From Halodesulfovibrio aestuarii DSM 17919 = ATCC 29578 (GTDB lineage Bacteria; Desulfobacterota; Desulfovibrionia; Desulfovibrionales; Desulfovibrionaceae): a stretch of DNA of 64,000 nucleotides. The stretch covers positions 806,001 through 870,000 of the forward strand of contig NZ_ARQF01000020.1 in the NCBI RefSeq assembly GCF_000384815.1. The letters run 5' to 3'. A program made the translations under genes and the position numbers. Positions 1-64,000 of the stretch are shown piece after piece (position 1 is the stretch's first letter; each line of letters opens with the position of its first letter). Under the pieces are notes generated by a model. That model searched no databases and was not told where the DNA came from. It was given only the letters and a program-made list of their open reading frames with translations.

Positions 1-10
1 TGCTGGCCAT
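1..10 (-). CDS. rnfE: RnfE, first codons only (partial at window edge)
   Basis: Only ATG-GCC-AGC is inside the window, so identity cannot be read from the protein. It is preceded on the minus strand by a GAGGAG ribosome-binding site with suitable spacing. It lies directly after rnfG, where Rnf operons of this type carry rnfE, a membrane subunit. The assignment is by position only. Confidence 0.45.
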
Positions 11-63
11 ACTTTTCTCCTCACAGCGCGCATTACCGCGCGTTCACGTTATTCTTCCAGTGC

Positions 64-645
64 CTATTTAAAGGCTTGAAGAATCTCTTCTTTCAAAGCG
101 CTGTATATTTTACCAGCATCTTGAACCGCTACCACAGCACCAGTGGAGGAAATGGTTGCGCCGGAAAGGGCGTCAATCACACCACCTTGAGACTTCAACT
201 TAGCTTCGGATTCAGAAAGCCCTGGAAACCGTTTAAGAAAGTCCGGCTCAGCAATACGTGACCCGATCCCCGGAGTCTCTTTCATTGTGGTAATACCGAT
301 GCCAACAAGCTTATTGTTTTCAGGGTCAAAACCGACCATTACACCAATATTGTCACCGTAACCACCGCCAAAGCCTTCGATAGCAACAGCTTTAAGCTGC
401 CCATCTACTTTAAGCGGAAATACGTTAACAAGCTTGTTGGTAAGAGGATTAGTGAATTTTTTACGTTCCTTCACAGGGTCGTTTGTATAGTCAGGTAATA
501 CCTGCTTCAAGGACGGTCCCTGTACAAAGGTAAGCAACTGCAACTCAATGGTCGGTGCGGTCATCTGTTTAAGTGAAGATAACGCAAAACCGGAAATACC
601 ACTGATTAAGGTCAACACAACGATCATCTTTAAGATTTCACGCAT
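64..645 (-). CDS. rnfG: Rnf electron transport complex subunit G
   Basis: This 193-residue subunit is the membrane-anchored flavoprotein of the Rnf complex, which couples ferredoxin oxidation to ion pumping. An N-terminal membrane anchor (residues about 7-24) is followed by an extracytoplasmic FMN-binding domain. The flavinylation motif SGATISS lies at residues 161-167, with Thr164 as the expected covalent FMN site, and the ETPGIGSR stretch typical of the family is at 123-130. The ATG is preceded by GAGGTAAGCT and starts three bases after the rnfD stop, so the two are translated from one transcript. Length is normal for RnfG. Confidence 0.95.
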   Translation of the reverse strand: MREILKMIVVLTLISGISGFALSSLKQMTAPTIELQLLTFVQGPSLKQVLPDYTNDPVKERKKFTNPLTNKLVNVFPLKVDGQLKAVAIEGFGGGYGDNIGVMVGFDPENNKLVGIGITTMKETPGIGSRIAEPDFLKRFPGLSESEAKLKSQGGVIDALSGATISSTGAVVAVQDAGKIYSALKEEILQAFK

Positions 646-648
646 AGC

Positions 649-1608
649 TTACCTCGCTCCAAATGGTTTAGGCTTAATCATATCACATAGTGGTGTGATC
701 ATGTTTGCAAGTAAAACTGCAAACAAAGCACCATCAGGGTACTGACCGTATGTGCGAATGAGTATGATAAGGAAGCCAGCTACAAGTCCGAATACGATTT
801 TGCCGCCGCGTGTATTTGGCGAAGAGGTAAAATCTGTCAGCAAGAAGAAAATCGCAAGCATGCTAGAGCCTGTGAACAAATGGAACAACGGATTAGCGTA
901 AAGTTCCGGATCAATCACATAGTAGATACCGCCAACAACTAAAACTGATACAATGGTTGCAACAGGAATTTCCCATGTAATGATACGGCGGGCGAGCAAA
1001 ATAAGTCCGCCAAGCAGTATTGCACCAATCTGGACAGCGCCAAGGGCGCCGAGCTGATTACCCATGAGGTAGTCATACATTGAAGTATCTGCGATATAAT
1101 CGATACCAAAGTACTTAAGCTGGGAAAGCGGGTTCACCAGAGTAGTATTCAGCATGGTTGCATCGACGTTCATTTGAACCGGCCATGATACAGTACAAAA
1201 CGCCCAGCCAACCGCGATAGCACAAATAGGTGCGCCACCATAGTTACCCCAGAGCATTTTACCAAGGATCATTGTTACGGCAGAGCCTGACACAACAAGC
1301 CACCATTCGGCACCAGCTGGCAGGATAAACGCAAAAAGTAAACCGGTTACGACTGCGTGCAAATCGTCTACACGCACTTCCTTTTCCATAATTTTTGAGC
1401 AAAGCGCTTCAACAATAACCGCCGTTGCGATGGAAAGCGCCATAACACGCAGAGCTTCCATGCCATACCAGTATACTGCGCCGACAACTGCCGGAAGTAA
1501 CGCTACCAAAATTGTGCTCATCATTCCCTTGATGGATGCACCACAATGCAAATGCGGTGCGGAGGCAACCTTCAGGAATGGAGCGGTGGGCAATGATTGT
1601 TTCGCCAT
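649..1608 (-). CDS. rnfD: Rnf electron transport complex subunit D
   Basis: This is a 319-residue, strongly hydrophobic protein with about nine or ten membrane segments, matching RnfD/NqrB-type subunits. The C-terminal half carries the conserved TDFTSSP and NTRGGKI stretches and ends in a polar tail. The usual covalent-FMN motif SGATPL is not visible. The aligned stretch appears to be TTLVNPLSQLK at about residues 165-175, which lacks the SGAT core. It lies between rnfC and rnfG with 9-bp and 3-bp gaps, so it is co-transcribed. The identification is firm; whether it carries flavin is open. Confidence 0.93.
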   Translation of the reverse strand: MAKQSLPTAPFLKVASAPHLHCGASIKGMMSTILVALLPAVVGAVYWYGMEALRVMALSIATAVIVEALCSKIMEKEVRVDDLHAVVTGLLFAFILPAGAEWWLVVSGSAVTMILGKMLWGNYGGAPICAIAVGWAFCTVSWPVQMNVDATMLNTTLVNPLSQLKYFGIDYIADTSMYDYLMGNQLGALGAVQIGAILLGGLILLARRIITWEIPVATIVSVLVVGGIYYVIDPELYANPLFHLFTGSSMLAIFFLLTDFTSSPNTRGGKIVFGLVAGFLIILIRTYGQYPDGALFAVLLANMITPLCDMIKPKPFGAR

Positions 1609-1617
1609 AGTATCCCC

Positions 1618-2814
1618 CTACTCTTCAACCTGCAGAGCACAAGCGGTAACCTGTGTTTCTTCAAGGGTTATTTTATGTTTTCCGAGACGGATCAACTGAA
1701 GCATAGGCCGACGAGCCGGACAGTAGTATGTACACAGTCCGCATTCCATACATGCATTAATGTTTTCCTGACGACAGAAATCAAGCTCATTGAATTCAAC
1801 ATAACGTGAAATCATGTTCGGCTGGATGCGTGACGGACAATGCTGAATACATGCGCCACAGCTAAAACAGGCATAGTCGGAAACCGGTGTGGTTGTTCCG
1901 GCGGGTACTACAAACACTGCATTGGTATTTTTACCAATACCTGTGCTTAGATTGCCTGTGGCTTCACCACGCATAGGACCACCCAAAAGTACAGTGTCGC
2001 CGTCTGCCACTTCGATAGAAGCGTCTTCCAACAACGCACCAACAGGGGTACCGATAGGCGCCACGACATTTTTGCCTTCGACACAAACAACTGTGTGCGT
2101 CAATGGCATACCGCTTTCTGCAACTGCACCCAAATTATACAGTGCGTGCAGATCAACAACATTAATGCCTCGCATGCTTTCCTTGCCGGTAATACTGGCA
2201 ACAACAAGCTCGTCAAGACTGTTAGGGTACTGCGGGTTAATAAAAGCTATGTCTGCGCCATCAAAAGCTGCGGTAGAACCAGTAGGCAAAGCCACTACGG
2301 CTTTTGAAGCAGGGGAAAGGCGTTTGAGCATATCAAGGCCGGCGTTGATGGTACTTTTTGCGTGCACAAGCATGCTCTCTGCGTACGTGATTCCCGGTTC
2401 TGGGTTTAACGCATTCACAATAAGCAATTCACAACGCTTAAGGAATGGACGAATATCCACTCCCAACCCTTTCAGCGCAGCCTGTAGCTGCTCGCCTTCC
2501 AAGGAAGCAAGGGCAACCGGCTCCACACCTTCGGGTTTTGGCTCTTCACCTTCCGCCGGAGCAGCAAGCTCCTGTGCTTTGATGATAATATGAGTGTCTG
2601 TAACTGCAGTTACAATACCGGTAATGCCAGAATGCATATCACCTATGTTAGCATTCTCGTGGTCTGCCACAAGAAGCCCTGGATATACTTCTGTTTTTTT
2701 CTTTACCGATTTTTTACCATGTCCATTCAGGGGAATACGCACTTCGAAAGGGACTGAACCAGTCTCAAATGCTCCTGTGTCCCCATGAGTCAGAATGAAA
2801 ATATTCTTATTCAT
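1618..2814 (-). CDS. rnfC: Rnf electron transport complex subunit C, divergent
   Basis: This 398-residue peripheral subunit has two C-terminal 4Fe-4S motifs, Cys316/319/322/326 and Cys355/358/361/365, after an NqrF/Nqo1-like SLBB region and a GGPMRG turn at 278-283. The N-terminal barrel-sandwich region is present (about residues 15-80). The glycine-rich GGA-FPT loop that binds NADH/FMN in canonical RnfC is missing. Where the family has 'ECEP' this protein has NALNPEPGIT at 134-143. It is also shorter than the common RnfC length of about 430 or more. It follows the cytochrome gene by 9 bp. The fold assignment is secure, but NADH oxidation by this subunit is doubtful. Confidence 0.9.
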   Translation of the reverse strand: MNKNIFILTHGDTGAFETGSVPFEVRIPLNGHGKKSVKKKTEVYPGLLVADHENANIGDMHSGITGIVTAVTDTHIIIKAQELAAPAEGEEPKPEGVEPVALASLEGEQLQAALKGLGVDIRPFLKRCELLIVNALNPEPGITYAESMLVHAKSTINAGLDMLKRLSPASKAVVALPTGSTAAFDGADIAFINPQYPNSLDELVVASITGKESMRGINVVDLHALYNLGAVAESGMPLTHTVVCVEGKNVVAPIGTPVGALLEDASIEVADGDTVLLGGPMRGEATGNLSTGIGKNTNAVFVVPAGTTTPVSDYACFSCGACIQHCPSRIQPNMISRYVEFNELDFCRQENINACMECGLCTYYCPARRPMLQLIRLGKHKITLEETQVTACALQVEE

Positions 2815-2823
2815 AAGACATCC

Positions 2824-3225
2824 CTATTTGAAATGACACTGGTTACACTGGCCTTTAGAATAAGGACCAGAACCGTTTTCTTCATGGCACCCCATGCAAG
2901 ACTGATGGTACGCGTCCATCAAGCTAGGTACATCCGGATCATCAGACGCTTTAGAATGGCAGTCGCTACATGGGGTAGGCTCAGCGTCATCCAGCAGGTT
3001 GCCGTCATCGTCAACTTCATCTGAAAGCTCATGATGACAGGCCACGCAACTTTCGCCGTACCCATCTACGTGTTTGGCATGATCAAATATGACCATACCT
3101 GCGCTGTTATCTAACAGCACACGCATAGGAACGGCCGCAGTTTCTGCGGGGCGCAAAAAGCCGTAGCATGCAACGGCAATAAGAATCGCAGTTAGTATTG
3201 CGATTGGAAAGTATCTCGTTGGCAA
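2824..3225 (-). CDS. Periplasmic/membrane-anchored tetrahaem cytochrome c, first gene of the rnf operon
   Basis: The 133-residue product has an N-terminal hydrophobic segment (about residues 7-23), probably an uncleaved anchor or signal peptide. Four CXXCH haem sites follow at 60-64, 86-90, 110-114 and 127-131, as in class III cytochromes. It probably exchanges electrons between the Rnf complex and the periplasmic cytochrome pool; a cytochrome gene heading the rnf operon is known in Desulfovibrio. The start is TTG, supported by AGGAAGG six bases upstream, and no in-frame ATG precedes the signal region. The rnfC start follows after 9 bp. Confidence 0.88.
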   Translation of the reverse strand: MPTRYFPIAILTAILIAVACYGFLRPAETAAVPMRVLLDNSAGMVIFDHAKHVDGYGESCVACHHELSDEVDDDGNLLDDAEPTPCSDCHSKASDDPDVPSLMDAYHQSCMGCHEENGSGPYSKGQCNQCHFK

Positions 3226-3537
3226 GGCACACCTTCCTGATACTGGTGTTAAACCCGACCGACCGAGTAAGGGGATAAGATAGTCTGTTGGCGCCTTTTA
3301 ACTAGAACATTTTTTCATTTTTGAAAAGGCTCACAAGTCCCTGTATTCAGGAAAAATAACGGTATGTTATGATTATCAAAGTTTTTTATTTGGCTTTTTA
3401 ATCAAATCAGTGCGTAATTTTTAGAAAATTTTTTTTCTAAGATTTTTCCCTTTTATTTCGAAATGTTGTAAAAAAAGCTACTTGTTTTCAAAGCACCAAA
3501 ACTACGATACAACACCCGCACTTCAAAGAAATACACG
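3226..3537. other. Divergent intergenic region between the rnf operon and a CheW-like gene
   Basis: This stretch must hold the promoters of both divergent units. The half near the cheW-like gene is very AT-rich. A short direct repeat (CGACCGACCGAG) occurs near 3254-3266 on the rnf side. I could not assign a confident -35/-10 pair or a sigma-54 site. Confidence 0.4.
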
Positions 3538-4077
3538 GTGCAATATATGCTTACTCAGACCAGTCCACAGGCGTTTAAAAAAATATTTACTTTTTCTGCT
3601 GGCTCCGAAACTTTCGGACTACCGCTACACCTCCTGCACGAAGTCATTTACCCAGAACACATAACCAGAGTCCCGAAGGCACCCGCCTTCATGGCAGGGA
3701 TTCTGACATATGGCTCTGAAACGATTTCCGTGCTGGATATAAGCAAAAAGCTATGCCTTGCAGCGCCGTCCATCCGCGTTCATCATCCGGCAATCATCAT
3801 CAATACTATTATTGAAGACGAAACAATGCAACTAGCTTTACTTGTTGAGAGATTTGGAAAAATTGTTCAATACAAAAGCTCGGAAACAATAAAACGGAAA
3901 AACATTCCATTCAACACCAACTCAAACAAGAATAACCAACTTAGACAAAAATCTGCAATATACACACAGTCCCGTGAAGCCATCAGGAAATTTGTAAACG
4001 AAGAACTTTATCGCGCGGGAGTGCGAATACGACTTTTGAATGAAGACACACTTTTTTCCATAGCAGAACTTACATAA
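3538..4077 (+). CDS. CheW-like domain protein
   Basis: The 179-residue protein is a single CheW-like domain, the SH3-like adaptor fold that links chemoreceptors to CheA. The N-terminal half has FTFSAGSETFGLPL, the LHEVIYPEHITRVPKAP stretch and a GILTYGSETISVLDI strand, matching the CheW pattern. The last 50 residues (RKNIPFNTNS onward) are polar and less typical. No other chemotaxis gene lies nearby, so its receptor partner is unknown. The start may be GTG at 3538 or ATG at 3547; neither has a strong ribosome-binding site. Confidence 0.75.
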   Translation: MQYMLTQTSPQAFKKIFTFSAGSETFGLPLHLLHEVIYPEHITRVPKAPAFMAGILTYGSETISVLDISKKLCLAAPSIRVHHPAIIINTIIEDETMQLALLVERFGKIVQYKSSETIKRKNIPFNTNSNKNNQLRQKSAIYTQSREAIRKFVNEELYRAGVRIRLLNEDTLFSIAELT

Positions 4078-4255
4078 CAAAATCTTTATTTAATATCCTG
4101 CTGAAGCATTTCGAATGCTGTTCTCGTAAAAAGCAATGCTATGCCATAATTGATAACTCTTAAAGCAATGCAAGAACATTTATCACAAGGCTAAGACGTC
4201 TTTGGAGCTGCTCTTAAAGCCTAACATATGATGATACCATTATTCTTCACTTAAG

Positions 4256-4285
4256 CACAAAAAAAAAGGGCCATATGACCCTTTT
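4256..4285 (-). terminator. Rho-independent terminator of the MucR-type gene
   Basis: Arms AAAAGGG (4264-4270) and CCCTTTT (4279-4285) flank an 8-nt loop. Read on the minus strand, a long T-tract follows. It lies 20 bp downstream of the MucR-type stop. Confidence 0.8.
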
Positions 4286-4305
4286 CTGTGTGCGTAAGAT
4301 TCTTT

Positions 4306-4692
4306 CTATGCTCTGCGTTCCCACAGCCGCATATCTTTCATCTTTTTGCGTCGCTCTCGCTGGAGAGATTTACAAACCAGCGGAGTATTTTTCTTGTATC
4401 CACAACGAGCGCGGTACTCTTCTGGTGTAAGCCCGTGAGTTGCGAGATGCTTCTTAGTTAATATTTTAAAGGACTTTCCACATTCAACACAGGTAATAGA
4501 CTTTTCCTTAATCGCCTTTTTAGGATCAATCATTTTACCTGCAGAATCATCATCAACAGCACAGCTTGCACTAATTTCCTTAATTCCCCCTGCAAGCTTA
4601 CGAACCATTGTTGTGATTTCTTCTTCTGTCATTGTCCGTACACTAGCTTGTGCTTTGACAATTTCCAGAGCTTCCTTCAAATAACTTTCCAT
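4306..4692 (-). CDS. MucR/Ros-family zinc-finger transcriptional regulator
   Basis: The 128-residue protein has the prokaryotic C2H2 zinc finger of Ros/MucR regulators. Ligands Cys68, Cys71, His82 and His86 lie in a CVEC...HLATH arrangement, followed by the family hallmark GLTPEEYRARCGY (87-99). A basic C-terminus (RERRKKMKDMRLWERR) follows. The N-terminal 45 residues probably mediate oligomerisation, as in MucR. Such proteins bind AT-rich DNA and silence genes. The ATG is preceded by AGGAGGGG. The gene is alone between a terminator and an unusually AT-rich gap that could contain its own operator. Confidence 0.88.
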   Translation of the reverse strand: MESYLKEALEIVKAQASVRTMTEEEITTMVRKLAGGIKEISASCAVDDDSAGKMIDPKKAIKEKSITCVECGKSFKILTKKHLATHGLTPEEYRARCGYKKNTPLVCKSLQRERRKKMKDMRLWERRA

Positions 4693-5606
4693 GTAAAACT
4701 ACCCCTCCTATCCATTAAATGAACAAGTATTATACCCAGAAAATAGAAAAATCTTTAAAATAATACCGCCATGGCACAACTTACGTATTTAAATGCTAAT
4801 TAATAACGACTACTAAATTGCACATAGGCACTATTAAACTTATGTTAAATGCACTGAAGACATACTACAGAACTGCATATACACACAATAGAATTTTTTG
4901 CAGTTTTTTTTATAACAGCATCACAACTTAATTACATTTTTCTATCTTTATAAATACACAATTACTGCATTTTATACAGTTGAAGCAATAGTGGGCAAAG
5001 AGGCGACATCTACAATTCCCATTGTTTTGAATTTTTTGATGTATTTTTATTTTTTACCCTAATATAATTATATTTTTTATGGCCAAAACAATGCTTCACA
5101 TGGCTAATCCTTGTCCCTATTGTAGAAAAAACATGACAAGCTCTACCGCTGCATTGTACCTTTTGATAAAAAAACATGCATTGTCCTACCAAATCAGTGA
5201 ATAAAGCAAAAAATAAACAACAATATTGTTATATCCTCTGAAAACTCAAACACCTTTTCACGTAATTATATATTTTCTTGGCTTTGTTTATTTCATAATT
5301 ACGAAGAATGACAATACGTTTCAAAAATATAACCGTAAAAAAAATGATGCAAATGCAAGCAGATACAAAATAATAAAAATATTTTTTGTTTTGTGCACAA
5401 GAAGCGAGCCAATTTTTTTGACTTTTTACCACAAAAAACGTGACTTACATGCCAAACGAATTGCAAGCGACTTTTGATGTATAATTAGACAGCTTCAATC
5501 TTCTTTAAAATTTCTATACTCTCATACTTTGGGTAAATATAGTTTCTGTTTGTCCCAAAAAAGTTACGGCAAAATGCTTTGCAATATTTCTTGGAGAATT
5601 ATCTAG
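4693..5606. other. 914-bp AT-rich intergenic region
   Basis: The region is strikingly AT-rich compared with its neighbours, with long A and T runs and T-A steps between about 4735 and 5500. I see no convincing gene; short open frames at 5010-5192 and 5226-5477 have Lys/Phe/Ile/Asn-rich products, as expected from random AT-rich DNA. No cobalamin riboswitch is visible before cbiA. The region probably holds the MucR-type and cbiA promoters and could be a binding domain for the neighbouring silencer-like regulator. Confidence 0.5.
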
Positions 5607-7004
5607 ATGGCAAAAATCATTGTAATTGGCGGGACACAAAGTGGCAGCGGCAAGACACTCATCAGTTTAGCTATTATGGCCGCTCTTACACGTCGAGAAT
5701 TAAAGGTTCAGCCATTCAAGTGTGGTCCGGACTTTATTGATCCCGGACTTCATAAAGTTATCACAGGTAATACAAGCATTAATCTTGATGGATGGATGCT
5801 CTCAAAAGATGCCTGCATCAACGCCTACAAAAAGGCAATGCACCCCTCAACAGGAAAAGCTCCCGATATTGCGGTTATTGAAGGAGTTATGGGACTCTTT
5901 GATGGAGCAAGTGGCAGCAATGATGCCGGTTCAACAGCGCAAATAGCAAAATGGCTTGAAGCCCAAGTTCTGCTTGTTATTGACGGACGTTCCATGGCGC
6001 GCTCTTTTGCCGCTATAGCTCATGGCTTTACAACCTTTGATCCCGACCTTATCTTTGCAGGGTGCGTTGCTAATAACGTAGGAAGCCCCAATCACGTGTC
6101 CCTTATCCGCGAAGCCATGCATACATACTGCCCAACGACACTGCTTGCAGGGTGTATGCCGCGCAAAGAAACATTAACCCTTCCGTCACGCCACCTCGGC
6201 CTTGTAACGGCAGAAGAAGGCATTCTAAACTCAGAACGTATTACCGAGCTTGCACAGTGGGCGGAAGAACACATTAACTTTGACCAGCTACTTACAAATT
6301 TACCAGAACACACAGAGCCATTATCGCCACAAGATCGTTGGGAAGCTACACCCAGCAAAATGGTACGCATTGCCGTTGCTCAAGATGCAGCATTTTGCTT
6401 CTGCTATGCAGATAACCTACGGCTTCTCGAAGAGCATGGCGCTGAAATTATCCATTTTTCTCCGCTTAATGACGCTTACTTGCCAAAAGATATTGACGGA
6501 GTTTACTTGCCCGGTGGCTATCCGGAATTATATGCAGAAAGATTGAGTCTCAATACTTCAATGCGCTCTGCCATCCGTGCGTTCTCACAATCAGGGAAGC
6601 CGGTGTACGCGGAATGCGGTGGCTTCATGTACCTTGCACGGGAAATCACAACAGATGCTGCAACAACATATCCAATGTGCAATGTCTTTGACCTGCACTG
6701 CACAATGAGCACCCGACACAGGGCACTCGGCTATAGAGAAATCACAACAACTGCCGATTCAATTCTAGGTAGCAAAAATACGACTGCGCGCGGGCACGAA
6801 TTCCACTACTCATTCGCAGAAGAAAATACTGCACACAACTCGCTCTACACAGTGACAGATAGAAAAGGTGCAAAAACATCAACGTCCGGCTATGTTACGC
6901 GCAACACTGTCGGCTCATACGTACATCTACATTTTGCCTCGCAACCATCCGTTGCAAAAGCCATTGTAGAAGCTTGCCTACGCACAAGGACTCTTCATGA
7001 CTAA
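5607..7004 (+). CDS. cbiA: Cobyrinic acid a,c-diamide synthase
   Basis: The 465-residue cytoplasmic enzyme amidates the a and c acetate side chains of cobyrinic acid with ATP and glutamine. The N-terminal dethiobiotin-synthetase-like domain has the P-loop GGTQSGSGKT at 8-17 and the CGPDFIDPG motif. The C-terminal class I glutamine amidotransferase domain carries LPGGYPELYAE and the nucleophile Cys in YAECGGFMYL, near residue 336. Length is typical. A GGAG sits upstream of the ATG. It overlaps cbiC by 8 bp, so the two are translationally coupled. Cobalamin is needed in such anaerobes for corrinoid enzymes. Confidence 0.95.
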   Translation: MAKIIVIGGTQSGSGKTLISLAIMAALTRRELKVQPFKCGPDFIDPGLHKVITGNTSINLDGWMLSKDACINAYKKAMHPSTGKAPDIAVIEGVMGLFDGASGSNDAGSTAQIAKWLEAQVLLVIDGRSMARSFAAIAHGFTTFDPDLIFAGCVANNVGSPNHVSLIREAMHTYCPTTLLAGCMPRKETLTLPSRHLGLVTAEEGILNSERITELAQWAEEHINFDQLLTNLPEHTEPLSPQDRWEATPSKMVRIAVAQDAAFCFCYADNLRLLEEHGAEIIHFSPLNDAYLPKDIDGVYLPGGYPELYAERLSLNTSMRSAIRAFSQSGKPVYAECGGFMYLAREITTDAATTYPMCNVFDLHCTMSTRHRALGYREITTTADSILGSKNTTARGHEFHYSFAEENTAHNSLYTVTDRKGAKTSTSGYVTRNTVGSYVHLHFASQPSVAKAIVEACLRTRTLHD

Positions 7005-7644
7005 AACTTCATTGCAGCCATATTTTTCACCAGACAACATTGAACACCGTTCTTTCGAAATTATCGACAGCGAAGTCCCTGAACCACGCCCATTTTCCGG
7101 GGACGAATGGACAATCGCCAGACGCCTTATTCACACTACCGCAGATTTTGACTTGCTGAATCACATTATATTTCACCCTGAAGCCATTGCTGCGGGTGTA
7201 AATGCAATCAGAAACGGCTGCACCATTTTTACCGATACCGAGATGGCGCGCTCCGGCATCCCTGTTCGCCGTACAACTCCGTTCGGCTGCAGTACCCAGT
7301 GTCTACTCAACCGTCCTGACGTTGTGCAAAAAGCACAGGAGACCGGCTCCACTCGCGCACAGGCGGCAATAGATGCAGCATCTCCGGAAATCGCTGATTC
7401 CATTATGGCAATCGGAAATGCTCCGACGGCCCTTATACGGCTTATGCAACACCTGAAAAACGGTGGCACACCGCCTGCACTCATTGTCGGAATGCCTGTC
7501 GGATTCGTTAATGCCTCTGAATCCAAAGAAATACTACTTGCACAATCTACTATTCCTTATATAACGATTCGCGGACGGAAGGGTGGTTCGCCACTTGCAG
7601 CCGCGACAGTAAACGCACTGGCGATCCTTGCCGCAACTCCATAG
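6997..7644 (+). CDS. cbiC: Precorrin-8X / cobalt-precorrin-8 methylmutase
   Basis: The 215-residue enzyme moves the C11 methyl group to C12, giving (hydrogeno)cobyrinic acid. The catalytic His lies in RRLIHTTADFDL (His46), and the conserved downstream stretches TDTEMARSGI, AIGNAPTAL and GMPVGFVNASESKE are all present. The last of these binds the substrate in this family. The start overlaps the cbiA end, and AAGGA lies upstream of it. Its product is the substrate of CbiA, so the pair forms a functional unit. The rest of the pathway is not adjacent, but cbiG and cbiH occur at 53903-55714. Confidence 0.95.
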   Translation: MTKTSLQPYFSPDNIEHRSFEIIDSEVPEPRPFSGDEWTIARRLIHTTADFDLLNHIIFHPEAIAAGVNAIRNGCTIFTDTEMARSGIPVRRTTPFGCSTQCLLNRPDVVQKAQETGSTRAQAAIDAASPEIADSIMAIGNAPTALIRLMQHLKNGGTPPALIVGMPVGFVNASESKEILLAQSTIPYITIRGRKGGSPLAAATVNALAILAATP

Positions 7645-7767
7645 ATCACTATAATTTATCAACTATTTTCTCAGCAAGTTGCAGTAATCCACTACAGTTG
7701 CTATAGTGTTCTGTGGAACTTTGACTTTTGCTAATTTACAGTCTTTTTTAGACTGACAGGATGTACA

Positions 7768-9333
7768 ATGACAGACGAACCTCACAACAGCGTTTCAGAA
7801 AATGCCCCGAAAAAGCAAAATAAAATGCTAGACCCTGCGGATAGAATCGCCGCAGAAATTACCGGCATCACTGAACCGGAAGATGCGCTGCCACCAATTT
7901 CTCTGGAGGATCTTCCAGAAAAAATCCGCGAAGCCTGCACTCGTGCCGGGTGGAATAAGCTTATGCCTGTTCAGGCACACGCTATGCCGTACCAGTTGGC
8001 TCGCAGAGACATTATGATTCAATCCCGCACTGGCAGCGGTAAAACCGGCACCTATCTTCTTCCTGCGCTGGAACGAGTAGATACATCTAAAATGCACACG
8101 CAGATGCTCGTACTTGTCCCAACCCGCGAGCTTGCCTTACAGGTTGAATACGAAGCCTCAACTCTTTTTGAGAATACCGGTATCACATCCTGCGCAGTCT
8201 ACGGCGGTGTGGGATACGGTAAGCAGGTTGATAAACTTAACAGCGGCGCACATGTTGTCATAGGTACGCCAGGTCGCGTACTCGACCACCTCATCCGCCA
8301 TACGCTGGATCTTTCCAAAACACGTATCCTTGTATTTGACGAAGCAGACAGAATGCTCTCCATTGGTTTCTATCCGGACATGGTAGAAATCAAAGGATAC
8401 CTGCCGCGCAGTCGTTCCACTTTCCTGCTCTCTGCAACCTACCCTCCGCGTGTTATCCAACTCGCAGGAGAATTCATGCATAAGCCGTCCATGCTGAGCC
8501 TTTCGCACCAGCAGGTACACGTAGTAGACACGCCACACGTATTCTACAACGCAAAACCGATGGATAAAGACCGAGTACTCGTCCGTGTACTGGAAGTGGA
8601 AAACCCGTCCTCTGCTATTATCTTCTGTAACACAAAAGCCAATGTGCATTACGTTACGGCAGTACTTAAAGGCTTCGGATATGATGCGGATGAACTTTCT
8701 GCCGATCTGTCCCAATCCAAGCGTGAAAAAGTTCTCACAAAACTACGTGAGGGACGCGTGCGTTTTCTTGTGGCAACAGACGTTGCAGCCCGCGGGATTG
8801 ATATTCCGGAACTCTCACACGTAATCCTGTATGAGCCACCGGAAGATCGTGAATCATATATTCACCGCGCAGGTCGCACTGGCCGCGCAGGTGCCAGTGG
8901 TGAAGTAATCTCTCTTGTAGACATTATGCAGAAGCTGGAACTGGAACGCATCGGAAGCTACTACAAAATTTCCCTTCAGGAACGCGAAACGCCAACTGAT
9001 GAAGATGTTGCTAAAGTTGCCGGACTACGCCTTACAGCAATGCTGGAAGGAAGTCTTAGAGGTAAAACCAACCTGGAAAAAGAACGCATGAAGCGGTTTG
9101 TTCCACTTCTTAAAGAGCTTGCTCAAGATGACGAACAGCTCCTTCTGGCCGCACAGCTTCTTGACGAACTGTACCAGCAAACCCTGCATACGCCGCCTCC
9201 GGCTCCTGAAGCAGCCAAAGAGCAAAACCAGGGTGACAACAAACAAAATGACCAGCACAAGAAACAAGGGCAACAGCAGCGACGCAATACTCGTCCACGC
9301 CGCAGGAAACCGCCCCAGAACCGTGCTAACTAG
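7768..9333 (+). CDS. DEAD-box ATP-dependent RNA helicase
   Basis: The 521-residue protein has all superfamily II helicase motifs: RTGSGKT (motif I, about 86-92), PTRELALQ, TPGR, DEAD (about 190), SAT (about 221), ATDVAARGID and HRAGRTGR (about 366). These mark an RNA-unwinding ATPase. The C-terminal 45 residues are rich in Gln, Asn, Lys and Arg, an RNA-binding tail as in RhlE/CsdA-type helicases involved in ribosome assembly or RNA decay. The first 40 residues are polar. It stands 123 bp after cbiC and probably has its own promoter. The exact subfamily cannot be fixed without alignment. Confidence 0.93.
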   Translation: MTDEPHNSVSENAPKKQNKMLDPADRIAAEITGITEPEDALPPISLEDLPEKIREACTRAGWNKLMPVQAHAMPYQLARRDIMIQSRTGSGKTGTYLLPALERVDTSKMHTQMLVLVPTRELALQVEYEASTLFENTGITSCAVYGGVGYGKQVDKLNSGAHVVIGTPGRVLDHLIRHTLDLSKTRILVFDEADRMLSIGFYPDMVEIKGYLPRSRSTFLLSATYPPRVIQLAGEFMHKPSMLSLSHQQVHVVDTPHVFYNAKPMDKDRVLVRVLEVENPSSAIIFCNTKANVHYVTAVLKGFGYDADELSADLSQSKREKVLTKLREGRVRFLVATDVAARGIDIPELSHVILYEPPEDRESYIHRAGRTGRAGASGEVISLVDIMQKLELERIGSYYKISLQERETPTDEDVAKVAGLRLTAMLEGSLRGKTNLEKERMKRFVPLLKELAQDDEQLLLAAQLLDELYQQTLHTPPPAPEAAKEQNQGDNKQNDQHKKQGQQQRRNTRPRRRKPPQNRAN

Positions 9334-9353
9334 TCATAGATACTTCTTACAGG

Positions 9354-9827
9354 ATGGTGCAATTAGTGCTGCCAGTTTACTCTGAATCCGATTTATTCGA
9401 CAACTTTGATGCACTGCTTGATACCTACGATGTGAATGACGAACTCACAGTTTTTGAACTGGGAAAATTTCATTTTCTTCGTAAGAAAAAAGCAAAGCAT
9501 GAGCTTACTGCGCTGTTTTATGCTCTCTGGAAGCTCGCGCTAAAACAGTCGTTTCCAGATGACTATGAGCTCTATTTTTCAGATTACTGCGAAGTAAAAA
9601 AACTGAAAATGGACGCCGCCGGAAACGCTACCATGTTGTACCGTAGCATCGAAGTATTCAACACCCTGCTTGCAGAGCACGGGATAACGAATTTTTCTAA
9701 TGTCGCAGATTTCTTAACAGATGAACTTGTTAATGACTCTGAACGAAGAGAATACATAACGTTAAAGCTAGCGCTTTCAATACGCTCAACATACAACGTT
9801 ATTTTTCAAAATCTTATCTCAAACTAA
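9354..9827 (+). CDS. Uncharacterised protein downstream of DEAD-box helicase
   Basis: I do not recognise this 157-residue protein. It is soluble, acidic in the first third (SESDLFDNFDALLDTYDVNDE) and predicted mostly helical, with no signal peptide, Cys motif or membrane segment. It begins 20 bp after the helicase stop and ends before a strong shared terminator, so it is very likely co-transcribed and may act with the helicase. The ATG has only a weak upstream AGG; GTG at 9357 is an alternative start. Confidence 0.7.
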   Translation: MVQLVLPVYSESDLFDNFDALLDTYDVNDELTVFELGKFHFLRKKKAKHELTALFYALWKLALKQSFPDDYELYFSDYCEVKKLKMDAAGNATMLYRSIEVFNTLLAEHGITNFSNVADFLTDELVNDSERREYITLKLALSIRSTYNVIFQNLISN

Positions 9828-9853
9828 CGCACCTCCGACGTTGAATCTAAAAA

Positions 9854-9905
9854 AACCTCCCAAAAAAAGGCGACCTCGCAACTGGTCGCCTTTTTTTGGG
9901 AGGTT
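9854..9905 (+). terminator. Long bidirectional-type terminator, 22-bp perfect stem
   Basis: Perfectly complementary arms 9854-9875 and 9884-9905 enclose an 8-nt loop. The inner part is GGCGACC/GGTCGCC with A7/T7 tracts, and CCTCCC/GGGAGG outside. It ends the helicase transcript. Confidence 0.92.
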
Positions 9906-10067
9906 ATCCCCATAGGTAATAAAACGTCTTTAGTTACAAAGCATATCGACATCCTGCAATTTGCCTTTACTTTTTTCTGCTATTTTTTTGACATGTTCAT
10001 TTTTTATTCCGCAAAGTTATTTTTCACTAATCACCTCACCTGTTTTCAGCTTTTTTTCATTTTCATA

Positions 10068-10097
10068 TTGACAAGAAGACTCACAATCCGATAAACA
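10068..10097 (+). promoter_or_regulatory. Sigma-70-type promoter of tRNA-Ala
   Basis: A consensus -35 TTGACA (10068-10073) and a -10-like TAAACA (10092-10097) are separated by 18 bp. The tRNA begins 17 bp further on. Confidence 0.65.
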
Positions 10098-10114
10098 CCG
10101 ACTTCACACGATGT

Positions 10115-10190
10115 GGGGCTATAGCTCAGTTGGGAGAGCGCTTGACTGGCAGTCAAGAGGTCATCGGTTCAACCCCGTTTAGCTCCACCA
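10115..10190 (+). tRNA. tRNA-Ala (anticodon GGC)
   Basis: A complete cloverleaf of 76 nt, including an encoded CCA end. The acceptor stem GGGGCTA pairs with TAGCTCC, with the G3-U70 wobble that identifies alanine tRNAs. The anticodon arm is CTTGA-CTGGCAG-TCAAG with anticodon GGC. The T arm contains GGTTCAACCCC with one weak pair. Confidence 0.95.
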
Positions 10191-10200
10191 CATTGAATTT

Positions 10201-10234
10201 AAAAGCTTACAGAGAAATCTGTAAGCTTTTTTTG
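10201..10234 (+). terminator. Terminator of tRNA-Ala
   Basis: Arms AAAAGCTTACAGA (10201-10213) and TCTGTAAGCTTTT (10218-10230) enclose a GAAA loop and are followed by T residues, 11 bp after the tRNA end. Confidence 0.9.
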
Positions 10235-10511
10235 TATTCCCAACACACATTTCCCTCCCCCTCAAAAAGATCGATAACAGCTCGTCCGTTCAATCCTTGC
10301 TACACTTTTTTCATACAGCGAGTTATCTTAACCTAGATCATTGCAACCAACCCGCGAATTACAGAGCATACGGATACGCTGTCACCAACTATACTGTTTC
10401 ATGATGCGCTAACCCCTTGCTACTCATACAGACATGCCCTCCACTATTTCACAGTATACGCCAGCTCAAAAAATTTATCCGTCAGACCTTACACAATTCA
10501 CAGGTAGTAAC

Positions 10512-11510
10512 ATGAAAAAGTCATCTATAAATAAAACATCATCCAATTTGCCGATCTCCCGAAGGTCCTTTCTAAAAGTTTTCGGAGCTGCCGGAGCTAC
10601 TGCATGTGCCTCTACGGTGCGCCCTGCTGAAGCTCAAACAAAACAACCTAAAGAAGAACTTATGACCGTACTCGATATATCAAAATGTATCGGCTGCGGG
10701 GAATGTGTTGCTGCCTGCAAAGACTCCAACGCACATAAGTTTCCTACGGTATCCAAACCTATTCCGAAGATGTTTCCTCCACGCGTAAAAGTTGAGGACT
10801 GGTCAGATAAAAAAGATGTGGACGACCGGCTCACCCCGTACAACTGGCTCTACATTCAGACAGCAGAAGTGGAACACAACAACGAAGAATACGAAATTAA
10901 TATTCCGCGCCGCTGTCTGCATTGTACCAACCCGCCGTGCGCAAACCTCTGTCCATGGGGCGCTGCGCGCAAAGAAGATTCAGGCATAGTCCGCATCAGC
11001 GAAGATATTTGCCTTGGTGGCGCCAAATGCCGAACGGTCTGCCCTTGGCATATTCCACAACGCCAAAGTGGTGCAGGTCTATACTTAAACCTTCTCCCCC
11101 GCTTTGCAGGAAACGGAACCATGCTCAAGTGCGACCGTTGCTACGATAAAATAGCACAAGGCGAGCAGCCCGCATGCATCACCGTCTGTCCGGAAAATGT
11201 GCAGCGCATAGGCTCCCGCAGCAAAATGATCGCCTATGCAAAAGATCTTGCAGCTTCTATGAATGGATTCATCTACGGACTTGAAGAAAACGGCGGCACC
11301 AACACAATATATGTATCTCCAGTACCATTCGAAAAGCTCAACAAAGCCATTGAAAAAGGTAAGGGGAAGCCGCATCTTGCGCCGGTGGAGAACTCCATGG
11401 CGAAGGAAGAAACACTTACATCAGCACTTATTGCCGCTCCAATCGCCGGTGTCGCAGCAGGCGTACTTAAAGTTCTCTCTGATGCACGCAAGGAAAAGAA
11501 CAATGACTAA
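10512..11510 (+). CDS. TAT-exported 4Fe-4S ferredoxin-type electron-transfer subunit (HybA/DmsB-like)
   Basis: The 332-residue protein begins with a twin-arginine signal (SRRSFLK, Arg17-Arg18) and a hydrophobic stretch ending near PAEA, so it is exported folded. Four ferredoxin-type cysteine groups follow: CIGCGECVAAC, CLHCTNPPCANLC, a third starting CLGGAKCRTVC, and CDRC...CITVC. This is the dicluster arrangement of HybA/DmsB/PhsB-type subunits. A weakly hydrophobic C-terminus (AGVAAGVLKV) may touch the membrane. I chose ATG 10512 because the signal starts there; an in-frame start at 10434 lacks a ribosome site. It overlaps the next gene by 8 bp. No catalytic subunit is adjacent. Confidence 0.85.
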   Translation: MKKSSINKTSSNLPISRRSFLKVFGAAGATACASTVRPAEAQTKQPKEELMTVLDISKCIGCGECVAACKDSNAHKFPTVSKPIPKMFPPRVKVEDWSDKKDVDDRLTPYNWLYIQTAEVEHNNEEYEINIPRRCLHCTNPPCANLCPWGAARKEDSGIVRISEDICLGGAKCRTVCPWHIPQRQSGAGLYLNLLPRFAGNGTMLKCDRCYDKIAQGEQPACITVCPENVQRIGSRSKMIAYAKDLAASMNGFIYGLEENGGTNTIYVSPVPFEKLNKAIEKGKGKPHLAPVENSMAKEETLTSALIAAPIAGVAAGVLKVLSDARKEKNND

Positions 11511-11937
11511 CATTCTTCGAAAACTCTGGGTGCCCGTAATGACACTCATGGCCATAACCGGCATGGGCCAGATGCCAATATTCAAACGCTACTACATTGC
11601 AGATATTCCCGGTCTCGCATGGTTAGGACAGCCTTTCACTGTCCATTGGGTGCATTATATAGGCGCAGCTGTCCTCATGTTCATGATCGCATGGTTCACA
11701 ACATTATGGTTAGCCAAACAGCGCAAGCTGACAGCGTCAGGCAAGCTTCGCATCATACTTCTCGCCCTGCTTATAATCACGGGCTACGTACGTGTAATAA
11801 AAAATCTACCTGATGTGCACTTTTCACCAACATCCACCATGCTCATCGACTGGACGCATCTGCTTTTCGCCATATTGCTCGGTGTAGCCGCCATCTGGAG
11901 TGCGCAAACCGGTCGCAAGGATTACGTCATAGAATAA
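11503..11937 (+). CDS. Small four-helix membrane protein, probable haem b/quinone subunit
   Basis: The 144-residue protein has about four hydrophobic segments. Conserved-looking histidines are in VHWVHYIG (second segment), PDVHFSP and DWTHLLF (fourth segment), suggesting bis-His haem b binding as in cytochrome b-type quinone-reactive subunits. The start overlaps the end of the ferredoxin-type gene by 8 bp, so the two proteins probably form one membrane complex. That complex would move electrons between the quinone pool and the periplasmic Fe-S protein. Function is inferred from context and residue pattern, not from a recognised family name. Confidence 0.7.
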   Translation: MTNILRKLWVPVMTLMAITGMGQMPIFKRYYIADIPGLAWLGQPFTVHWVHYIGAAVLMFMIAWFTTLWLAKQRKLTASGKLRIILLALLIITGYVRVIKNLPDVHFSPTSTMLIDWTHLLFAILLGVAAIWSAQTGRKDYVIE

Positions 11938-12082
11938 GTTTTTCCATCCGCGGAGTTTTTTGTCTCCGGCGGCCTATGACCCTTTCTAATAGAGCAAGTT
12001 AGGGATCTTCAAAAATCCCGAGATGTGATTTTAGAAAATTATCTACGAAATTTTGCAGCTTAGTCCCTACTATCTATCGAAA

Positions 12083-12118
12083 AAAAGGGCTGTCCTACAT
12101 ACATAGGACAGCCCTTTT
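12083..12118 (+). terminator. Terminator of the GGGCTGTCC family
   Basis: A perfect 15-bp stem (12083-12097 with 12104-12118) has core GGGCTGTCCTA and A/T tracts on both sides, so it can act in both directions. It serves the Fe-S pair and the convergent Dabb gene. The core and its 3' flank recur at 28811. Confidence 0.88.
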
Positions 12119-12221
12119 GCTATTCGAGTCAGTGAAATAACAGCGCGTAAAAAAATTAAAAACGAGCGTTATTCACGGAATAAAAGTTTAGGAAATGCTT
12201 AAGCCATAGGCAGCAGTCCCA

Positions 12222-12527
12222 CTACACTACGAAATCAATAGCTTTTCGTGAAGAAACAACTTTTTTGATAAATGTTCCACATTCTACGTGCAACGGGTGG
12301 TTCGCGTAGCCTGCAAGGCCTGCTTCATCATCGTGCGTAGAAAGGAGGATTACCTGTACATCTTCAGTAGTAGTGCTTGCAAACTCCATAGAGACGTCGA
12401 GAGTTTTAAGAGAAGGAATTTTTCCTTCAAGATCACGAAGCATTGCTACAATTTTGGCTGCATTATCTGCGGCGGATGCACCTTCTGCCTCTTCTTTAAG
12501 AGTAAACCAAACGATATGCTTAATCAT
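12222..12527 (-). CDS. Dabb (stress-responsive A/B barrel) domain protein
   Basis: The 101-residue protein matches the dimeric alpha/beta-barrel Dabb fold. It opens with MIKHIVWFTLKEEA, the usual first strand with the family His, then has an internal VQVILLSTHDD strand and the late HPLHVECGTFIK motif. Members are small cytosolic proteins of unclear role, some linked to stress. AAGGAC lies upstream of the ATG. It is a single-gene unit convergent with the Fe-S pair. Confidence 0.85.
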   Translation of the reverse strand: MIKHIVWFTLKEEAEGASAADNAAKIVAMLRDLEGKIPSLKTLDVSMEFASTTTEDVQVILLSTHDDEAGLAGYANHPLHVECGTFIKKVVSSRKAIDFVV

Positions 12528-12725
12528 GAGATTGTCCTTCTATAAAATAATGTTGTACCTTGTTCCATATGCTTAAAGGGACAAAAAGGTCAATTGGCAT
12601 GCCGTTACAGACAACACGAATGCAACAGACAGCATTGCAGACTTGTCAATCTTCGCGTACAGACAGTTCGTTTAGCAGTGAACAGTATTCATTGTTTTAA
12701 AAGGATTATCTTTTACGGAGCGCCC

Positions 12726-14462
12726 ATGTACCCACTTACTACATATACCCTCACCGCAATGCTCGAGCGCAGTGCTGATTTATTTTCAGATCAACCGGCG
12801 CTCTCAAATGTTGGTGGAGTTCCTGTCACCTACAAAGAGTTTGCGGCCGCCGTTCAGGGCTTGCAGGGCCTTCTTGCCAAGCATGGCGTCGTTGCCGGTG
12901 ACAAAGTTGCAATATTAAGTGAGAGTACACCGAACTGGGGCATTGCATATTTTGCAATTACCACTATGGGTGCAGTAGCTGTTCCTATCCTTCCGGACTT
13001 TCATCCGGATGCCATCCATCATATCATCCGCCATTCTGAAGCAACCGCTGTTATTGTTTCTCAAAAACTGTTTAACAAAGTTGAAGACGGCCAATATGAT
13101 GAACCGCCTACACTGTTCCTGATGGAAACCTTTTCTCCGGTTGCTATTGATGAAGAGCCACAAAAGCTGAAGGAATTAAAAAAATTAGGTTTGCGTGAAT
13201 TCCGCTCTATTATGGATAAAGCGCGCGACCTGACACAAAAGTTCATCGACCGCGATCACGCAGACAAAATCAAAGGCACAATCAGTCTTTTTTCTGCAGG
13301 AAACACCGTTTCACCAGACGATGTTGCTGCGATTATTTACACCTCCGGTACCACAGGGCACTCCAAAGGGGTTGTTCTTACTCACAGCAATATTGTTGCA
13401 AACGCATATGCCGTCCGTACTATTGTTGAGCTAGGCCCCGGAGACAGACTACTTTCTATCCTTCCCCTTTCCCATACATATGAGTGTACTCTCGGTTTAA
13501 TTTTACCCCTGATGAACGGTGCACATATTAACTACCTGGACAAGCCGCCTACAGCACGCGCATTACTGCCTGCTATGGCTCAAGTTAAGCCTACAGTCAT
13601 GTTATCAGTCCCGCTTGTCATTGAGAAAATCTTCAAGACTGCAATTTTACCCAAACTTACAAGCAGCTGGGCAAAACGACTGCTGTATAAATTTGCGCGT
13701 CCTAAATTACATGCTATTGCCGGTAAAAAATTGCTGGAAACTTTTGGCGGCAGCCTACGAGTTTTCTGTATCGGTGGCGCTGCAATTGCACCTGAAGTTG
13801 AACGTTTCTTAAAGGAAGCCCACTTCCCGTACGCTATCGGATACGGGTTAACGGAAACCAGCCCGTTGCTTGCAGGTTCCGGCCCAGCAGAAACCCGTCT
13901 CTTATCTACAGGCTATAGTCTTGATGGTGTTGAACTGAAAATTGATGACCCGAATCCAGAAACTGGTGAAGGTGAAATTCTCGCAAAAGGGCCCAGCATT
14001 ATGCGGGAGTATTACAAAGCGCCGGAGATTACTAAATCCGTGTTTACGCAAGATGGCTGGTTCCGCACTGGTGATCTGGGTAAATTTGATAGTGATAAAT
14101 TCCTCTACATCCGAGGACGCCTCAAAAATGTTATTGTAGGTCCAAGCGGTGAAAACATTTATCCTGAAGAACTTGAAGGCATGATCATGCAGTCCCCATG
14201 GGTGCTGGAGACTATTGTATATGAGCAGGATAGAAAGCTTATCGCCCGCATTCACCTTGATAGAAATAAAATTGACGAAGAGTTCGGTTCATTGCATGCA
14301 ACAAAGCTTGAAGAAAAAGTTTTGAAGCTGCTTGAAGAAATTCGTACCAACGTAAACAGCAAAGTTGCCGGTTTCTCACGCATTATGAAAGTGACAGAGC
14401 AGACTGAACCGTTTGAAAAAACGCCGACACAAAAAATTAAACGCTACCTGTATGTAGACTAG
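12726..14462 (+). CDS. AMP-dependent long-chain acyl-CoA synthetase/ligase
   Basis: The 578-residue adenylate-forming enzyme activates a fatty acid with ATP and CoA. Motifs are IIYTSGTTGHSKGV (P-loop), YGLTETSP and GWFRTGDLG, and the C-terminal domain includes the hinge and RGRLKNVIVGPSGENIYPEELE. A catalytic lysine is expected in TPTQKIKRYLY near the end. ATG 12726 is chosen because it has ACGGAG upstream and begins the family N-terminus; an in-frame extension to 12594 has no ribosome site. The FadL-type porin at 22272 could supply substrate, though it is not adjacent. Confidence 0.9.
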   Translation: MYPLTTYTLTAMLERSADLFSDQPALSNVGGVPVTYKEFAAAVQGLQGLLAKHGVVAGDKVAILSESTPNWGIAYFAITTMGAVAVPILPDFHPDAIHHIIRHSEATAVIVSQKLFNKVEDGQYDEPPTLFLMETFSPVAIDEEPQKLKELKKLGLREFRSIMDKARDLTQKFIDRDHADKIKGTISLFSAGNTVSPDDVAAIIYTSGTTGHSKGVVLTHSNIVANAYAVRTIVELGPGDRLLSILPLSHTYECTLGLILPLMNGAHINYLDKPPTARALLPAMAQVKPTVMLSVPLVIEKIFKTAILPKLTSSWAKRLLYKFARPKLHAIAGKKLLETFGGSLRVFCIGGAAIAPEVERFLKEAHFPYAIGYGLTETSPLLAGSGPAETRLLSTGYSLDGVELKIDDPNPETGEGEILAKGPSIMREYYKAPEITKSVFTQDGWFRTGDLGKFDSDKFLYIRGRLKNVIVGPSGENIYPEELEGMIMQSPWVLETIVYEQDRKLIARIHLDRNKIDEEFGSLHATKLEEKVLKLLEEIRTNVNSKVAGFSRIMKVTEQTEPFEKTPTQKIKRYLYVD

Positions 14463-14650
14463 TACATTTTCTGGCACAGAGCATAACCTCCTCCAGTTCA
14501 AATTTTTTGCAGCTTTTCCCTGCTAATAGCAGAAGCATTTTACGGAGTATAAATTACTTTACATTTTTAAAGGCTAACGCCTAACGGCAGACACACCTTA
14601 CCTACTGATTTTACAGTTCTTTTACAAAAAACACGCCATTCCAAAAAGTT
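14463..14650. other. Intergenic stretch upstream of the 14651 sigma-54 promoter
   Basis: No gene or obvious terminator for the acyl-CoA ligase is visible here. TTTACA occurs three times near 14569, 14609 and 14620, and CTTTACATTTTTAAAG near 14568 partly resembles the nitrogen-gene palindrome. These may be activator sites for the promoter at 14650. The stretch is otherwise unremarkable. Confidence 0.35.
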
Positions 14651-14667
14651 GGCACGCTGTTTGCTTA
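14650..14667 (+). promoter_or_regulatory. Sigma-54 promoter
   Basis: The sequence TTGGCACGCTGTTTGCTTA has the -24 GG at 14651-14652 and the -12 GC at 14663-14664, with exactly ten bases between, and matches the TGGCACG-N4-TTGC consensus fully. It does not face a nearby protein gene: a terminator follows about 75 bp on. The promoter at 44230 differs by one base over 19. Confidence 0.85.
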
Positions 14668-14674
14668 ATTAAGA

Positions 14675-14768
14675 GTACCTTCTTTCTTTCATAGGTATTT
14701 CATGGCAAGGGGTGGCTCCCCAAAACCCATATTTCTAAAGCGGAGCGCTTAGCACTCCGCTTTTTTTA
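14675..14768 (+). ncRNA. Predicted sigma-54-dependent small RNA (about 95 nt)
   Basis: A transcript starting about 12 bp after the -12 element would run to the terminator at 14737-14768. It contains a GGGG-TGGCT-CCCC hairpin (14709-14721) and a C-rich CCCCAAAACCC single-stranded stretch. A 16-codon open frame (ATG 14702, product MARGGSPKPIFLKRSA) runs into the terminator hairpin, so a tiny peptide is an alternative. aroE begins 121 bp after the terminator. The RNA is inferred, not observed. Confidence 0.6.
14737..14768 (+). terminator. Terminator of the predicted small RNA
   Basis: Arms AAAGCGGAG (14737-14745) and CTCCGCTTT (14755-14763) with a 9-nt loop are followed by T residues. Confidence 0.88.
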
Positions 14769-14889
14769 TTGCTGACAACAGCTACACGCTCTGTACCTTA
14801 ACTTTTTTCTTCGCTACACTCTACGGCACACCAAAAACGTAATACACAACGTGCTGCCATAGAACGTGCTGCCCATAGAAGGAAGAAAC

Positions 14890-15711
14890 ATGACTGCTCC
14901 TCAAAAAAAATTATATGGAATCATCGGACACCCGTTAGGTCACACTATGAGCCCCGCCTTACACAATAGCGGGTTCAACATGTTTTCCCTTCAATCGGTA
15001 TACATGGCGTTCCCAACCCCGCCGGAGAAACTTGCTGACTTTATGAAAAGCTTCCGCACCGTGCCGATACACGGAGCAAGTGTTACTATTCCGCACAAAG
15101 AAACTGTCATGAGGTACGTTGATAAAGTTACGCCACGGGCAAGTGCGGTTGGTGCTGTGAATACGCTCTACTGGGAAAAAGATCTTATCGTTGGTGACAA
15201 CACAGATGTTCTCGGCTTTATGGCCCCGCTCAAAGACAAAAAAAATACATCTAAAAAAGCACTTGTGCTTGGTGCGGGTGGAGCAGCAAAGGCTGTTCTG
15301 GCAGGATTACAGGAACTCGGTACAAGTGACATCACCATTTGCAATCGCACACTCCAACGGGCTGAAAAACTCGCAGCAACGTTCAAAGTTAACACCATTA
15401 CGTGGGATGAACGAGGTTCCGTGGTTGCAGACCTTGTCATCAACACAACCCCTATGGGTATGGCTGGAGAACATGTAAACGAAACACCATATCTTGCAGA
15501 AATGTTTACAGAACATGGCGTAGCATATGACCTTGTCTACAATCCTCTTGAAACAACATTCCTGCGTGCGGCAAAAGAAGCCGGCTGGGAAACAATTGAC
15601 GGTTTGCACATGTTTGCCGCACAGGGCGCTGAGCAATTCAGACTCTGGACTGGAAAAAAACTTCCGCACGACCATATTCGTAAGCTGGTTTCAAATCTTT
15701 TACGCCTTTAA
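14890..15711 (+). CDS. aroE: Shikimate dehydrogenase
   Basis: The 273-residue enzyme reduces 3-dehydroshikimate with NADPH in aromatic amino-acid synthesis. The substrate-binding N-terminus has GHPLGHTMSPALHN and the catalytic Lys in VTIPHKE. The NADP-binding Rossmann turn is VLGAGGAAKAVL, with NRT...RA downstream. The C-terminal GLHMFAAQGAEQFRLWTG closes the fold. ATG 14890 is chosen for its AGAAGGAAG ribosome site; the upstream in-frame start at 14866 is weaker. It is monocistronic before a bidirectional terminator. Confidence 0.95.
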   Translation: MTAPQKKLYGIIGHPLGHTMSPALHNSGFNMFSLQSVYMAFPTPPEKLADFMKSFRTVPIHGASVTIPHKETVMRYVDKVTPRASAVGAVNTLYWEKDLIVGDNTDVLGFMAPLKDKKNTSKKALVLGAGGAAKAVLAGLQELGTSDITICNRTLQRAEKLAATFKVNTITWDERGSVVADLVINTTPMGMAGEHVNETPYLAEMFTEHGVAYDLVYNPLETTFLRAAKEAGWETIDGLHMFAAQGAEQFRLWTGKKLPHDHIRKLVSNLLRL

Positions 15712-15824
15712 TTTTACGCTTGTTCCAAAATTTTTACTGCATAACGATTGCCTCTTACCTCACACCATTCTGCATCTACCTCTATGCCATCACACTAAGC
15801 CCCTCCTGCCTATTCTTTCTGCAA

Positions 15825-15860
15825 CAAAAAAGGGTAGAGTTTTTACACTCTACCCTTTCT
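15825..15860. terminator. Bidirectional terminator between aroE and glnB
   Basis: Arms AAAGGGTAGAGT (15829-15840) and ACTCTACCCTTT (15847-15858) have A residues before and T residues after them. The convergent genes aroE and glnB can both end here. Confidence 0.82.
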
Positions 15861-15935
15861 ACGTTTCTTCAATCAATTGGATCTGATGCAGATATGGCTT
15901 GTTATCCGCAGCTATTACAAAGAAGCTTTTGTCTG

Positions 15936-16262
15936 CTACAATGCCTCGCCAGTTCGAATTCGTCTTACGCCTTCGATGTTATAAAAGTAGATGATACCAT
16001 CACCTTCATTCTGAGTTCTGGCGCCTTTTTCAATGGCTGCAATAGCGTCGTTAAGTCGTTCTTCCTGAACAACAAGTTCAATACGCAGTTTCTTAAGAAG
16101 GTTAACTTCCTCAGTTACGCCACGATAGGTTTCTGTAAAACCTTTCTGCTGGCCGCTACCGAGAATATTTGTCACAGACAACCCAAAAAGATCCTTGGCG
16201 AACAACTCCTGCTTAACCTGCGGGAGACGTTCTGGTCTAATAAAAGCAACGACATTTTTCAT
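15936..16262 (-). CDS. glnB: P-II nitrogen regulatory protein lacking the uridylylation tyrosine
   Basis: The 108-residue P-II protein senses ATP/ADP and 2-oxoglutarate and gates AmtB. The N-terminus and the GDGIIYFYNIEGVRRIRTGE stretch match the family ATP-binding and C-terminal signatures. The T-loop reads YRGVTEEVNLLKK, so residue 51 is Glu instead of the Tyr modified by GlnD in enterobacteria. Control is thus probably by ligand binding alone. It starts 18 bp after the amtB stop with GGAG upstream, forming the usual amtB-glnB/K unit; it could equally be named glnK. Confidence 0.92.
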   Translation of the reverse strand: MKNVVAFIRPERLPQVKQELFAKDLFGLSVTNILGSGQQKGFTETYRGVTEEVNLLKKLRIELVVQEERLNDAIAAIEKGARTQNEGDGIIYFYNIEGVRRIRTGEAL

Positions 16263-16280
16263 TGTTTTTCTCCAATCAGG

Positions 16281-17654
16281 TTATTCGACACTAAAAATCT
16301 GGAAACCGTTGTAGGCCTCTGAGCCATGTTCGGTAATATCCAGTCCCTTAATTTCTTCAACGCGGCTAACGCGTAATCCAACCAACTTATCAATAAGTTT
16401 AAAGCATACAGTGCCAACACCGAACGCCCATGCGAAGAAGACGACAACGCCTAAAAGCTGGACTCCGAACAATGACAGATCTCCGGTATAGATAAATCCA
16501 CTTGCAGAGCCAAAATCCGGTGATGCAAATAAGCCAACACTAAGGGTACCGAGTGCACCGCAGACACCGTGAACAGAGATAGCACCTACAGGGTCATCAA
16601 TGCATAGAACGGAATCAATAAAGTGTATAACCAAAACAACTGCTACGCCGCAAATTGCACCTACAAGGATTGCACCTAACGGTGAAAGTTCACTACACCC
16701 TGCGGTTACACCTACCAGTCCGGCAAGAACGCCGTTCATGGTCATAGATGCTTCTGGTTTGCCAAAGCGGACCCATACAGTAATCATAGCTGTAATCATA
16801 CCTGCACAGCCGGCTAAGCTTGTATTAAGGGCAATGTAGCCAATGCTGCCATCTGCCATTGTTGTTGAGCCAGCATTAAATCCAAACCAGCCAAACCAGA
16901 GAATAAATACACCGAGACCAGCCATAGGCATGCTGTGCCCAAGAATAGCACGAGGTTTTTTGTCCGGCATGTACTTACCAATTCGTGGACCAACTGCCAT
17001 TGCGCCAGCCAACGCAACCCAGCCACCGAGAGAATGAACAACCGTTGAGCCTGCAAAATCTATAAAACCGAGCGATTCGAGCCAGCCGGCATTACCGGTA
17101 AGTCCGCCCCACGCCCAGTGTCCAGCGATAGGATAAATGAACCCTGTGATAACAATACTAATCAGAATGTATGCGTGAAATTTAGTACGTTCAGCAACAC
17201 TACCGGAAACAATAGTTGCCGCCGTTGCAGCAAATACAGACTGGAAGAACCAGAATGTAATATCGAAATCCCTTGTAGCTGACGGAGCAAGAATGGAAGA
17301 AAGGAAGAACCCATCAGTTCCGAATATTCCGGAAAAATCTGCACCAAACATTAACCCGTAACCAAACATAACAAACAGCATAGAACCGACGCCGAAATCC
17401 AGCATATTCTTCATGAGAATATTGCTCGCGTTCTTAGATCGAGTTAGACCACATTCTACCATAGCGAATCCGGCCTGCATAAACATTACCAGTATGGCAC
17501 CTAGCAGGGTCCATACTATGTTCGCGTTTGTTTGTGTCAGATACACTACAGCCTCTTCTTCAGCATGTACTAACGATGCGCTTGCGCCAAGCGCCAAAAC
17601 TGTCATTACCGCAATCAACCCATTTCGGGATAACGTGCCTTTGCACACAGACAT
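16281..17654 (-). CDS. amtB: Ammonium transporter AmtB
   Basis: The 457-residue inner-membrane channel starts with a cleavable signal peptide (to about ALGASASLVHAEE) and then about eleven membrane segments. Family motifs include FAMVECGLTRSKN, DFAGSTVVHSLGGWVALAGA with the first pore His, and ISVHGVCGALGTL with the second. The cytoplasmic tail carries RVEEIKGLDITEHG, the usual AmtB C-terminal motif that contacts P-II. GGAGG lies upstream of the ATG. A sigma-54 promoter at 17690 and two palindromic sites behind it control the gene; glnB follows. Confidence 0.95.
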   Translation of the reverse strand: MSVCKGTLSRNGLIAVMTVLALGASASLVHAEEEAVVYLTQTNANIVWTLLGAILVMFMQAGFAMVECGLTRSKNASNILMKNMLDFGVGSMLFVMFGYGLMFGADFSGIFGTDGFFLSSILAPSATRDFDITFWFFQSVFAATAATIVSGSVAERTKFHAYILISIVITGFIYPIAGHWAWGGLTGNAGWLESLGFIDFAGSTVVHSLGGWVALAGAMAVGPRIGKYMPDKKPRAILGHSMPMAGLGVFILWFGWFGFNAGSTTMADGSIGYIALNTSLAGCAGMITAMITVWVRFGKPEASMTMNGVLAGLVGVTAGCSELSPLGAILVGAICGVAVVLVIHFIDSVLCIDDPVGAISVHGVCGALGTLSVGLFASPDFGSASGFIYTGDLSLFGVQLLGVVVFFAWAFGVGTVCFKLIDKLVGLRVSRVEEIKGLDITEHGSEAYNGFQIFSVE

Positions 17655-17689
17655 AGCAACCTCCTGCTTTTTAGATTTTGCATAATATA

Positions 17690-17707
17690 AAGCAGACTCT
17701 GTGCCAA
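17690..17707 (-). promoter_or_regulatory. Sigma-54 promoter of amtB-glnB
   Basis: On the minus strand the sequence reads TTGGCACAGAGTCTGCTTT, with GG and GC ten bases apart (complement CC 17704-17705 and GC 17692-17693). It lies 36 bp upstream of the amtB start and downstream of two palindromes at 17750 and 17801. Confidence 0.82.
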
Positions 17708-17749
17708 AAATGTAACTACCTGTTTTTACTACACCACGTTTTTTTTGTT

Positions 17750-17816
17750 TTTACAATTTTGTAAATAACGACATTTTTGAAGCTTGCTTTTTTATTCAAA
17801 TTTACAATTTTGTAAA
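17750..17816. promoter_or_regulatory. Two TTTACAATTTTGTAAA palindromes upstream of amtB
   Basis: Identical 16-bp palindromes lie at 17750-17765 and 17801-17816, 51 bp apart (about five helical turns). They sit roughly 53 and 104 bp behind the amtB -24 element, as expected for enhancer sites of a sigma-54 activator. A further ACATTTTTGT half-type copy is at 17822-17831. Related palindromes precede icd, glnN and glnA. Confidence 0.7.
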
Positions 17817-18003
17817 AAACTACATTTTTGTTTTCTTCTAATTCTGTCTCATGATTCAAAAGCATAGATTAGTATTTTTATAGAGACAAAAACATAGAAA
17901 TTATCCCTCAGAGACCTGCTAAACGTCTGCAACAGGATGTGCTTCAGTTTATTTCAAACTATACGCCGGCGCCCCACCTTCATGGCTGCCAAGGATAATA
18001 CAA

Positions 18004-18038
18004 TAAAAAAAGGGCGACCCCAGAGAGGCCGCCCTTTT
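18004..18038 (-). terminator. Terminator of icd
   Basis: Arms AAAAGGGCG (18008-18016) and CGCCCTTTT (18030-18038) flank a GC-rich loop region; on the minus strand a T-tract follows. It lies 25 bp beyond the icd stop. Confidence 0.82.
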
Positions 18039-18063
18039 GAAAACTTTATATGGATAAATAGGA

Positions 18064-19206
18064 CTACAAGAGACTTCCCACCAGTTCACCAAATGCCTTA
18101 CAGCCGATGGTCTTAGCGCCTTCCATCTGGCTAGCAAGGTCACAGGTAACAGTTTTTTCAGAGATAGCCTTGCTTACAGCTGCGTGAATAGAGTCAGCTG
18201 CTTCAGTCCAGCCAATATGCTCGAGCATCATTGCACCGGAAAGAATGAGACTACCGGGGTTTGCCATGTCTTTACCGGCAATAGTCGGAGCTGTGCCGTG
18301 AGTCGCCTCAAAGAACGCAAGTTTATCGGACATGTTCACACCCGGCGCCAGGCCGAGTCCACCAACCTGCGCAGCGAGTGCGTCAGAAAGGTAGTCACCA
18401 TTAAGGTTGGTAGTGGCAAGTACGGAGTACTGCTCAGGTCGAATAAGCGCTTCCTGGAACATTGCGTCAGCAATGCGGTCTTTCACAACCACTTTACCCT
18501 CTGCCGGAGCATCTTCTGTGGTTGTCTGTCCAGCAAACTCTTCACTGGCAACATCATACCCCCACTGGCGGAACCCACCTTCGGTGTATTTCATAATGTT
18601 ACCTTTATGCACAAGAGTCACACTCGGCTTACCCTGTGCCACCGCAAACTCCAAGGCTTTACGCACAAGACGCTTAGAGCCGTTCGGAGTAATCGGCTTT
18701 AAGCCGACACCAGCAGTAGGATCCACAGTTACGCCAAGTTCATCACGGAAGAATGCAATGAGGCGCTTTGCTTCATCGCTGCCGGATTCGAATTCGATAC
18801 CAGCATAAACATCTTCAGTATTCTCGCGGAACACAACCATATCAACAAGATCGGGCCGCTTTACCGGTGACACAATACCATCATAGTAGCGAATAGGACG
18901 AATACATGCGTATAAGTCAAGCGTCTGTCTCATGGTAACGTTAAGGCTTCTGAATCCTTTCCCGACAGGCGTCATCAGCGGGCCTTTAATAGCAAGTTCT
19001 GCATTCTGCAATGCAGTCAACGTATCCTGCGGCAGGTATTCACCTGTCTCATTAAATGCTTTTTCTCCGGCGAGAAGCTCCTCAAATTCCAAGGAACGTT
19101 CTTTGCCGTACGCTTTTTCAATCGCAGCAGTAAGAACCGGACGTGCGGCTGCCCACACTTCTTTGCCGATTCCGTCGCCTTCGATAAAATACACTGTTTT
19201 CTGCAC
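18064..19206 (-). CDS. icd: Isocitrate dehydrogenase, probably NAD-dependent
   Basis: The 380-residue enzyme converts isocitrate to 2-oxoglutarate. Family motifs are FIEGDGIGKEVW, the substrate motif RSLNVTMRQTLDLYACIRPIRY (with Ser and several Arg), FRENTEDVYAG and FEATHGTAP. The cofactor pocket differs from NADP enzymes such as E. coli Icd: Lys344-Tyr345 correspond to Thr-Ile (ATHGTAPTIAG), and Tyr391/Arg395 to Cys/Gln (VTCDLASQMEG). This points to NAD use. The start is GTG with GGGAGGG eight bases upstream. A palindrome shared with the nitrogen genes lies at 19331. Confidence 0.93.
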   Translation of the reverse strand: MQKTVYFIEGDGIGKEVWAAARPVLTAAIEKAYGKERSLEFEELLAGEKAFNETGEYLPQDTLTALQNAELAIKGPLMTPVGKGFRSLNVTMRQTLDLYACIRPIRYYDGIVSPVKRPDLVDMVVFRENTEDVYAGIEFESGSDEAKRLIAFFRDELGVTVDPTAGVGLKPITPNGSKRLVRKALEFAVAQGKPSVTLVHKGNIMKYTEGGFRQWGYDVASEEFAGQTTTEDAPAEGKVVVKDRIADAMFQEALIRPEQYSVLATTNLNGDYLSDALAAQVGGLGLAPGVNMSDKLAFFEATHGTAPTIAGKDMANPGSLILSGAMMLEHIGWTEAADSIHAAVSKAISEKTVTCDLASQMEGAKTIGCKAFGELVGSLL

Positions 19207-19330
19207 GGATGAACCCTCCCAGCATAAGCTAAATTTCTAATTCGAGACGGGACGATAGCCTGAACTATATCAACTTTGCAAGAGTTCTTACTCCACTATT
19301 TTACTCCGTTTGTTTAATATCTTCTTTTTA

Positions 19331-19344
19331 TTACATTTTTGTAA
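19331..19344. promoter_or_regulatory. Nitrogen-type palindrome upstream of icd
   Basis: TTACATTTTTGTAA is a perfect 14-bp palindrome (TTACA-N4-TGTAA), 125 bp upstream of the icd start. It matches the amtB, glnN and glnA sites. No sigma-54 promoter was found between it and icd. Confidence 0.6.
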
Positions 19345-19358
19345 ACCAGCTCGATGTA

Positions 19359-19391
19359 TAAAAAAAGCCCCGAGCTGATACTCAGGGCTTA
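19359..19391 (-). terminator. Terminator of the dsbA-like gene
   Basis: Arms AAGCCCCGAG (19365-19374) and CTCAGGGCTT (19381-19390), with one mismatch, are preceded by an A-tract that reads as T on the minus strand. The hairpin lies upstream (lower coordinate) of the dsbA-like stop at 19438. Confidence 0.75.
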
Positions 19392-19437
19392 GCATACTCA
19401 ATAACACCCGCAACAAGGCAGGTTTCAAATGCAAATT

Positions 19438-20220
19438 CTATTTCTTGTTTTCATAATCCAATGCAATTTCAACAGCTTCAGAGTACAAATCAAGTGGTAA
19501 AGCACCACGAATAAGAATATTATTCACGAGAAAATACGGAGTCCCTTCCAGTTCCAGTGCTTTTGCGTCTGCCATATCTTCATCAATAATTGCGTTCACA
19601 GCTTTTGTGCGGGCTTCTTTAGCGAGTTTTTCAGGATCAAGCCCTACTTTCTTCGCAGTTTTCTTCATGAAAGGCTCACCCTCGGCAATAAGCGTTTCAC
19701 GGTTAGCAAAAAACTCATCATACAGCTTCCATGCTTTTTCAGAGTCAAAATTATTTGCTGCTACAAAATACTGAGATGCCAGACGCGCATTTTCATGGGA
19801 CACAAGCGGATAATTCTTAAAAATAAATCGCACGGTTTTACCATAGTGCGACATAAGACTATTTAATGTAAAGGCCGCCCGCTCACAGTAAGGGCATGTA
19901 AAATCAGAAAAAGCAACTATGGTTATCGGCGCATCATCATTTCCACGAACCGCACGGCCTTTAGTTGCAACTTCTTTAGGGACAGCAACATCCTGCTTCC
20001 ACTGTGCCTTCATGGCAGCAATTTTTGCTTTAGAATTGCCTTCACGCAGTGCCGTCAGCACCTGCTCACTGTTTTCACGAATAATACTAAGTAAAATTTC
20101 CGGGTTATCACGCAGGATGGATTCTACTTGAGCTTTTAATTCAGGAGTACCAGCAGCAGAAACACTCTGCGGAACCAAAAGCAGCAGTGAAAATACTGCC
20201 ATAAAAATTCTTTGAACCAT
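19438..20220 (-). CDS. DsbA-family thiol:disulfide oxidoreductase
   Basis: The 260-residue protein has a cleavable signal peptide (residues 1 to about 22, ending SVSA-A) and a thioredoxin fold with active site CPYC (about residue 108) in FSDFTCPYCERAAF. The cis-Pro loop is EGTPYFLVN. It would introduce or shuffle disulfides in periplasmic proteins, including cytochromes. The N-terminal 60 mature residues (LKAQVESILRDNPEILLSII...) form a helical region seen in DsbG/BdbD-like homologues. ATG 20220 is chosen because GGAGG precedes it; an upstream in-frame extension to 20469 lacks this. Confidence 0.9.
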   Translation of the reverse strand: MVQRIFMAVFSLLLLVPQSVSAAGTPELKAQVESILRDNPEILLSIIRENSEQVLTALREGNSKAKIAAMKAQWKQDVAVPKEVATKGRAVRGNDDAPITIVAFSDFTCPYCERAAFTLNSLMSHYGKTVRFIFKNYPLVSHENARLASQYFVAANNFDSEKAWKLYDEFFANRETLIAEGEPFMKKTAKKVGLDPEKLAKEARTKAVNAIIDEDMADAKALELEGTPYFLVNNILIRGALPLDLYSEAVEIALDYENKK

Positions 20221-20638
20221 ATGTCCTCCGGACCGGTCTTTCAGAAAGTTAATATGCATAAAAAAGAATCGTCGTGACAGGCGAATCAGAGTGCGTTGAG
20301 AACTCAGGTTAACGCTCAACATTTTCTGTACTGTTTGCACCAAGCCGTTGCAAGTACGCAAGCCCTTTCTTTTCAAATTGATATCAATTTCAGAGCATAC
20401 GGAGACTTTCCTTGTTACAAATCTCATCCTGCTCCTTTCATTTTTACTTATCAAACAGCAATATTTCAATGTGACGACAACAGTTCAAAAAAACAGAGGA
20501 AGGAGAATATCTTCCTAACTGCAAGTAATATCAAATTGCAGTGGACTTGCAAGTCAGTTATAGAGCGTAAATACCAAGTAAAAAACGATACCAACTATGG
20601 TTTCGTATACCGCTATACGACTGTAAGGAGACAGGGAC
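20221..20638. other. Divergent intergenic region, dsbA-like / asnS
   Basis: This stretch holds promoters for both directions. A small hairpin CGTATA-CCGC-TATACG lies at about 20603-20618, just before the asnS ribosome site AAGGAGAC, and could affect translation. I see no RNA gene or coding region here. Confidence 0.4.
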
Positions 20639-22024
20639 ATGCGTAGAACCCCCATTGTTGATGCATTGCAGGCAGAAGAGGCTTCCAAAGAAGTAAAAAT
20701 TTGCGGATGGGTACGTACCCGTCGTGATGCAAAAGGTTTTTCTTTTCTTGAGCTGAATGACGGCTCCTGCCTTAAAAACCTGCAGGCTATTGTCGACGAA
20801 TCCATACCGACCTACGAGATTATTAAAGATGTAACCACCGGCGCAGCTGTTGAAGTGCTTGGTGAACTTGTACCATCTCCGGGTAAAGGACAGAAATGGG
20901 AAGTTCGCGTTACAGAACTCAAATTGCTCGGTACTGCAGATGCAGACGAATTTCCTTTACAGAAAAAACGCCATTCTGATGAATTTCTTCGCCAGATTGC
21001 GCACCTCCGCCCACGTACCAACAAATTCGGTGCCGCATTCCGAATCCGCTCCGAAGCAGCATTCGCAATACATAAATTTTACCGGGACAAAGGGTTCTTT
21101 AACGTACATACCCCTATCCTCACCGGTTCTGACTGCGAAGGTGCAGGTGAAATGTTCAGGGTTTCCACATTACCTGCAACCGGCGTAGAAGTTCCTAAAG
21201 AAGGCTCTGTTTTCGAAAACGACTTCTTTGGTCGTGAAGCAAACCTCACTGTATCTGGACAGCTTGAAGCAGAACTACTCGCAATGGGACTTGGCAAGGT
21301 CTACACCTTCGGCCCAACGTTTCGTGCTGAAAACTCCAACACCCCGCGCCACGCTGCCGAATTCTGGATGATCGAACCGGAAGTTGCCTTCGCAGATAAC
21401 GAAGACAATATGGATCTCGCAGAAGAAATGACAAAGTATGTGGTAAAGCATATTCTGGATAACTGCGCTGACGACATCGAACTCTTCGCTAAGTTTGTCG
21501 ACAAAGAGCTCATGGGTCGTCTTGAAAACATCATCAACGAACCGTTCGCACGCGTAAGCTATACCGAAGCAGTTGAACTGCTTTTAGCTGCTAAGAAAAA
21601 ATGGGAGTTCCCTGTTGAATGGGGCATTGATCTTCAGACAGAACACGAACGTTATCTTGCAGAAGAACACTTCAAAAAACCTGTAATAGTGTACGATTAC
21701 CCTAAAGATATTAAAGCATTTTACATGCGCATGAACGACGACGGTAAAACTGTTGCAGCAATGGACGTTCTGGTACCACGTATCGGCGAACTCATTGGCG
21801 GTTCACAGCGTGAAGAGCGTATGGACGTACTTCTGGAGCGCATTAACGAAATGGGCCAGAATCCTGAAGACTACTGGTGGTACACCGACCTCCGTCGCTT
21901 CGGCTCCGTGCCGCACGCCGGCTTCGGTATGGGCTTCGAACGTCTGCTCATGCTCGTGACCGGTATCACCAACATCCGTGACGTGATTCCGTTCCCACGT
22001 ACACCGCAACATATCGAGTTCTAA
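20639..22024 (+). CDS. asnS: Asparaginyl-tRNA synthetase
   Basis: The 461-residue class IIb synthetase charges tRNA-Asn. The N-terminal OB-fold anticodon-binding domain ([26 protein letters not shown]) is followed by the catalytic domain. Motif 2 is [25 protein letters not shown] and motif 3 is [15 protein letters not shown]. The Asn-type sequence and the insert after motif 1 distinguish it from AspRS. AAGGAG lies upstream of the ATG. It is monocistronic, ending before a terminator at 22212. Confidence 0.96.
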
Positions 22025-22211
22025 ACGTTGCTTCGAGATACGTACGTCTCAACAGACGGACTTCGTCTAGTCTAGGATGCTTGCTTCCTGCGGCCCGCAT
22101 AACGTTCTAAAGCGAAATGTTATCAGAAATATCTAAAGGCTTTTTATTACGAGTTCACCGTGTTGTTTGCGTAACCTCGCGGCTTGCGTTCCACGACCTA
22201 TCATAAAATAA

Positions 22212-22247
22212 AAAAGGGCTGTCCTTTGTACGAAGGACAGCCCTTTT
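22212..22247. terminator. Terminator of the GGGCTGTCC family
   Basis: A perfect 15-bp stem (22212-22226 with 22233-22247) has A and T tracts on both sides, so it can serve asnS and the convergent porin gene. The core is shared with 12083. Confidence 0.88.
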
Positions 22248-22271
22248 GCTCTTTAATTCTGTGGTATTTGG

Positions 22272-23498
22272 TTAGAACCTATAGCCGACAGTAAAACCGA
22301 TGAGATGTGCGTTACCGTCTTTAAATTCCACATCCTGAGTGTACATTGTTGTATTTGCTCTAGCTACGTCAACAGAGGCAGAGCGGTCTACAATCATCAA
22401 GTAAGAGTAGCTTGCGTCGACAGACCAGTTTTCGTCATGCCAACCCACGCCAAAACCAAAAATGTGACGATCATTAGCAGGCACCATGTAGCTCAGACTG
22501 TTACTGTTAAGCGGAGATTCGTCATACACATAGCTGGCACGTAAGTCCCAGTTTTCAGTAAGATTGTATTCCGCACCAATATTGTAACGCCAAGAATCTT
22601 TATAGTCGCTCTGCTTTACAAACGGACCGCCATCGAATTCTACTTTAAGTTCGTCGTAGCTGCTCCACCCAATCCATGTAGCGCCAATTTCCACACTCAA
22701 GTCTTCCATTGGCTTCACATTAATACCAAAACCAATCTGCTCCGGCAGAGTAATTTTTCCGGACGCACTGGTATCCTTGAGGGTCATGCTGCCAGCTTTC
22801 ATCTTGACTCCGCCTTTAACATCCTGAGCTACCTCAGAACGATAGCTGGCGCCTAAAGACAGCCAATCCGTACACTGATAACGCATTCCAAGAGCAAGAC
22901 CTACGCCCCAACTGTCGCCGTACATCTTCGCATCACCGAATTGTGCACCGAGAGCAGTTTTCTTTTTAAGCATAAAGTCAAACCACATGATCTCCGGTCC
23001 GACAGCAACAGTAAAATTATCGGTTACATTATAGGCAATAAGCGGATTAATGGAGACTGTCTTAATTTCCACCTTGTACACATCGGGTGCACCCGGCCAA
23101 TCACTGTCAAACTCAGTGCCAAGACCAAAGCGTGAAAACACCCCCACGCCTAAGGAAATTTGATCGTTTACCATATGAGTTGCATACAGATGCGGCATAG
23201 TCCAAAGGCTACTTTTACCATCATAGGAGCCCGCATCTTGTGCAGGAGAATCAATTTCTACGGTAGCACTCGGGTAAATTCCTGTTACACCAGCAGCAAG
23301 TTGGGTTCCTTTAAGCTGACCCAACTGTGCAGGGTTAACAGCAATAGAAGAAGGATCTGCTTTACCAGCCATTACAGAGTTGCCAAGCGCGTTCCCGCGG
23401 GCACTGAATTCATAAATACCAAACCCTGCAGCTTGAGCAGAAATGGCAGTTATTAGCATAAAACAAAAAGCAATAAGTTGGATTACACGACGAGTCAC
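22272..23498 (-). CDS. FadL/OMPP1/TodX-family outer membrane porin
   Basis: The 408-residue protein has a signal peptide ending AISAQA-A and a long run of amphipathic beta-strands ending with an aromatic residue (GFTVGYRF), typical of outer-membrane barrels. The N-terminal plug motif GNALGNSVMAGKADPSSIAVNPAQLGQL matches FadL (family NPA motif). Such porins import hydrophobic compounds, for example long-chain fatty acids. GTG 23498 is chosen because AGGAGAG stands five bases upstream; an in-frame ATG at 23531 has no ribosome site. Confidence 0.88.
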   Translation of the reverse strand: MTRRVIQLIAFCFMLITAISAQAAGFGIYEFSARGNALGNSVMAGKADPSSIAVNPAQLGQLKGTQLAAGVTGIYPSATVEIDSPAQDAGSYDGKSSLWTMPHLYATHMVNDQISLGVGVFSRFGLGTEFDSDWPGAPDVYKVEIKTVSINPLIAYNVTDNFTVAVGPEIMWFDFMLKKKTALGAQFGDAKMYGDSWGVGLALGMRYQCTDWLSLGASYRSEVAQDVKGGVKMKAGSMTLKDTSASGKITLPEQIGFGINVKPMEDLSVEIGATWIGWSSYDELKVEFDGGPFVKQSDYKDSWRYNIGAEYNLTENWDLRASYVYDESPLNSNSLSYMVPANDRHIFGFGVGWHDENWSVDASYSYLMIVDRSASVDVARANTTMYTQDVEFKDGNAHLIGFTVGYRF

Positions 23499-23989
23499 AT
23501 TCTCTCCTAATGTGCTTTGAGGATAAAGCAACCGTTCCCCTTAGTTGCTTCAATAATCATGTTGTCCCTCGTTCAATTCAGTCGTTTTTATAAAATTGAA
23601 GTAGCACTCACCTAATAGCTACCCATTAAATTTGCAAGAAAAATCAGATAATTAGAAGCATGCAAACACTACAAATGACAATCGCAAACACTTTTGAGAG
23701 TGTCACTCACATCTACATAAAAGAGAGCGTCTCTATATTTTTTTAAATCGTTACAATTATATTGGGCATACTATTCTCACGAGACCTGAATGAACAGTGT
23801 TTAGCTATTCTAGTAAGATAGAAAAAACGTTTGAGAAAAGCTTGCTTCTCAGCCGAGATTTTGATTGTGTGCAAGACACTGGTGTCGAATACTTAAAATT
23901 GTTTTCTCCCAAATGTAAAAAATTGTTTAAACCGCACTGTTGGGGTCGAGCGGCAGACAGTTCTACATTTGAGATGGAGATGAACTGTT
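23499..23989. other. Intergenic region between the porin gene and sdaA
   Basis: This stretch holds divergent promoters. A short AGAGA-GCG-TCTCT hairpin near 23722-23734 is followed by a T-run and may be a weak terminator. An open frame at 23797-24006 overlaps sdaA, has no ribosome site and is unlikely to be real. Nothing else is recognised. Confidence 0.35.
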
Positions 23990-25204
23990 ATGAAATCCAT
24001 TCGTGAATTGTACAGAATTGGTGTCGGGCCTTCTTCTAGCCATACCATGGGCCCAAAACGGGCAGCAGAACTTTTTTTACAACAGTACACGCATGCCTTC
24101 AGGTATGTTGTACACCTGTATGAAAGCCTTGCCGCCACAGGCAAAGGACACCTTACAGATCAGGCAGTGCTGGAAGTTCTCGGCAAGGAGTACACGACAA
24201 TCAAATGGCATCCTGAAAAATGTTTGCCTCAACACCCGAACGCTATGGAATTTGAAGCGTTTGACAAACAGGGAGAGCTGTTAGGTTCTCGGACTTTCTT
24301 CAGCGTAGGCGGCGGAGAAATCCGCGAGCTTGGGCAGGAGGAAAAAGAAAGCGACGCTGTTTACCCGATCACGACAGTCAAAGAAATTATGGAGTACTGT
24401 TCGCAAAAAGGCATCACGTACTGGGAATATGTAGTGGAATGCGAAGGGGAAACTATTTTTGATTTTCTGGAGACTGTCTGGGAAACAATGGAAACAGCAG
24501 TAAAACGCGGGCTTGAAAACCAAGGTGTATTACCGGGTTCCATCGGGCTTAGCAGACAGGCATGGCGATTCTATAGAAGATGCCGCAGTGCCTCCGAAGA
24601 AATGCAGCAGACAGGGCTTATTACTGCTTATGCGCTTGCTGTATCAGAAGAAAACGCAGGTGGCGGAATCATCGTCACCTCACCGACATGCGGCGCCAGT
24701 GGCGTTGTTCCAGCAGTTCTCTATTACTTGCAGAAACAACAGCAACTGACGCGCCATGATATTCTGCGGGCACTGGCAACCGCAGGTCTGTTCGGTAATG
24801 TCATTAAATTTAATGGCTCAATTTCCGGCGCAGAAGTTGGCTGTCAGGGCGAAGTTGGTTCCGCATGTGCAATGACAGCAGGGGCTGCAGCAGAATTGCT
24901 TGGCGGAACATTGAGACAAATTGAATATGCAGCAGAAATGGGTCTGGAGCACCACCTGGGGCTCACATGTGACCCGGTTGACGGATTGGTGCAGATTCCT
25001 TGCATCGAACGCAATGCCTGCGCTGCCACACGTGCGCTGTCCTGCGCGCAGATGGCCATTCTCTCTGACGGCACACACCACATCACATTTGATGAGGTCG
25101 TGCATGTTATGAAACAAACAGGGCACGACCTGCCAAGCCTTTACCGTGAAACCTCCACAGGAGGACTCGCCAAGGCATACGCAGGACGAGGCGTTACTAA
25201 GTAG
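23990..25204 (+). CDS. sdaA: L-serine ammonia-lyase, iron-sulfur-dependent, single chain
   Basis: The 404-residue enzyme deaminates serine to pyruvate and ammonia. The N-terminal beta domain starts RELYRIGVGPSSSHTMGP, and the alpha domain has SPTCGASGVVPAVL and GAEVGCQGEVGSACAMTAGA, then CDPVDGLVQIPCIERNACAA. Cysteines in these last stretches ligate the 4Fe-4S cluster. It is about 50 residues shorter than E. coli SdaA, in the loop regions. GGAG lies upstream of the ATG. It could feed pyruvate to fermentative or sulfate-linked metabolism while releasing ammonia. Confidence 0.93.
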   Translation: MKSIRELYRIGVGPSSSHTMGPKRAAELFLQQYTHAFRYVVHLYESLAATGKGHLTDQAVLEVLGKEYTTIKWHPEKCLPQHPNAMEFEAFDKQGELLGSRTFFSVGGGEIRELGQEEKESDAVYPITTVKEIMEYCSQKGITYWEYVVECEGETIFDFLETVWETMETAVKRGLENQGVLPGSIGLSRQAWRFYRRCRSASEEMQQTGLITAYALAVSEENAGGGIIVTSPTCGASGVVPAVLYYLQKQQQLTRHDILRALATAGLFGNVIKFNGSISGAEVGCQGEVGSACAMTAGAAAELLGGTLRQIEYAAEMGLEHHLGLTCDPVDGLVQIPCIERNACAATRALSCAQMAILSDGTHHITFDEVVHVMKQTGHDLPSLYRETSTGGLAKAYAGRGVTK

Positions 25205-25245
25205 AAAAAAAGGCTGTCCCGACAATGTCAGGGCAGCCCTTTTTC
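25205..25245 (+). terminator. Terminator of sdaA
   Basis: An imperfect stem built on AAGGCTGTCCC and GGGCAGCCCTT has A-tract and T-tract flanks and starts within 3 bp of the sdaA stop. It is a degenerate member of the GGGCTGTCC terminator group and may also serve the convergent gene at 25276. Confidence 0.82.
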
Positions 25246-25275
25246 TATATAGCCTCACAAGCTACAAAGTACATC

Positions 25276-25635
25276 TTACCCCTCAAGCCATTTTTTTGCT
25301 AATTCATACTCATCTTCTACAAATAATTTTGCTTCAAACGGCATCATAGGCAAAAGATATCCAGCGGCTTTATGAATCCAGTGAATATCTGTCACAATAG
25401 CAATTCTATTCCACGAGAAAAGATGTCTGATTCCAAACACAGCATCAGTTGCCAATGCCCCCGTAGAGTACTCTGTGCCTTCAGTAAAGTGCATAAAGCA
25501 GTTTACCTTTTCATATGTTTTCAAAATTTCTTTTACACGTGGGATAATCACGTCTTCATAATCCTGACGTGTAATTTCACCCTGTGCTTCCACGGCGAGC
25601 GTCGTGTCATCGAATCCTTCCAAAAGCTTTAACAT
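25276..25635 (-). CDS. SpoIIAA-like (STAS-fold) domain protein
   Basis: The 119-residue protein fits the SpoIIAA-like/DUF3478 group: MLKLLEGFDDTTLAVEAQGEIT at the start, a VIIPRVKEILKTYEKVNCFMHF strand-helix unit, and the closing FEAKLFVEDEYELAKKWLEG. Such proteins are small cytosolic STAS-fold units of unknown role. ATG 25635 has GAGGT upstream; longer in-frame starts are not supported. It lies 7 bp after the Sel1 gene stop and is probably co-transcribed with it. Confidence 0.82.
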   Translation of the reverse strand: MLKLLEGFDDTTLAVEAQGEITRQDYEDVIIPRVKEILKTYEKVNCFMHFTEGTEYSTGALATDAVFGIRHLFSWNRIAIVTDIHWIHKAAGYLLPMMPFEAKLFVEDEYELAKKWLEG

Positions 25636-25642
25636 ACCGACC

Positions 25643-26275
25643 TCACTTATGTACTGATTGGTTAAGAAGCGGATCCGTTTTTTCAGATATAATTGGTTCC
25701 CACGCTGCTGCCATCGTATCTGCCTCAAGGATCTCTTCGTCGGACATATATTGTGCCAGAACCTCGGCGTTACGTCTTGCTTTGCTGCTTCCGCTTGATG
25801 CTGCAAGTCTGAACCATTTCAGCGCTTCAATAGAGTTCCTTTCAACACCTTCGCCGTTTCCGTACATCACACCCAGATTAGTTTGCGCTGCTGCATGCCC
25901 CTGATTAGCCGCTTTGCTGTACCACTTCACTGCTTCAGCCAAATCTTGTTCCACGCCAAAACCTGATTCGTATGCGGCACCAATACCAAATTGAGCATTA
26001 GGATGCCCGTTTTCAGCGGCACGTGTCAGCCAATAGATTGTCTTAGATGTATCCTTAGCAACACCTTGTCCTAAATGATACAGAACGGCCAAGTTAAACT
26101 GAGACTGCGGATCACCTTCTGCTGCCATCGAGCTAAGGCATTGATAGGCTTTATCATACTGAGCAGAAAAATAGAATTTGTCACAATCCTGCTGAGTATA
26201 CTCCGCTGAAGCGATTGAAACGCTGCACAAACATAAACATAAAACCAGTGCGAAAAATTGAATTTTCTTTGTCAT
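25643..26275 (-). CDS. Exported Sel1-repeat protein
   Basis: The 210-residue protein has a signal peptide (ending SVSIASA-E) and three clear Sel1/TPR-like repeats of about 36 residues. These are marked by AxxGDPQSQFNLAVLYHLGQGV, AENGHPNAQFGIGAAYESGFGV and ANQGHAAAQTNLGVMYGNGEGV, with a partial fourth. Such solenoids mediate protein-protein contacts in the periplasm. ATG 26275 is used because GGGAGGG lies just upstream; the earlier ATG at 26296 would place that ribosome site inside the gene. The partner is unknown. Confidence 0.88.
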   Translation of the reverse strand: MTKKIQFFALVLCLCLCSVSIASAEYTQQDCDKFYFSAQYDKAYQCLSSMAAEGDPQSQFNLAVLYHLGQGVAKDTSKTIYWLTRAAENGHPNAQFGIGAAYESGFGVEQDLAEAVKWYSKAANQGHAAAQTNLGVMYGNGEGVERNSIEALKWFRLAASSGSSKARRNAEVLAQYMSDEEILEADTMAAAWEPIISEKTDPLLNQSVHK

Positions 26276-26505
26276 ACCATGCCCTCCCGTGGTCATGAAC
26301 GAGTACCTGTTTCAAGTACACATAAGTGTAGCACTCAGGATACAAGCACACGTTGATAAAACGGGTTAGGGTTGGGATAACTGAAAGGATTCTAGGGAGT
26401 ATCAGGATAACAAAAAACCTACGATACCTATAAAGCACCATACGCATTATAAAGTCTAGAAAACTAACGACAGCAGCGTGATACGGAAACATTCTGTACT
26501 GTCAA
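26276..26505. other. Spacer between the Sel1-repeat gene and the M24 peptidase gene
   Basis: Both flanking genes run on the minus strand, so the Sel1 promoter must lie here. No clear terminator for the peptidase gene or -35/-10 pair is recognised. Confidence 0.35.
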
Positions 26506-27573
26506 TCACATTCGTTCAACACCATTTTCAGTCACATGAACCATGTGTTCCCAACGAACTCCACCCCATTCCGGATAATACAATCCCGGCTCAGCAGTAA
26601 CGACCATTCCCGGTTTCAAAATAGCGTCAGAACGCATGTTCACAGAGGGTGCTTCATGCGTTTCCAGCCCGATACCGTGGCCAAAAGAATGCGTAAAGTA
26701 TTCAGCGACACCTGCATCTTTAAACACATTAGTCGCAATAGCATGAACCTCTTTTACTGGCATTCCGGGTTCCATTGCTGCAATAGCTACATCCTGCGCA
26801 GTACGGACAAACTCCATCGTGCGCTTAAATTCGTCTGTAGGGCTTGAGCCTACCCATATTGTACGGGTCTGGTCAGAGCAATAATCATTAAGACGACACC
26901 CTACATCAATAAGCACCGGACACTCTTCAGTAATCACAGTGTGCCCCGGAATAGCGTGAGGCAGCGCAGCATTCGGCCCCACTGCAACAATCGATGAAAA
27001 AGCCAGTTCGCTTGCACCGTTATCGCGGAAAAACTTTTCAATGTCCCACGCAACAGCCTGTTCAGTCCGCCCCGGTCTGCATACAGAAGGAACCCACTGC
27101 ATAAGCTTATGGTTCAACGCACAAGCCTCGTTAAGACACGCGATTTCATGGTCATCCTTTACCATGCGAAGCTCTTCCACCAACCCGTCCCCTTCCACGC
27201 AATGCAAATCATCAGCAAATGCTTTTTGAAACGCATACGGAATAGTTCGGGCTTCAAATCCGACTGTCGTATAGCCAAGCTGCTTTATATGGGCATTAAT
27301 AGAAGCCGCAGCATTTGTCCGGTAAATATAAATTCGAGATTCATCCCACAATCGTTTTGCTGCGTCCCAATAGCGGGAGTCCGTAAACAGCCAATCTTTT
27401 CCGTCCTTCGTAATCAGCAGATAGCCGGCATATTCATTTTTCTGCCCGTCATGCAACTCAAAGCCAGACAAGTAATAACGATTTGTTTCGTGACTGATGA
27501 AAAGGGCATCAATCCCTTTTTCATCCATGAGTGCGCGCAATTTTTCGCGTCTTGCTCCGCATACTTGAATCAT
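26506..27573 (-). CDS. M24-family metallopeptidase, Xaa-Pro aminopeptidase-like
   Basis: The 355-residue protein has the creatinase-type N-terminal domain (about 1-125) and a pita-bread catalytic domain. Metal ligands are visible as Asp in VLIDVGCRLNDYCSDQTRT, His in HSFGHGIGLETHEAP, and Glu in TAEPGLYYPEWGGVRWEHM. It is expected to remove N-terminal residues before proline, with Mn or Co. AAGGAG lies 11 bases upstream of the ATG. Length is typical of PepQ/YpdF-like enzymes. Confidence 0.9.
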   Translation of the reverse strand: MIQVCGARREKLRALMDEKGIDALFISHETNRYYLSGFELHDGQKNEYAGYLLITKDGKDWLFTDSRYWDAAKRLWDESRIYIYRTNAAASINAHIKQLGYTTVGFEARTIPYAFQKAFADDLHCVEGDGLVEELRMVKDDHEIACLNEACALNHKLMQWVPSVCRPGRTEQAVAWDIEKFFRDNGASELAFSSIVAVGPNAALPHAIPGHTVITEECPVLIDVGCRLNDYCSDQTRTIWVGSSPTDEFKRTMEFVRTAQDVAIAAMEPGMPVKEVHAIATNVFKDAGVAEYFTHSFGHGIGLETHEAPSVNMRSDAILKPGMVVTAEPGLYYPEWGGVRWEHMVHVTENGVERM

Positions 27574-27807
27574 AATCTATCTATCTCCTTCAACGAAGAA
27601 TTTCAAAATGAGGGGGAGTAAAAAGATCAAACAGCAGCATTTTTCATAAACATGCCTTTGATCCTATGATTGTATCTATATATCCCCAGCATATACCCGT
27701 GATTTACATCAAGCAATTACTTCAAATTAGGAATAATTCCTAATTGACGACACACATGCACTACGCTACCTTCTGGCTGCAAATTTTACCAGCTTGAGGA
27801 AATAGAA

Positions 27808-28575
27808 ATGAAACTTACATCCTGGAATGTGAACGGCTTTCGCGCGGTACAGAAAAAACCCGAGTGGCAATGGTTTAAAGAAAATGATGCAGACGTAATA
27901 GGTGTGCAAGAAACCAAAGCAATGCCGGAGCAGATTGCCGAAGAAGACAGACATCCTGATGGCATTTACAGCTACTGGCTTGGTTCTACCATCAAAAAAG
28001 GATATTCTGGAACGGCTGTTTTTTCCAAAATCAAACCGCTTAGTGTAAGCTACGATCTTCCTGACCCCAAATATCAGGGTGAAGGACGAGTTATCCATCT
28101 TGAGTTCGAGGCATTCCACTATTTCAACATATACTTCCCGAACGGACAGGCCGGTGAAGATCGTCTAGAATATAAACTCGGTTTCTATGACGCGTTCCTC
28201 GAACACGCAGAGGAGCTGCGCAAAACCAAGCCTATCGTCGTATGCGGAGACTTCAATACCGCTCACAAACCTATCGATCTGGCACGGCCAAAGCCAAACG
28301 AAGGCACCTCAGGCTTCCTGCCAATTGAACGTGCGTGGCTCGACAAATTTGTTGAGGCTGGTTACGTGGACACTTTCCGTCATGTTAATCCAGATGCCAA
28401 AGACCGATATTCATGGTGGTCCTACCGCTTTAACGCCCGCAAGAACAACACCGGATGGCGTATCGACTACTTCTTTGTTTCTGAAGAACTTAAAGATGCC
28501 ATTAAGGACGCATGGATCGAAGATACGCAATTTGGCTCTGATCACTGCCCTGTCTGGCTTGAATTGGATATTTAA
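27808..28575 (+). CDS. xth: Exodeoxyribonuclease III
   Basis: The 255-residue enzyme acts as an AP endonuclease and 3'-5' exonuclease in base-excision repair. The exonuclease-endonuclease-phosphatase fold is shown by MKLTSWNVNGFRAV, VIGVQETKAM (metal Glu), CGDFNTAHKPIDLARP and, at the end, RIDYFFVSE and FGSDHCPVWLEL (catalytic His). GAGGAAATAGAA lies upstream of the ATG. It is monocistronic. Confidence 0.95.
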   Translation: MKLTSWNVNGFRAVQKKPEWQWFKENDADVIGVQETKAMPEQIAEEDRHPDGIYSYWLGSTIKKGYSGTAVFSKIKPLSVSYDLPDPKYQGEGRVIHLEFEAFHYFNIYFPNGQAGEDRLEYKLGFYDAFLEHAEELRKTKPIVVCGDFNTAHKPIDLARPKPNEGTSGFLPIERAWLDKFVEAGYVDTFRHVNPDAKDRYSWWSYRFNARKNNTGWRIDYFFVSEELKDAIKDAWIEDTQFGSDHCPVWLELDI

Positions 28576-28810
28576 CTGCCTTCTTCGACAACCCTGCGGT
28601 ACTTGTTATGTCTCCGCCGGAGCTTCGACGAGCCTTCGGCAGCCAGAATACATGTTACACTGTCACTATCTGTAATCTCTCATTCTTCGAGAACAGCTAC
28701 CGCTTTTGAAAAATGCTTCGCTGGACTCTCCAGAATTTTTTAGTTGCGAGGCTAACACATTTTATTAGCTAACCTTGCCACTTATGTTCCATTACCTTTC
28801 TCGAGATAAA

Positions 28811-28846
28811 AAAAGGGCTATCCTACTTAAGTAGGATAGCCCTTTT
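28811..28846. terminator. 36-bp perfect palindromic terminator
   Basis: A complete palindrome with core GGGCTATCCTACTTAAG, bounded by A4 and T4, works in both directions for xth and hisF. Its downstream flank TTTTGCTATTC(A/G)AGTCAG is shared with the terminator at 12083. Confidence 0.88.
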
Positions 28847-28918
28847 GCTATTCAAGTCAGTGAATTTAAGCCGCATGAAGAAGTAAACAACAAGTTGAAG
28901 TCACAACAACTTCGCGGT

Positions 28919-28962
28919 CAAGGGGGCGTCCCCCTTGCGGGTGCAGGGCAGAGCCCTTGCCC
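28919..28962. repeat. GC-rich double hairpin element
   Basis: Two adjacent stem-loops are visible: CAAGGGGG-CGT-CCCCCTTG (28919-28937) and GGGTGCAGGGC-AGA-GCCCTTGCCC (28939-28962, with wobble pairs). G+C content is far above the surroundings. It resembles dispersed intergenic palindromes of bacterial genomes; only one copy is in this window. Confidence 0.55.
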
Positions 28963-29009
28963 GTGGGAGACTCTTCAAAGAGGCGCCCGAGGCACCACCT
29001 GTGCCGTCT

Positions 29010-29789
29010 CTACCAGCTCATGCGCATTTTTGCGCCCATGGCGGACATCTGGCGCTTGAGTTCAGGAATGGTGTATTCACCATAATGAACGATTGATGCG
29101 ATGAGCGCTGCAGTTGCTTTACCTTTGGTCACGGCATCGTACATATGCTGTGGATTCCCAGCACCGCCGGAGGCGATGATAGGGATATTTACGGCTTCTG
29201 CAATGGTGCGGGTAAGATTCAGTTCGTAACCGTCTTTCGTTCCGTCTGCATCGATGGAGTTCACGCAAATTTCGCCTGCACCAAGTGCTTCAGCGGTTTT
29301 TGCCCATTCAACCGCATCCATATTCATGTGCTTTCTACCACCATGAATAACGATTTCATAGCCGGACGGGATATCTGCGGTTACCGGAACCTGCTTTACA
29401 TCCATACCGAGTACAATTGCCTGATTTCCGAAACGAGCTGCGCCTTCACTGATGATATCAGGATTTTTAACAGCACCGGAGTTAACGGAAACCTTCTCTG
29501 CACCAGCGTTAAGGGCATCACGCATATCCTGTACGGAATTGATGCCACCGCCTACGGAAAACGGTATAAAGATAGTTGATGCAACATTTTCTACAACATC
29601 AAGAAAAATACCACGTCCTTCATGAGACGCTGTAATATCGTAGAACACGATTTCATCGGCACCCTCTTCGTAGTACTTTTTGGCAGTTTCTACGGGATCA
29701 CCGATATCGACGTTACCTTTAAATTTAACACCCTTAGTCAATCTTCCATCGCGTACGTCAAGGCACGGGATAATACGTTTACTTAGCAT
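29010..29789 (-). CDS. hisF: Imidazole glycerol phosphate synthase cyclase subunit
   Basis: The 259-residue TIM-barrel makes imidazole glycerol phosphate and AICAR from PRFAR and ammonia supplied by HisH. Visible features are [25 protein letters not shown] with the catalytic Asp, the phosphate loops VGGGI and ASGGAG, and [11 protein letters not shown] with the second catalytic Asp. It overlaps hisH by 11 bp, so the two are translationally coupled. No other his gene is in the window. Confidence 0.95.
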
Positions 29790-30420
29790 TAGCGGCCTCC
29801 TCGCAGTAATTGTAGAAGTTTTTGATCAGGCGAAGCCCTGCACGGCCACTTTTCTCCGGATGGAACTGAACAGCCCACAAGCCGGGACCACCGTGTATGG
29901 AACAAAACTCATATCCATATTGTGTCGTTGCAATCACGTACTCAGGGTCTGGCTCAGGGAAGTATGAATGCACAAAGTAAAATTCATCTTCATCGCTAAT
30001 GCCTTTAAGCAACTCGCATGGTTTATGCTGAGTAATCTTATTCCAACCCATATGGGGAACACGAATCGGATCACCGTTCACGTCCTTCCATTCTTCATTA
30101 AATAGATTACATTGACCCGGGATAATGCCAAGTGTCTTGGTATTACCTTCCTGGCTGTAATCAAGCATGATCTGGCAACCAACACAGATACCGAGCAACG
30201 GTTTTCCCTGCTCAATGGCATCACGAAGTACAGCCTCAAGGCCGGAAGCTACTAATTCTTCCATTGCCTGACCGGCAGCACCGACACCAGGGAAAATAAT
30301 TCCATGAGCCGCCAACACTTCATCTGGGTTTGCTGTAATTTTATTTGGGATACCGAGATGGTCAAGCGCACGCTTTACACTTGTCTGGTTCCCCGCTTTG
30401 TACTCAAGAATCGCGAGCAT
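29779..30420 (-). CDS. hisH: Imidazole glycerol phosphate synthase glutaminase subunit
   Basis: The 213-residue class I amidotransferase feeds ammonia to HisF. The nucleophile Cys is in [10 protein letters not shown], and His and Glu lie in [12 protein letters not shown]. The oxyanion strand [10 protein letters not shown] is present. GGAGG lies upstream of the ATG, and hisF overlaps its end. Length is normal. Confidence 0.94.
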
Positions 30421-30818
30421 GTGAGCGGCCTCCTTATGTAGTATGATGGTCTTCTACGCTGTTTTAATTGCAGGATACAGCTGTAGTTTACAATGAATCA
30501 GCTTCGGAGTAACAGGCGGATACGAGAAGAGCAAGTATTTAGGGCACAGCTTGCATTACATTGCACGGCAGGCTATATTTTATCCCAAGAAAAATTTTTT
30601 TTATTTGCTTTTTAATTTCCGTTAACGTAAGACACGGAGATTTCTGGCGAGGGCACGAGATTCAATCCGCTCCTTGTCTTTTACAGGTTGACGGTAATCT
30701 CGGATTCTTACGTCATTAATCTTTGCGGGGAATTCTTTCCCGCTATTTTTGTGCCCGACAGTATTTTCTGTCTTCACCGAGAAGGTGCAACCTTATACAA
30801 CCAGAGATTTTTGCCACC
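30421..30818. other. Divergent region hisH / carB with a possible carB leader
   Basis: Promoters of both units lie here. Two stretches could pair over about 70 nt: CGTAAGA near 30626 with TCTTACG near 30706, and GAGAT with ATCTC inside them. These precede the hairpin at 30725. No protein gene is visible. Confidence 0.4.
30725..30750 (+). promoter_or_regulatory. Possible transcription attenuator before carB
   Basis: A hairpin with arms GCGGG (30725-30729) and CCCGC (30739-30743), extended by weaker inner pairs, is followed by TATTTTT. It lies 69 bp before the carB start on the same strand, so it could end transcription early. Regulation by pyrimidines or arginine is only a suggestion. Confidence 0.45.
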
Positions 30819-33800
30819 ATGCCAAAAAGGACAGATTTAAAGCGCATTATGGTTATTGGCTCCGGACCAATTGTTATTGGTCAGGCGTGTGAGTTTGACT
30901 ACTCCGGAACTCAGGCTGTTAAAGCCTTGAAAGAAGAAGGGTACGAGGTTGTGTTGGTTAACTCCAACCCAGCTACTATTATGACCGACCCTGAGCTTGC
31001 CGACCGGACGTATATTGAGCCAATTGAACCTGCAACGGTTGCTGAGATTATTCGAAAAGAGCGACCTTGTGCTCTTCTGCCCACACTTGGCGGTCAGACC
31101 GGCTTGAACACTGCGCTTGCAGTGGCAGAGTCCGGCGTACTTGAAGAGTGTGGCGTTGAACTTATCGGGGCAACCAAGTCAGTTATTGAAAAAGCGGAAA
31201 GCCGCGAGCTTTTCCGTGAAGCAATGGCAAACATCGGCCTCAGCGTACCCGCTTCTGACATTGCAAGAAGCATGGACGACGTGCGTCGAATCGGCGAAGA
31301 AATGAACTTCCCGATTATTATCCGCCCTGCATTTACCATGGGTGGTAAAGGCGGCGGTATTGCCTACAACATGGAAGATCTGGAGACTATTGCCTCACAG
31401 GGTCTTGCAGCATCTATTCAGTCAGAATTGCTTCTTGAGCAGTCCATTATCGGCTGGAAAGAGTACGAAATGGAAGTTATGCGTGATAAAGCAGACAACT
31501 GCGTTATCATTTGTTCCATTGAAAACCTTGACCCGATGGGCGTGCACACCGGTGACTCCATCACAGTAGCACCAGCACAGACACTCTCTGATGTTGAATA
31601 CCAGAAAATGCGTGATGCTTCTATCGCCATCATGCGTGAAATTGGTGTTGAAACTGGCGGTTCAAACGTACAGTTCGGTGTAAACCCTAAGAACGGCGAC
31701 CTCGTGGTTATCGAAATGAACCCGCGTGTTTCCCGATCTTCCGCTCTTGCATCTAAAGCCACCGGCTTCCCTATTGCTAAAATTGCAGCAAAGCTTGCAG
31801 TGGGATACACTCTTGATGAGATCCCTAACGATATTACCCGCGAGACAATGGCTTCCTTTGAACCGACCATTGACTACTGCGTAACCAAGCTTCCTCGCTT
31901 TACTTTTGAAAAATTCCCGGGTGCGAAAGACGAACTGAACACCGCGATGAAGAGTGTCGGTGAAGCTATGTCTATCGGACGTACCTTCAAAGAATCCTTC
32001 CAGAAAGGCATGCGCTCTCTTGAAGTTGGTGTTGCTGGATTTGGTAGCAATTACCGTGAAAAACTTCCTGAACTGGAAGACATCATGGGCTTGCTGCGTA
32101 CACCAAACTCCAAACGCGTTTTCGCTCTGCGCCACGCATTCCTTCTTGGTATGACCATTGAAGAAATGCACGAAATCACCCACATCGACCCTTGGTTTCT
32201 CCACCAGTTGAAAGACATCATTACAATGGAAGAAGAGATTAAAGATTTTGGTCTTGCCAACTCTCTTGCTCCTGAAAATGATGAGCTCTACCCGCTGATG
32301 AAACGTGCTAAAGAGTACGGTTTCTCTGACCGTCAGCTTGCAGAAATGTGGAAGCAGCCGGAAACAGCAATCCGCCAGCTGCGTAAAGAACTCGGACTCG
32401 AAGCTGTGTACTACCTTGTAGACACCTGTGCTTCCGAATTTGAGGCATATACCCCGTACTACTACTCAACCTACGAAACAGGAAACGAGATAGAAGTTGC
32501 GGACAAGAAAAAAGTAATCATCCTCGGCGGTGGTCCTAACCGTATCGGTCAGGGCATCGAGTTTGACTACTGCTGCTGTCATGCATCCTTTGCACTGCGC
32601 GACATGGACGTACAGTCCATTATGGTAAACTCAAACCCTGAAACAGTTTCTACTGACTACGATACGTCTGACCGCCTCTATTTTGAGCCGCTCACCTTCG
32701 AAGATGTTATGAACATTGTAGAACTGGAAAAACCGGATGGAGTGATCATCCAGTTCGGCGGACAGACCCCGCTGAACCTTGCTGTGCCATTATTACGCGC
32801 CGGCGTGCCTATTCTTGGCACTCATCCGGACTCCATTGACCGCGCAGAAGACCGCGAACGCTTCCAGGCACTTATCAAAAAGCTTGACCTCAGGCAGCCT
32901 GCAAACGCGACCGTTATGTCTTTGGAAGAAGCTCGCAAAGCAGCCAAGACCATCACATACCCACTTGTTGTCCGTCCTTCATACGTACTTGGCGGACGCG
33001 CAATGGAAATTGTATTTGATGAAGAGCAGCTTGCTGAATACTTTGGAAAATATGTTCCAAACAACCTTGAGCACCCCATTCTCTTAGACAAGTTCCTTGA
33101 GAACGCGACCGAGGTTGACGTGGATGCCATCAGTGATGGTAGCGAAGTATATGTTGCCGGTATCATGGAACACATTGAAGAAGCAGGTATCCACTCCGGT
33201 GACTCCGCATGTGTTCTCCCTCCGCATACTCTGCCCGCAGAAATTGTAGGTGAAATTCGCAGACAGACCATCGAACTCGCTAAAGAGCTTCGTGTTATCG
33301 GCCTTATGAACATTCAGTTTGCGGTAAAAGATGCACAGGTATTCATTCTTGAAGTGAACCCTCGTGCGTCCCGAACCGCTCCGTTTGTATCTAAAGCAAC
33401 CGGCGTACCGTTGCCGCGTCTGGCTACTCAGGTTATGATGGGTGAAAAACTTACCGATATCGACCCTTGGTCCATGCGCAAACATGGCTATGTTTCTGTT
33501 AAAGAATCTGTGTTCCCATTCTCCCGCTTCCCTGGTGTTGATATCCTTCTCGGACCTGAAATGCGTTCGACCGGTGAAGTAATGGGGATTGCAAAAACAG
33601 TTGATGAAGCGTTCATGAAAGGACAGGTTGCCTCAGGACAAGTATTGCCTCAGGAAGGCAAAGTCTTCATCTCAGTTAACGACAGCGACAAACCATACAT
33701 TCTGGATGTTGCAAAACGTTTTGTTGATCTTGGATTCGAGGTACTCGCAACCTCAGGTTCCGCTAAGCTGTTTATAGAAAACGGCATTCCGGCAACCAGA

Positions 33801-34055
33801 GTTGCAAAAGTTTACGAAGGGCGACCAAACATAGTTGACTTTATAAAGAATGGTGAAGTAGCTCTGCTCTTGAACACGGCTTCTGGTAAACGCACTGTGC
33901 AGGATTCCAAGTCCATTAGACAGGAAGCACTGATTTATGGAGTGCCTTACTCCACAACAGTTTCCGGAGCTCGTGCTATATCTATGGCCATAGCAGAACA
34001 AAGAAATTGCGAACTGACAGTTCAAAGTTTGCAGGAATACTACGCTGGAGAATAA
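30819..34055 (+). CDS. carB: Carbamoyl-phosphate synthase large subunit
   Basis: The 1078-residue enzyme makes carbamoyl phosphate for pyrimidine and arginine synthesis. It has two homologous ATP-grasp halves, starting [22 protein letters not shown] and [19 protein letters not shown]. Each half has its NPR metal motif ([36 protein letters not shown]). An MGS-like allosteric domain closes it (about the last 130 residues). ATG 30819 gives the usual length; an in-frame extension to 30723 would cover the leader hairpin. The ribosome site is weak. purF follows 28 bp downstream. Confidence 0.95.
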
Positions 34056-34083
34056 TTCTCCGTAAAAGGCTGGAAGGGATGCC

Positions 34084-35469
34084 ATGAAACGTGAATATTG
34101 TGGTGTGTTCGGGATCTATAATCACGAAGAGGCAGCCCGCCTTACTTACTTTGGCCTCTATGCTCAACAGCATAGAGGACAGGAAAGTGCCGGTATCGTA
34201 ACATGGGACGGCACCAAGCTTCGTGAAGAGCGTGGCATGGGACTTGTTCCCGAAGTGTTTAATGAAGAGCACCTCGGCAGAGAACTGAAGGGCAACATCG
34301 GCATGGGACATATCCGGTATTCAACTACCGGTGGCTCATTCCTGAGAAACGCTCAGCCATTTATGGTTCAGTACAAAGATCTGGAGCTTGCCATTGCGCA
34401 CAACGGAAACCTTGTAAACACTATGGAACTGCGCGCTCAACTTGAAGAGAGCGGTTCTATTTTTCAGACCACAATTGACAGTGAAGTTATTGTGCATCTG
34501 ATTGTTAAACATCTGCGCACAAAACCGCTTGAAGAAGCGGTACTTGCTGCTTGCAAAGAAGCCCAGGGGTCTTACTCGCTTTTGCTTATGGTTAACAATA
34601 AGCTTATTGCTGTACGTGACCCACACGGTATTCGCCCATTAGTACTTGGACGTCTCGGAGATGCTCATGTAATCGCCTCAGAAACTTGCGCATTCGATCT
34701 GCTTGAAGCAGAACTCGTGCGTGACGTAGAGCCGGGAGAAATGATCGTGATTGACGGAAACTCTATTGAGTCCTACAAAATGGACGTAACAGTAGAGAAA
34801 AAACGTCATTGTATCTTTGAGCTTGTATACTTCTCCCGCCCTGACTCCCTTGTCTTCGGCGAGAATGTATATAACTGTCGTAAAGAAATGGGACGCCAGC
34901 TCGCGCTGGAATCACATGTTGACGCTGATTTTGTCATGCCGTTCCCCGATTCCGGTATTTACTGTGCAGTTGGTTATGCACAGGAATCCGGATTACCCTA
35001 CGAGCATGCAATGATTCGAAACCACTATGTGGGACGAACATTTATTCAGCCTTCACAAGATATGCGAGATTTTAGCACCCGTGTTAAAATCAACCCTGTA
35101 AAAAGCCTTATTGAAGGTAAGCGCATTGTCATCGTGGACGACTCCGTAGTTCGCGGTACCACAATTCGCTCCCGTGTTAAAAAGCTGCGGGAACTCGGCG
35201 CAAAGGAAATTCATTTCAGAGTGAGTTGTCCGCCAATTAAATTCCCGTGTTTCTACGGCATCAACTTCTCCTCCAAAGGAGAACTCATTGCTGCCAATAA
35301 TTCTGTAGAGGAGATCGAAAAATTCATCGGTCTGGACAGCCTTCATTATCTTTCCATTGAAGGTCTGCTCAAATCGGTTTCATCTCCTGATGATTACTGT
35401 CTTGCATGTTTTAACGGGGATTATGCAATCCCTTGTCCAAGCGGTAATTGCGGGTCATGCAACTGCTAG
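34084..35469 (+). CDS. purF: Amidophosphoribosyltransferase, iron-sulfur type
   Basis: The 461-residue enzyme starts purine synthesis by making phosphoribosylamine from PRPP and glutamine. A five-residue propeptide MKREY precedes the nucleophile Cys6 in CGVFGIYN. The PRPP motif is IVIVDDSVVRGTT. Cysteines in the C-terminal half (CPPIKFPCFYGI, YCLACFNGDYAIPCPSGNCGSC) fit the 4Fe-4S type known from Bacillus PurF. AAGGG lies upstream of the ATG, 28 bp after carB, so purine and pyrimidine genes probably share a transcript. Confidence 0.95.
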   Translation: MKREYCGVFGIYNHEEAARLTYFGLYAQQHRGQESAGIVTWDGTKLREERGMGLVPEVFNEEHLGRELKGNIGMGHIRYSTTGGSFLRNAQPFMVQYKDLELAIAHNGNLVNTMELRAQLEESGSIFQTTIDSEVIVHLIVKHLRTKPLEEAVLAACKEAQGSYSLLLMVNNKLIAVRDPHGIRPLVLGRLGDAHVIASETCAFDLLEAELVRDVEPGEMIVIDGNSIESYKMDVTVEKKRHCIFELVYFSRPDSLVFGENVYNCRKEMGRQLALESHVDADFVMPFPDSGIYCAVGYAQESGLPYEHAMIRNHYVGRTFIQPSQDMRDFSTRVKINPVKSLIEGKRIVIVDDSVVRGTTIRSRVKKLRELGAKEIHFRVSCPPIKFPCFYGINFSSKGELIAANNSVEEIEKFIGLDSLHYLSIEGLLKSVSSPDDYCLACFNGDYAIPCPSGNCGSCNC

Positions 35470-35497
35470 TTGCGGACACGCTGGAGCTTACTAAATA

Positions 35498-36496
35498 ATG
35501 AATAAGTGTATTTGCACACCTGCTGGCGACTGGCTGGCGAAAGGCCGTCAAGCCATCCAGATCGAAATAGAAGGTCTGGAAACCGTTAAGACGAACCTTG
35601 ATGAGTCTTTTGTCCGCGCAGTTGAACTGCTTGCAAAATGCAAAGGCCGAGTTATTATCACCGGTCTTGGCAAATCCGGCCTTGTCGGCCGCAAGCTCGC
35701 AGCAACCCTGTCTTCCACAGGGACTGCCTCTTTCTACCTGCATCCTGTTGAAGGCGCCCACGGTGACCTCGGCATGATCCGTGAGGAAGACGTTGTGGTG
35801 TCCATATCCAACTCCGGAGAAACTGACGAGCTTAACGCAGTTCTTCCGGCAATGCGCTCCCTTGGAGCATCTGTGATTTCTTTAACTGGCGGCACTGAAT
35901 CCACTATGGCGCGGCTTTCAGATATTGTCATCAATACCGGCGTACCCAAAGAAGCCTGCCCGCTTGATCTTGCTCCAACAAGTTCAACCACTGCCACAAT
36001 TGCTATCGGCGATGCCCTTGCAGCGTGCTTGATTGAAGCAAAAGCATTTACCGCGGCAGACTTTAAACGCTACCACCCGGGTGGTGCGTTGGGCCAACGT
36101 CTGACCATGCCCATCGATGCATTGATTCTTCGCGAATCTGATCCTGTAGTAGTACAGGAGACACCGCTTTCCGATGCATTGCGTGTTATGGATAGAGGGC
36201 GTCTCGGAACCGTCGTATTTACTGACGATAAAGGCTGTCTTACAGGCATCCTCACTGATGGCGACCTGCGCCGCCTTATCTGTAAAGGTACACTCGACAT
36301 GGAGCAGCCTTCTTCTCAAGTTATGATCAAGGAGCCCTACAGAGCTCAAAAAGGCTCATCAGTAGCAGAACTTCTTGATTTTATGGAAGAAAAAGAAATA
36401 ACTGTTCTACCAGTGGTAGAAGAGAACGGAACTCTCTGCGGCATCGTGCACATGCACGACCTGCTCGGCAAAGGGCGCGTTAAATTCAGTAGATAG
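35498..36496 (+). CDS. kdsD: D-arabinose 5-phosphate isomerase
   Basis: The 332-residue enzyme converts ribulose 5-phosphate to arabinose 5-phosphate for KDO and lipopolysaccharide synthesis. The SIS domain carries ITGLGKSGLVGRKLAATLSSTGT and SNSGETDEL, followed by FKRYHPGGALGQRL. Two CBS domains fill the last 120 residues (ALRVMDRGRLGTVVFTDD; LDFMEEKEITVLPVVEE). It lies 28 bp after purF in the same direction and ends at a strong terminator. It implies an outer membrane with KDO. Confidence 0.94.
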   Translation: MNKCICTPAGDWLAKGRQAIQIEIEGLETVKTNLDESFVRAVELLAKCKGRVIITGLGKSGLVGRKLAATLSSTGTASFYLHPVEGAHGDLGMIREEDVVVSISNSGETDELNAVLPAMRSLGASVISLTGGTESTMARLSDIVINTGVPKEACPLDLAPTSSTTATIAIGDALAACLIEAKAFTAADFKRYHPGGALGQRLTMPIDALILRESDPVVVQETPLSDALRVMDRGRLGTVVFTDDKGCLTGILTDGDLRRLICKGTLDMEQPSSQVMIKEPYRAQKGSSVAELLDFMEEKEITVLPVVEENGTLCGIVHMHDLLGKGRVKFSR

Positions 36497-36523
36497 CAAA
36501 GCTTCTCAGTCTATATACTACCC

Positions 36524-36554
36524 AAAAAGGCGACATGAAAATGTCGCCTTTTTT
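36524..36554 (+). terminator. Terminator of the carB-purF-kdsD unit
   Basis: Arms AAAAAGGCGACAT and ATGTCGCCTTTTT (36524-36536, 36541-36553) enclose a GAAA tetraloop, with further T residues. Confidence 0.92.
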
Positions 36555-36652
36555 TATGTTAACCACGTAACACTCTAACCTCACACGAAGTCACTGTCTG
36601 CTCTTACGCGGAGGAAGCTTAATACGACGTCATCTCACAGGTTTCGATAATA

Positions 36653-36686
36653 AAAAGGCTGTCCTGCATAACGAGGACAGCCTTTT
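36653..36686 (-). terminator. Terminator of the OlsF-like gene, GGCTGTCC family
   Basis: Arms AAAAGGCTGTCCT (36653-36665) and AGGACAGCCTTTT (36674-36686) have A-tract and T-tract flanks. The hairpin lies 58 bp beyond the OlsF-like stop. Confidence 0.85.
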
Positions 36687-36744
36687 CCATTTAACAAAAC
36701 AAGTACGGCAGGTACGCCGCGAGGCGATAAGACCGCCTACAGGG

Positions 36745-38538
36745 TTACTTTTCAGCTCCCTTGAATGATTCAACGAGCTCTACGGCTTCTTCGTTCCCTA
36801 AATAACGTTTGAGGGTACGCAACGGTGTTTCAGAAAGATCAATCATGAGGAACGCATCAAGACTACCAAACGCGGTATCAACATGGAAGGCACCGATTTT
36901 TCCAGCAAGACGCAAGTAGTGCTTAAAGAGAATCGGCATTGTCCGACCATCTTCCATATCCCGTACAAGCCCGTTGAGGCCTGTAAAGCTAAGGTCTGCT
37001 ATGTTAAATGCAGCAGGAATCCCTTTGGGAAGCTTCAGCTTAGGAGCTTTCTTACCGGCGACAAGGGTAGCAAGCTCTGTATCAATATGGTGCTCTTTAA
37101 GGTAGTTTACAGCCGTCACAAGCGTAAAAGGATTGAACTCAAGAGGCAAACTGCATGGCCCGAATAAATAACGGGTGCCGGGCCGACGCAAGATGTACTG
37201 CCCAATGCCTTTCCAAAGCAACATCAACGGGCTGTAATCTTTCTGGTACTCTGGATGCACGATAGCGCGCCCTAACTCTACTGCGTGCTCAAAACGGGTA
37301 AAGAACTCCGGTTTGAACTTAAACAATGTACTGCAGTACATGCCTTTAATGCCGCTTCTAGGAACAATTTTATCTGTACAACCAAGACGGTATGCACCGG
37401 CGATACATTCCTTTTTGTCATCCCATAAAATAAGATGGTCGTATTCGTAATCATAGGTATCGAGATCAAGATCAAGCCCGGTACCTTCGCCTACAGGGCG
37501 GAAAGTTAATTCGCGCAGGCGACCAAGATCGTGCAACATGTTCGGAATTTGAAATGCTTGTGCTTCGAATACGGTAAACCCGTTCTCTTTTGCAAGAATC
37601 TGCTCTTCCGGCAGATTATCAATTTCTCTCAGGAGTGACTCGTGCGGGCGTGCTCCTGCAATCTCCATTTGATCTTTTTCTTTTTTGAACGGAATAAAGA
37701 ACTTTTTAGCTGATGGACGCTTGGCTAGAGAGTAACTACGGACACGCAGGTAGTTCATCACATCATCTTCTGTTGCGAAAGTTTTCAACATGTTTGACGG
37801 TATGATGTTTCCGACGCTGTAGGTAATTTTTTTATTTCGTTTGTTATACAGTTGCGCAGGGAGCAATGCTGTGCGGGCGAGTGGATGCACCATGCCCATC
37901 ATATTAAAGAACAGGCTGTTCCGTCCGTGGAAATACAATGGCAGGACATCGGCGCCTGTTTTACGAATAATTCGCGCAACGCTTCTATTCCAGGCAGGAT
38001 CTACAATGCCGCCCATTTTAGGCTGAAGGTGGGAAACTTCTCCTGCAGGGAACACAACAAGGCTTCCGCCTTCAGAAACATGAGAAATAGCTTGGCGAAG
38101 CCCGCGAATATTTGCTCGTCGTGCCTCTTTTGTTTCAAACGGATTTACTTCGATCATGCATGGACGCAATTCCGGCATGATTCCGAGCATAAAATTCGCA
38201 AGATACTTACATTCAGGACGCAACGGCATAATTTCTGCCATAAGCGCAAGTCCTTCAATACCACCAAAAGGATGGTTAGAAACAATTACAAGCGGCTTAT
38301 CTAGCGGCATATCGCGCAGCCCTCTGCCAAGAGCTTCAACTTGCACATTTAAAATTTCCAACCCATTCTGGCAAAATTCGAGCGGGCTTTCTCGTCTAGA
38401 GATGCTGTCGTACACATTGAATAACCCGTCAACACGAGTCATGTGCATCAATGGCTTTTTGATTGGTGCAAGCACCTTCTTAACTTTAGGCGGAATAAAA
38501 TCTAGATTGAGATTTCTCTCTTCACTCCGTCTCATCAT
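36745..38538 (-). CDS. olsF: Bifunctional acyltransferase, OlsF-like ornithine lipid synthase
   Basis: The 597-residue protein fuses two acyltransferases. The N-terminal half (about 70-300) is a PlsC/LPLAT domain with SNHPFGGIEG and FPAGEVSHLQPK. The C-terminal half (about 340-520) is an OlsB-type GNAT domain with REL-TFR, AGAYRLG, LGRAIVHPEYQKDYSPLMLLWKGI and FGPCSLPLEFNP. This order matches OlsF, which N-acylates ornithine with its C-terminal half and O-acylates the product with its N-terminal half, making phosphorus-free ornithine lipids. ATG 38538 follows GAGAGG by six bases. Substrate is inferred from architecture. Confidence 0.82.
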   Translation of the reverse strand: MMRRSEERNLNLDFIPPKVKKVLAPIKKPLMHMTRVDGLFNVYDSISRRESPLEFCQNGLEILNVQVEALGRGLRDMPLDKPLVIVSNHPFGGIEGLALMAEIMPLRPECKYLANFMLGIMPELRPCMIEVNPFETKEARRANIRGLRQAISHVSEGGSLVVFPAGEVSHLQPKMGGIVDPAWNRSVARIIRKTGADVLPLYFHGRNSLFFNMMGMVHPLARTALLPAQLYNKRNKKITYSVGNIIPSNMLKTFATEDDVMNYLRVRSYSLAKRPSAKKFFIPFKKEKDQMEIAGARPHESLLREIDNLPEEQILAKENGFTVFEAQAFQIPNMLHDLGRLRELTFRPVGEGTGLDLDLDTYDYEYDHLILWDDKKECIAGAYRLGCTDKIVPRSGIKGMYCSTLFKFKPEFFTRFEHAVELGRAIVHPEYQKDYSPLMLLWKGIGQYILRRPGTRYLFGPCSLPLEFNPFTLVTAVNYLKEHHIDTELATLVAGKKAPKLKLPKGIPAAFNIADLSFTGLNGLVRDMEDGRTMPILFKHYLRLAGKIGAFHVDTAFGSLDAFLMIDLSETPLRTLKRYLGNEEAVELVESFKGAEK

Positions 38539-38807
38539 GGCCAACCTCTCAGGGCTAAATTCACTTACTACATTTTATGATTTATGAATGTAACTTCATC
38601 ATACACTATATTTTCAAGCAATATAGCAAAATAGTTACGCCTGTGTTTCAGTCAAGTATCGATTTTTGAATAAAAAATCGACTAAAAAACCGTAATTCCA
38701 ATCTATTACAACTTTGGCAAAAAAACTTGCCCTTGAACGTCGTAAACACAATTGTGTTGTGTGCGCGGATCCCACTGTCATCATGCACGTCCACTCAATC
38801 ACATAAT

Positions 38808-38915
38808 TAACATTTTTGTTATTTAGCTTTTCTTACACAATACCCTTTATGATTATTTTTTTACATAATTGTCAAAATGCTCATTTTTCGGGTTGCAGTT
38901 CTAACATTTTTGTCA
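38808..38915. promoter_or_regulatory. Three nitrogen-type palindromes upstream of glnN
   Basis: TAACATTTTTGTTA (38808-38821, perfect), TTACATAATTGTCA (38861-38874) and TAACATTTTTGTCA (38902-38915) follow the pattern T-N-ACA-N4-TGT-N-A. Their centres are 53 and 41 bp apart, near whole helical turns, and the nearest is about 64 bp before the -24 element, as expected for sigma-54 enhancers. Confidence 0.68.
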
Positions 38916-38970
38916 TACACAATAAGCAACGTACAACAGCATTTTTTATAAGCACCTGATTTTACTACAC

Positions 38971-38987
38971 TGGCATCATCTGTGCTT
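38971..38987 (+). promoter_or_regulatory. Sigma-54-type promoter of glnN
   Basis: CTGGCATCATCTGTGCTTT has GG at 38972-38973 and GC at 38984-38985, ten bases apart. It lies about 87 bp before the glnN start. The match outside the GG and GC pairs is partial. Confidence 0.65.
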
Positions 38988-39072
38988 TATATTTATCAAA
39001 AGAAGAATGCAGATGCCTCACAAGGCGTGTACCATTTTATATTGCGCGAATCTGTTTAAAGGAGAGATTTTC

Positions 39073-41253
39073 ATGAGTGGATCTTTAGCAAGACTTAAAG
39101 CCATTTCGGCAGTAAACAACACAACTTCAACAAGCAAGCCTTTAAACTTCATTGAAGAAAAGCCAACAGAGCTGTTCGGCTGCAACGTGTTCAATGACAA
39201 GGTCATGCAAGAACACCTTCCTAAGGCTGTTTACAAATCTCTCAAGCGCACAATCGAAAATGGCGAGCAGATGGACCCTTCTATTGCAGATGCAGTTGCT
39301 TCTGCAATGAAAGAATGGGCTCTCTCCCGAGGTGCGACACATTACACACACGTATTTTACCCGCTGACCGGCCTTACCGCTGAAAAGCACGACAGTTTTC
39401 TTGAACCTGACGGACGCGGTGGTGCAATTGCCCAGTTCTCAGGCTCTACCCTTATTCAGGGTGAACCGGATGCATCCAGCTTCCCGAACGGTGGCCTGCG
39501 TACTACCTTCGAAGCTCGTGGTTACACCGCATGGGATCTTACAAACCCTGCATACCTCTTAGAAAACGACAACGGCGTTTTCCTGTGTATCCCGACCGCA
39601 TTCGTTGCATGGACCGGTGAAGCGCTTGATAAAAAGACCCCGCTTCTCCGCTCTAATCAGGCAGTCCACACACAGGCCAGCCGCCTGCTCAAACTGCTTG
39701 GTCATAACAATTTTGACCGTATTCAGAACTACGCTGGCGTTGAACAGGAATACTTCCTCGTTGACCGCAACTTCTACTTCGCCCGTCCAGACCTCTACCT
39801 TTCCGGCCGTACCCTTTTCGGTGCGAAACCAGCGAAAGGTCAGGAACAGGATGACCACTACTTCGGCACTATTCCGAAACGTGTTCTCGCTTTCATGATT
39901 GAAGCAGAACGCGAACTTTACAAACTTGGTGTACCGGTAAAAACCCGTCACAACGAAGTTGCTCCCGGCCAGTACGAAATTGCTCCAATGTTTGAGAATT
40001 CCAACCTCGCAAACGATCACAACCAGATGATCATGAGCGTAATGAAAAGCGTTGCAAAACGTTATGGTATGGCGTGCCTCATGCACGAAAAACCATTCGC
40101 AGGCATCAACGGCTCCGGTAAACACCTTAACTACTCTATCGGTAACGGCCAGTTCGGCAGCCTCTTCGATCCAGGCGAAACTCCGCATGAAAACGCTCAG
40201 TTCCTGCTCTTCTGTGCTGCTATGATCCGTGCAGTACATAAGCATGGCGAATTACTCCGCTGTAGCGTTGCATGTGCAAGCAACGACCACCGCCTTGGTG
40301 CCAACGAAGCACCTCCAGCAATCATGTCCATCTACCTTGGACAGCAGCTTGCTGAAATTTTTGAACAGATCAAAAAAGGTGATGTAGCTACCTCTAAAGC
40401 AAAAGGCATCCTGCGTGTTGGTGTAGACACCCTGCCTCCTCTTCCAATGGATGCTGGAGACCGTAACCGCACAAGCCCGTTTGCTTTCACCGGTAACCGT
40501 TTTGAATTCCGCGCAGTTGGTTCCAGCCAGTCTATTGCTGGAGCACAGCTTGTACTGAACACCATGCTCTCTGACTCTCTGAAATACATTTCTGACCGTC
40601 TCGAAGCACTCATGACCAGCGAAAACTGCGAACTTAACGACGCCGTAACAAAAGTTATTCAGGAAATCGTTAAAAAACACGGCAACGCAGTATTCAACGG
40701 CGACGGATACTCTGAAGAATGGGCTAAAGAAGCTGAAGAACGTGGTCTTGCGAACCTTCGCACTACCCCAGAAGCACTTCCAGCACTTAACAGTGAATCC
40801 AGCGTAACCCTGTTTGAAGAATTTGGCGTTCTTTCAAAACGGGAACTCGATAGCCGCACATCCATTTTCTTTGAACAGTACATTAATACTATTCAGACTG
40901 AAATTGAACTGGCTATCAAAATGGCTCGCACCTCTATTCTCCCTGCAGCAGTTCGTTACCAGACAGAACTCGCAAAGAACTGCCTGAACATGAAGGAACT
41001 TGGTCTCGGCTGCATTCAGGGCCCACTGACCAAACTTACTGAAAATCTGAATGGTCTTGAATCTGCGGCAGACGAACTTGAAGCAATGCTTGCAAAAGGA
41101 CATTCCGATGAACAGGAGCACGCTCGCTTCCTGTGCAACGAAGTACTCCCAGTAATGTTAGAGCTTCGCGAATATGCAGATAAACTGGAAGATGTCGTAG
41201 CAGATGACCTCTGGCCGCTGCCAACTTACCAGGAAATGCTGTTCATTAAATAG
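39073..41253 (+). CDS. glnN: Glutamine synthetase type III
   Basis: The 726-residue enzyme joins ammonia to glutamate with ATP. The length and the motifs mark the GSIII family: [57 protein letters not shown] and [27 protein letters not shown] 39073 has AAAGGAGAG upstream; a start at 39007 is not supported. It ends at a terminator at 41291 and is followed by the unrelated type I enzyme. Control by the sites at 38808-38915 is inferred. Confidence 0.95.
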
Positions 41254-41290
41254 CTGTCTCCACCATATAGCCTCCACTTAGGCAAAGTTG

Positions 41291-41326
41291 CTCCCCTGTT
41301 TTTAACGAAACAGGGGAGTTTTTTTT
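41291..41326 (+). terminator. Terminator of glnN
   Basis: Arms CTCCCCTGTTT (41291-41301) and AAACAGGGGAG (41308-41318) are followed by T8. Confidence 0.92.
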
Positions 41327-41366
41327 ACATTAAAAAAAATTAATTCTGGAAAAAAAACTTTTTATG

Positions 41367-41380
41367 TGACATTTTTGTCA
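41367..41380. promoter_or_regulatory. Nitrogen-type palindrome upstream of glnA
   Basis: TGACATTTTTGTCA is a perfect palindrome about 200 bp before the glnA start. It fits the sites of amtB, icd and glnN. No GG-N10-GC promoter was found downstream, so glnA may use another sigma factor. Confidence 0.6.
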
Positions 41381-41577
41381 ACAAGGATACTTTTATCTTC
41401 TTGCTATTCACTTGGATGCTGTTTAATGATGCGCCCGTGAATAACAGGGATGAGCCTTAAAAAAAATCACTTTTAAGAACACTCAATTGTATCCCTTCAA
41501 AATTGTATGAGTTTTAGGAGCAGGCCAATCATTCCTGTCACCCATATTAGCAGACTTGCCTTTTTGGGAGGTACTTC

Positions 41578-42927
41578 ATGATGGAAGAATATACTGTGTT
41601 TAATTGCAAAAACGGGGACGATGTTGTCCGCGCAGTAAAAGAACACCATGTTAGTTTTATTCAGTTTTGGTTTGTAGATATTTTGGGCACGCTCAAAAGC
41701 TTCCAAGTGACGCCTAAAGAACTGGAAGCCGCTTTTGAAGAAGGAATGGGGTTTGACGGTTCTTCAATTCTCGGTTTTACCCGCATTGAAGAGTCCGACA
41801 TGGTAGCATATCCGGATGCAACCACATTCCAGATTTGTTCATGGCGTCCGACCGAGCGCCCTGTTGCGCGAATGTTCTGCGACATCAAAAATCCGGACGG
41901 CACTCCGTATGAAGGCGACCCGCGCTACATTCTGCGTAAGCTCATCGAAAAAGCAGCACAAAAAGGGTACACCTACTACGTAGGACCGGAACTCGAATTC
42001 TTTCTCCTTACAGACTCAAAGACCCCACAGCCGATTGATTCCGGTGGCTACTTTGACGCACCACCTCTCGATATGGGGAATGATATCCGCCGCGAAATCA
42101 TTTTTGCTCTAGAAAAAATGGGTGTTGATGTTGAATACTCTCACCATGAGGTTGCACCATCACAGCACGAAATTGACCTTCGCTACTCAGAAGCACTCAA
42201 AATGGCCGATATCGCAATGACGTATAAAGTCATTGTAAAAGAAATCGCCCGAAAGCATGGCTGCTACGCGACCTTTATGCCTAAGCCGCTTTTCGGCGAA
42301 AACGGCTCCGGCATGCATGTGCACCAGTCATTGTTTAAAAATGGTAAAAACGCATTTTTCGATGCGAATGATCCACACAGCCTTTCTGCTGAAGCCCGCA
42401 GTTACATTGCCGGTCTGCTGACGCACGCCAAGGAATATACCTGCATCACAAACCAGTGGGTAAACTCCTACAAGCGTTTATTACCGGGATTTGAAGCACC
42501 TGTGTATATTGCATGGGCACAGTGCAACCGCTCCGCGTTAATCCGCGTTCCTATGTATAAACCTGGCAAAGAGCAGGCAACACGTATTGAACTGCGTAGC
42601 CCTGACCCTGCAGCAAACCCTTACCTCTGTTTTGCGGCAACCCTTGGTGCTGGTCTCGAAGGTATTGAAAACGGATACGAGCTTCCAGCAGCGGTTGAGG
42701 AAAACATTTTTGCGATGGAAACTGAAGACCTCACAGCAAAGGGTATCGAGTCTCTTCCCGGCTCACTCCACGAAGCGGCTGAACTGTTGGAAGGTTCCGA
42801 ACTCATGAAAAACATCCTTGGTGAGCACATGCACTCCAACATTGTGAATAACAAGCGCATTGAATGGGACGAATACCGTACCCATGTCTCTGAGTTTGAA
42901 CTTCGCAAATATCTTCCTATTCTGTAA
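41578..42927 (+). CDS. glnA: Glutamine synthetase type I (alpha-like)
   Basis: The 449-residue GSI enzyme has GMGFDGSSILGFTRIEESDM, YVGPELEFFL, EVAPSQHEIDLRYS, FMPKPLFGENGSGMHVHQSL and RIELRSPDPAANPYLCFAATL, covering the metal and ATP sites. Its length and the lack of the adenylylated-Tyr segment place it with the unmodified GSI-alpha type. GGGAGGT lies upstream of ATG 41578; ATG 41581 is an alternative. Having both GSI and GSIII next to each other suggests division of labour by nitrogen supply. Confidence 0.95.
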   Translation: MMEEYTVFNCKNGDDVVRAVKEHHVSFIQFWFVDILGTLKSFQVTPKELEAAFEEGMGFDGSSILGFTRIEESDMVAYPDATTFQICSWRPTERPVARMFCDIKNPDGTPYEGDPRYILRKLIEKAAQKGYTYYVGPELEFFLLTDSKTPQPIDSGGYFDAPPLDMGNDIRREIIFALEKMGVDVEYSHHEVAPSQHEIDLRYSEALKMADIAMTYKVIVKEIARKHGCYATFMPKPLFGENGSGMHVHQSLFKNGKNAFFDANDPHSLSAEARSYIAGLLTHAKEYTCITNQWVNSYKRLLPGFEAPVYIAWAQCNRSALIRVPMYKPGKEQATRIELRSPDPAANPYLCFAATLGAGLEGIENGYELPAAVEENIFAMETEDLTAKGIESLPGSLHEAAELLEGSELMKNILGEHMHSNIVNNKRIEWDEYRTHVSEFELRKYLPIL

Positions 42928-42943
42928 TCACAGACGTACGATA

Positions 42944-42990
42944 CAAAAAAGCGTAGCCAAGGCACTATTGCCTTGGCTACGCTAAAAAAA
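42944..42990 (-). terminator. Terminator of the 43031 gene
   Basis: Perfect 15-bp arms at 42950-42964 and 42969-42983 (core GCGTAGCCAAGGCA) have A-tracts on both sides in plus orientation. Only the minus-strand reading therefore ends in T at the foot of the stem. For glnA it would act as a stable hairpin without a U-tract. Confidence 0.78.
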
Positions 42991-43030
42991 CTTGCAGTCT
43001 CAATACGCTAAAGGCAATCTAACTGCCGCG

Positions 43031-43333
43031 CTACATGCGTCTTCCCCCATCCCGATCATACCGACTACCAAACCTGCTGTGGCTACCATGCCCACCATGC
43101 ATTCCGAAAAAGTTACATACTGAATCCCACATAGACGTTGAATTACACTTAGCCTGATCGGTCAATCGGAACATATGCTGTCCATGCCGTCCGTACTGAT
43201 CATGGTATACATTGTGCTGTGCGTACTGATTATTCATCATTGGCATCTGGCGATTTGAATTGTTTGCAGCAAATGCAAAAGAACCTGTCAAAACCATCAT
43301 TACCGCTATAATCGCAATAAATTTTTTATTCAT
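43031..43333 (-). CDS. Small secreted His/Met-rich protein of unknown function
   Basis: I do not recognise the family. The 100-residue product has a clear signal peptide (KKFIAIIAVMMVLTGSFAFA-A). The mature part of about 77 residues is rich in His, Met, Asn, Gln and Gly (RQMPMMNN, YGRHGQHMF, MHGGHGSHS) and holds two cysteines. The composition suggests periplasmic metal binding, for example copper or nickel. GGAG precedes the ATG and a strong terminator follows, so it is a single-gene unit. Confidence 0.78.
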   Translation of the reverse strand: MNKKFIAIIAVMMVLTGSFAFAANNSNRQMPMMNNQYAQHNVYHDQYGRHGQHMFRLTDQAKCNSTSMWDSVCNFFGMHGGHGSHSRFGSRYDRDGGRRM

Positions 43334-43647
43334 ACGTAACTCCTGCAGTATTAGTTTTATATATCTTCATAAAGCAACCCACATGCCAAGAGTCATAAGA
43401 TCCTATTTTGACTACTATAAATTAGTATTCAAGAATCAACCCGCGCTTATCCTGTAAAAAAAGCATACGCTTCTTTGCGAGCATTATATCTTTACTGTGT
43501 AAATTTTATTCATGCGTTCAATTTTCATACACCTTGTTTAGCGCCATGTTCAAGAAGGCACTATCATCCCGAAACACTGACCACTTGCCCGTAACAGGTA
43601 AGGGTGCTAGGGCAACACAAGAATCGTTAATAATTCATGGAGCATGT
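43334..43647. other. Divergent region between the secreted-protein gene and the DUF523 gene
   Basis: This stretch probably holds both promoters. No terminator, palindrome or RNA element was recognised. Confidence 0.3.
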
Positions 43648-44061
43648 ATGATAGAATACGTAGTTAGTGCCTGTCTCGCAGGCTGTCATTGTAGATACGA
43701 CGGAAAACACACTGCGAACGAGCAGGTGCAGCAACTCATTCGAGAAGGACGTGCAATGCCAGTATGCCCTGAACAACTGGGAGGCTTTTCTACCCCGCGC
43801 ATGCCGTTTGAATTAAAAGAAGGCCGTGCCATTTCGAAGGATGGAGAAGATATTACGGAAAAGATGCAGCACGGTGTGGAAGAAGCAACCAATCTCGTCA
43901 AACTGGCTGGATGCACTAAAGCTATTTTAAAATCCCGTTCTCCGTCTTGCGGTGTCGGCATTATTTATGATGGTTCATTTTCGGGAGTGAAAATCGAAGG
44001 AAACGGGCTCTTCGCCGCACGGATGCTTTCAATGGGGTTGAAGGTTACTTGTACAGATTAA
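43648..44061 (+). CDS. DUF523 family protein
   Basis: The 137-residue protein opens with IEYVVSACLAGCHCRYDG, the hallmark of DUF523, and has PVCPEQLGGFSTPRMP and KSRSPSCGVGIIYDG. Conserved Cys residues suggest a metal or Fe-S site; members are linked to thiouracil desulfurase-type chemistry in some bacteria, but no role is shown here. ATG 43648 has GGAG six bases upstream, while the in-frame extension to 43534 lacks one. Its stop directly precedes the repeat array at 44081. Confidence 0.88.
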   Translation: MIEYVVSACLAGCHCRYDGKHTANEQVQQLIREGRAMPVCPEQLGGFSTPRMPFELKEGRAISKDGEDITEKMQHGVEEATNLVKLAGCTKAILKSRSPSCGVGIIYDGSFSGVKIEGNGLFAARMLSMGLKVTCTD

Positions 44062-44080
44062 CTTGTGCAGTTATGTAGCC

Positions 44081-44171
44081 TGCACATTATTCGCACAGGT
44101 GCACATGTGCAGATATTGCACATATAGAGTTGCACATGTGAGGGTTCAATCGTCCAGAATTTGCACATGTT
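44081..44171. promoter_or_regulatory. Phased TGCACATGTGCA enhancer array
   Basis: The perfect palindrome TGCACATGTGCA is at 44100-44111. Close copies are TGCACATGTGAG at 44131-44142 and TGCACATGTTTT at 44162-44173. These three centres are exactly 31 bp apart, close to three DNA turns. Half copies TGCACAT occur at 44081 and 44117. They lie about 60-130 bp before a sigma-54 -24 element, the usual distance for activator sites. The inner TGCAC...GTGCA resembles but does not equal the NtrC site, which has a longer spacer. Confidence 0.8.
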
Positions 44172-44228
44172 TTTATTCACATTTAAAACGATGCAAGTAA
44201 CTATCTTATTTTAAAAGATTATTATATT

Positions 44229-44246
44229 TGGCACGCTGTATGCTTA
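44229..44246 (+). promoter_or_regulatory. Sigma-54 promoter of the structured RNA
   Basis: TTGGCACGCTGTATGCTTA has GG at 44230-44231 and GC at 44242-44243 with ten bases between. It differs from the promoter at 14650 by one base. Expected transcription start is near 44254. Confidence 0.83.
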
Positions 44247-44253
44247 TACAAAT

Positions 44254-44666
44254 TCAAACAGCATAGAGAACGCAAGCAACATTGCAAACAGAGCTTGCTT
44301 CTTACAGCATTGTGGCAGATGCAAATAAGATAGCAATACATACTCCTCGTTAAAAAAACGTATTGAAATTCAGTCCCCCCCTTACACCCCGGGGCAGACT
44401 GAACGCCTCTAGCAAAGGCACTCTGCTGTATCCCCCACACTGATACAGCTTAAGGTAAGAAAAAGGAGATGGTTCATACCTCCTCACCATTTCCATCAGG
44501 TCCCAACGGGGGTTGGTCACTCGACCCCCGCTTACTGAGCAACTAACAGTTCTTACTGTTTTTATATATAACAACAAGCATAGACACTCATACTAACCCA
44601 CGTTAAGTTTCCTCCTTTAGCAAGGCCTCTTCTGCTCCCCGGCATCTGTCGGGGAGCACTTTTTTT
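44254..44666 (+). ncRNA. Predicted sigma-54-dependent structured RNA (about 410 nt), no known family recognised
   Basis: The interval lacks a convincing protein gene on either strand but has at least five hairpins. These are TTCAGTC/GACTGAA (44369, 44397), GCCT/AGGC (44405, 44416), GCTGTATC/GATACAGC (44425, 44442), AGGAG/CTCCT (44464, 44480) and CGGGGGT/ACCCCCG (44507, 44524). AACAGT/ACTGTT with T's (44545-44563) may be an internal terminator. The final terminator is at 44634. Unpaired C-rich or CCTCC stretches (44374-44381, 44479-44484, 44611-44615) could pair with ribosome-binding sites. No RNase P, tmRNA, SRP or 6S hallmark is visible. The RNA and its ends are inferred. Confidence 0.68.
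44634..44666 (+). terminator. Terminator of the structured RNA
   Basis: Arms GCTCCCCG (44634-44641) and CGGGGAGC (44650-44657) are followed by ACT and T7. No protein gene lies upstream except DUF523, 570 bp away. Confidence 0.9.
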
Positions 44667-44829
44667 ATGCAGGATACAAACCCGAGAAGCACCTGCCAGT
44701 GCCCCAATATAATCATGAATTATAAAACGTTTCTTCGCCTTTGCTTTTCATAATATTATTAGCCCATTGTAAAAATTGAGCTGGAACCATTAGTATTACA
44801 GCCCAGAGTAATCATAGAAGCTATAAAAA

Positions 44830-45423
44830 ATGGCTGTGTACCATACAAAAATGGAACAGAATCTTTATTACATGATGCACTCAACCCACGACCATAAGAT
44901 AGAGCTGCTCAAAACTCTTTCTTCGCTTAATAAGCAGTACGCGGGCATACTACGGCGCAAACCACCAGGGGAAGACAGGTGGTCACCCATTATGGTTCTT
45001 GAACATATAGTTCTTGCAGAACGCTCACTTCTTGGCGGGCTACCGGAACCCGAAGATATGGAGCTTCTGCACAGAACCTTTGCTCATAAAATCTCGTACG
45101 CGATCACATCGTATGTTTTTAACCTGCAACTACTGTTACCCGTACCAGAGTTAGCTATGTACCCTAAAGGTGAGTACGATATTTATGAATTAACAGACAT
45201 GTGGGATGAAAACCATGCATGGCTTCGTTCATTCATTACTGAAGCACCACGGGAATGCCTTTCTGAAAATTACTTCAGGCATCAAATTGCCGGGCCTATG
45301 AACATTGAACAGGTCATGGGATTGAATCTTGCCCATATTGTGATGCATGAATTTCAACTTTCGCACATTTTTATGGAGTTAAATGTTGAAACTTCGCATC
45401 TGCCCTATGAATCTTCAGTATGA
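44830..45423 (+). CDS. DinB-like domain protein
   Basis: The 197-residue protein fits the DinB/YfiT four-helix-bundle group. Likely metal-ligand histidines lie in MVLEHIVLAERS and in the late NLAHIVMHEFQLSHI. Such proteins are metal-dependent transferases or hydrolases with varied thiol partners; the substrate is unknown. No strong ribosome site is seen, and ATG 44851 is an alternative start. It ends before a bidirectional terminator. Confidence 0.8.
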   Translation: MAVYHTKMEQNLYYMMHSTHDHKIELLKTLSSLNKQYAGILRRKPPGEDRWSPIMVLEHIVLAERSLLGGLPEPEDMELLHRTFAHKISYAITSYVFNLQLLLPVPELAMYPKGEYDIYELTDMWDENHAWLRSFITEAPRECLSENYFRHQIAGPMNIEQVMGLNLAHIVMHEFQLSHIFMELNVETSHLPYESSV

Positions 45424-45458
45424 CAAATCTACGCAAAGTGCTTCACAATCAACTCACG

Positions 45459-45500
45459 TAAAAAAAGCTCTGCTTCCTTGGAAGCAGAGCTTTTTTTACG
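45459..45500. terminator. Bidirectional terminator between dinB-like and dgkA
   Basis: Perfect arms containing AAAAAAAGCTCTGCTTCC and GGAAGCAGAGCTTTTTTT serve both convergent genes. Confidence 0.93.
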
Positions 45501-45516
45501 CACTATGTCGTTAGGG

Positions 45517-45882
45517 CTACACAAAAATCACATAAAGCCATGTCAAAAGATTAGCGACAACAGCAACCCCAACAGCAGCAGAACCTGCGTCTTTTGCGCG
45601 TTTTATAAATTCGTTTTTCTCGGGCATCACTAAATCTGCAATATTTTCAATCGCGGAATTGCATAACTCAAAAGCACAGACTATAAGCCACATGCCGGTC
45701 AGCAACAGCGCATATGGAAATCCGAAGAAGAACCACGCAACAATCAGTATTACTGGAACAAGCGCAACTTCTTGTTTGAATGCAATTTCAGAACGATACG
45801 TGGAAACAAGCCCTTGTATCGAATATCCTGTTGCTTGAAAAAAGTGCGCAACACCTGTTACAATTGATTTTTTTATCGGCAC
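45517..45882 (-). CDS. dgkA: Diacylglycerol kinase
   Basis: The 121-residue inner-membrane enzyme phosphorylates diacylglycerol to phosphatidate, recycling lipid from glycan decoration. It has three membrane segments, an amphipathic N-terminal helix with EIAFKQE, and the active-site pattern ELCNSAIENIADLV...KDAGSAAVG. GTG 45882 is chosen for the AGGGGG before it and gives the E. coli DgkA length; a longer start at 45912 is possible. Confidence 0.93.
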   Translation of the reverse strand: MPIKKSIVTGVAHFFQATGYSIQGLVSTYRSEIAFKQEVALVPVILIVAWFFFGFPYALLLTGMWLIVCAFELCNSAIENIADLVMPEKNEFIKRAKDAGSAAVGVAVVANLLTWLYVIFV

Positions 45883-46094
45883 GGTGCCCCCTGTCCGGTA
45901 TAATATACGCATTTTTTATGCAGCATTACAAAACTATTATGGTAACATAACCTGCACTGTACTAAGACATACGATCAAAATATCAATAAGTTTCAAAAAG
46001 TTGTCGATATCCATACAACTTTCAATTTACGTTTTACTAAAAATACATACTGTTTGTGCCCAGAATGTGCAAACGGCTACACACAAGGCTAGAT

Positions 46095-46433
46095 ATGGCA
46101 AAGGTATCACCGAAGAAAGCAATCAGACGATTTTGTCTCACATGTCAGGGAGGCTCTTCCAAGCGGGTAGAAGAGTGTGAGGACAACTCATGCCTGTTCT
46201 TCAACCATCGTCTTGGAACTGAACCGGAAAAACCTCAACGCAGCTCAGTACAACAAATCCGGCAATACTGTCTTATGTGTTCCGACAACAACCGGACGGA
46301 AGTACGTTCTTGTAGTGCCAGAGAACATTGCGACCTGTGGTCATTCCGTTTTGGATGTACTCCAAAAACATGGACTCGCGTTAAACAACGGGTCAATCAG
46401 CCACGCAAGCTACTCTTACCAGGTCTTAGTTAA
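46095..46433 (+). CDS. Small protein with two tandem Cys4 zinc-binding repeats
   Basis: The 112-residue basic protein has two copies of one pattern: FCLTCQGGSSKRVEEC(x4)C...RLG and YCLMCSDNNRTEVRSC(x5)C...RFG. These are about 45 residues apart, each with four cysteines spaced as a zinc site. Single copies of this motif occur in many phage and bacterial small proteins of unknown role. The tail is rich in Arg and Lys, which suggests nucleic-acid binding. ATG 46095 with AAGG upstream is preferred over 46056. Function is unknown. Confidence 0.78.
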   Translation: MAKVSPKKAIRRFCLTCQGGSSKRVEECEDNSCLFFNHRLGTEPEKPQRSSVQQIRQYCLMCSDNNRTEVRSCSAREHCDLWSFRFGCTPKTWTRVKQRVNQPRKLLLPGLS

Positions 46434-46438
46434 CAAAC

Positions 46439-46482
46439 ACTCCCCCCTCTCCTCCAATAATGGAGTCGGGGGAGTATCTTTT
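46439..46482 (+). terminator. Terminator of the tandem Cys4 gene
   Basis: Outer arms ACTCCCCC/GGGGGAGT (46439-46446, 46468-46475) and an inner CTCC/GGAG pair are followed by a short T-rich stretch. It abuts the end of the convergent ClC gene. Confidence 0.75.
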
Positions 46483-46484
46483 AT

Positions 46485-48245
46485 CTATACAGAGTCTCGT
46501 AACTGTATCCCCACCACAGATTGGTCATACGCAGCAAGCACATCCTGTTCCCGTAATGTACCTACTAGCTTTCCGTCATTACCCACCACTGGTAATTGCG
46601 ATATGCTGAACGCCGCCATTCGGTGTAACGCCCCCAACACCACATCTTCGCCCCGGACAGTTTGAATACAGGTTGTTGCGATGTCTTTTGCAATAAGCAG
46701 ATTGTCCAGATATTCGTCAGCAAGAACACTCCGCAAATCACGAAATGAAATAATGCCGCTCAGTTCACCATTTTTATCCACAAGATACAAATATGGTGCA
46801 TTTTTTCTTTGAAATGTTTCAAAAACCTGCTTTAACGTTGCACCTTCATACAACATGTCGGGTTGCGTATGCATCAAGTCCTTTACCTTATACTTTTTCA
46901 AAATATTCTGCTCCATTCCCCCCCGAAGATCGACACCTCTGCGAAGCAATTTCATCGTATATATTGACCCGGGACTAATGGCAGACGCTAAAAATGTGCT
47001 TATGATGCATGTAAGCATCAACGGTAAAATAATATGGTAATTGCTGGTAAGCTCAAAAATAATGAGAATCGCTGTAATCGGGGCATAGGTAGTTCCAGCA
47101 ACAAGCCCTCCCATGGCTACCAGAGCAAAAATACCGGGTGAAGGAATTACTGCTGGAAAAACATAATGCACAGCAAAGCCGAATGCACCACCAATCATTG
47201 CACCAATAAAAAGAGAAGGCGCAAATATACCACCGCTGCCACCGCTGCTGATTGTTAATGACGTTGCAAAAATCTTTAAAAATGCGAGGATAAGCATCGT
47301 TCCCCATGCCATCTTATCCATAAGGCTCAGGTTTATCGCACCATACCCTACGCCCATAATTTCTGGAAAAAGCAATAAGATCCCACCGATGCATAAACCA
47401 CCTAATGCAGCTTTTAAAATCGGGGGGATGGGTATCAGATCGGCCAAGTCTTCCATTTTGTACAAGGTAACGACAAAGAGAACCGCCATTAAGGCAGAGA
47501 GGACACCAAGAATTGGAAACAATCCCAGTTCCCATAGTGATCCGATCTTGTACACGGGCGAAATAAATGCAGGAAAGTCTCCAAAGTAATAGCGGGAAAT
47601 AGCTGTAGCAGTAACGCTTGAAAGAACAACTGGCGAAAAAGCCGCAAATCCGAAGTCACCAAGCAGTATTTCCAAGGCAAAAAGAATTCCTGCAATAGGT
47701 GCATTAAACGTAGCAGCAATCCCCGCAGCAGCACCGCACCCGACAAGAGTTCGCTGATTCGTTCTATTAACCTTCAAAAATTGCCCGATTGTAGAACCTA
47801 TGCCGGAACCAATCTGTACGATAGGCCCTTCCCTCCCAACGGAACCTCCCGAACCGATACAAATAGCCGAGGCTGCAATCTTAACAACAGCAACACGTTT
47901 CCGGATCACGCCGTCACGTAAGGCAATAGCCTCCATGACTTCCGGAACACCATGTCCTTTTGCTTCCGGTGCCCCTTTAGACGTAAGGAAACCAACAACC
48001 GCTCCCCCGATAGTAGGAGGGAGCACAATGGCATACCACGGAAGCGTATTGTAAAACGTTAAAAAATCCGTGCTGTTTTGATAAAAGACAACTTGCACAG
48101 CATCAATGGCATACCGAAACACCACTGACCCATATCCCGCCAGCACGCCGACGCCAAGTGCCAGCAAAAGCATAGGCGTATGCATGTTAATCCTCGACGA
48201 GACTGCAAGCCAGTTATGGGAATCGCATACATTCTGCTGCGGCAT
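46485..48245 (-). CDS. ClC-family chloride channel/transporter with CBS domains
   Basis: The 586-residue membrane protein has the ClC signatures: GHGVPEVM (GSGIP-like), GSGGSVGREGPIVQIGSG with the gating Glu, ATFNAPIAGILFALE, and GGSGGIFAPSLFIGAMIGG. A C-terminal cytoplasmic pair of CBS domains (about the last 130 residues) may sense nucleotides. Both Glu residues needed for H+/Cl- exchange appear plausible, so it may be an exchanger. ATG 48245 follows GGAGG; an in-frame start at 48281 is less likely. Confidence 0.92.
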   Translation of the reverse strand: MPQQNVCDSHNWLAVSSRINMHTPMLLLALGVGVLAGYGSVVFRYAIDAVQVVFYQNSTDFLTFYNTLPWYAIVLPPTIGGAVVGFLTSKGAPEAKGHGVPEVMEAIALRDGVIRKRVAVVKIAASAICIGSGGSVGREGPIVQIGSGIGSTIGQFLKVNRTNQRTLVGCGAAAGIAATFNAPIAGILFALEILLGDFGFAAFSPVVLSSVTATAISRYYFGDFPAFISPVYKIGSLWELGLFPILGVLSALMAVLFVVTLYKMEDLADLIPIPPILKAALGGLCIGGILLLFPEIMGVGYGAINLSLMDKMAWGTMLILAFLKIFATSLTISSGGSGGIFAPSLFIGAMIGGAFGFAVHYVFPAVIPSPGIFALVAMGGLVAGTTYAPITAILIIFELTSNYHIILPLMLTCIISTFLASAISPGSIYTMKLLRRGVDLRGGMEQNILKKYKVKDLMHTQPDMLYEGATLKQVFETFQRKNAPYLYLVDKNGELSGIISFRDLRSVLADEYLDNLLIAKDIATTCIQTVRGEDVVLGALHRMAAFSISQLPVVGNDGKLVGTLREQDVLAAYDQSVVGIQLRDSV

Positions 48246-48659
48246 ACCTTTCCTCCAGTGCTGTAAATAGAAATTAGGCAATCATAACAAAAAGATAGTA
48301 CCGCATCCAGACATTAAGCTTTCTTCTCTGTATAAGAAGCGTCATGCAAAGGCATACTTTTCAGAAAGCACAAACGATAGCAGACACTGTCGCGGTCTTA
48401 CCCCCTTATTACCCCCGCTCATGTCCTTCTGTTCTCTTTAAAGAGGAGCGCTATCATCTGCATGTAATTTACAAACAAAACAAGATAGTTATGCTTTTAC
48501 CTACACCTTCCACATCTTTTCCTTGTCGAGTTTTTGCCTTGCATTTGATGATTTCAATGAGTAACACAAGATACAGACGCCCGACGTCTATTATTGTCCG
48601 TTCGCACTCTGAAAAGAGTGCCCTACATAATCTTCAATGATCACTTGCCAGAGGAATAC
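48246..48659. other. Divergent region between the ClC gene and the PAP2 gene
   Basis: This stretch holds both promoters. Open frames across it (for example 48344-48640) have no ribosome site or recognisable product and are probably not genes. No regulatory palindrome was recognised. Confidence 0.35.
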
Positions 48660-49280
48660 ATGGCGTTTTCTACTCCTGAATGGGATTTAGTCCTCTTCAA
48701 ACTCATCAACATGCAATGGCGTACAGAGATTCTTGATGTTCTCATGCCTATTTTTTCAAATCGCATGTTGGTATGGGTTGTCACCATCCCTCTTGTTTTG
48801 CTCACCGGGATAAAAACTAAAAAATGGCGGCAACTTCTTATTGGCCTAGCTATGATTGGCATAGTTGTCGGCATTACGGATTTAGGAACAAACATCATCA
48901 AAAATGCAGCAGGTCGCGTTCGCCCAAAAAATGCTATCGCGCAGGCAAACTACTACAACTACAAAAAAAGTGAGTGGCTTCAGCAGCCTGCCGACTTTGT
49001 ACAAACAGACACCCGGGGGTCATCGTTTGTTTCTGCACATGCTGCAAACTCAATAGCTTCAGTAGTTATTGCAATGTTTCTTTGGCCTAAACTTAGATCT
49101 TTTTTATGGTTACTCCCTCTATTAGTTGGGTATTCCCGAGTATACCTTGCAAAGCATTACCCAATGGATGTACTTGGCGGTTGGATTTTCGGCTTATGCC
49201 TCAGTTACATGCTATGGAAAACAGTTCTGTATAGGCTGGCTCCATTATGGGAAAAAAACTCGCAGTCACCAATCAAGTAA
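48660..49280 (+). CDS. PAP2-family membrane phosphatase
   Basis: The 206-residue protein has about five membrane segments and the three acid-phosphatase motifs: KNAAGRVRP, SSFVSAHAANS (with Ala for the usual Gly) and SRVYLAKHYPMDVLGG. It probably dephosphorylates a lipid such as phosphatidate, undecaprenyl diphosphate or lipid A. ATG 48660 has GAGGAAT upstream; the in-frame start at 48594 is not supported. It ends at a palindromic terminator. Confidence 0.9.
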   Translation: MAFSTPEWDLVLFKLINMQWRTEILDVLMPIFSNRMLVWVVTIPLVLLTGIKTKKWRQLLIGLAMIGIVVGITDLGTNIIKNAAGRVRPKNAIAQANYYNYKKSEWLQQPADFVQTDTRGSSFVSAHAANSIASVVIAMFLWPKLRSFLWLLPLLVGYSRVYLAKHYPMDVLGGWIFGLCLSYMLWKTVLYRLAPLWEKNSQSPIK

Positions 49281-49290
49281 TCAGACATAA

Positions 49291-49324
49291 AAAAAGGGTG
49301 GAGTTACGTAACTCCACCCTTTTT
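49291..49324. terminator. 34-bp palindromic bidirectional terminator
   Basis: A perfect palindrome with core GGGTGGAGTTACG bounded by A5 and T5 serves PAP2 and the convergent GGDEF-EAL gene. Confidence 0.92.
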
Positions 49325-49356
49325 CTATTCGTATATTTATGACGTACACGGTATCG

Positions 49357-51513
49357 CTAGAAAGCCTTCTCATCCCCGAGCATCAGAACAAACTCCTCGG
49401 CAGCAACCGGTTTTGAGAATAAAAAGCCCTGTGCTTCTTCACACTGGTGATTTTGCAGAAAAACAAGTTGCTCATCTGTCTCAACACCTTCCGCAACAAC
49501 GTGCAGCTTCATTTGTTTTGCCATAGAAAGAATTGCCGACACAATATTTCCGTCATTTTCATCTTCTGGGATGCCGTCAATAAATGTTCGGTCAATTTTC
49601 AAAATATCAATCGGGAAAATTTTCAAATAGTACAGAGAGGAGTACCCAGTTCCAAAATCATCAATGACTATCTTTACACCAAGTTCAGCCAATTCACGGA
49701 GAATCTGAGCAGTTTTTTCGAGATTCTTCATCATGATTGTTTCAGTGATTTCAAGTTCAAGCTTGACCGGATTAATGCCTGATTCTTCAATAGCACTGCT
49801 TACGGTATCATATAAGTCTTCAGTAAACTGCACCGCTGAAATGTTAACGGATATCGTTAAATCAGGATTCCCCATCTCATGCCATGCATGCATTTGCCTA
49901 CAGGCATCAATCAGCACCTGCCCGCCGAGCTCACGAACAAGGCCTGTCTCTTCTGCAACCGGAATAAACTCTGCAGGATTACCGACGCTGCCGTCAGGAC
50001 GAATCCAACGAACCAGAGCTTCAGCACCAACAATGTCCCCACTCTGCACATCAAAACGTGGCTGAAAATATGGTATAAACTCATGGCGTTCAAGCCCTTC
50101 ACGAATCAAGCGCTCAAGCTTAAGCCGTTCTTTCACCTGCTCAAGCATACAACGGTCAAAGCGCATCCAGCTGGACCGTTTCTGCTCTTTAGCGCGGTAC
50201 ATGGCAATGTCGCTACGGGTCAGCAACGTATTCGCATCGTGCCCGTCATCCGGGTAACACGTAATACCGATAGTCACAGACAAATGAAGTTTGTGTAATG
50301 CTACATAGAACGGCTGCTGAAAAACTTCATTCAGCTTCTCAGCATGGTTGGAAATAACACCTTCTTCTATGACATCCGGAAGCAATACAAGGAATTCATC
50401 TCCGCCGACTCTGGCAACCTTACCGGTTGTTCCGACTATGTCTTTCAAACGGATAGCAACAAGTTTAAGAAGTTCATCACCAAGATCATGCCCAAGACTG
50501 TCATTAATTCGTTTAAAATTATCAAGATCTATAAAAAGAAGGCAAAATCTTGTAGTTCCGGAATCCTGTTCAAGAACTTCACGCAAAAAATTTACTATAT
50601 AAAGGCGGTTCGGAAGCGTTGTCAGTTCATCATGAAAAGCTTGATGTGCAACAATTTCTTTTTGCGCTTTAAGTTCTGTAATATTATAGAGCACACCCAG
50701 CGTATGAACTTTTCCTTCATGTCCGTTCGTAAACGAACTACGGTATAGCACATAATAGGAAATACGTTTGTCTGCACCTACGTATGTAATTTCGCAATCG
50801 CCGCTATTGTTGTTTTCAAATACATTGCTACAAAACGCATCGGCACAGGTCGTATTTGCCGCAAGCAAATCTGAAATACGTGCACCGAGCACTTCGCTTT
50901 TATCAAGCTGGAGCATGTCACAAAAGGCTTTGTTGCAATCAATACAGACAGCATTTTTATCACTGATATATAAAGGGCTGGGAATTGCTTCAACAAGGTT
51001 GTTTACAAAACTACTATTTGACCGCAATAATTGTTGATAACGAACAAGCTGGTCATTAGTTGACCGCAATTCGTGAGAATGATCTTCTAGACGGGATTCA
51101 AGTAACGCATGGTATTGGCTGCGTTCAAGTAAAAAGCTCGCTCGCTCCAAGCATTTTTTAACAGCATGATCAAGTACTCCATGATCAATTATCGGCTTTG
51201 TAATGAATTCCCAGGCACCTTTTTTTAATGCCCGGACAGCTTCATCAACAAGGTTAACGCCGGAAATAACAATTACCGGTACATATGGCGCTGTTTTCTT
51301 TACGTGCTCTACAACTGCAAGCCCACCTGTATCCGGCATCAGCAAATCAACCATTACTATATCAGGTTGATTTTGTGAGAAAAGTTTAATCCCTTCTGTA
51401 CCATTACAGGCTTGCGTTACAAAAAATCCGCTGTCTTCGAAGTAAACCGAAATATTACGGCGCAACATTGTATCATCATCTATAATTAATAGATGCAGTG
51501 TATCCCCTTGCAT
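49357..51513 (-). CDS. Response regulator with PAS, GGDEF and EAL domains
   Basis: The 718-residue cytoplasmic protein has a receiver domain (LLIIDDDTMLRRN, phospho-Asp in DIVMVDLLMPDTGG, Lys in FITKP), a PAS domain (about 190-300), then a diguanylate cyclase domain with intact GGDEF (about 369). An EAL phosphodiesterase domain follows with EALVRW (about 496) and DDFGTGYSSL. Both c-di-GMP activities could be present; which dominates cannot be told. ATG 51513 has AGAGGG about 11 bases upstream. No histidine kinase is adjacent, so it is an orphan regulator. Confidence 0.93.
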   Translation of the reverse strand: MQGDTLHLLIIDDDTMLRRNISVYFEDSGFFVTQACNGTEGIKLFSQNQPDIVMVDLLMPDTGGLAVVEHVKKTAPYVPVIVISGVNLVDEAVRALKKGAWEFITKPIIDHGVLDHAVKKCLERASFLLERSQYHALLESRLEDHSHELRSTNDQLVRYQQLLRSNSSFVNNLVEAIPSPLYISDKNAVCIDCNKAFCDMLQLDKSEVLGARISDLLAANTTCADAFCSNVFENNNSGDCEITYVGADKRISYYVLYRSSFTNGHEGKVHTLGVLYNITELKAQKEIVAHQAFHDELTTLPNRLYIVNFLREVLEQDSGTTRFCLLFIDLDNFKRINDSLGHDLGDELLKLVAIRLKDIVGTTGKVARVGGDEFLVLLPDVIEEGVISNHAEKLNEVFQQPFYVALHKLHLSVTIGITCYPDDGHDANTLLTRSDIAMYRAKEQKRSSWMRFDRCMLEQVKERLKLERLIREGLERHEFIPYFQPRFDVQSGDIVGAEALVRWIRPDGSVGNPAEFIPVAEETGLVRELGGQVLIDACRQMHAWHEMGNPDLTISVNISAVQFTEDLYDTVSSAIEESGINPVKLELEITETIMMKNLEKTAQILRELAELGVKIVIDDFGTGYSSLYYLKIFPIDILKIDRTFIDGIPEDENDGNIVSAILSMAKQMKLHVVAEGVETDEQLVFLQNHQCEEAQGFLFSKPVAAEEFVLMLGDEKAF

Positions 51514-51683
51514 GCGTTCCAACCCTCTTTCTCTTACGCGATGTGTAAACGGATAGAGCAACCTTCGCTGTAAAACTATAAATATATACAGAACAATCGT
51601 ACGAAAGATATTTCGAACATATTACATGGATTACTAGATACTGAAAAGCAATTGTTACAAGCAATTATTGTACTGGAGGAGTG

Positions 51684-52331
51684 ATGTCGCACAGCGTACT
51701 GCGGAAGCAGATTGGGTTAAAAAAACGCATTGACGAATTTTTAGATCAGGTGAGTGAAGCGTCTTTACTTTTTAAGCAAGGCGTAGGATTTTATATTGAT
51801 GAAAAACATGAGCAATTTGAAGAAAAGCTAAACCAGATATCCACGGTAGAACATCATGGCGATGAAATGCGCCGGGCAATCGAACGCCAACTGTATCTCA
51901 AGACACTCATCCCCGAATCGCGAGGGGACGTGCTGCAACTTTTGGAACAACTGGACACTCTGCTCGATTGTTGCAAAGAAGTTCTTTGGCAATTCCAGAT
52001 TGAACTGCCAGAAATTCCACACAAATCGCACGAAGACATGCAAGAACTCGTCTTGTACTCTGTGGAATCTGTTGAAGCGATCGTGCGCTCTGCCCGTGCA
52101 TTCTTCCGCAGTTCAGACGTATCCGACCACCTTCACAAAGTATCATACTGGGAAAGCGAATCTGACAAAGTTACGACCCGTATGCTCATTGAAATTTATC
52201 GACGCGACGACTTGAGTTTGTGCCACAAAAGCCAGCTCAAAGACCTTGTCCGACAAGTTGCACAAATTGCAGACAGGGCAGAAGACGTGGCAGACAGACT
52301 CACCATTTACGTTATCAAACGCATGCTCTAA
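51684..52331 (+). CDS. DUF47 / PhoU-like phosphate transport regulator
   Basis: The 215-residue protein is all-helical and matches the DUF47 (TIGR00153) group of PhoU-like proteins: FKQGVGFYIDEKHEQFEEKLNQISTVEHHGDEMRRAIERQLY, with the acidic metal-binding E-x3-D pattern, and a second similar half. These proteins gate Pit-type phosphate carriers. ATG 51684 has CTGGAGG upstream; a GTG three bases earlier is an alternative. The pit gene begins 12 bp after its stop. Confidence 0.9.
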   Translation: MSHSVLRKQIGLKKRIDEFLDQVSEASLLFKQGVGFYIDEKHEQFEEKLNQISTVEHHGDEMRRAIERQLYLKTLIPESRGDVLQLLEQLDTLLDCCKEVLWQFQIELPEIPHKSHEDMQELVLYSVESVEAIVRSARAFFRSSDVSDHLHKVSYWESESDKVTTRMLIEIYRRDDLSLCHKSQLKDLVRQVAQIADRAEDVADRLTIYVIKRML

Positions 52332-52343
52332 GGACGGTTTACT

Positions 52344-53834
52344 ATGTTGCCTGTCTTCCTATCCAGCGGCCTTTTCCTTGGCTGGTCACTGGGCGCAAAC
52401 GATGCAGCAAACGTCTTTGGCGCTGCTGTGGGTTCACGAATGGTGCGGTTCAGAACTGCTGCCATCGTCAGCTCACTCTGCGTTATTTTCGGCGCTATGT
52501 ATAGCGGCTCCGGCACGGCGGATACCCTGGGTAAACTGGGGGAAGTGAACGCCTTAGCCGGTGCATTTATGGTCGCATTTTCCGCCGCCATCACCGTATA
52601 CCTGCTCGTCAAAGCTCGTTGTCTTGTTTCCACATCACAGGCAATCGTTGGTGCTGTTGTTGGCTGGAACTTTTTTAGCGGTTCTGCAACAGACCCTGCT
52701 GTTCTAAGTAAGATTATGCTCACATGGGTAGCCTGCCCCGCTCTGGCTGCGGCCTTTTCAATCCTGCTCTACAAGTGTGTAGCAGGTCTCATTCGTGCTG
52801 CCCATCTTCACATTTTCACGTTGGATGGAATGACACGCTGGGGACTTATTCTAGCCGGCGCATTTGGCTCCTACGCCTTAGGCGCAAACAACATGGCAAA
52901 CGTCATGGGGGTTTTTATCCCCGTCGCGCATCTACAGCCTATACAAATTTTTCCGGGACTTATCCTGTCCGCCACGCAGCAACTCTTTTTCCTCGGCGGC
53001 CTTGCTGTATCTGTTGGTATCTTTACTTACTCGCGAAGAACTATGCTGCTCGTCGGCGGCGGCATCGTCAAGCTGTCTCCTGTTGCATCCTTTGTGGTTG
53101 TTATGGCGAACTCACTCGTTCTGTTCATGCTGTCATCACAAGAGCTTTCCAACTTTTCTGTATCACTGGGCCTGCCTCCAATCCCGCTAGTACCAGTGTC
53201 CAGTTCTCAGGCAACCATTGGCGCAATTGTTGGCATCGGCCTTCTTAAAGGGGGCAGAGGCATCCGCTGGCGCTCGCTTGCAAACATCGCATTTGGTTGG
53301 ATTCTTACCCCTATAATGGCGGCGACAATCTGCTTCATCTGCCTGTTCTTTTTACAAAACGTATTCCAGCAAACCACCTTCCGACCTGTATCATACGAAC
53401 TGACACCAAGCGCATGGGAAAAGCTTACTGAACTTGATAATATCTCACAGGACACATTAGACCGAATTGACGACCTGTGGCTTGAGCGCTTCCCGAACTC
53501 TTCGGAATTCCGTGATGCACTGCAATACCGCCTTGGCAAAAAGCCAAAACAAATTCAGACAATTATGAGCTACGCACGACGTGACTCACTTAGACTGTCA
53601 CCAAAGATTATCGAAAGACTCGGTACTGACAAATTCACTGAGGCTGAATTGGCAGTGCTGAACGAACTGTCCGGTCAGGTCTTTATCCATAGCTGGCGAC
53701 TTAAAGAAACCCTCGGAGACTTATCACCATTATGGCGCTATTCTAAGACAGATACGGAACATAATAAAAAACTCGATGCCAAATTCAAATATTTGGATTC
53801 CAAGCTGCATATTCAAGAACATGACAGTTTTTAA
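52344..53834 (+). CDS. pit: Pit-family inorganic phosphate transporter
   Basis: The 496-residue inner-membrane carrier has the duplicated family signature, GANDAANVFGAAVGSR in the first half and GANNMANVMGVFIP in the second, with about ten membrane segments up to residue 350. It imports phosphate or metal-phosphate with protons. The last 145 residues form a hydrophilic C-terminal extension that most Pit proteins lack. It lies directly behind the DUF47 gene, the usual pit-accessory arrangement. Confidence 0.92.
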   Translation: MLPVFLSSGLFLGWSLGANDAANVFGAAVGSRMVRFRTAAIVSSLCVIFGAMYSGSGTADTLGKLGEVNALAGAFMVAFSAAITVYLLVKARCLVSTSQAIVGAVVGWNFFSGSATDPAVLSKIMLTWVACPALAAAFSILLYKCVAGLIRAAHLHIFTLDGMTRWGLILAGAFGSYALGANNMANVMGVFIPVAHLQPIQIFPGLILSATQQLFFLGGLAVSVGIFTYSRRTMLLVGGGIVKLSPVASFVVVMANSLVLFMLSSQELSNFSVSLGLPPIPLVPVSSSQATIGAIVGIGLLKGGRGIRWRSLANIAFGWILTPIMAATICFICLFFLQNVFQQTTFRPVSYELTPSAWEKLTELDNISQDTLDRIDDLWLERFPNSSEFRDALQYRLGKKPKQIQTIMSYARRDSLRLSPKIIERLGTDKFTEAELAVLNELSGQVFIHSWRLKETLGDLSPLWRYSKTDTEHNKKLDAKFKYLDSKLHIQEHDSF

Positions 53835-53902
53835 ACAGCTGCAAACTATAAAATGCATCTTTGGCAAATATAATTACATGCCCGGTTCAAAAGGACAGTA
53901 CC

Positions 53903-54961
53903 ATGAATAGCCTGGCCATTTACGCAGTCACCCCCAAGGGAGTCACCTTGGCGCACCGCATCGCAGGCTCCCTCGGTGGCAGTGTTTTTGTACCGATGCG
54001 AATGCTTGGCACTTCTCCAGTGGCACACGAAGTCGGCTTTAAAAATCTGCGGGAGTGCGTTACCAAAAGTTTCAGCGAATTTTCCGCTCATGTGTTCATT
54101 ACTGCAGCAGGAATTGCCGTCCGTGCTATTGCACCGCATTTGGTAAGCAAAGATGTTGACCCAGCGGTTGTTGTAATGGATCAAAACGGACACCACATTG
54201 TGAGCCTGCTTTCGGGTCATCTGGGAGGCGCGAATGATCTGGCAAAAGTTATAGAACAACTCACAGGTGGCGTTGCGGTTATAACTACGGCTACAGACAC
54301 AGAAAAACTACCATCGCTGGATTTGATTGCTGTTAAGGCTGGCTGCGCTATTCATAATCTTAGCGCGGTAAAGCATGTTAATGGCGCGTTGCTAGCAGGT
54401 GAAAAGGTTCTTCTGGATGATCCTGCTGACATGCTGGGAATAAAACATAGCACCGTAGCGGAGTTTTTTATTCCTGCAGAATTAGCACCGCTTTCGAAAG
54501 ATAATCTTCCCAGTGTCGTTGTTTCATGGCGCAGTGCAAAAGCACTTGAGCCAGAAGAGAACACGTTACTCCTGCATCCTAAGGTACTATGCGTAGGCGT
54601 TGGAAGCAAACGCGGTGCACCTAAAGAAGCTGTTCTCGAACTTATTAACGAAGTATTTACTAAGCGGAATCTGGCGATTGAAAGCATCGCTTACTTAACA
54701 TCTGTCGATGCAAAAGTAGATGAAGAAGGAATTATTGAAGCAGCTGAAGAGCTGGATGTTCCTTTTGTAACGTTCGCAGCAGATGTACTTGATGCCGTCG
54801 ACGTCCCAAACCCTTCAGAAACGCCCAAACAGGCAGTCGGCACCAAGAGTGTAGCGGAGGCTGCAGCGCTTCACTGTGCTTCGTTAAAACATAAGGCACG
54901 GCTGATTGTAGAAAAAGAAAAGGGTGACGGCGTAACATGCGCTGTTGCGTTGGAGATATAA
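53903..54961 (+). CDS. cbiG: Cobalt-precorrin-5A hydrolase
   Basis: The 352-residue enzyme opens the delta-lactone of cobalt-precorrin 5A with loss of acetaldehyde in anaerobic cobalamin synthesis. The N-terminal CbiG domain has MNSLAIYAVTPKGVTLAHRIA, AAGIAVRAIAPHLVSKDVDPAVVVMDQ and SLLSGHLGGANDLA. The C-terminal domain starts LCVGVGSKRGAPKEAV. ATG 53903 with AAGGACAG upstream is preferred over 53861. It is followed after 3 bp by cbiH. Confidence 0.93.
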   Translation: MNSLAIYAVTPKGVTLAHRIAGSLGGSVFVPMRMLGTSPVAHEVGFKNLRECVTKSFSEFSAHVFITAAGIAVRAIAPHLVSKDVDPAVVVMDQNGHHIVSLLSGHLGGANDLAKVIEQLTGGVAVITTATDTEKLPSLDLIAVKAGCAIHNLSAVKHVNGALLAGEKVLLDDPADMLGIKHSTVAEFFIPAELAPLSKDNLPSVVVSWRSAKALEPEENTLLLHPKVLCVGVGSKRGAPKEAVLELINEVFTKRNLAIESIAYLTSVDAKVDEEGIIEAAEELDVPFVTFAADVLDAVDVPNPSETPKQAVGTKSVAEAAALHCASLKHKARLIVEKEKGDGVTCAVALEI

Positions 54962-54964
54962 TTA

Positions 54965-55714
54965 ATGAGTTCCTCTTTAAAGATAGTTGGACTTGGCCCT
55001 GGCGACAGTGCTCTACTGACACCTCAAGCACAAAAAGCGATTGCAGATGCCGACGTAATTGTCGGATACACGCTATATGTTGATCTGGTTCCAGAAGCCT
55101 TGAAAGAAGGTAAAGAGATTATTTCAACAGGCATGATGGGCGAGATAACGCGCTGTGAAAAAGCTATTGAAGTTGCCCTAAGCGGCAAAGACACTGCTGT
55201 TGTGTGCTCCGGTGATCCGGGTATTTATGCTATGTCCGGTCTAGTTTACGAATTGGCTGAAAAGCACCTTGATACGCTTGAAATTGAAGTTATAGCCGGT
55301 ATCCCTGCATTATCCGCAGCCTCTGCGTTACTTGGTGCACCGCTTATGCACGATTTTGCTGTCATCAGCCTTTCCGATTTATTAACGGAATGGGACGTTA
55401 TTGAAAAACGTTTAAAAGCTGCCGCAGAAGCAGATTTTGTGATAGTGTTATACAACCCGAAATCCAAACGCAGAGACTGGCAGCTAGGCAAAGCGCTTGA
55501 AATTGTCGGGACAGTGCGAAGCGCCGATACTCCGGTAGGTTTAGTGAAATCAGCCTATCGCAATGAGCAGAAAACACTTGTGTTTTCTCTGAATTCTTTT
55601 GACATAGACGAAGTAGATATGCTCTCTACAATAATAATAGGCAATTCTACGACACGAATGATAGGTGAAAAGATTGTAACCCCCCGTGGTTACCTAAAAA
55701 AGTACCGAAAATAA
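54965..55714 (+). CDS. cbiH: Cobalt-precorrin-3B C17-methyltransferase
   Basis: The 249-residue SAM-dependent methyltransferase contracts the corrin ring and methylates C17. Family features are KIVGLGPGDSALLTPQAQKAI, VCSGDPGIYAMSG, VIAGIPALSAASALLGAPLMHDFAVISLSDLLT and VLYNPKSKRR. It begins 3 bp after cbiG and acts just before it in the pathway. A cytochrome gene follows 16 bp on. Confidence 0.95.
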   Translation: MSSSLKIVGLGPGDSALLTPQAQKAIADADVIVGYTLYVDLVPEALKEGKEIISTGMMGEITRCEKAIEVALSGKDTAVVCSGDPGIYAMSGLVYELAEKHLDTLEIEVIAGIPALSAASALLGAPLMHDFAVISLSDLLTEWDVIEKRLKAAAEADFVIVLYNPKSKRRDWQLGKALEIVGTVRSADTPVGLVKSAYRNEQKTLVFSLNSFDIDEVDMLSTIIIGNSTTRMIGEKIVTPRGYLKKYRK

Positions 55715-55730
55715 AAACTGGGGAAATACC

Positions 55731-56147
55731 ATGTTGCATCGCCATCTTATCCCTTCCGTTCCATTGGTAATATCGCTTTTTTTTGCAGCTATCTGTCTTG
55801 CTGCAGCGCAGGAGGCTCCGAAAGACCCTGTCATAATTGGAGCACCAGCCGGAGCGAAAATAAAAAAACCAAAGGTAGCATTTCCGCATGCCACGCATGC
55901 TGCGTTACAATGTGAAACATGTCACCATATGCTGAAACAAAATCCCGAAGTCTATTCTTGCTCATCCAAAGGCTGTCATGATTTAGCCACCCCGACTTCA
56001 TCCGAAGAGCGCAAGTCCATTGCGTACTTTAGAAACGCATTCCATGCGAATAGTAAAGCAAGCTGCAATGGTTGTCATAAATCCCGTAAGAAAGAGGGTA
56101 AGTCTGCAGGACCAACCGCTTGTAAGGGATGTCATACAGTAAAATAA
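55731..56147 (+). CDS. Tetrahaem cytochrome c3-type protein
   Basis: The 138-residue periplasmic protein has a signal peptide (to about LAAAQ) and four haem sites, CETCH (61-65), CSSKGCH (77-83, CX4CH), CNGCH (112-116) and CKGCH (131-135). Extra histidines at HATHAALQ and FHANSK fit axial ligands. It belongs to the class III cytochromes that take electrons from periplasmic hydrogenases or formate dehydrogenases. GGGGAAATACC precedes the ATG. It lies 16 bp after cbiH in the same direction, so it may be read from the cbiGH transcript. Confidence 0.9.
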   Translation: MLHRHLIPSVPLVISLFFAAICLAAAQEAPKDPVIIGAPAGAKIKKPKVAFPHATHAALQCETCHHMLKQNPEVYSCSSKGCHDLATPTSSEERKSIAYFRNAFHANSKASCNGCHKSRKKEGKSAGPTACKGCHTVK

Positions 56148-56256
56148 TACAAAACAGTTTGAATGAGCAAACAATACACATTATACACTGCCTATTGTGC
56201 ACATTCTTTATATGCAAGGAATGTCATGTGATTACTACTAAGTAGGTCACGTTTGC

Positions 56257-56285
56257 TTGACAGTGTAATAGAGGTACAATATAGC
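56257..56285 (+). promoter_or_regulatory. Sigma-70-type promoter of the cytochrome c3 gene
   Basis: The -35 TTGACA (56257-56262) and the -10 TATAGC (56280-56285) are 17 bp apart. This is a strong match, about 45 bp before the cytochrome c3 start. Confidence 0.75.
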
Positions 56286-56331
56286 CTAATGTGAAAATCA
56301 TAACATGCCTTGTGAAGGAGGTTGTACTGTC

Positions 56332-56730
56332 ATGAAAAGAGTAATGGTACTCGCTATGGCTGCAGTGCTTTGTGTTGCTTTTACCATGGTTGCCTACGCA
56401 GTTGATGCTCCATCTTGTCCAGTTAAGATGGAAGCAACCAAAAAGCCGGTTGTCTTTAACCATGCAAGCCACGCTGATTCCAAATGTGATGCATGCCACC
56501 ATCCAATCGATGGTAAAGAAAATTACAAAAAATGTGCTACTGCAGGCTGCCACTCTGCTGCTAAAGCAGACAAAAAGAAAGCTGGTTCTTACTACAAAAT
56601 TATCCATAATAAAAAAGTTGGTAAATCCGGTCTTTCAACCTGTATGTCTTGTCACAAAGAAGCTGCAGGCAAAGACAAAGCAATGAAAAAAGCTCTCACC
56701 GGTTGTAAAAAATCTAAGTGTCACTCCTAG
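56332..56730 (+). CDS. cycA: Tetrahaem cytochrome c3 (class III)
   Basis: The 132-residue preprotein has a signal peptide (to about MVAYA-V) and the classic c3 haem order CX2CH, CX4CH, CX2CH, CX4CH at 52-56, 68-74, 104-108 and 125-131. Axial His are in VFNHASHADS and IIHNK. The protein is Lys-rich, as in the type I c3 that links periplasmic hydrogenase to membrane complexes. AAGGAGG precedes the ATG. Its own promoter and terminator indicate a single, probably abundant transcript. Confidence 0.93.
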   Translation: MKRVMVLAMAAVLCVAFTMVAYAVDAPSCPVKMEATKKPVVFNHASHADSKCDACHHPIDGKENYKKCATAGCHSAAKADKKKAGSYYKIIHNKKVGKSGLSTCMSCHKEAAGKDKAMKKALTGCKKSKCHS

Positions 56731-57211
56731 AGTGTACTTTTAATGACGAGCATAAAGGCCGCCTGAAAAGGCGGCCTTTTTTTATGAGCATAGACAGAAG
56801 CAATGATATTCCGCACTAGACCTAATGAAAGATTTCTGCATACCGATGAGGATTTAGCAATGCACACCATACCATGATGTTCATTGCTGCATACATTGTG
56901 CACGGTTATATACCTAAAAGTTGTAGTATTCACTTTTCGCATAGAAATGATGTTATTTCGCGTAATGCATGATTCAATACCGTGCCATGGATATAACAAA
57001 AAATCTCATGCATATAACGCTACGTATAAAAACGATAAACTGGGACAATACGAGACTAAACATAATCTAATGAGCGGCATCGCATCTTGCTTTATGCAAT
57101 AATGTATGGTTAATTTCGTCAACTAATATATGTTGCGATGTATTCTGTTGCACGCATCAACGCACAATAAATTTGTGTTCAAAACTGCCTAACCGAATGT
57201 AAAGGTGTGTC
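56731..57211. other. Intergenic region between cytochrome c3 and the acidic-protein gene
   Basis: Beyond the terminator at 56754 I see no gene; open frames at 56727-56999 and 56884-57102 have no ribosome site. The region presumably holds the promoter of the 57212 gene. Confidence 0.35.
56754..56785 (+). terminator. Terminator of cytochrome c3
   Basis: Arms AAAGGCCGCCT (56754-56764) and AGGCGGCCTTT (56769-56779) enclose a GAAA loop and are followed by T residues. Confidence 0.93.
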
Positions 57212-60200
57212 ATGTCCGATAATACAAAGAATGGAATTATCGATCTAACAGAAATAGTAGAGATGGGGACACCGCCTAACCCGGCGTCCGAGAAAAACAT
57301 CCCTGCCAGCCCCGCAGGCACTGTTGATTTTGAAAGCGAACTGGAAGACCTTTTCAGTAGCACAGATTTTTCAGAGTTTACTGACTCTTCCGATGCTAGC
57401 CCGCAGCCTGCAGGAGCATCCGTTGATGACTTTCTAACAGACACACCTACAAGTGGGCCTGCAGTAGAAGATTTTTTGACAGACATAACTCCAGACACTG
57501 AACTCGCAGCATCAGGAAAAAATACGACAGCCAAGACAGATCCTTCTTTTGAGCCTGACTTGGACGATTTACTTGATTCCGAAGACTCAAAAGACTCTTC
57601 AGTCAGTTTTGATGCAGACTTTGAAGATCTATTAAGCGAATTCTCAGATTCATCATCTCAGACAAAAGAGACGGTTCATCAACCAGATTTTGACGAAGAT
57701 TTATCTGCAATGTCCTTCAGTTCTGCTGACCCTGAACCTGTAGCCGCAGCGCAAGCTCCGCAGCCTCAGGCAGTGGCTCCGGAACCGGCACATGCAACAG
57801 AATCTAACATTGCAGACGTAGATAATGCTGATATTGATGATTTATTTTCCGATTTGGATTTTGAATTAGGTGAAGTTCCCTCTCAATCAGCACCAATCGA
57901 GACATCTCCAACACAATCTGTACCACAGGCTAATGCTTCAATTGAAGATGACCTGCTTGCTGATCTCGATTATGATCTGCCCCCCATGGAACCTACACAA
58001 ATGACAACGTCATCTGCTGCCCCGGATCCGCAGAATTCCGAAGATGATGACTTGTTTGCTGACCTTAATCTGGAATTTGATTTGGATGAACTTGACGCAA
58101 CTACAGAATCAACACTTGCATCTCAGTCCAAAGAAGTTCCAGACACCGTTCCTACAACAACGTCTGTTATTGCAGACGGAAGCGATACTGACGTTGACGA
58201 TTTATTTACAGATTTTGATTTTGAAATAGAGGATGTGCCATCCACACCTTCTCATGAGCCCGTTCCTGCCCCTGACATGTCTGCGAGCCTGTCTCTTGCT
58301 GAAGAGGTCTCTCTGGACGATCCATTTGATGTAGAGAATATCCTAAACGAATCCAGTGAAGAGACTCCTCAGACAGCATCGACTCCTTCTAATGATTTTG
58401 ATTTCACAGACCTTGATGAATTGCTCAGAGTCGATAATGAGCCAGCGCAGGCCCCACGTACGGACTTGACAGCTGCTGATGGCAATACGCTTGATTCAGA
58501 AGAAGTTGATATGGATGATATTGGGTTCCTCTTAAGCGAGCTTGATGAAGCCAGTGGAGCACAACCCAATGTTGAACCAGCATCAGCACCCGAGACCACG
58601 CCAGAACCAGCAATTGATCCAGAACTAGCGTTTGAACCAGATGCTCCAATGGAACCGGTTGTATCTGAAAAAATAGAGTCAGCTGACCCTGTTGATGGTT
58701 CGATGTTTGATGAAGAAATTGATGCGCTTCTGGATGATTTGGAAATGGCATCCGCCGAACCTGTAGCGCCAATTTCACAAGAACCACAAGCTCCTGTAGT
58801 TAACACGGAGCCAGAGCCAACTCAGCCTGTGGAAGCCCCCGTGACCGAAGCATTACTTGAGGATGTAAGCCCCCAAGTTGAGCTAGCGGATGCCCCACAA
58901 GTACCGGAAAACGATCTGGCCACTGAGCTTGATGCGATGCTTGACAGCGAGCCAGTGGATCTTGCTGCAGCCGAAGAAGCACAGTCTGATGTCGAGGATA
59001 TTGCTCATCAAGCTCAGGTAGAGCAAGACGCTGCTTCTACATCAACCCCATCGGATGAATTAGAGTCACTTCTTGATGAACTGGATTCACTTCTTGATGA
59101 GACAGACATGGCTGCTCAACAAACTGAGCTTGCTTCTGACAAGCCAGAATTTGATTTTGATCCGGATGAACCAGTTACGGAACTGAATCCAGTAGTTGAA
59201 TCTGTTTCCGGGGCCGAAGATGACATGCTTGAAGAGCCTACATCTCTGGAAGAAGATCTAGGTTCAACTCTTGATCGAATTTTGGGAGAAGACCCGCTTT
59301 CCTCTGACATGATGGGAGACGGCGTTGAAGAGAAAGTTGAACCGACTATCGAACCAGCAACGTTCAACCATGAAGACATTGACGCTCTACTGTCTGATCC
59401 AGAACCTGTAGAACAAGCGGCGATGGAAGAACCTTCTGAAATGACCGTTGAGTCTGAAATATCTTCAGATCCAGCCGAAGAAGATCAGGAAGCAGAAACA
59501 GTTGTTAACGATCCTGCTGATACTTTCGCAGAATTTGTCCAAACAGAAGAACCACAGACGCCTTCTAACGAATTGAATCCGGTATCTGAAGCAATGGATG
59601 CTATAGAGAATGAAGCTCCTATCGCAGATATTGCTCAAGAAGCGATGGCAGATCTGGAATCATTTGCAGAGGTTCAGCCGGAATATGTTGAAGCATCGGA
59701 AGAACTGCCTGAGCATGCAGAGGTATATGTCGATCCAGATCTGGACATGACAGACATTAATGAGAATGCAGCGCCTGTACCGCCTAATGCAAGTATTGAA
59801 GACCTGATGCGTAAGGCTCAGGACTCTTCAGACGCCTCTTCAGAGATGCTGGATACCAGTCCGGCAGTTAATCCTGCGATGCAAAACAATGAGCCGTTAG
59901 ATGTACCTCCAATTCCGGCCATGACACCGGAAGAATTTGCAGAACTCACTGAACGCATTTATTATCTGGAAAGCACATTACAGAATATTGTTACTCAGCA
60001 GGAAGCTCTTGCAGACCAACAGCCACCTGTTGTGGAAAAAAAGGTTCTGATAGAAGCCATTGATGACGCTTTTAATATGGACGGTCCGCTGATGGCACGC
60101 GTCCTGAGTGCAGTTGAAGTTCGAACAGAGAGTATGATTGAATCAATGAGCACCCGCATAGAACGCAACATAAAAAGTGCTATCGAACAGACTGCCGCGA

Positions 60201-60262
60201 AGTCCGCAGCACAAGTTATCCGTGAAGAGCTTGAGGCTCTATTGACTGATGGCTTAACCTAA
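57212..60262 (+). CDS. Very acidic 1016-residue repetitive protein with a C-terminal helical domain
   Basis: I do not recognise a family. Residues 1 to about 890 are low-complexity and rich in Asp, Glu, Ser, Pro and Ala. Short motifs recur there: DDLFSDLDFELGEVPS, DDLLADLDYDL, DDLFADLNLEFDLDELD, DDLFTDFDFEIEDVPS and several LLDDLE/LLDELD units. The last 110 residues (EEFAELTERIYYLESTLQNI onward) form an amphipathic, coiled-coil-like region. There is no signal peptide or membrane segment. The layout suggests a disordered scaffold with many binding motifs, loosely recalling FimV-type acidic regions. AAAGGTG precedes the ATG. Confidence 0.8.
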   Translation: MSDNTKNGIIDLTEIVEMGTPPNPASEKNIPASPAGTVDFESELEDLFSSTDFSEFTDSSDASPQPAGASVDDFLTDTPTSGPAVEDFLTDITPDTELAASGKNTTAKTDPSFEPDLDDLLDSEDSKDSSVSFDADFEDLLSEFSDSSSQTKETVHQPDFDEDLSAMSFSSADPEPVAAAQAPQPQAVAPEPAHATESNIADVDNADIDDLFSDLDFELGEVPSQSAPIETSPTQSVPQANASIEDDLLADLDYDLPPMEPTQMTTSSAAPDPQNSEDDDLFADLNLEFDLDELDATTESTLASQSKEVPDTVPTTTSVIADGSDTDVDDLFTDFDFEIEDVPSTPSHEPVPAPDMSASLSLAEEVSLDDPFDVENILNESSEETPQTASTPSNDFDFTDLDELLRVDNEPAQAPRTDLTAADGNTLDSEEVDMDDIGFLLSELDEASGAQPNVEPASAPETTPEPAIDPELAFEPDAPMEPVVSEKIESADPVDGSMFDEEIDALLDDLEMASAEPVAPISQEPQAPVVNTEPEPTQPVEAPVTEALLEDVSPQVELADAPQVPENDLATELDAMLDSEPVDLAAAEEAQSDVEDIAHQAQVEQDAASTSTPSDELESLLDELDSLLDETDMAAQQTELASDKPEFDFDPDEPVTELNPVVESVSGAEDDMLEEPTSLEEDLGSTLDRILGEDPLSSDMMGDGVEEKVEPTIEPATFNHEDIDALLSDPEPVEQAAMEEPSEMTVESEISSDPAEEDQEAETVVNDPADTFAEFVQTEEPQTPSNELNPVSEAMDAIENEAPIADIAQEAMADLESFAEVQPEYVEASEELPEHAEVYVDPDLDMTDINENAAPVPPNASIEDLMRKAQDSSDASSEMLDTSPAVNPAMQNNEPLDVPPIPAMTPEEFAELTERIYYLESTLQNIVTQQEALADQQPPVVEKKVLIEAIDDAFNMDGPLMARVLSAVEVRTESMIESMSTRIERNIKSAIEQTAAKSAAQVIREELEALLTDGLT

Positions 60263-60326
60263 TTAACAGAGCTGTAACTCAATTGTAACACTATTGTAAC
60301 AATTGCTTGGTTGTTTACTCGTATCT

Positions 60327-60362
60327 AAAGAAGGGCTGCGCATAGCGCAGCCCTTCTTTTTT
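60327..60362 (+). terminator. Terminator of the acidic-protein gene
   Basis: Arms AAAGAAGGGCTGCGC (60327-60341) and GCGCAGCCCTTCTTT (60345-60359) with an ATA loop are followed by further T residues. Confidence 0.93.
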
Positions 60363-60526
60363 ATAGTAACAGTGATGTGTGTAGCCGTGCGCCCCTTTTT
60401 TATAAACACTTGGTATCAGAAAAAAGAAGTGTTATTTTGCTTGAGTTTCTAAGGAATATAGCTTAGCTGTTCATTCAAACAGCCTTTTTATGAGGCATAC
60501 GACTTTTTAGTTACAGGAGTAGGTTG

Positions 60527-61081
60527 ATGCGTGATAATTTAGCGAACCCAGCACCACTCGGCCTTATGGGCTTTGGTATGACCACAGTGTTGTTGAACAT
60601 TCACAATGCAGGATTTTTTCCAATTTCTTCTATGATCCTTGCAATGGGTATTTTTTACGGCGGGATTGCTCAGGTAATTGCCGGCATTATGGAATTTAAA
60701 AAGGGAAACACATTCGGTACAACCGCATTTACTTCTTACGGTTTATTCTGGCTTTCTCTAGTCGCTCTTATTGTAATGCCTAAGCTTGGCTGGGCAGAGG
60801 CAACTCCTCATGCGTATATGGGCTGCTACCTTGTAATGTGGGGAGTTCTCACCTTATTCCTGTTCCTTGGGACACTTAAAGGTAACTTCTGCATTAAGTT
60901 TATTTTCGGCTCCCTGACTGTTTTGTTCTTCCTGCTTGCATTCCGTGATTTTACCGGTTCTGCACTTATAGGCACTATTGCAGGATACGAAGGCATTGCT
61001 TGCGGCCTGTCTGCAATTTACCTTGCAATGGCAGAGGTACTTAACGAAACTTACGGTCGAGTTGTACTGCCAATCGGCTAA
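60527..61081 (+). CDS. satP: Acetate/succinate transporter, GPR1/FUN34/YaaH (SatP) family
   Basis: The 184-residue inner-membrane protein has six hydrophobic segments and the family signature [14 protein letters not shown] near its start. Gly-rich [24 protein letters not shown] and SYGLFWLS follow, as in YaaH. It imports or exports acetate with protons. Acetate is a main end product of incomplete-oxidising sulfate reducers, so export or reuse is likely. ATG 60527 has GGAG eight bases upstream. A LacI-type operator and regulator gene lie downstream. Confidence 0.92.
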
Positions 61082-61183
61082 CATTTCAGTGCAGAAAGGA
61101 GCTTGCGTAGCTCCTTACCAGCCTTTCTACTTGTCCTGCACAGGTACAAGTGTTTTTTCACTCTTTGGACAAAGTGAAAAATT

Positions 61184-61220
61184 GAAGACCGGAAAAGTAT
61201 AGCTTTTCCGGTCTTCTTTT
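61184..61220 (+). terminator. Terminator of satP
   Basis: Arms GAAGACCGGAAAAG (61184-61197) and CTTTTCCGGTCTTC (61203-61216) are followed by T residues. Confidence 0.92.
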
Positions 61221-61265
61221 ATGTAATTTGTCAAAAAAACCATCAGCACAGTTTTTGGAATCAAA

Positions 61266-61279
61266 TGTAACCGTTTTCA
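61266..61279. promoter_or_regulatory. LacI-family operator
   Basis: TGTAACCGTTTTCA matches the LacI-family pattern TG-N-AA-N-CG-N-TT-N-CA at every fixed base. It lies 333 bp before the LacI-type gene and 184 bp after satP. A degenerate copy, TTGCACGGTTTTCA, is near 61448. Confidence 0.6.
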
Positions 61280-61598
61280 TAAATATGAAAGGCTATATTA
61301 AGCACCCCCTGCCTCCAACCGTCTACCCCATTAACCTTTGGGTAAGCAGTGTTTTATGAGAGTATTCCTCTTATCTTTACACCATAGTTGCAAAAGTTTT
61401 AAAAGCACCATATAAAGCAAAAAATGAAAACAAATTGTTTTGTTTGTTGCACGGTTTTCATTGCACTACATGATAACAGTAACACAGCTTCCTATACTTT
61501 TATCATGGCGACATAACTTACGATGCTTCCCCTCTAGTCCAAGCGCGCGTTTTGGGGATTAAGCATCCAGTTTAAAAACCATAACGCGTTTATGACTT

Positions 61599-62624
61599 AT
61601 GACTATGAACAAATCTTTCCAGCCAACAATTAGGGACATCGCCCGAGAGGCAAAAGTTTCCATTGCAACCGTTTCGCGTTATTTAAATATGCCGGAAAAG
61701 GTGCGCAAGGAAACAGGAGAGCGCATTCAGCGTATTATCGATAAGCATAATTATCGATGCAACTTTGCTGCAAAAGCATTGGCTACTCAGCGCACAAAGA
61801 CAATCGGGTACATCATTCCGGCTGTTAACAACCAGATTTACAGTGAATGCGCACGTGGTGTTCAGGACGAAGCACAACTACATGGGTACCAAGTTTTTAT
61901 CGCCAGTGCGGAATACAACCGCCAGCGCGAAAAACAGATGGTAGAAAACTTTCTTGAGCGTCGTGTGGACGGTATTATACTTACGGTCTCTGATTCCATG
62001 GGGGACATTGCACAAAAGCTCTATCAGGAAAAAATCCCTGCAGTTAATCTGTTTAATAAGCAGGGCTGTCTGCCATGTGTCTCTGTAGACAACGTGCAAG
62101 CCAGCTATGATGCTACCAAGTACCTGATCAACCTCGGTCACAAGAGCTTTGCAATGCTCGGAGTACCGTTTACGGCATCCGACCGCTGTCGCATGCGTTA
62201 CGAAGGCTTCCTGCATTGTTTACAGGATCACGATATCCCAACTCATCCACAAAGCTTTGTGCAAGTGTCTTCTAACACTTTAGACTGTTCTGAAGGCGTT
62301 GAGAAGTTGATGAACTCCTCAAACCCTCCAACAGCTATTTTTGCTTCAAACGACCTTGTAGCAATTAATACCATCAGCGCACTACGCCGTCTCGGATTTG
62401 AAATTCCAAAAGATGTGTCTGTTATCGGGTTTGATGACATTCCTATGGCAAAACATGTCTGGCCGCCGCTCACCACTGTATTACAGCCGGGCTACCGGAT
62501 GGGACGTCAGGCTACCACAGTCCTGCTCGACATTTTGCGCAGCGGTAAGCACCCTGAAGAAACAATTCCTTCTGTTCAACACGATCTCATTATTCGAGAA
62601 TCTTCAGGCGTTCCGCCACGCTAA
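61599..62624 (+). CDS. LacI-family transcriptional regulator
   Basis: The 341-residue protein has the LacI helix-turn-helix TIRDIAREAKVSIATVSRYLN at about 11-31, the hinge helix NFAAKALATQRT, then a periplasmic-binding-like effector domain (IGYIIPAVNNQIYSE to the end). Its ligand is unknown; LacI proteins usually bind sugars or nucleosides. The operator at 61266 suggests autoregulation. No clear ribosome site precedes ATG 61599; ATG 61605 is an alternative. A palindromic terminator follows. Confidence 0.92.
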   Translation: MTMNKSFQPTIRDIAREAKVSIATVSRYLNMPEKVRKETGERIQRIIDKHNYRCNFAAKALATQRTKTIGYIIPAVNNQIYSECARGVQDEAQLHGYQVFIASAEYNRQREKQMVENFLERRVDGIILTVSDSMGDIAQKLYQEKIPAVNLFNKQGCLPCVSVDNVQASYDATKYLINLGHKSFAMLGVPFTASDRCRMRYEGFLHCLQDHDIPTHPQSFVQVSSNTLDCSEGVEKLMNSSNPPTAIFASNDLVAINTISALRRLGFEIPKDVSVIGFDDIPMAKHVWPPLTTVLQPGYRMGRQATTVLLDILRSGKHPEETIPSVQHDLIIRESSGVPPR

Positions 62625-63010
62625 CACACCTGTACATTTCATAAAAAAAGCGCTTCAGACGTATACGTCTGAAGCGCTTTTTTTGTATGCGTTACTACGG
62701 AGATCTTGTTTGCTTTATATTGTATTATATCTTTTCAGTTTACTGGCTTCTGGAACCATTAGTTACAGAAAAAACAAGAATGTAGTGCTGCATCTCTTAC
62801 TGTCATATCATACTATTTTTTTTTGGAATTTGACTACAACGTATGTTTATTGTATGTATTATGATACCGCAAGTTACAAACGCAAACACAATACATAAAC
62901 CCTTTATGCATTGTTATTAGTAATGCAGAAATCATATTCTGCATTATTTTTTGTCTATATTGTTTGTTGTACTTATAACTAGTGCATTACGCACAAGCAT
63001 AGGAGGAGCT
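62625..63010. other. Intergenic region between the LacI-type gene and the BCCT gene
   Basis: The terminator at 62643 is the only clear element. The rest is AT-rich and must hold the promoter of the transporter; a GG...GC pair near 62700 has an 11-bp spacer and is not accepted as sigma-54. Confidence 0.4.
62643..62684. terminator. 42-bp perfect palindromic terminator
   Basis: A7, then the core GCGCTTCAGACGTATACG with its complement, then T7. It ends the LacI-type gene. Confidence 0.93.
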
Positions 63011-64000
63011 TTGAGTTCTAGTTCAAACCTCACCAACCGTGATGGGGCGAAATTAAAATTTGATGTCCATCCGTATATTTTCTTTATTTCTGCTGGATTA
63101 ATAGTACTTCTTGTAGCGCTCACCATCTATCTGGGCAAAGACATCAAAGATTTTTTCGGAATAATCCAGACGGGCATTTCAACGTACACAGGCTGGTTCT
63201 TCGTTCTAACCATGAATATCATTCTGGTTAGTACTTTTCTTTTCATGTTCTCCCGATTCGGAGATATCCGGCTGGGTGGCGATAACGCCGTGCCGGAATT
63301 CAGCATGATCGGATGGTTCGCCATGCTCTTCAGTGCAGGCATGGGCATTGGCCTTCTATTTTATGGCGTTGCTGAACCTATGTTCCATTTCATCTCGTCA
63401 CCATTTTCAGACACTCCCGGCTCCCCGGAAGCCGCACGAAGAGCAATGGATTTTACGTTCCTGCACTGGGGGCTACACCCATGGAGCGTCTATGCTTTAG
63501 TCGGCCTTTCCTTGGCATTTTTCTCTTTCAACAAGGGATACCCACTTACAATCCGTTCAGCTTTTGTCCCTCTGCTTGGTGATAAAGTAAACGGCCCGCT
63601 AGGCTATGCCGTTGATATTTCTGCAACTGTCGCCACTCTGTTCGGCGTTGCGACCTCTCTTGGTGTTGGTGTTCAACAGGTTAATGCTGGCCTATTTCAT
63701 GTCTTCGGTATTCCGCAAACAACTCACGTTCAACTCATTTTAATATGCGTTATTACGCTGATAGCTACCTATTCAGTAGTAAGCGGACTGGATGCCGGCA
63801 TTCGCAGGTTGAGCGAACTTAACATCAGCCTTGCATTCCTGTTACTACTCTTTGTTCTTTTGTTAGGGCCAACCTTGTTTATCCTCAATGCTCTTGTGGA
63901 AAACATAGGTATTTACCTGCAAAACTTCATGCAGCTTTCAACTTGGAATGAAACGTACGAAAACTCCTCATGGCAAAACGGGTGGACCGTTTTCTACTGG
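63011..64000 (+). CDS. BCCT-family betaine/choline/carnitine transporter (partial, runs off the window)
   Basis: The first 330 residues are present. The membrane segments carry the BCCT signatures FSAGMGIGLLFYGVAEP, HWGLHPWSVYALVGL, TSLGVGVQQVNAG and the start of the GWTVFYW block that ends at the window edge. It imports compatible solutes such as glycine betaine with Na+ or H+, consistent with a saline habitat. The start is TTG 63011, directly after AGGAGGAGC; no in-frame ATG precedes the first membrane segment. The remaining roughly one-third or more is outside the window. Confidence 0.92.
   Translation, partial: MSSSSNLTNRDGAKLKFDVHPYIFFISAGLIVLLVALTIYLGKDIKDFFGIIQTGISTYTGWFFVLTMNIILVSTFLFMFSRFGDIRLGGDNAVPEFSMIGWFAMLFSAGMGIGLLFYGVAEPMFHFISSPFSDTPGSPEAARRAMDFTFLHWGLHPWSVYALVGLSLAFFSFNKGYPLTIRSAFVPLLGDKVNGPLGYAVDISATVATLFGVATSLGVGVQQVNAGLFHVFGIPQTTHVQLILICVITLIATYSVVSGLDAGIRRLSELNISLAFLLLLFVLLLGPTLFILNALVENIGIYLQNFMQLSTWNETYENSSWQNGWTVFYW

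Follow-up and report, generated by a model that had tools for sequence, protein, structure and literature searches.

The 64,000-nucleotide window from Halodesulfovibrio aestuarii (the whole stretch of DNA that was analysed) contains a conserved locus in which an array of half-sites and a sigma-54-type promoter precede a candidate non-coding RNA of about 410 nt. In the reading that we favour, with a probability of roughly 0.6, the ZraSR system and sigma-54 respond to envelope or metal stress by making a trans-acting RNA, which blocks ribosome-binding sites. Judged by its sequence, the RNA is real, conserved and not described in the literature searched; it represents a new RNA family in which two ideas already known are brought together. 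DNA comparison finds it in six of the ten genomes of the genus, that of H. aestuarii included; this form is termed type I. The features of the locus, in window coordinates, are as follows.

44081..44087, + strand: outermost half-site TGCACAT, read from the sequence; TGCACA stands in that column in 6/6 type I loci
44100..44111, no strand: dyad TGCACATGTGCA, first 31-bp-phased site, read from the sequence; G001 has TGCACTTGTGCA, with one base changed
44116..44122, + strand: half-site TTGCACA amid the phased sites (motif scan)
44130..44136, + strand: second 31-bp-phased site, TTGCACA (motif scan)
44152..44157, − strand: degenerate inverted half-site, GTCCAG here and GTGCAA or GTGCAC in five relatives (alignment)
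44161..44167, + strand: third 31-bp-phased site, TTGCACA (motif scan)
44228..44243, + strand: sigma-54-type promoter TTGGCACGCTGTATGC; TTGGCACG and TGC are kept in 6/6 type I loci
44254..44667, + strand: candidate non-coding RNA of about 410 nt, its start placed from the promoter and its end from the terminator
44307..44322, + strand: hairpin 2 with loop UGUGGCAG, an 8-mer that recurs in the RNAs of 10/10 genus genomes and in G028
44334..44365, + strand: hairpin 3 with an anti-Shine-Dalgarno (anti-SD) loop CUCCUC at 44343-44348 (fold and alignment)
44369..44403, + strand: hairpin 4 with a C-rich side (fold and alignment)
44405..44419, + strand: hairpin 5 (fold and alignment)
44425..44449, + strand: hairpin 6 with a C-rich loop; three pairs have both sides changed
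44465..44494, + strand: hairpin 7 with anti-SD loop ACCUCCUC at 44478-44485, predicted 0.99 unpaired
44507..44530, + strand: hairpin 8 (fold and alignment)
44545..44560, + strand: hairpin 9 (fold and alignment)
44608..44618, + strand: anti-SD segment UUUCCUCCUUU ahead of the terminator, invariant in 6/6 type I loci and predicted 0.64-0.77 unpaired
44633..44667, + strand: intrinsic terminator, a stem at 44633-44658 followed by a T-run, conserved in 6/6

The starts of the phased repeats are spaced exactly 31 bp apart, and with the additional half-sites they form, at 44081-44167, the array that an earlier, sequence-only reading had described. TTGCACA by itself is not rare (23 occurrences in the window against 18.15 expected, a count reached by 12 of 100 shuffles), but its 31-bp triple is: TGCAC-N26-TGCAC-N26-TGCACA matches once per genome in six of 149 family genomes, each time at the studied locus, and a reversed control pattern gave no match among the same 149. 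An exact survey of the H. aestuarii genome for paired half-sites returned eight rows, four of which belong to the studied array; the pairs at C9 and C11 were dismissed as chance, C9 being coding by eye and C11 carrying nearly identical letters. The 31-bp phasing is a trait of type I, as the type II relatives described below space the same half-sites differently.

The GG-N10-GC promoter seen by the same reading is present at 44228-44243 as a TGGCAC-N5-TTGC-like -24/-12 element, kept in all six type I loci. The motif TTGGCACN6TGC occurs three times in the window, where 0.25 are expected and none of 100 shuffles reaches three. Its third occurrence, at 17692-17707 on the − strand, lies directly before an ammonium-transporter-like ORF followed by a PII-like ORF (by eye) and probably reflects ordinary nitrogen control. 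At the studied locus, the putative activator sites lie about 90-170 bp before the start placed from the promoter and are conserved in type I, which is consistent with the earlier view that they stand at activator distance (about 80-150 bp upstream).

For the + strand of the RNA region the predicted folding energy is -122.1 kcal/mol, while shuffled sequences average -91.1 (z -4.8; 0/100 shuffles as good). Folding of the − strand is strong as well (z -3.75), as expected where hairpins exist. Ten hairpins comprising 73 pairs keep their pairing in 94.5% of cells over the six genomes, and pairing falls to 36-46% in slid-partner controls. The "at least five" hairpins initially proposed are real, but their number was put too low. 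Covariation, computed here from six related sequences, gave a divided result: changes on both sides of a pair exceed those in shuffles (11 cells against 4.8, with 1/500 shuffles as high; 8 pairs against 4.4, with 12/500 as high), hairpin 6 being the best supported, whereas "further pair types" do not rise above shuffles (264/500) and the RNAalifold covariation term is slightly unfavourable (+1.31). No frame of at least 12 codons is conserved in all six sequences on either strand, which bears out the absence of a convincing protein gene from these 410 bp. The terminator, likewise, is as strong as claimed.

Two possible small coding features lie nearby. The stretch at about 44770-44900 (+ strand), conserved in six genomes just before a DinB-family ORF, reads as a short peptide in another frame (by eye); either the DinB gene may begin here or a small gene may overlap it. 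At 43031-43333 (− strand) lies a small His/Met-rich protein, probably secreted and with no Pfam match.

A covariance model built on a 175-nt core matched the same six genomes among 297 relatives; the DNA comparison had given a seventh match in another genus (G026), covering part of the array and promoter region only. The remaining four genomes of the genus carry a diverged form, type II, with the same half-sites arrayed, a sigma-54 promoter and a longer RNA. Its elements stand in the same order by eye: the UGUGGCAG loop, a CUCC loop, a C-rich hairpin and a CUGUAUCCC-like hairpin, then a GG...CCUCCUC...CC hairpin, a G-rich hairpin and ACCUCCU before a terminator with a weaker T-run. The hairpin GG...CCUCCUC[AGU]CC is kept in all four type II RNAs. 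At E 0.01 the core model did not reach type II. When run unfiltered, it gave as its best matches hairpin 7 at all but one of the four type II loci (E 0.02, 0.069 and 0.33) and, end-to-end but gappily, a second RNA of the genus (L207, E 0.028), along with many weak hairpin-8-like matches on both strands. A DUF523-type gene (PF04463 in H. aestuarii) lies upstream in type I loci with its coding letters conserved; for type II, inspection of the ORF lists by eye showed it at L123 and L124, two of the four loci. Within a single genus, the locus keeps its control, position and motif although almost all of its sequence has drifted.

Consistent with the initial impression that no described RNA family is present, a search against Rfam found nothing in the region at gathering score, and below it only matches of E 0.3 or worse. 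These include suhB and mmgR at E 0.47; Rfam may not hold the SmelA075, SmelA099 or CcsR families discussed below. Neither Qrr nor CrcZ was among the Rfam matches of the region. An 18-mer scan of named genomes yielded four stretches, two from Halodesulfovibrio and two unrelated ones that were taken as chance. In titles and abstract openings of the literature on ZraR/zraP, Halodesulfovibrio and D. vulgaris small RNAs, we found no description of this RNA.

The most widely shared element, CCUCCUC, is the exact complement of the Shine-Dalgarno (SD) sequence. Each type I RNA has five to eight copies of the 5-mers CCUCC and CUCCU, where dinucleotide shuffles average 0.9-1.3, and for each of the six RNAs only 0-3 of 200 shuffles are as high; the test leaves out the four type II loci and six others, and its G001 copy of the second RNA is shortened. 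In H. aestuarii the motifs are predicted to be 0.86 unpaired against 0.49 for the RNA overall. The motif is not specially exposed in the G010 RNA (0.41 against 0.44 overall), and in RNAs of genus g5 it is 0.46-0.83 unpaired, three of the six tested falling at 0.46-0.59. In type I RNAs, the CCUCC-type motif is above chance and exposed. As the exposed loops match the SD complement, the RNA may damp protein production under stress, and by analogy pairing with ribosome-binding sites would most simply explain such a design.

The likely activator emerged from a BLAST search with a type II locus, which led to an array in genome G134. There, the order is array, zraP, a gene for a DUF4405 protein, zraS (histidine kinase) and zraR (response-regulator EBP); the G134 ZraP scores 30.0 with PF13801, barely above the cut-off of 29.2. 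The H. aestuarii orthologue (L031/L125) shares 65% identity with G134 ZraR over 387 residues and, in the DNA-binding domain, 80% over 49 residues, far above the other EBPs fetched from the same genome. A tree of 54 EBPs (G134, 27 from H. aestuarii and 26 from the family, leaving out three own and four family EBP loci plus two further own EBP matches) places L031 as the sole H. aestuarii sequence in the G134 ZraR clade, with 25 of the 26 family sequences. The node joining L031 has no support value after rooting, and the next node out, which adds L028 of H. aestuarii, has a value of 1.0. By these comparisons, the H. aestuarii regulator is orthologous to the zraP-linked ZraR. Type I genomes have a ZraR frame of 550-566 aa and type II genomes one of 475-479, and a few other genera also have long forms; that of H. 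aestuarii has 563 aa, with a Q/N/G-rich linker ahead of the DNA-binding domain.

Five half-sites (7 of 8 letters) lie within 130 bp upstream of zraS in H. aestuarii, and three to five do so in nine of the ten genus genomes, the tenth zraS locus (G003) being interrupted by a contig end. The element before zraS of this genus reads TTTGGCAYG then TTTTTCA and is without the GC of a -12 box, so a canonical sigma-54 promoter is unsupported there; a script found no TGGCAY-N5-6-KGC before these genes. Outside the genus, 12 loci around the ZraR orthologue were compared, and 10 show two or more half-sites in 130 bp near a sigma-54-type promoter; in one of these ten, G060, a single half-site is upstream of that promoter. 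A script extracted zraP-type ORFs from eight of these ten loci, G080 and G026 being without. In G060, one zraP-like ORF sits on a different contig from the zraR orthologue. In Halodesulfovibrio the zraP homologues are found elsewhere; those of H. aestuarii are 2-3 kb away from other EBPs and have sigma-54 promoters that lack the array. The name ZraR is therefore based on its orthology to regulators that are linked to zraP in other genera. The presence of these homologues also weakens the idea that the RNA replaced zraP.

The zraR gene is unlinked to the RNA locus. Strong matches to the sigma-54 activator domain number 32 in the genome and none in the 64-kb window; of the 30 EBP loci fetched, none has a 120-bp cluster of at least three exact half-sites within a 1.5-kb flank, the cluster before zraS lying just beyond the flank scanned. 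An activator encoded next door was rejected on these grounds. NtrC sites are TGCACC-like, and glutamine-synthetase-like genes lie upstream (by eye), yet nitrogen control was dropped because the half-sites were traced to zraS and zraP promoters. The sequence-only reading had proposed that a dedicated activator drives a long regulatory RNA. The conserved promoter, array, ten hairpins and terminator and the lack of a frame point to such an RNA, but "dedicated" no longer fits, since such half-sites also occur before zraS, before a second non-coding locus and before zraP-type genes elsewhere. The activator is likely a ZraR-like sigma-54 response regulator encoded elsewhere in the genome.

The half-site-plus-promoter pattern has a match in at least 95 of 149 family genomes and its reversed control in nine. 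From the matches listed, we hand-picked 40 loci, omitting known regulator-adjacent ones; about half come from one genus and some have a single half-site. They contain 41 promoters. After 17 of these comes an SD-led ORF of 90 aa or more, zraP-like by eye in eleven cases, and the next 450 nt have 0-2 CCUCC/CUCCU 5-mers. Among the 24 promoters without such an ORF, 22 have 3-10 of these 5-mers over the same distance, and every one of the 20 promoters from other genera is among the 22; the remaining two, which have none, precede copies of the second RNA of this genus. The contrast may owe something to base composition, and "non-coding" is unproven for each of the 24, as some hold shorter ORFs. Behind array promoters, zraP-like ORFs (by eye) were noted in several genera (L210-L213, L221-L222, L242-L244). 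In genus g5 (L226, L229, L230, L233, L235, L236, L238, L240), an ORF-like stretch starts about 12 nt past the array promoter, runs for some 60-66 hydrophobic codons ending in RRSLL or similar and overlaps the hairpin before CCCUCCUC; it may be a leaderless small membrane protein or an RNA stem.

In H. aestuarii itself, the second array and sigma-54 locus lies at about 239.5 kb of the genome (C19; L207 617-940). Aligned from six genomes, its RNA is conserved, structured and non-coding, with a terminator visible in the alignment; anti-SD 5-mers are absent from the H. aestuarii copy. The segment GGAGGGGAA of this second RNA, which is altered in G009, might base-pair with the CCUCC stretches in the studied RNA.

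In the mechanism that we propose, envelope or metal stress would activate the histidine kinase ZraS, and phosphorylated ZraR would occupy the TTGCACA array about 90-170 bp before the presumed start and remodel RNA polymerase-sigma54 at 44228-44243. The product would be an RNA of about 410 nt ending near 44667, which would display three anti-SD segments, CUCCUC and ACCUCCUC in hairpin loops and UUUCCUCCUUU in a linker. Pairing of these segments with ribosome-binding sites would lower translation of target mRNAs, which would probably encode abundant envelope proteins. Sigma-E and Cpx small RNAs serve the envelope-stress responses of enteric bacteria, and the RNA studied here would be the corresponding RNA arm of the ZraR response; the stress link is drawn from zraP and zraSR.

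The same transcript might instead sequester an RNA-binding protein through its repeated hairpins in the manner of CrcZ or CsrB, which we consider unlikely. Its length and multi-hairpin form resemble sponge RNAs, the UGUGGCAG loop shared by all ten genus RNAs and G028 is not an anti-SD sequence, C-rich loops recur, and the CCUCC loops could themselves bind a protein. GGA is the CsrA motif, and many GGA loops are a trait of the CsrB/RsmZ sponges; here, GGA is found only in the stems of hairpin 7 and the terminator and in no loop, and the most widely shared element is precisely the SD complement. An RNA as described under another sigma-54 EBP is distinctly improbable. The many activator-domain matches outside the window leave room for such a regulator, and two further zraP-linked EBPs exist, but dense exact half-sites were absent from all 30 EBP loci scanned while five half-sites precede zraS, and the surroundings of the orthologous regulator carry the sites in most loci of other genera.

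We see very little chance that the region yields a short protein or a dual-function mRNA. An SD-like AAGGAG-ATG start does open a 25-codon frame in H. aestuarii with a near-identical peptide in G002 and G009, but the frame is shifted in G007 and G008 and absent from G001, leaving it in three of six genomes, and changes fall where pairing persists. It is just as improbable that the region serves as a long untranslated leader for the DinB-family gene that follows: on the + strand, the first gene found after it begins at 44830, but the strong terminator that intervenes is conserved in all six loci. We retain the ribosome-blocking RNA under ZraR control as the best explanation.

The ZraSR-zraP regulon is known from E. 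coli and Salmonella; ZraR is known to control very few genes, centred on that of the periplasmic chaperone ZraP. The system studied here would share with it sigma-54, a response-regulator EBP, a kinase-regulator operon and, in other genera of the family, a zraP-type target. It differs in that array promoters also precede non-coding RNAs and in that zraP of H. aestuarii is not beside zraSR. Sigma-54-activated regulatory RNAs are likewise known, among them Qrr in Vibrio and CrcZ in Pseudomonas, and the RNA studied here appears to belong to this class. Qrr RNAs are about 100 nt long with LuxO sites TTGCA-N3-TGCAA, in contrast to the roughly 410 nt deduced here, and CrcZ carries A-rich Hfq motifs.

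The table of the D. vulgaris sigma-54 regulome gives DVU3382-DVU3381 and DVU3384 as the targets of DVU3381, which we take to be the orthologue of the H. aestuarii ZraR, and no ncRNA among them; the four ncRNAs that it lists stand under DVU0653, DVU0679, DVU1419 and DVU2359 (PMC4641369). Dv_sRNA2 is the target of DVU0679 (PMC3333781). As reported there, Dv_sRNA2 and the other three resemble the RNA studied here in having a sigma-54 promoter with an EBP in a related bacterium, but they are not placed under DVU3381; they are set apart by listed regulator, not by sequence. SmelA075 and SmelA099 of Rhizobiales have hairpin loops with CCUCCUCCC, termed anti-SD, and were proposed to pair with ribosome-binding sites (PMC3927594). 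The CcsR ("cuckoo") RNA of Rhodobacter has a stress link (PMC10253847), which here is drawn from zraP and zraSR. As far as these reports describe them, all three are alphaproteobacterial, unlike the studied RNA, and CcsR has an RpoHI/RpoHII promoter and a DUF1127 partner.

More tentatively, ZraR-sigma54 promoters might drive fast-evolving RNAs throughout the Desulfovibrionaceae, with an exposed CCUCCU (the motif of the 16S rRNA 3' end) as the constant part; under periplasmic or metal stress, these RNAs would slow SD-led translation in general, and the motif-less second RNA would then possibly be an antagonist. An RNA arm of the ZraR response would be the sulfate reducers' counterpart of the enteric sigma-E and Cpx small RNAs and would offer a direct route to what ZraSR protects. 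The RNAs reported here, being without an Rfam match, add to a group with few studied small RNAs. Elsewhere in the window, at 14649-14772 (+ strand), a sigma-54-type promoter TTGGCACGCTGTTTGC is followed by about 100 nt ending in a stem and T-run (by eye), with an aroE-like ORF from 14866; by its sequence, this unit resembles a gene for a small RNA about as long as Qrr and dependent on sigma-54.
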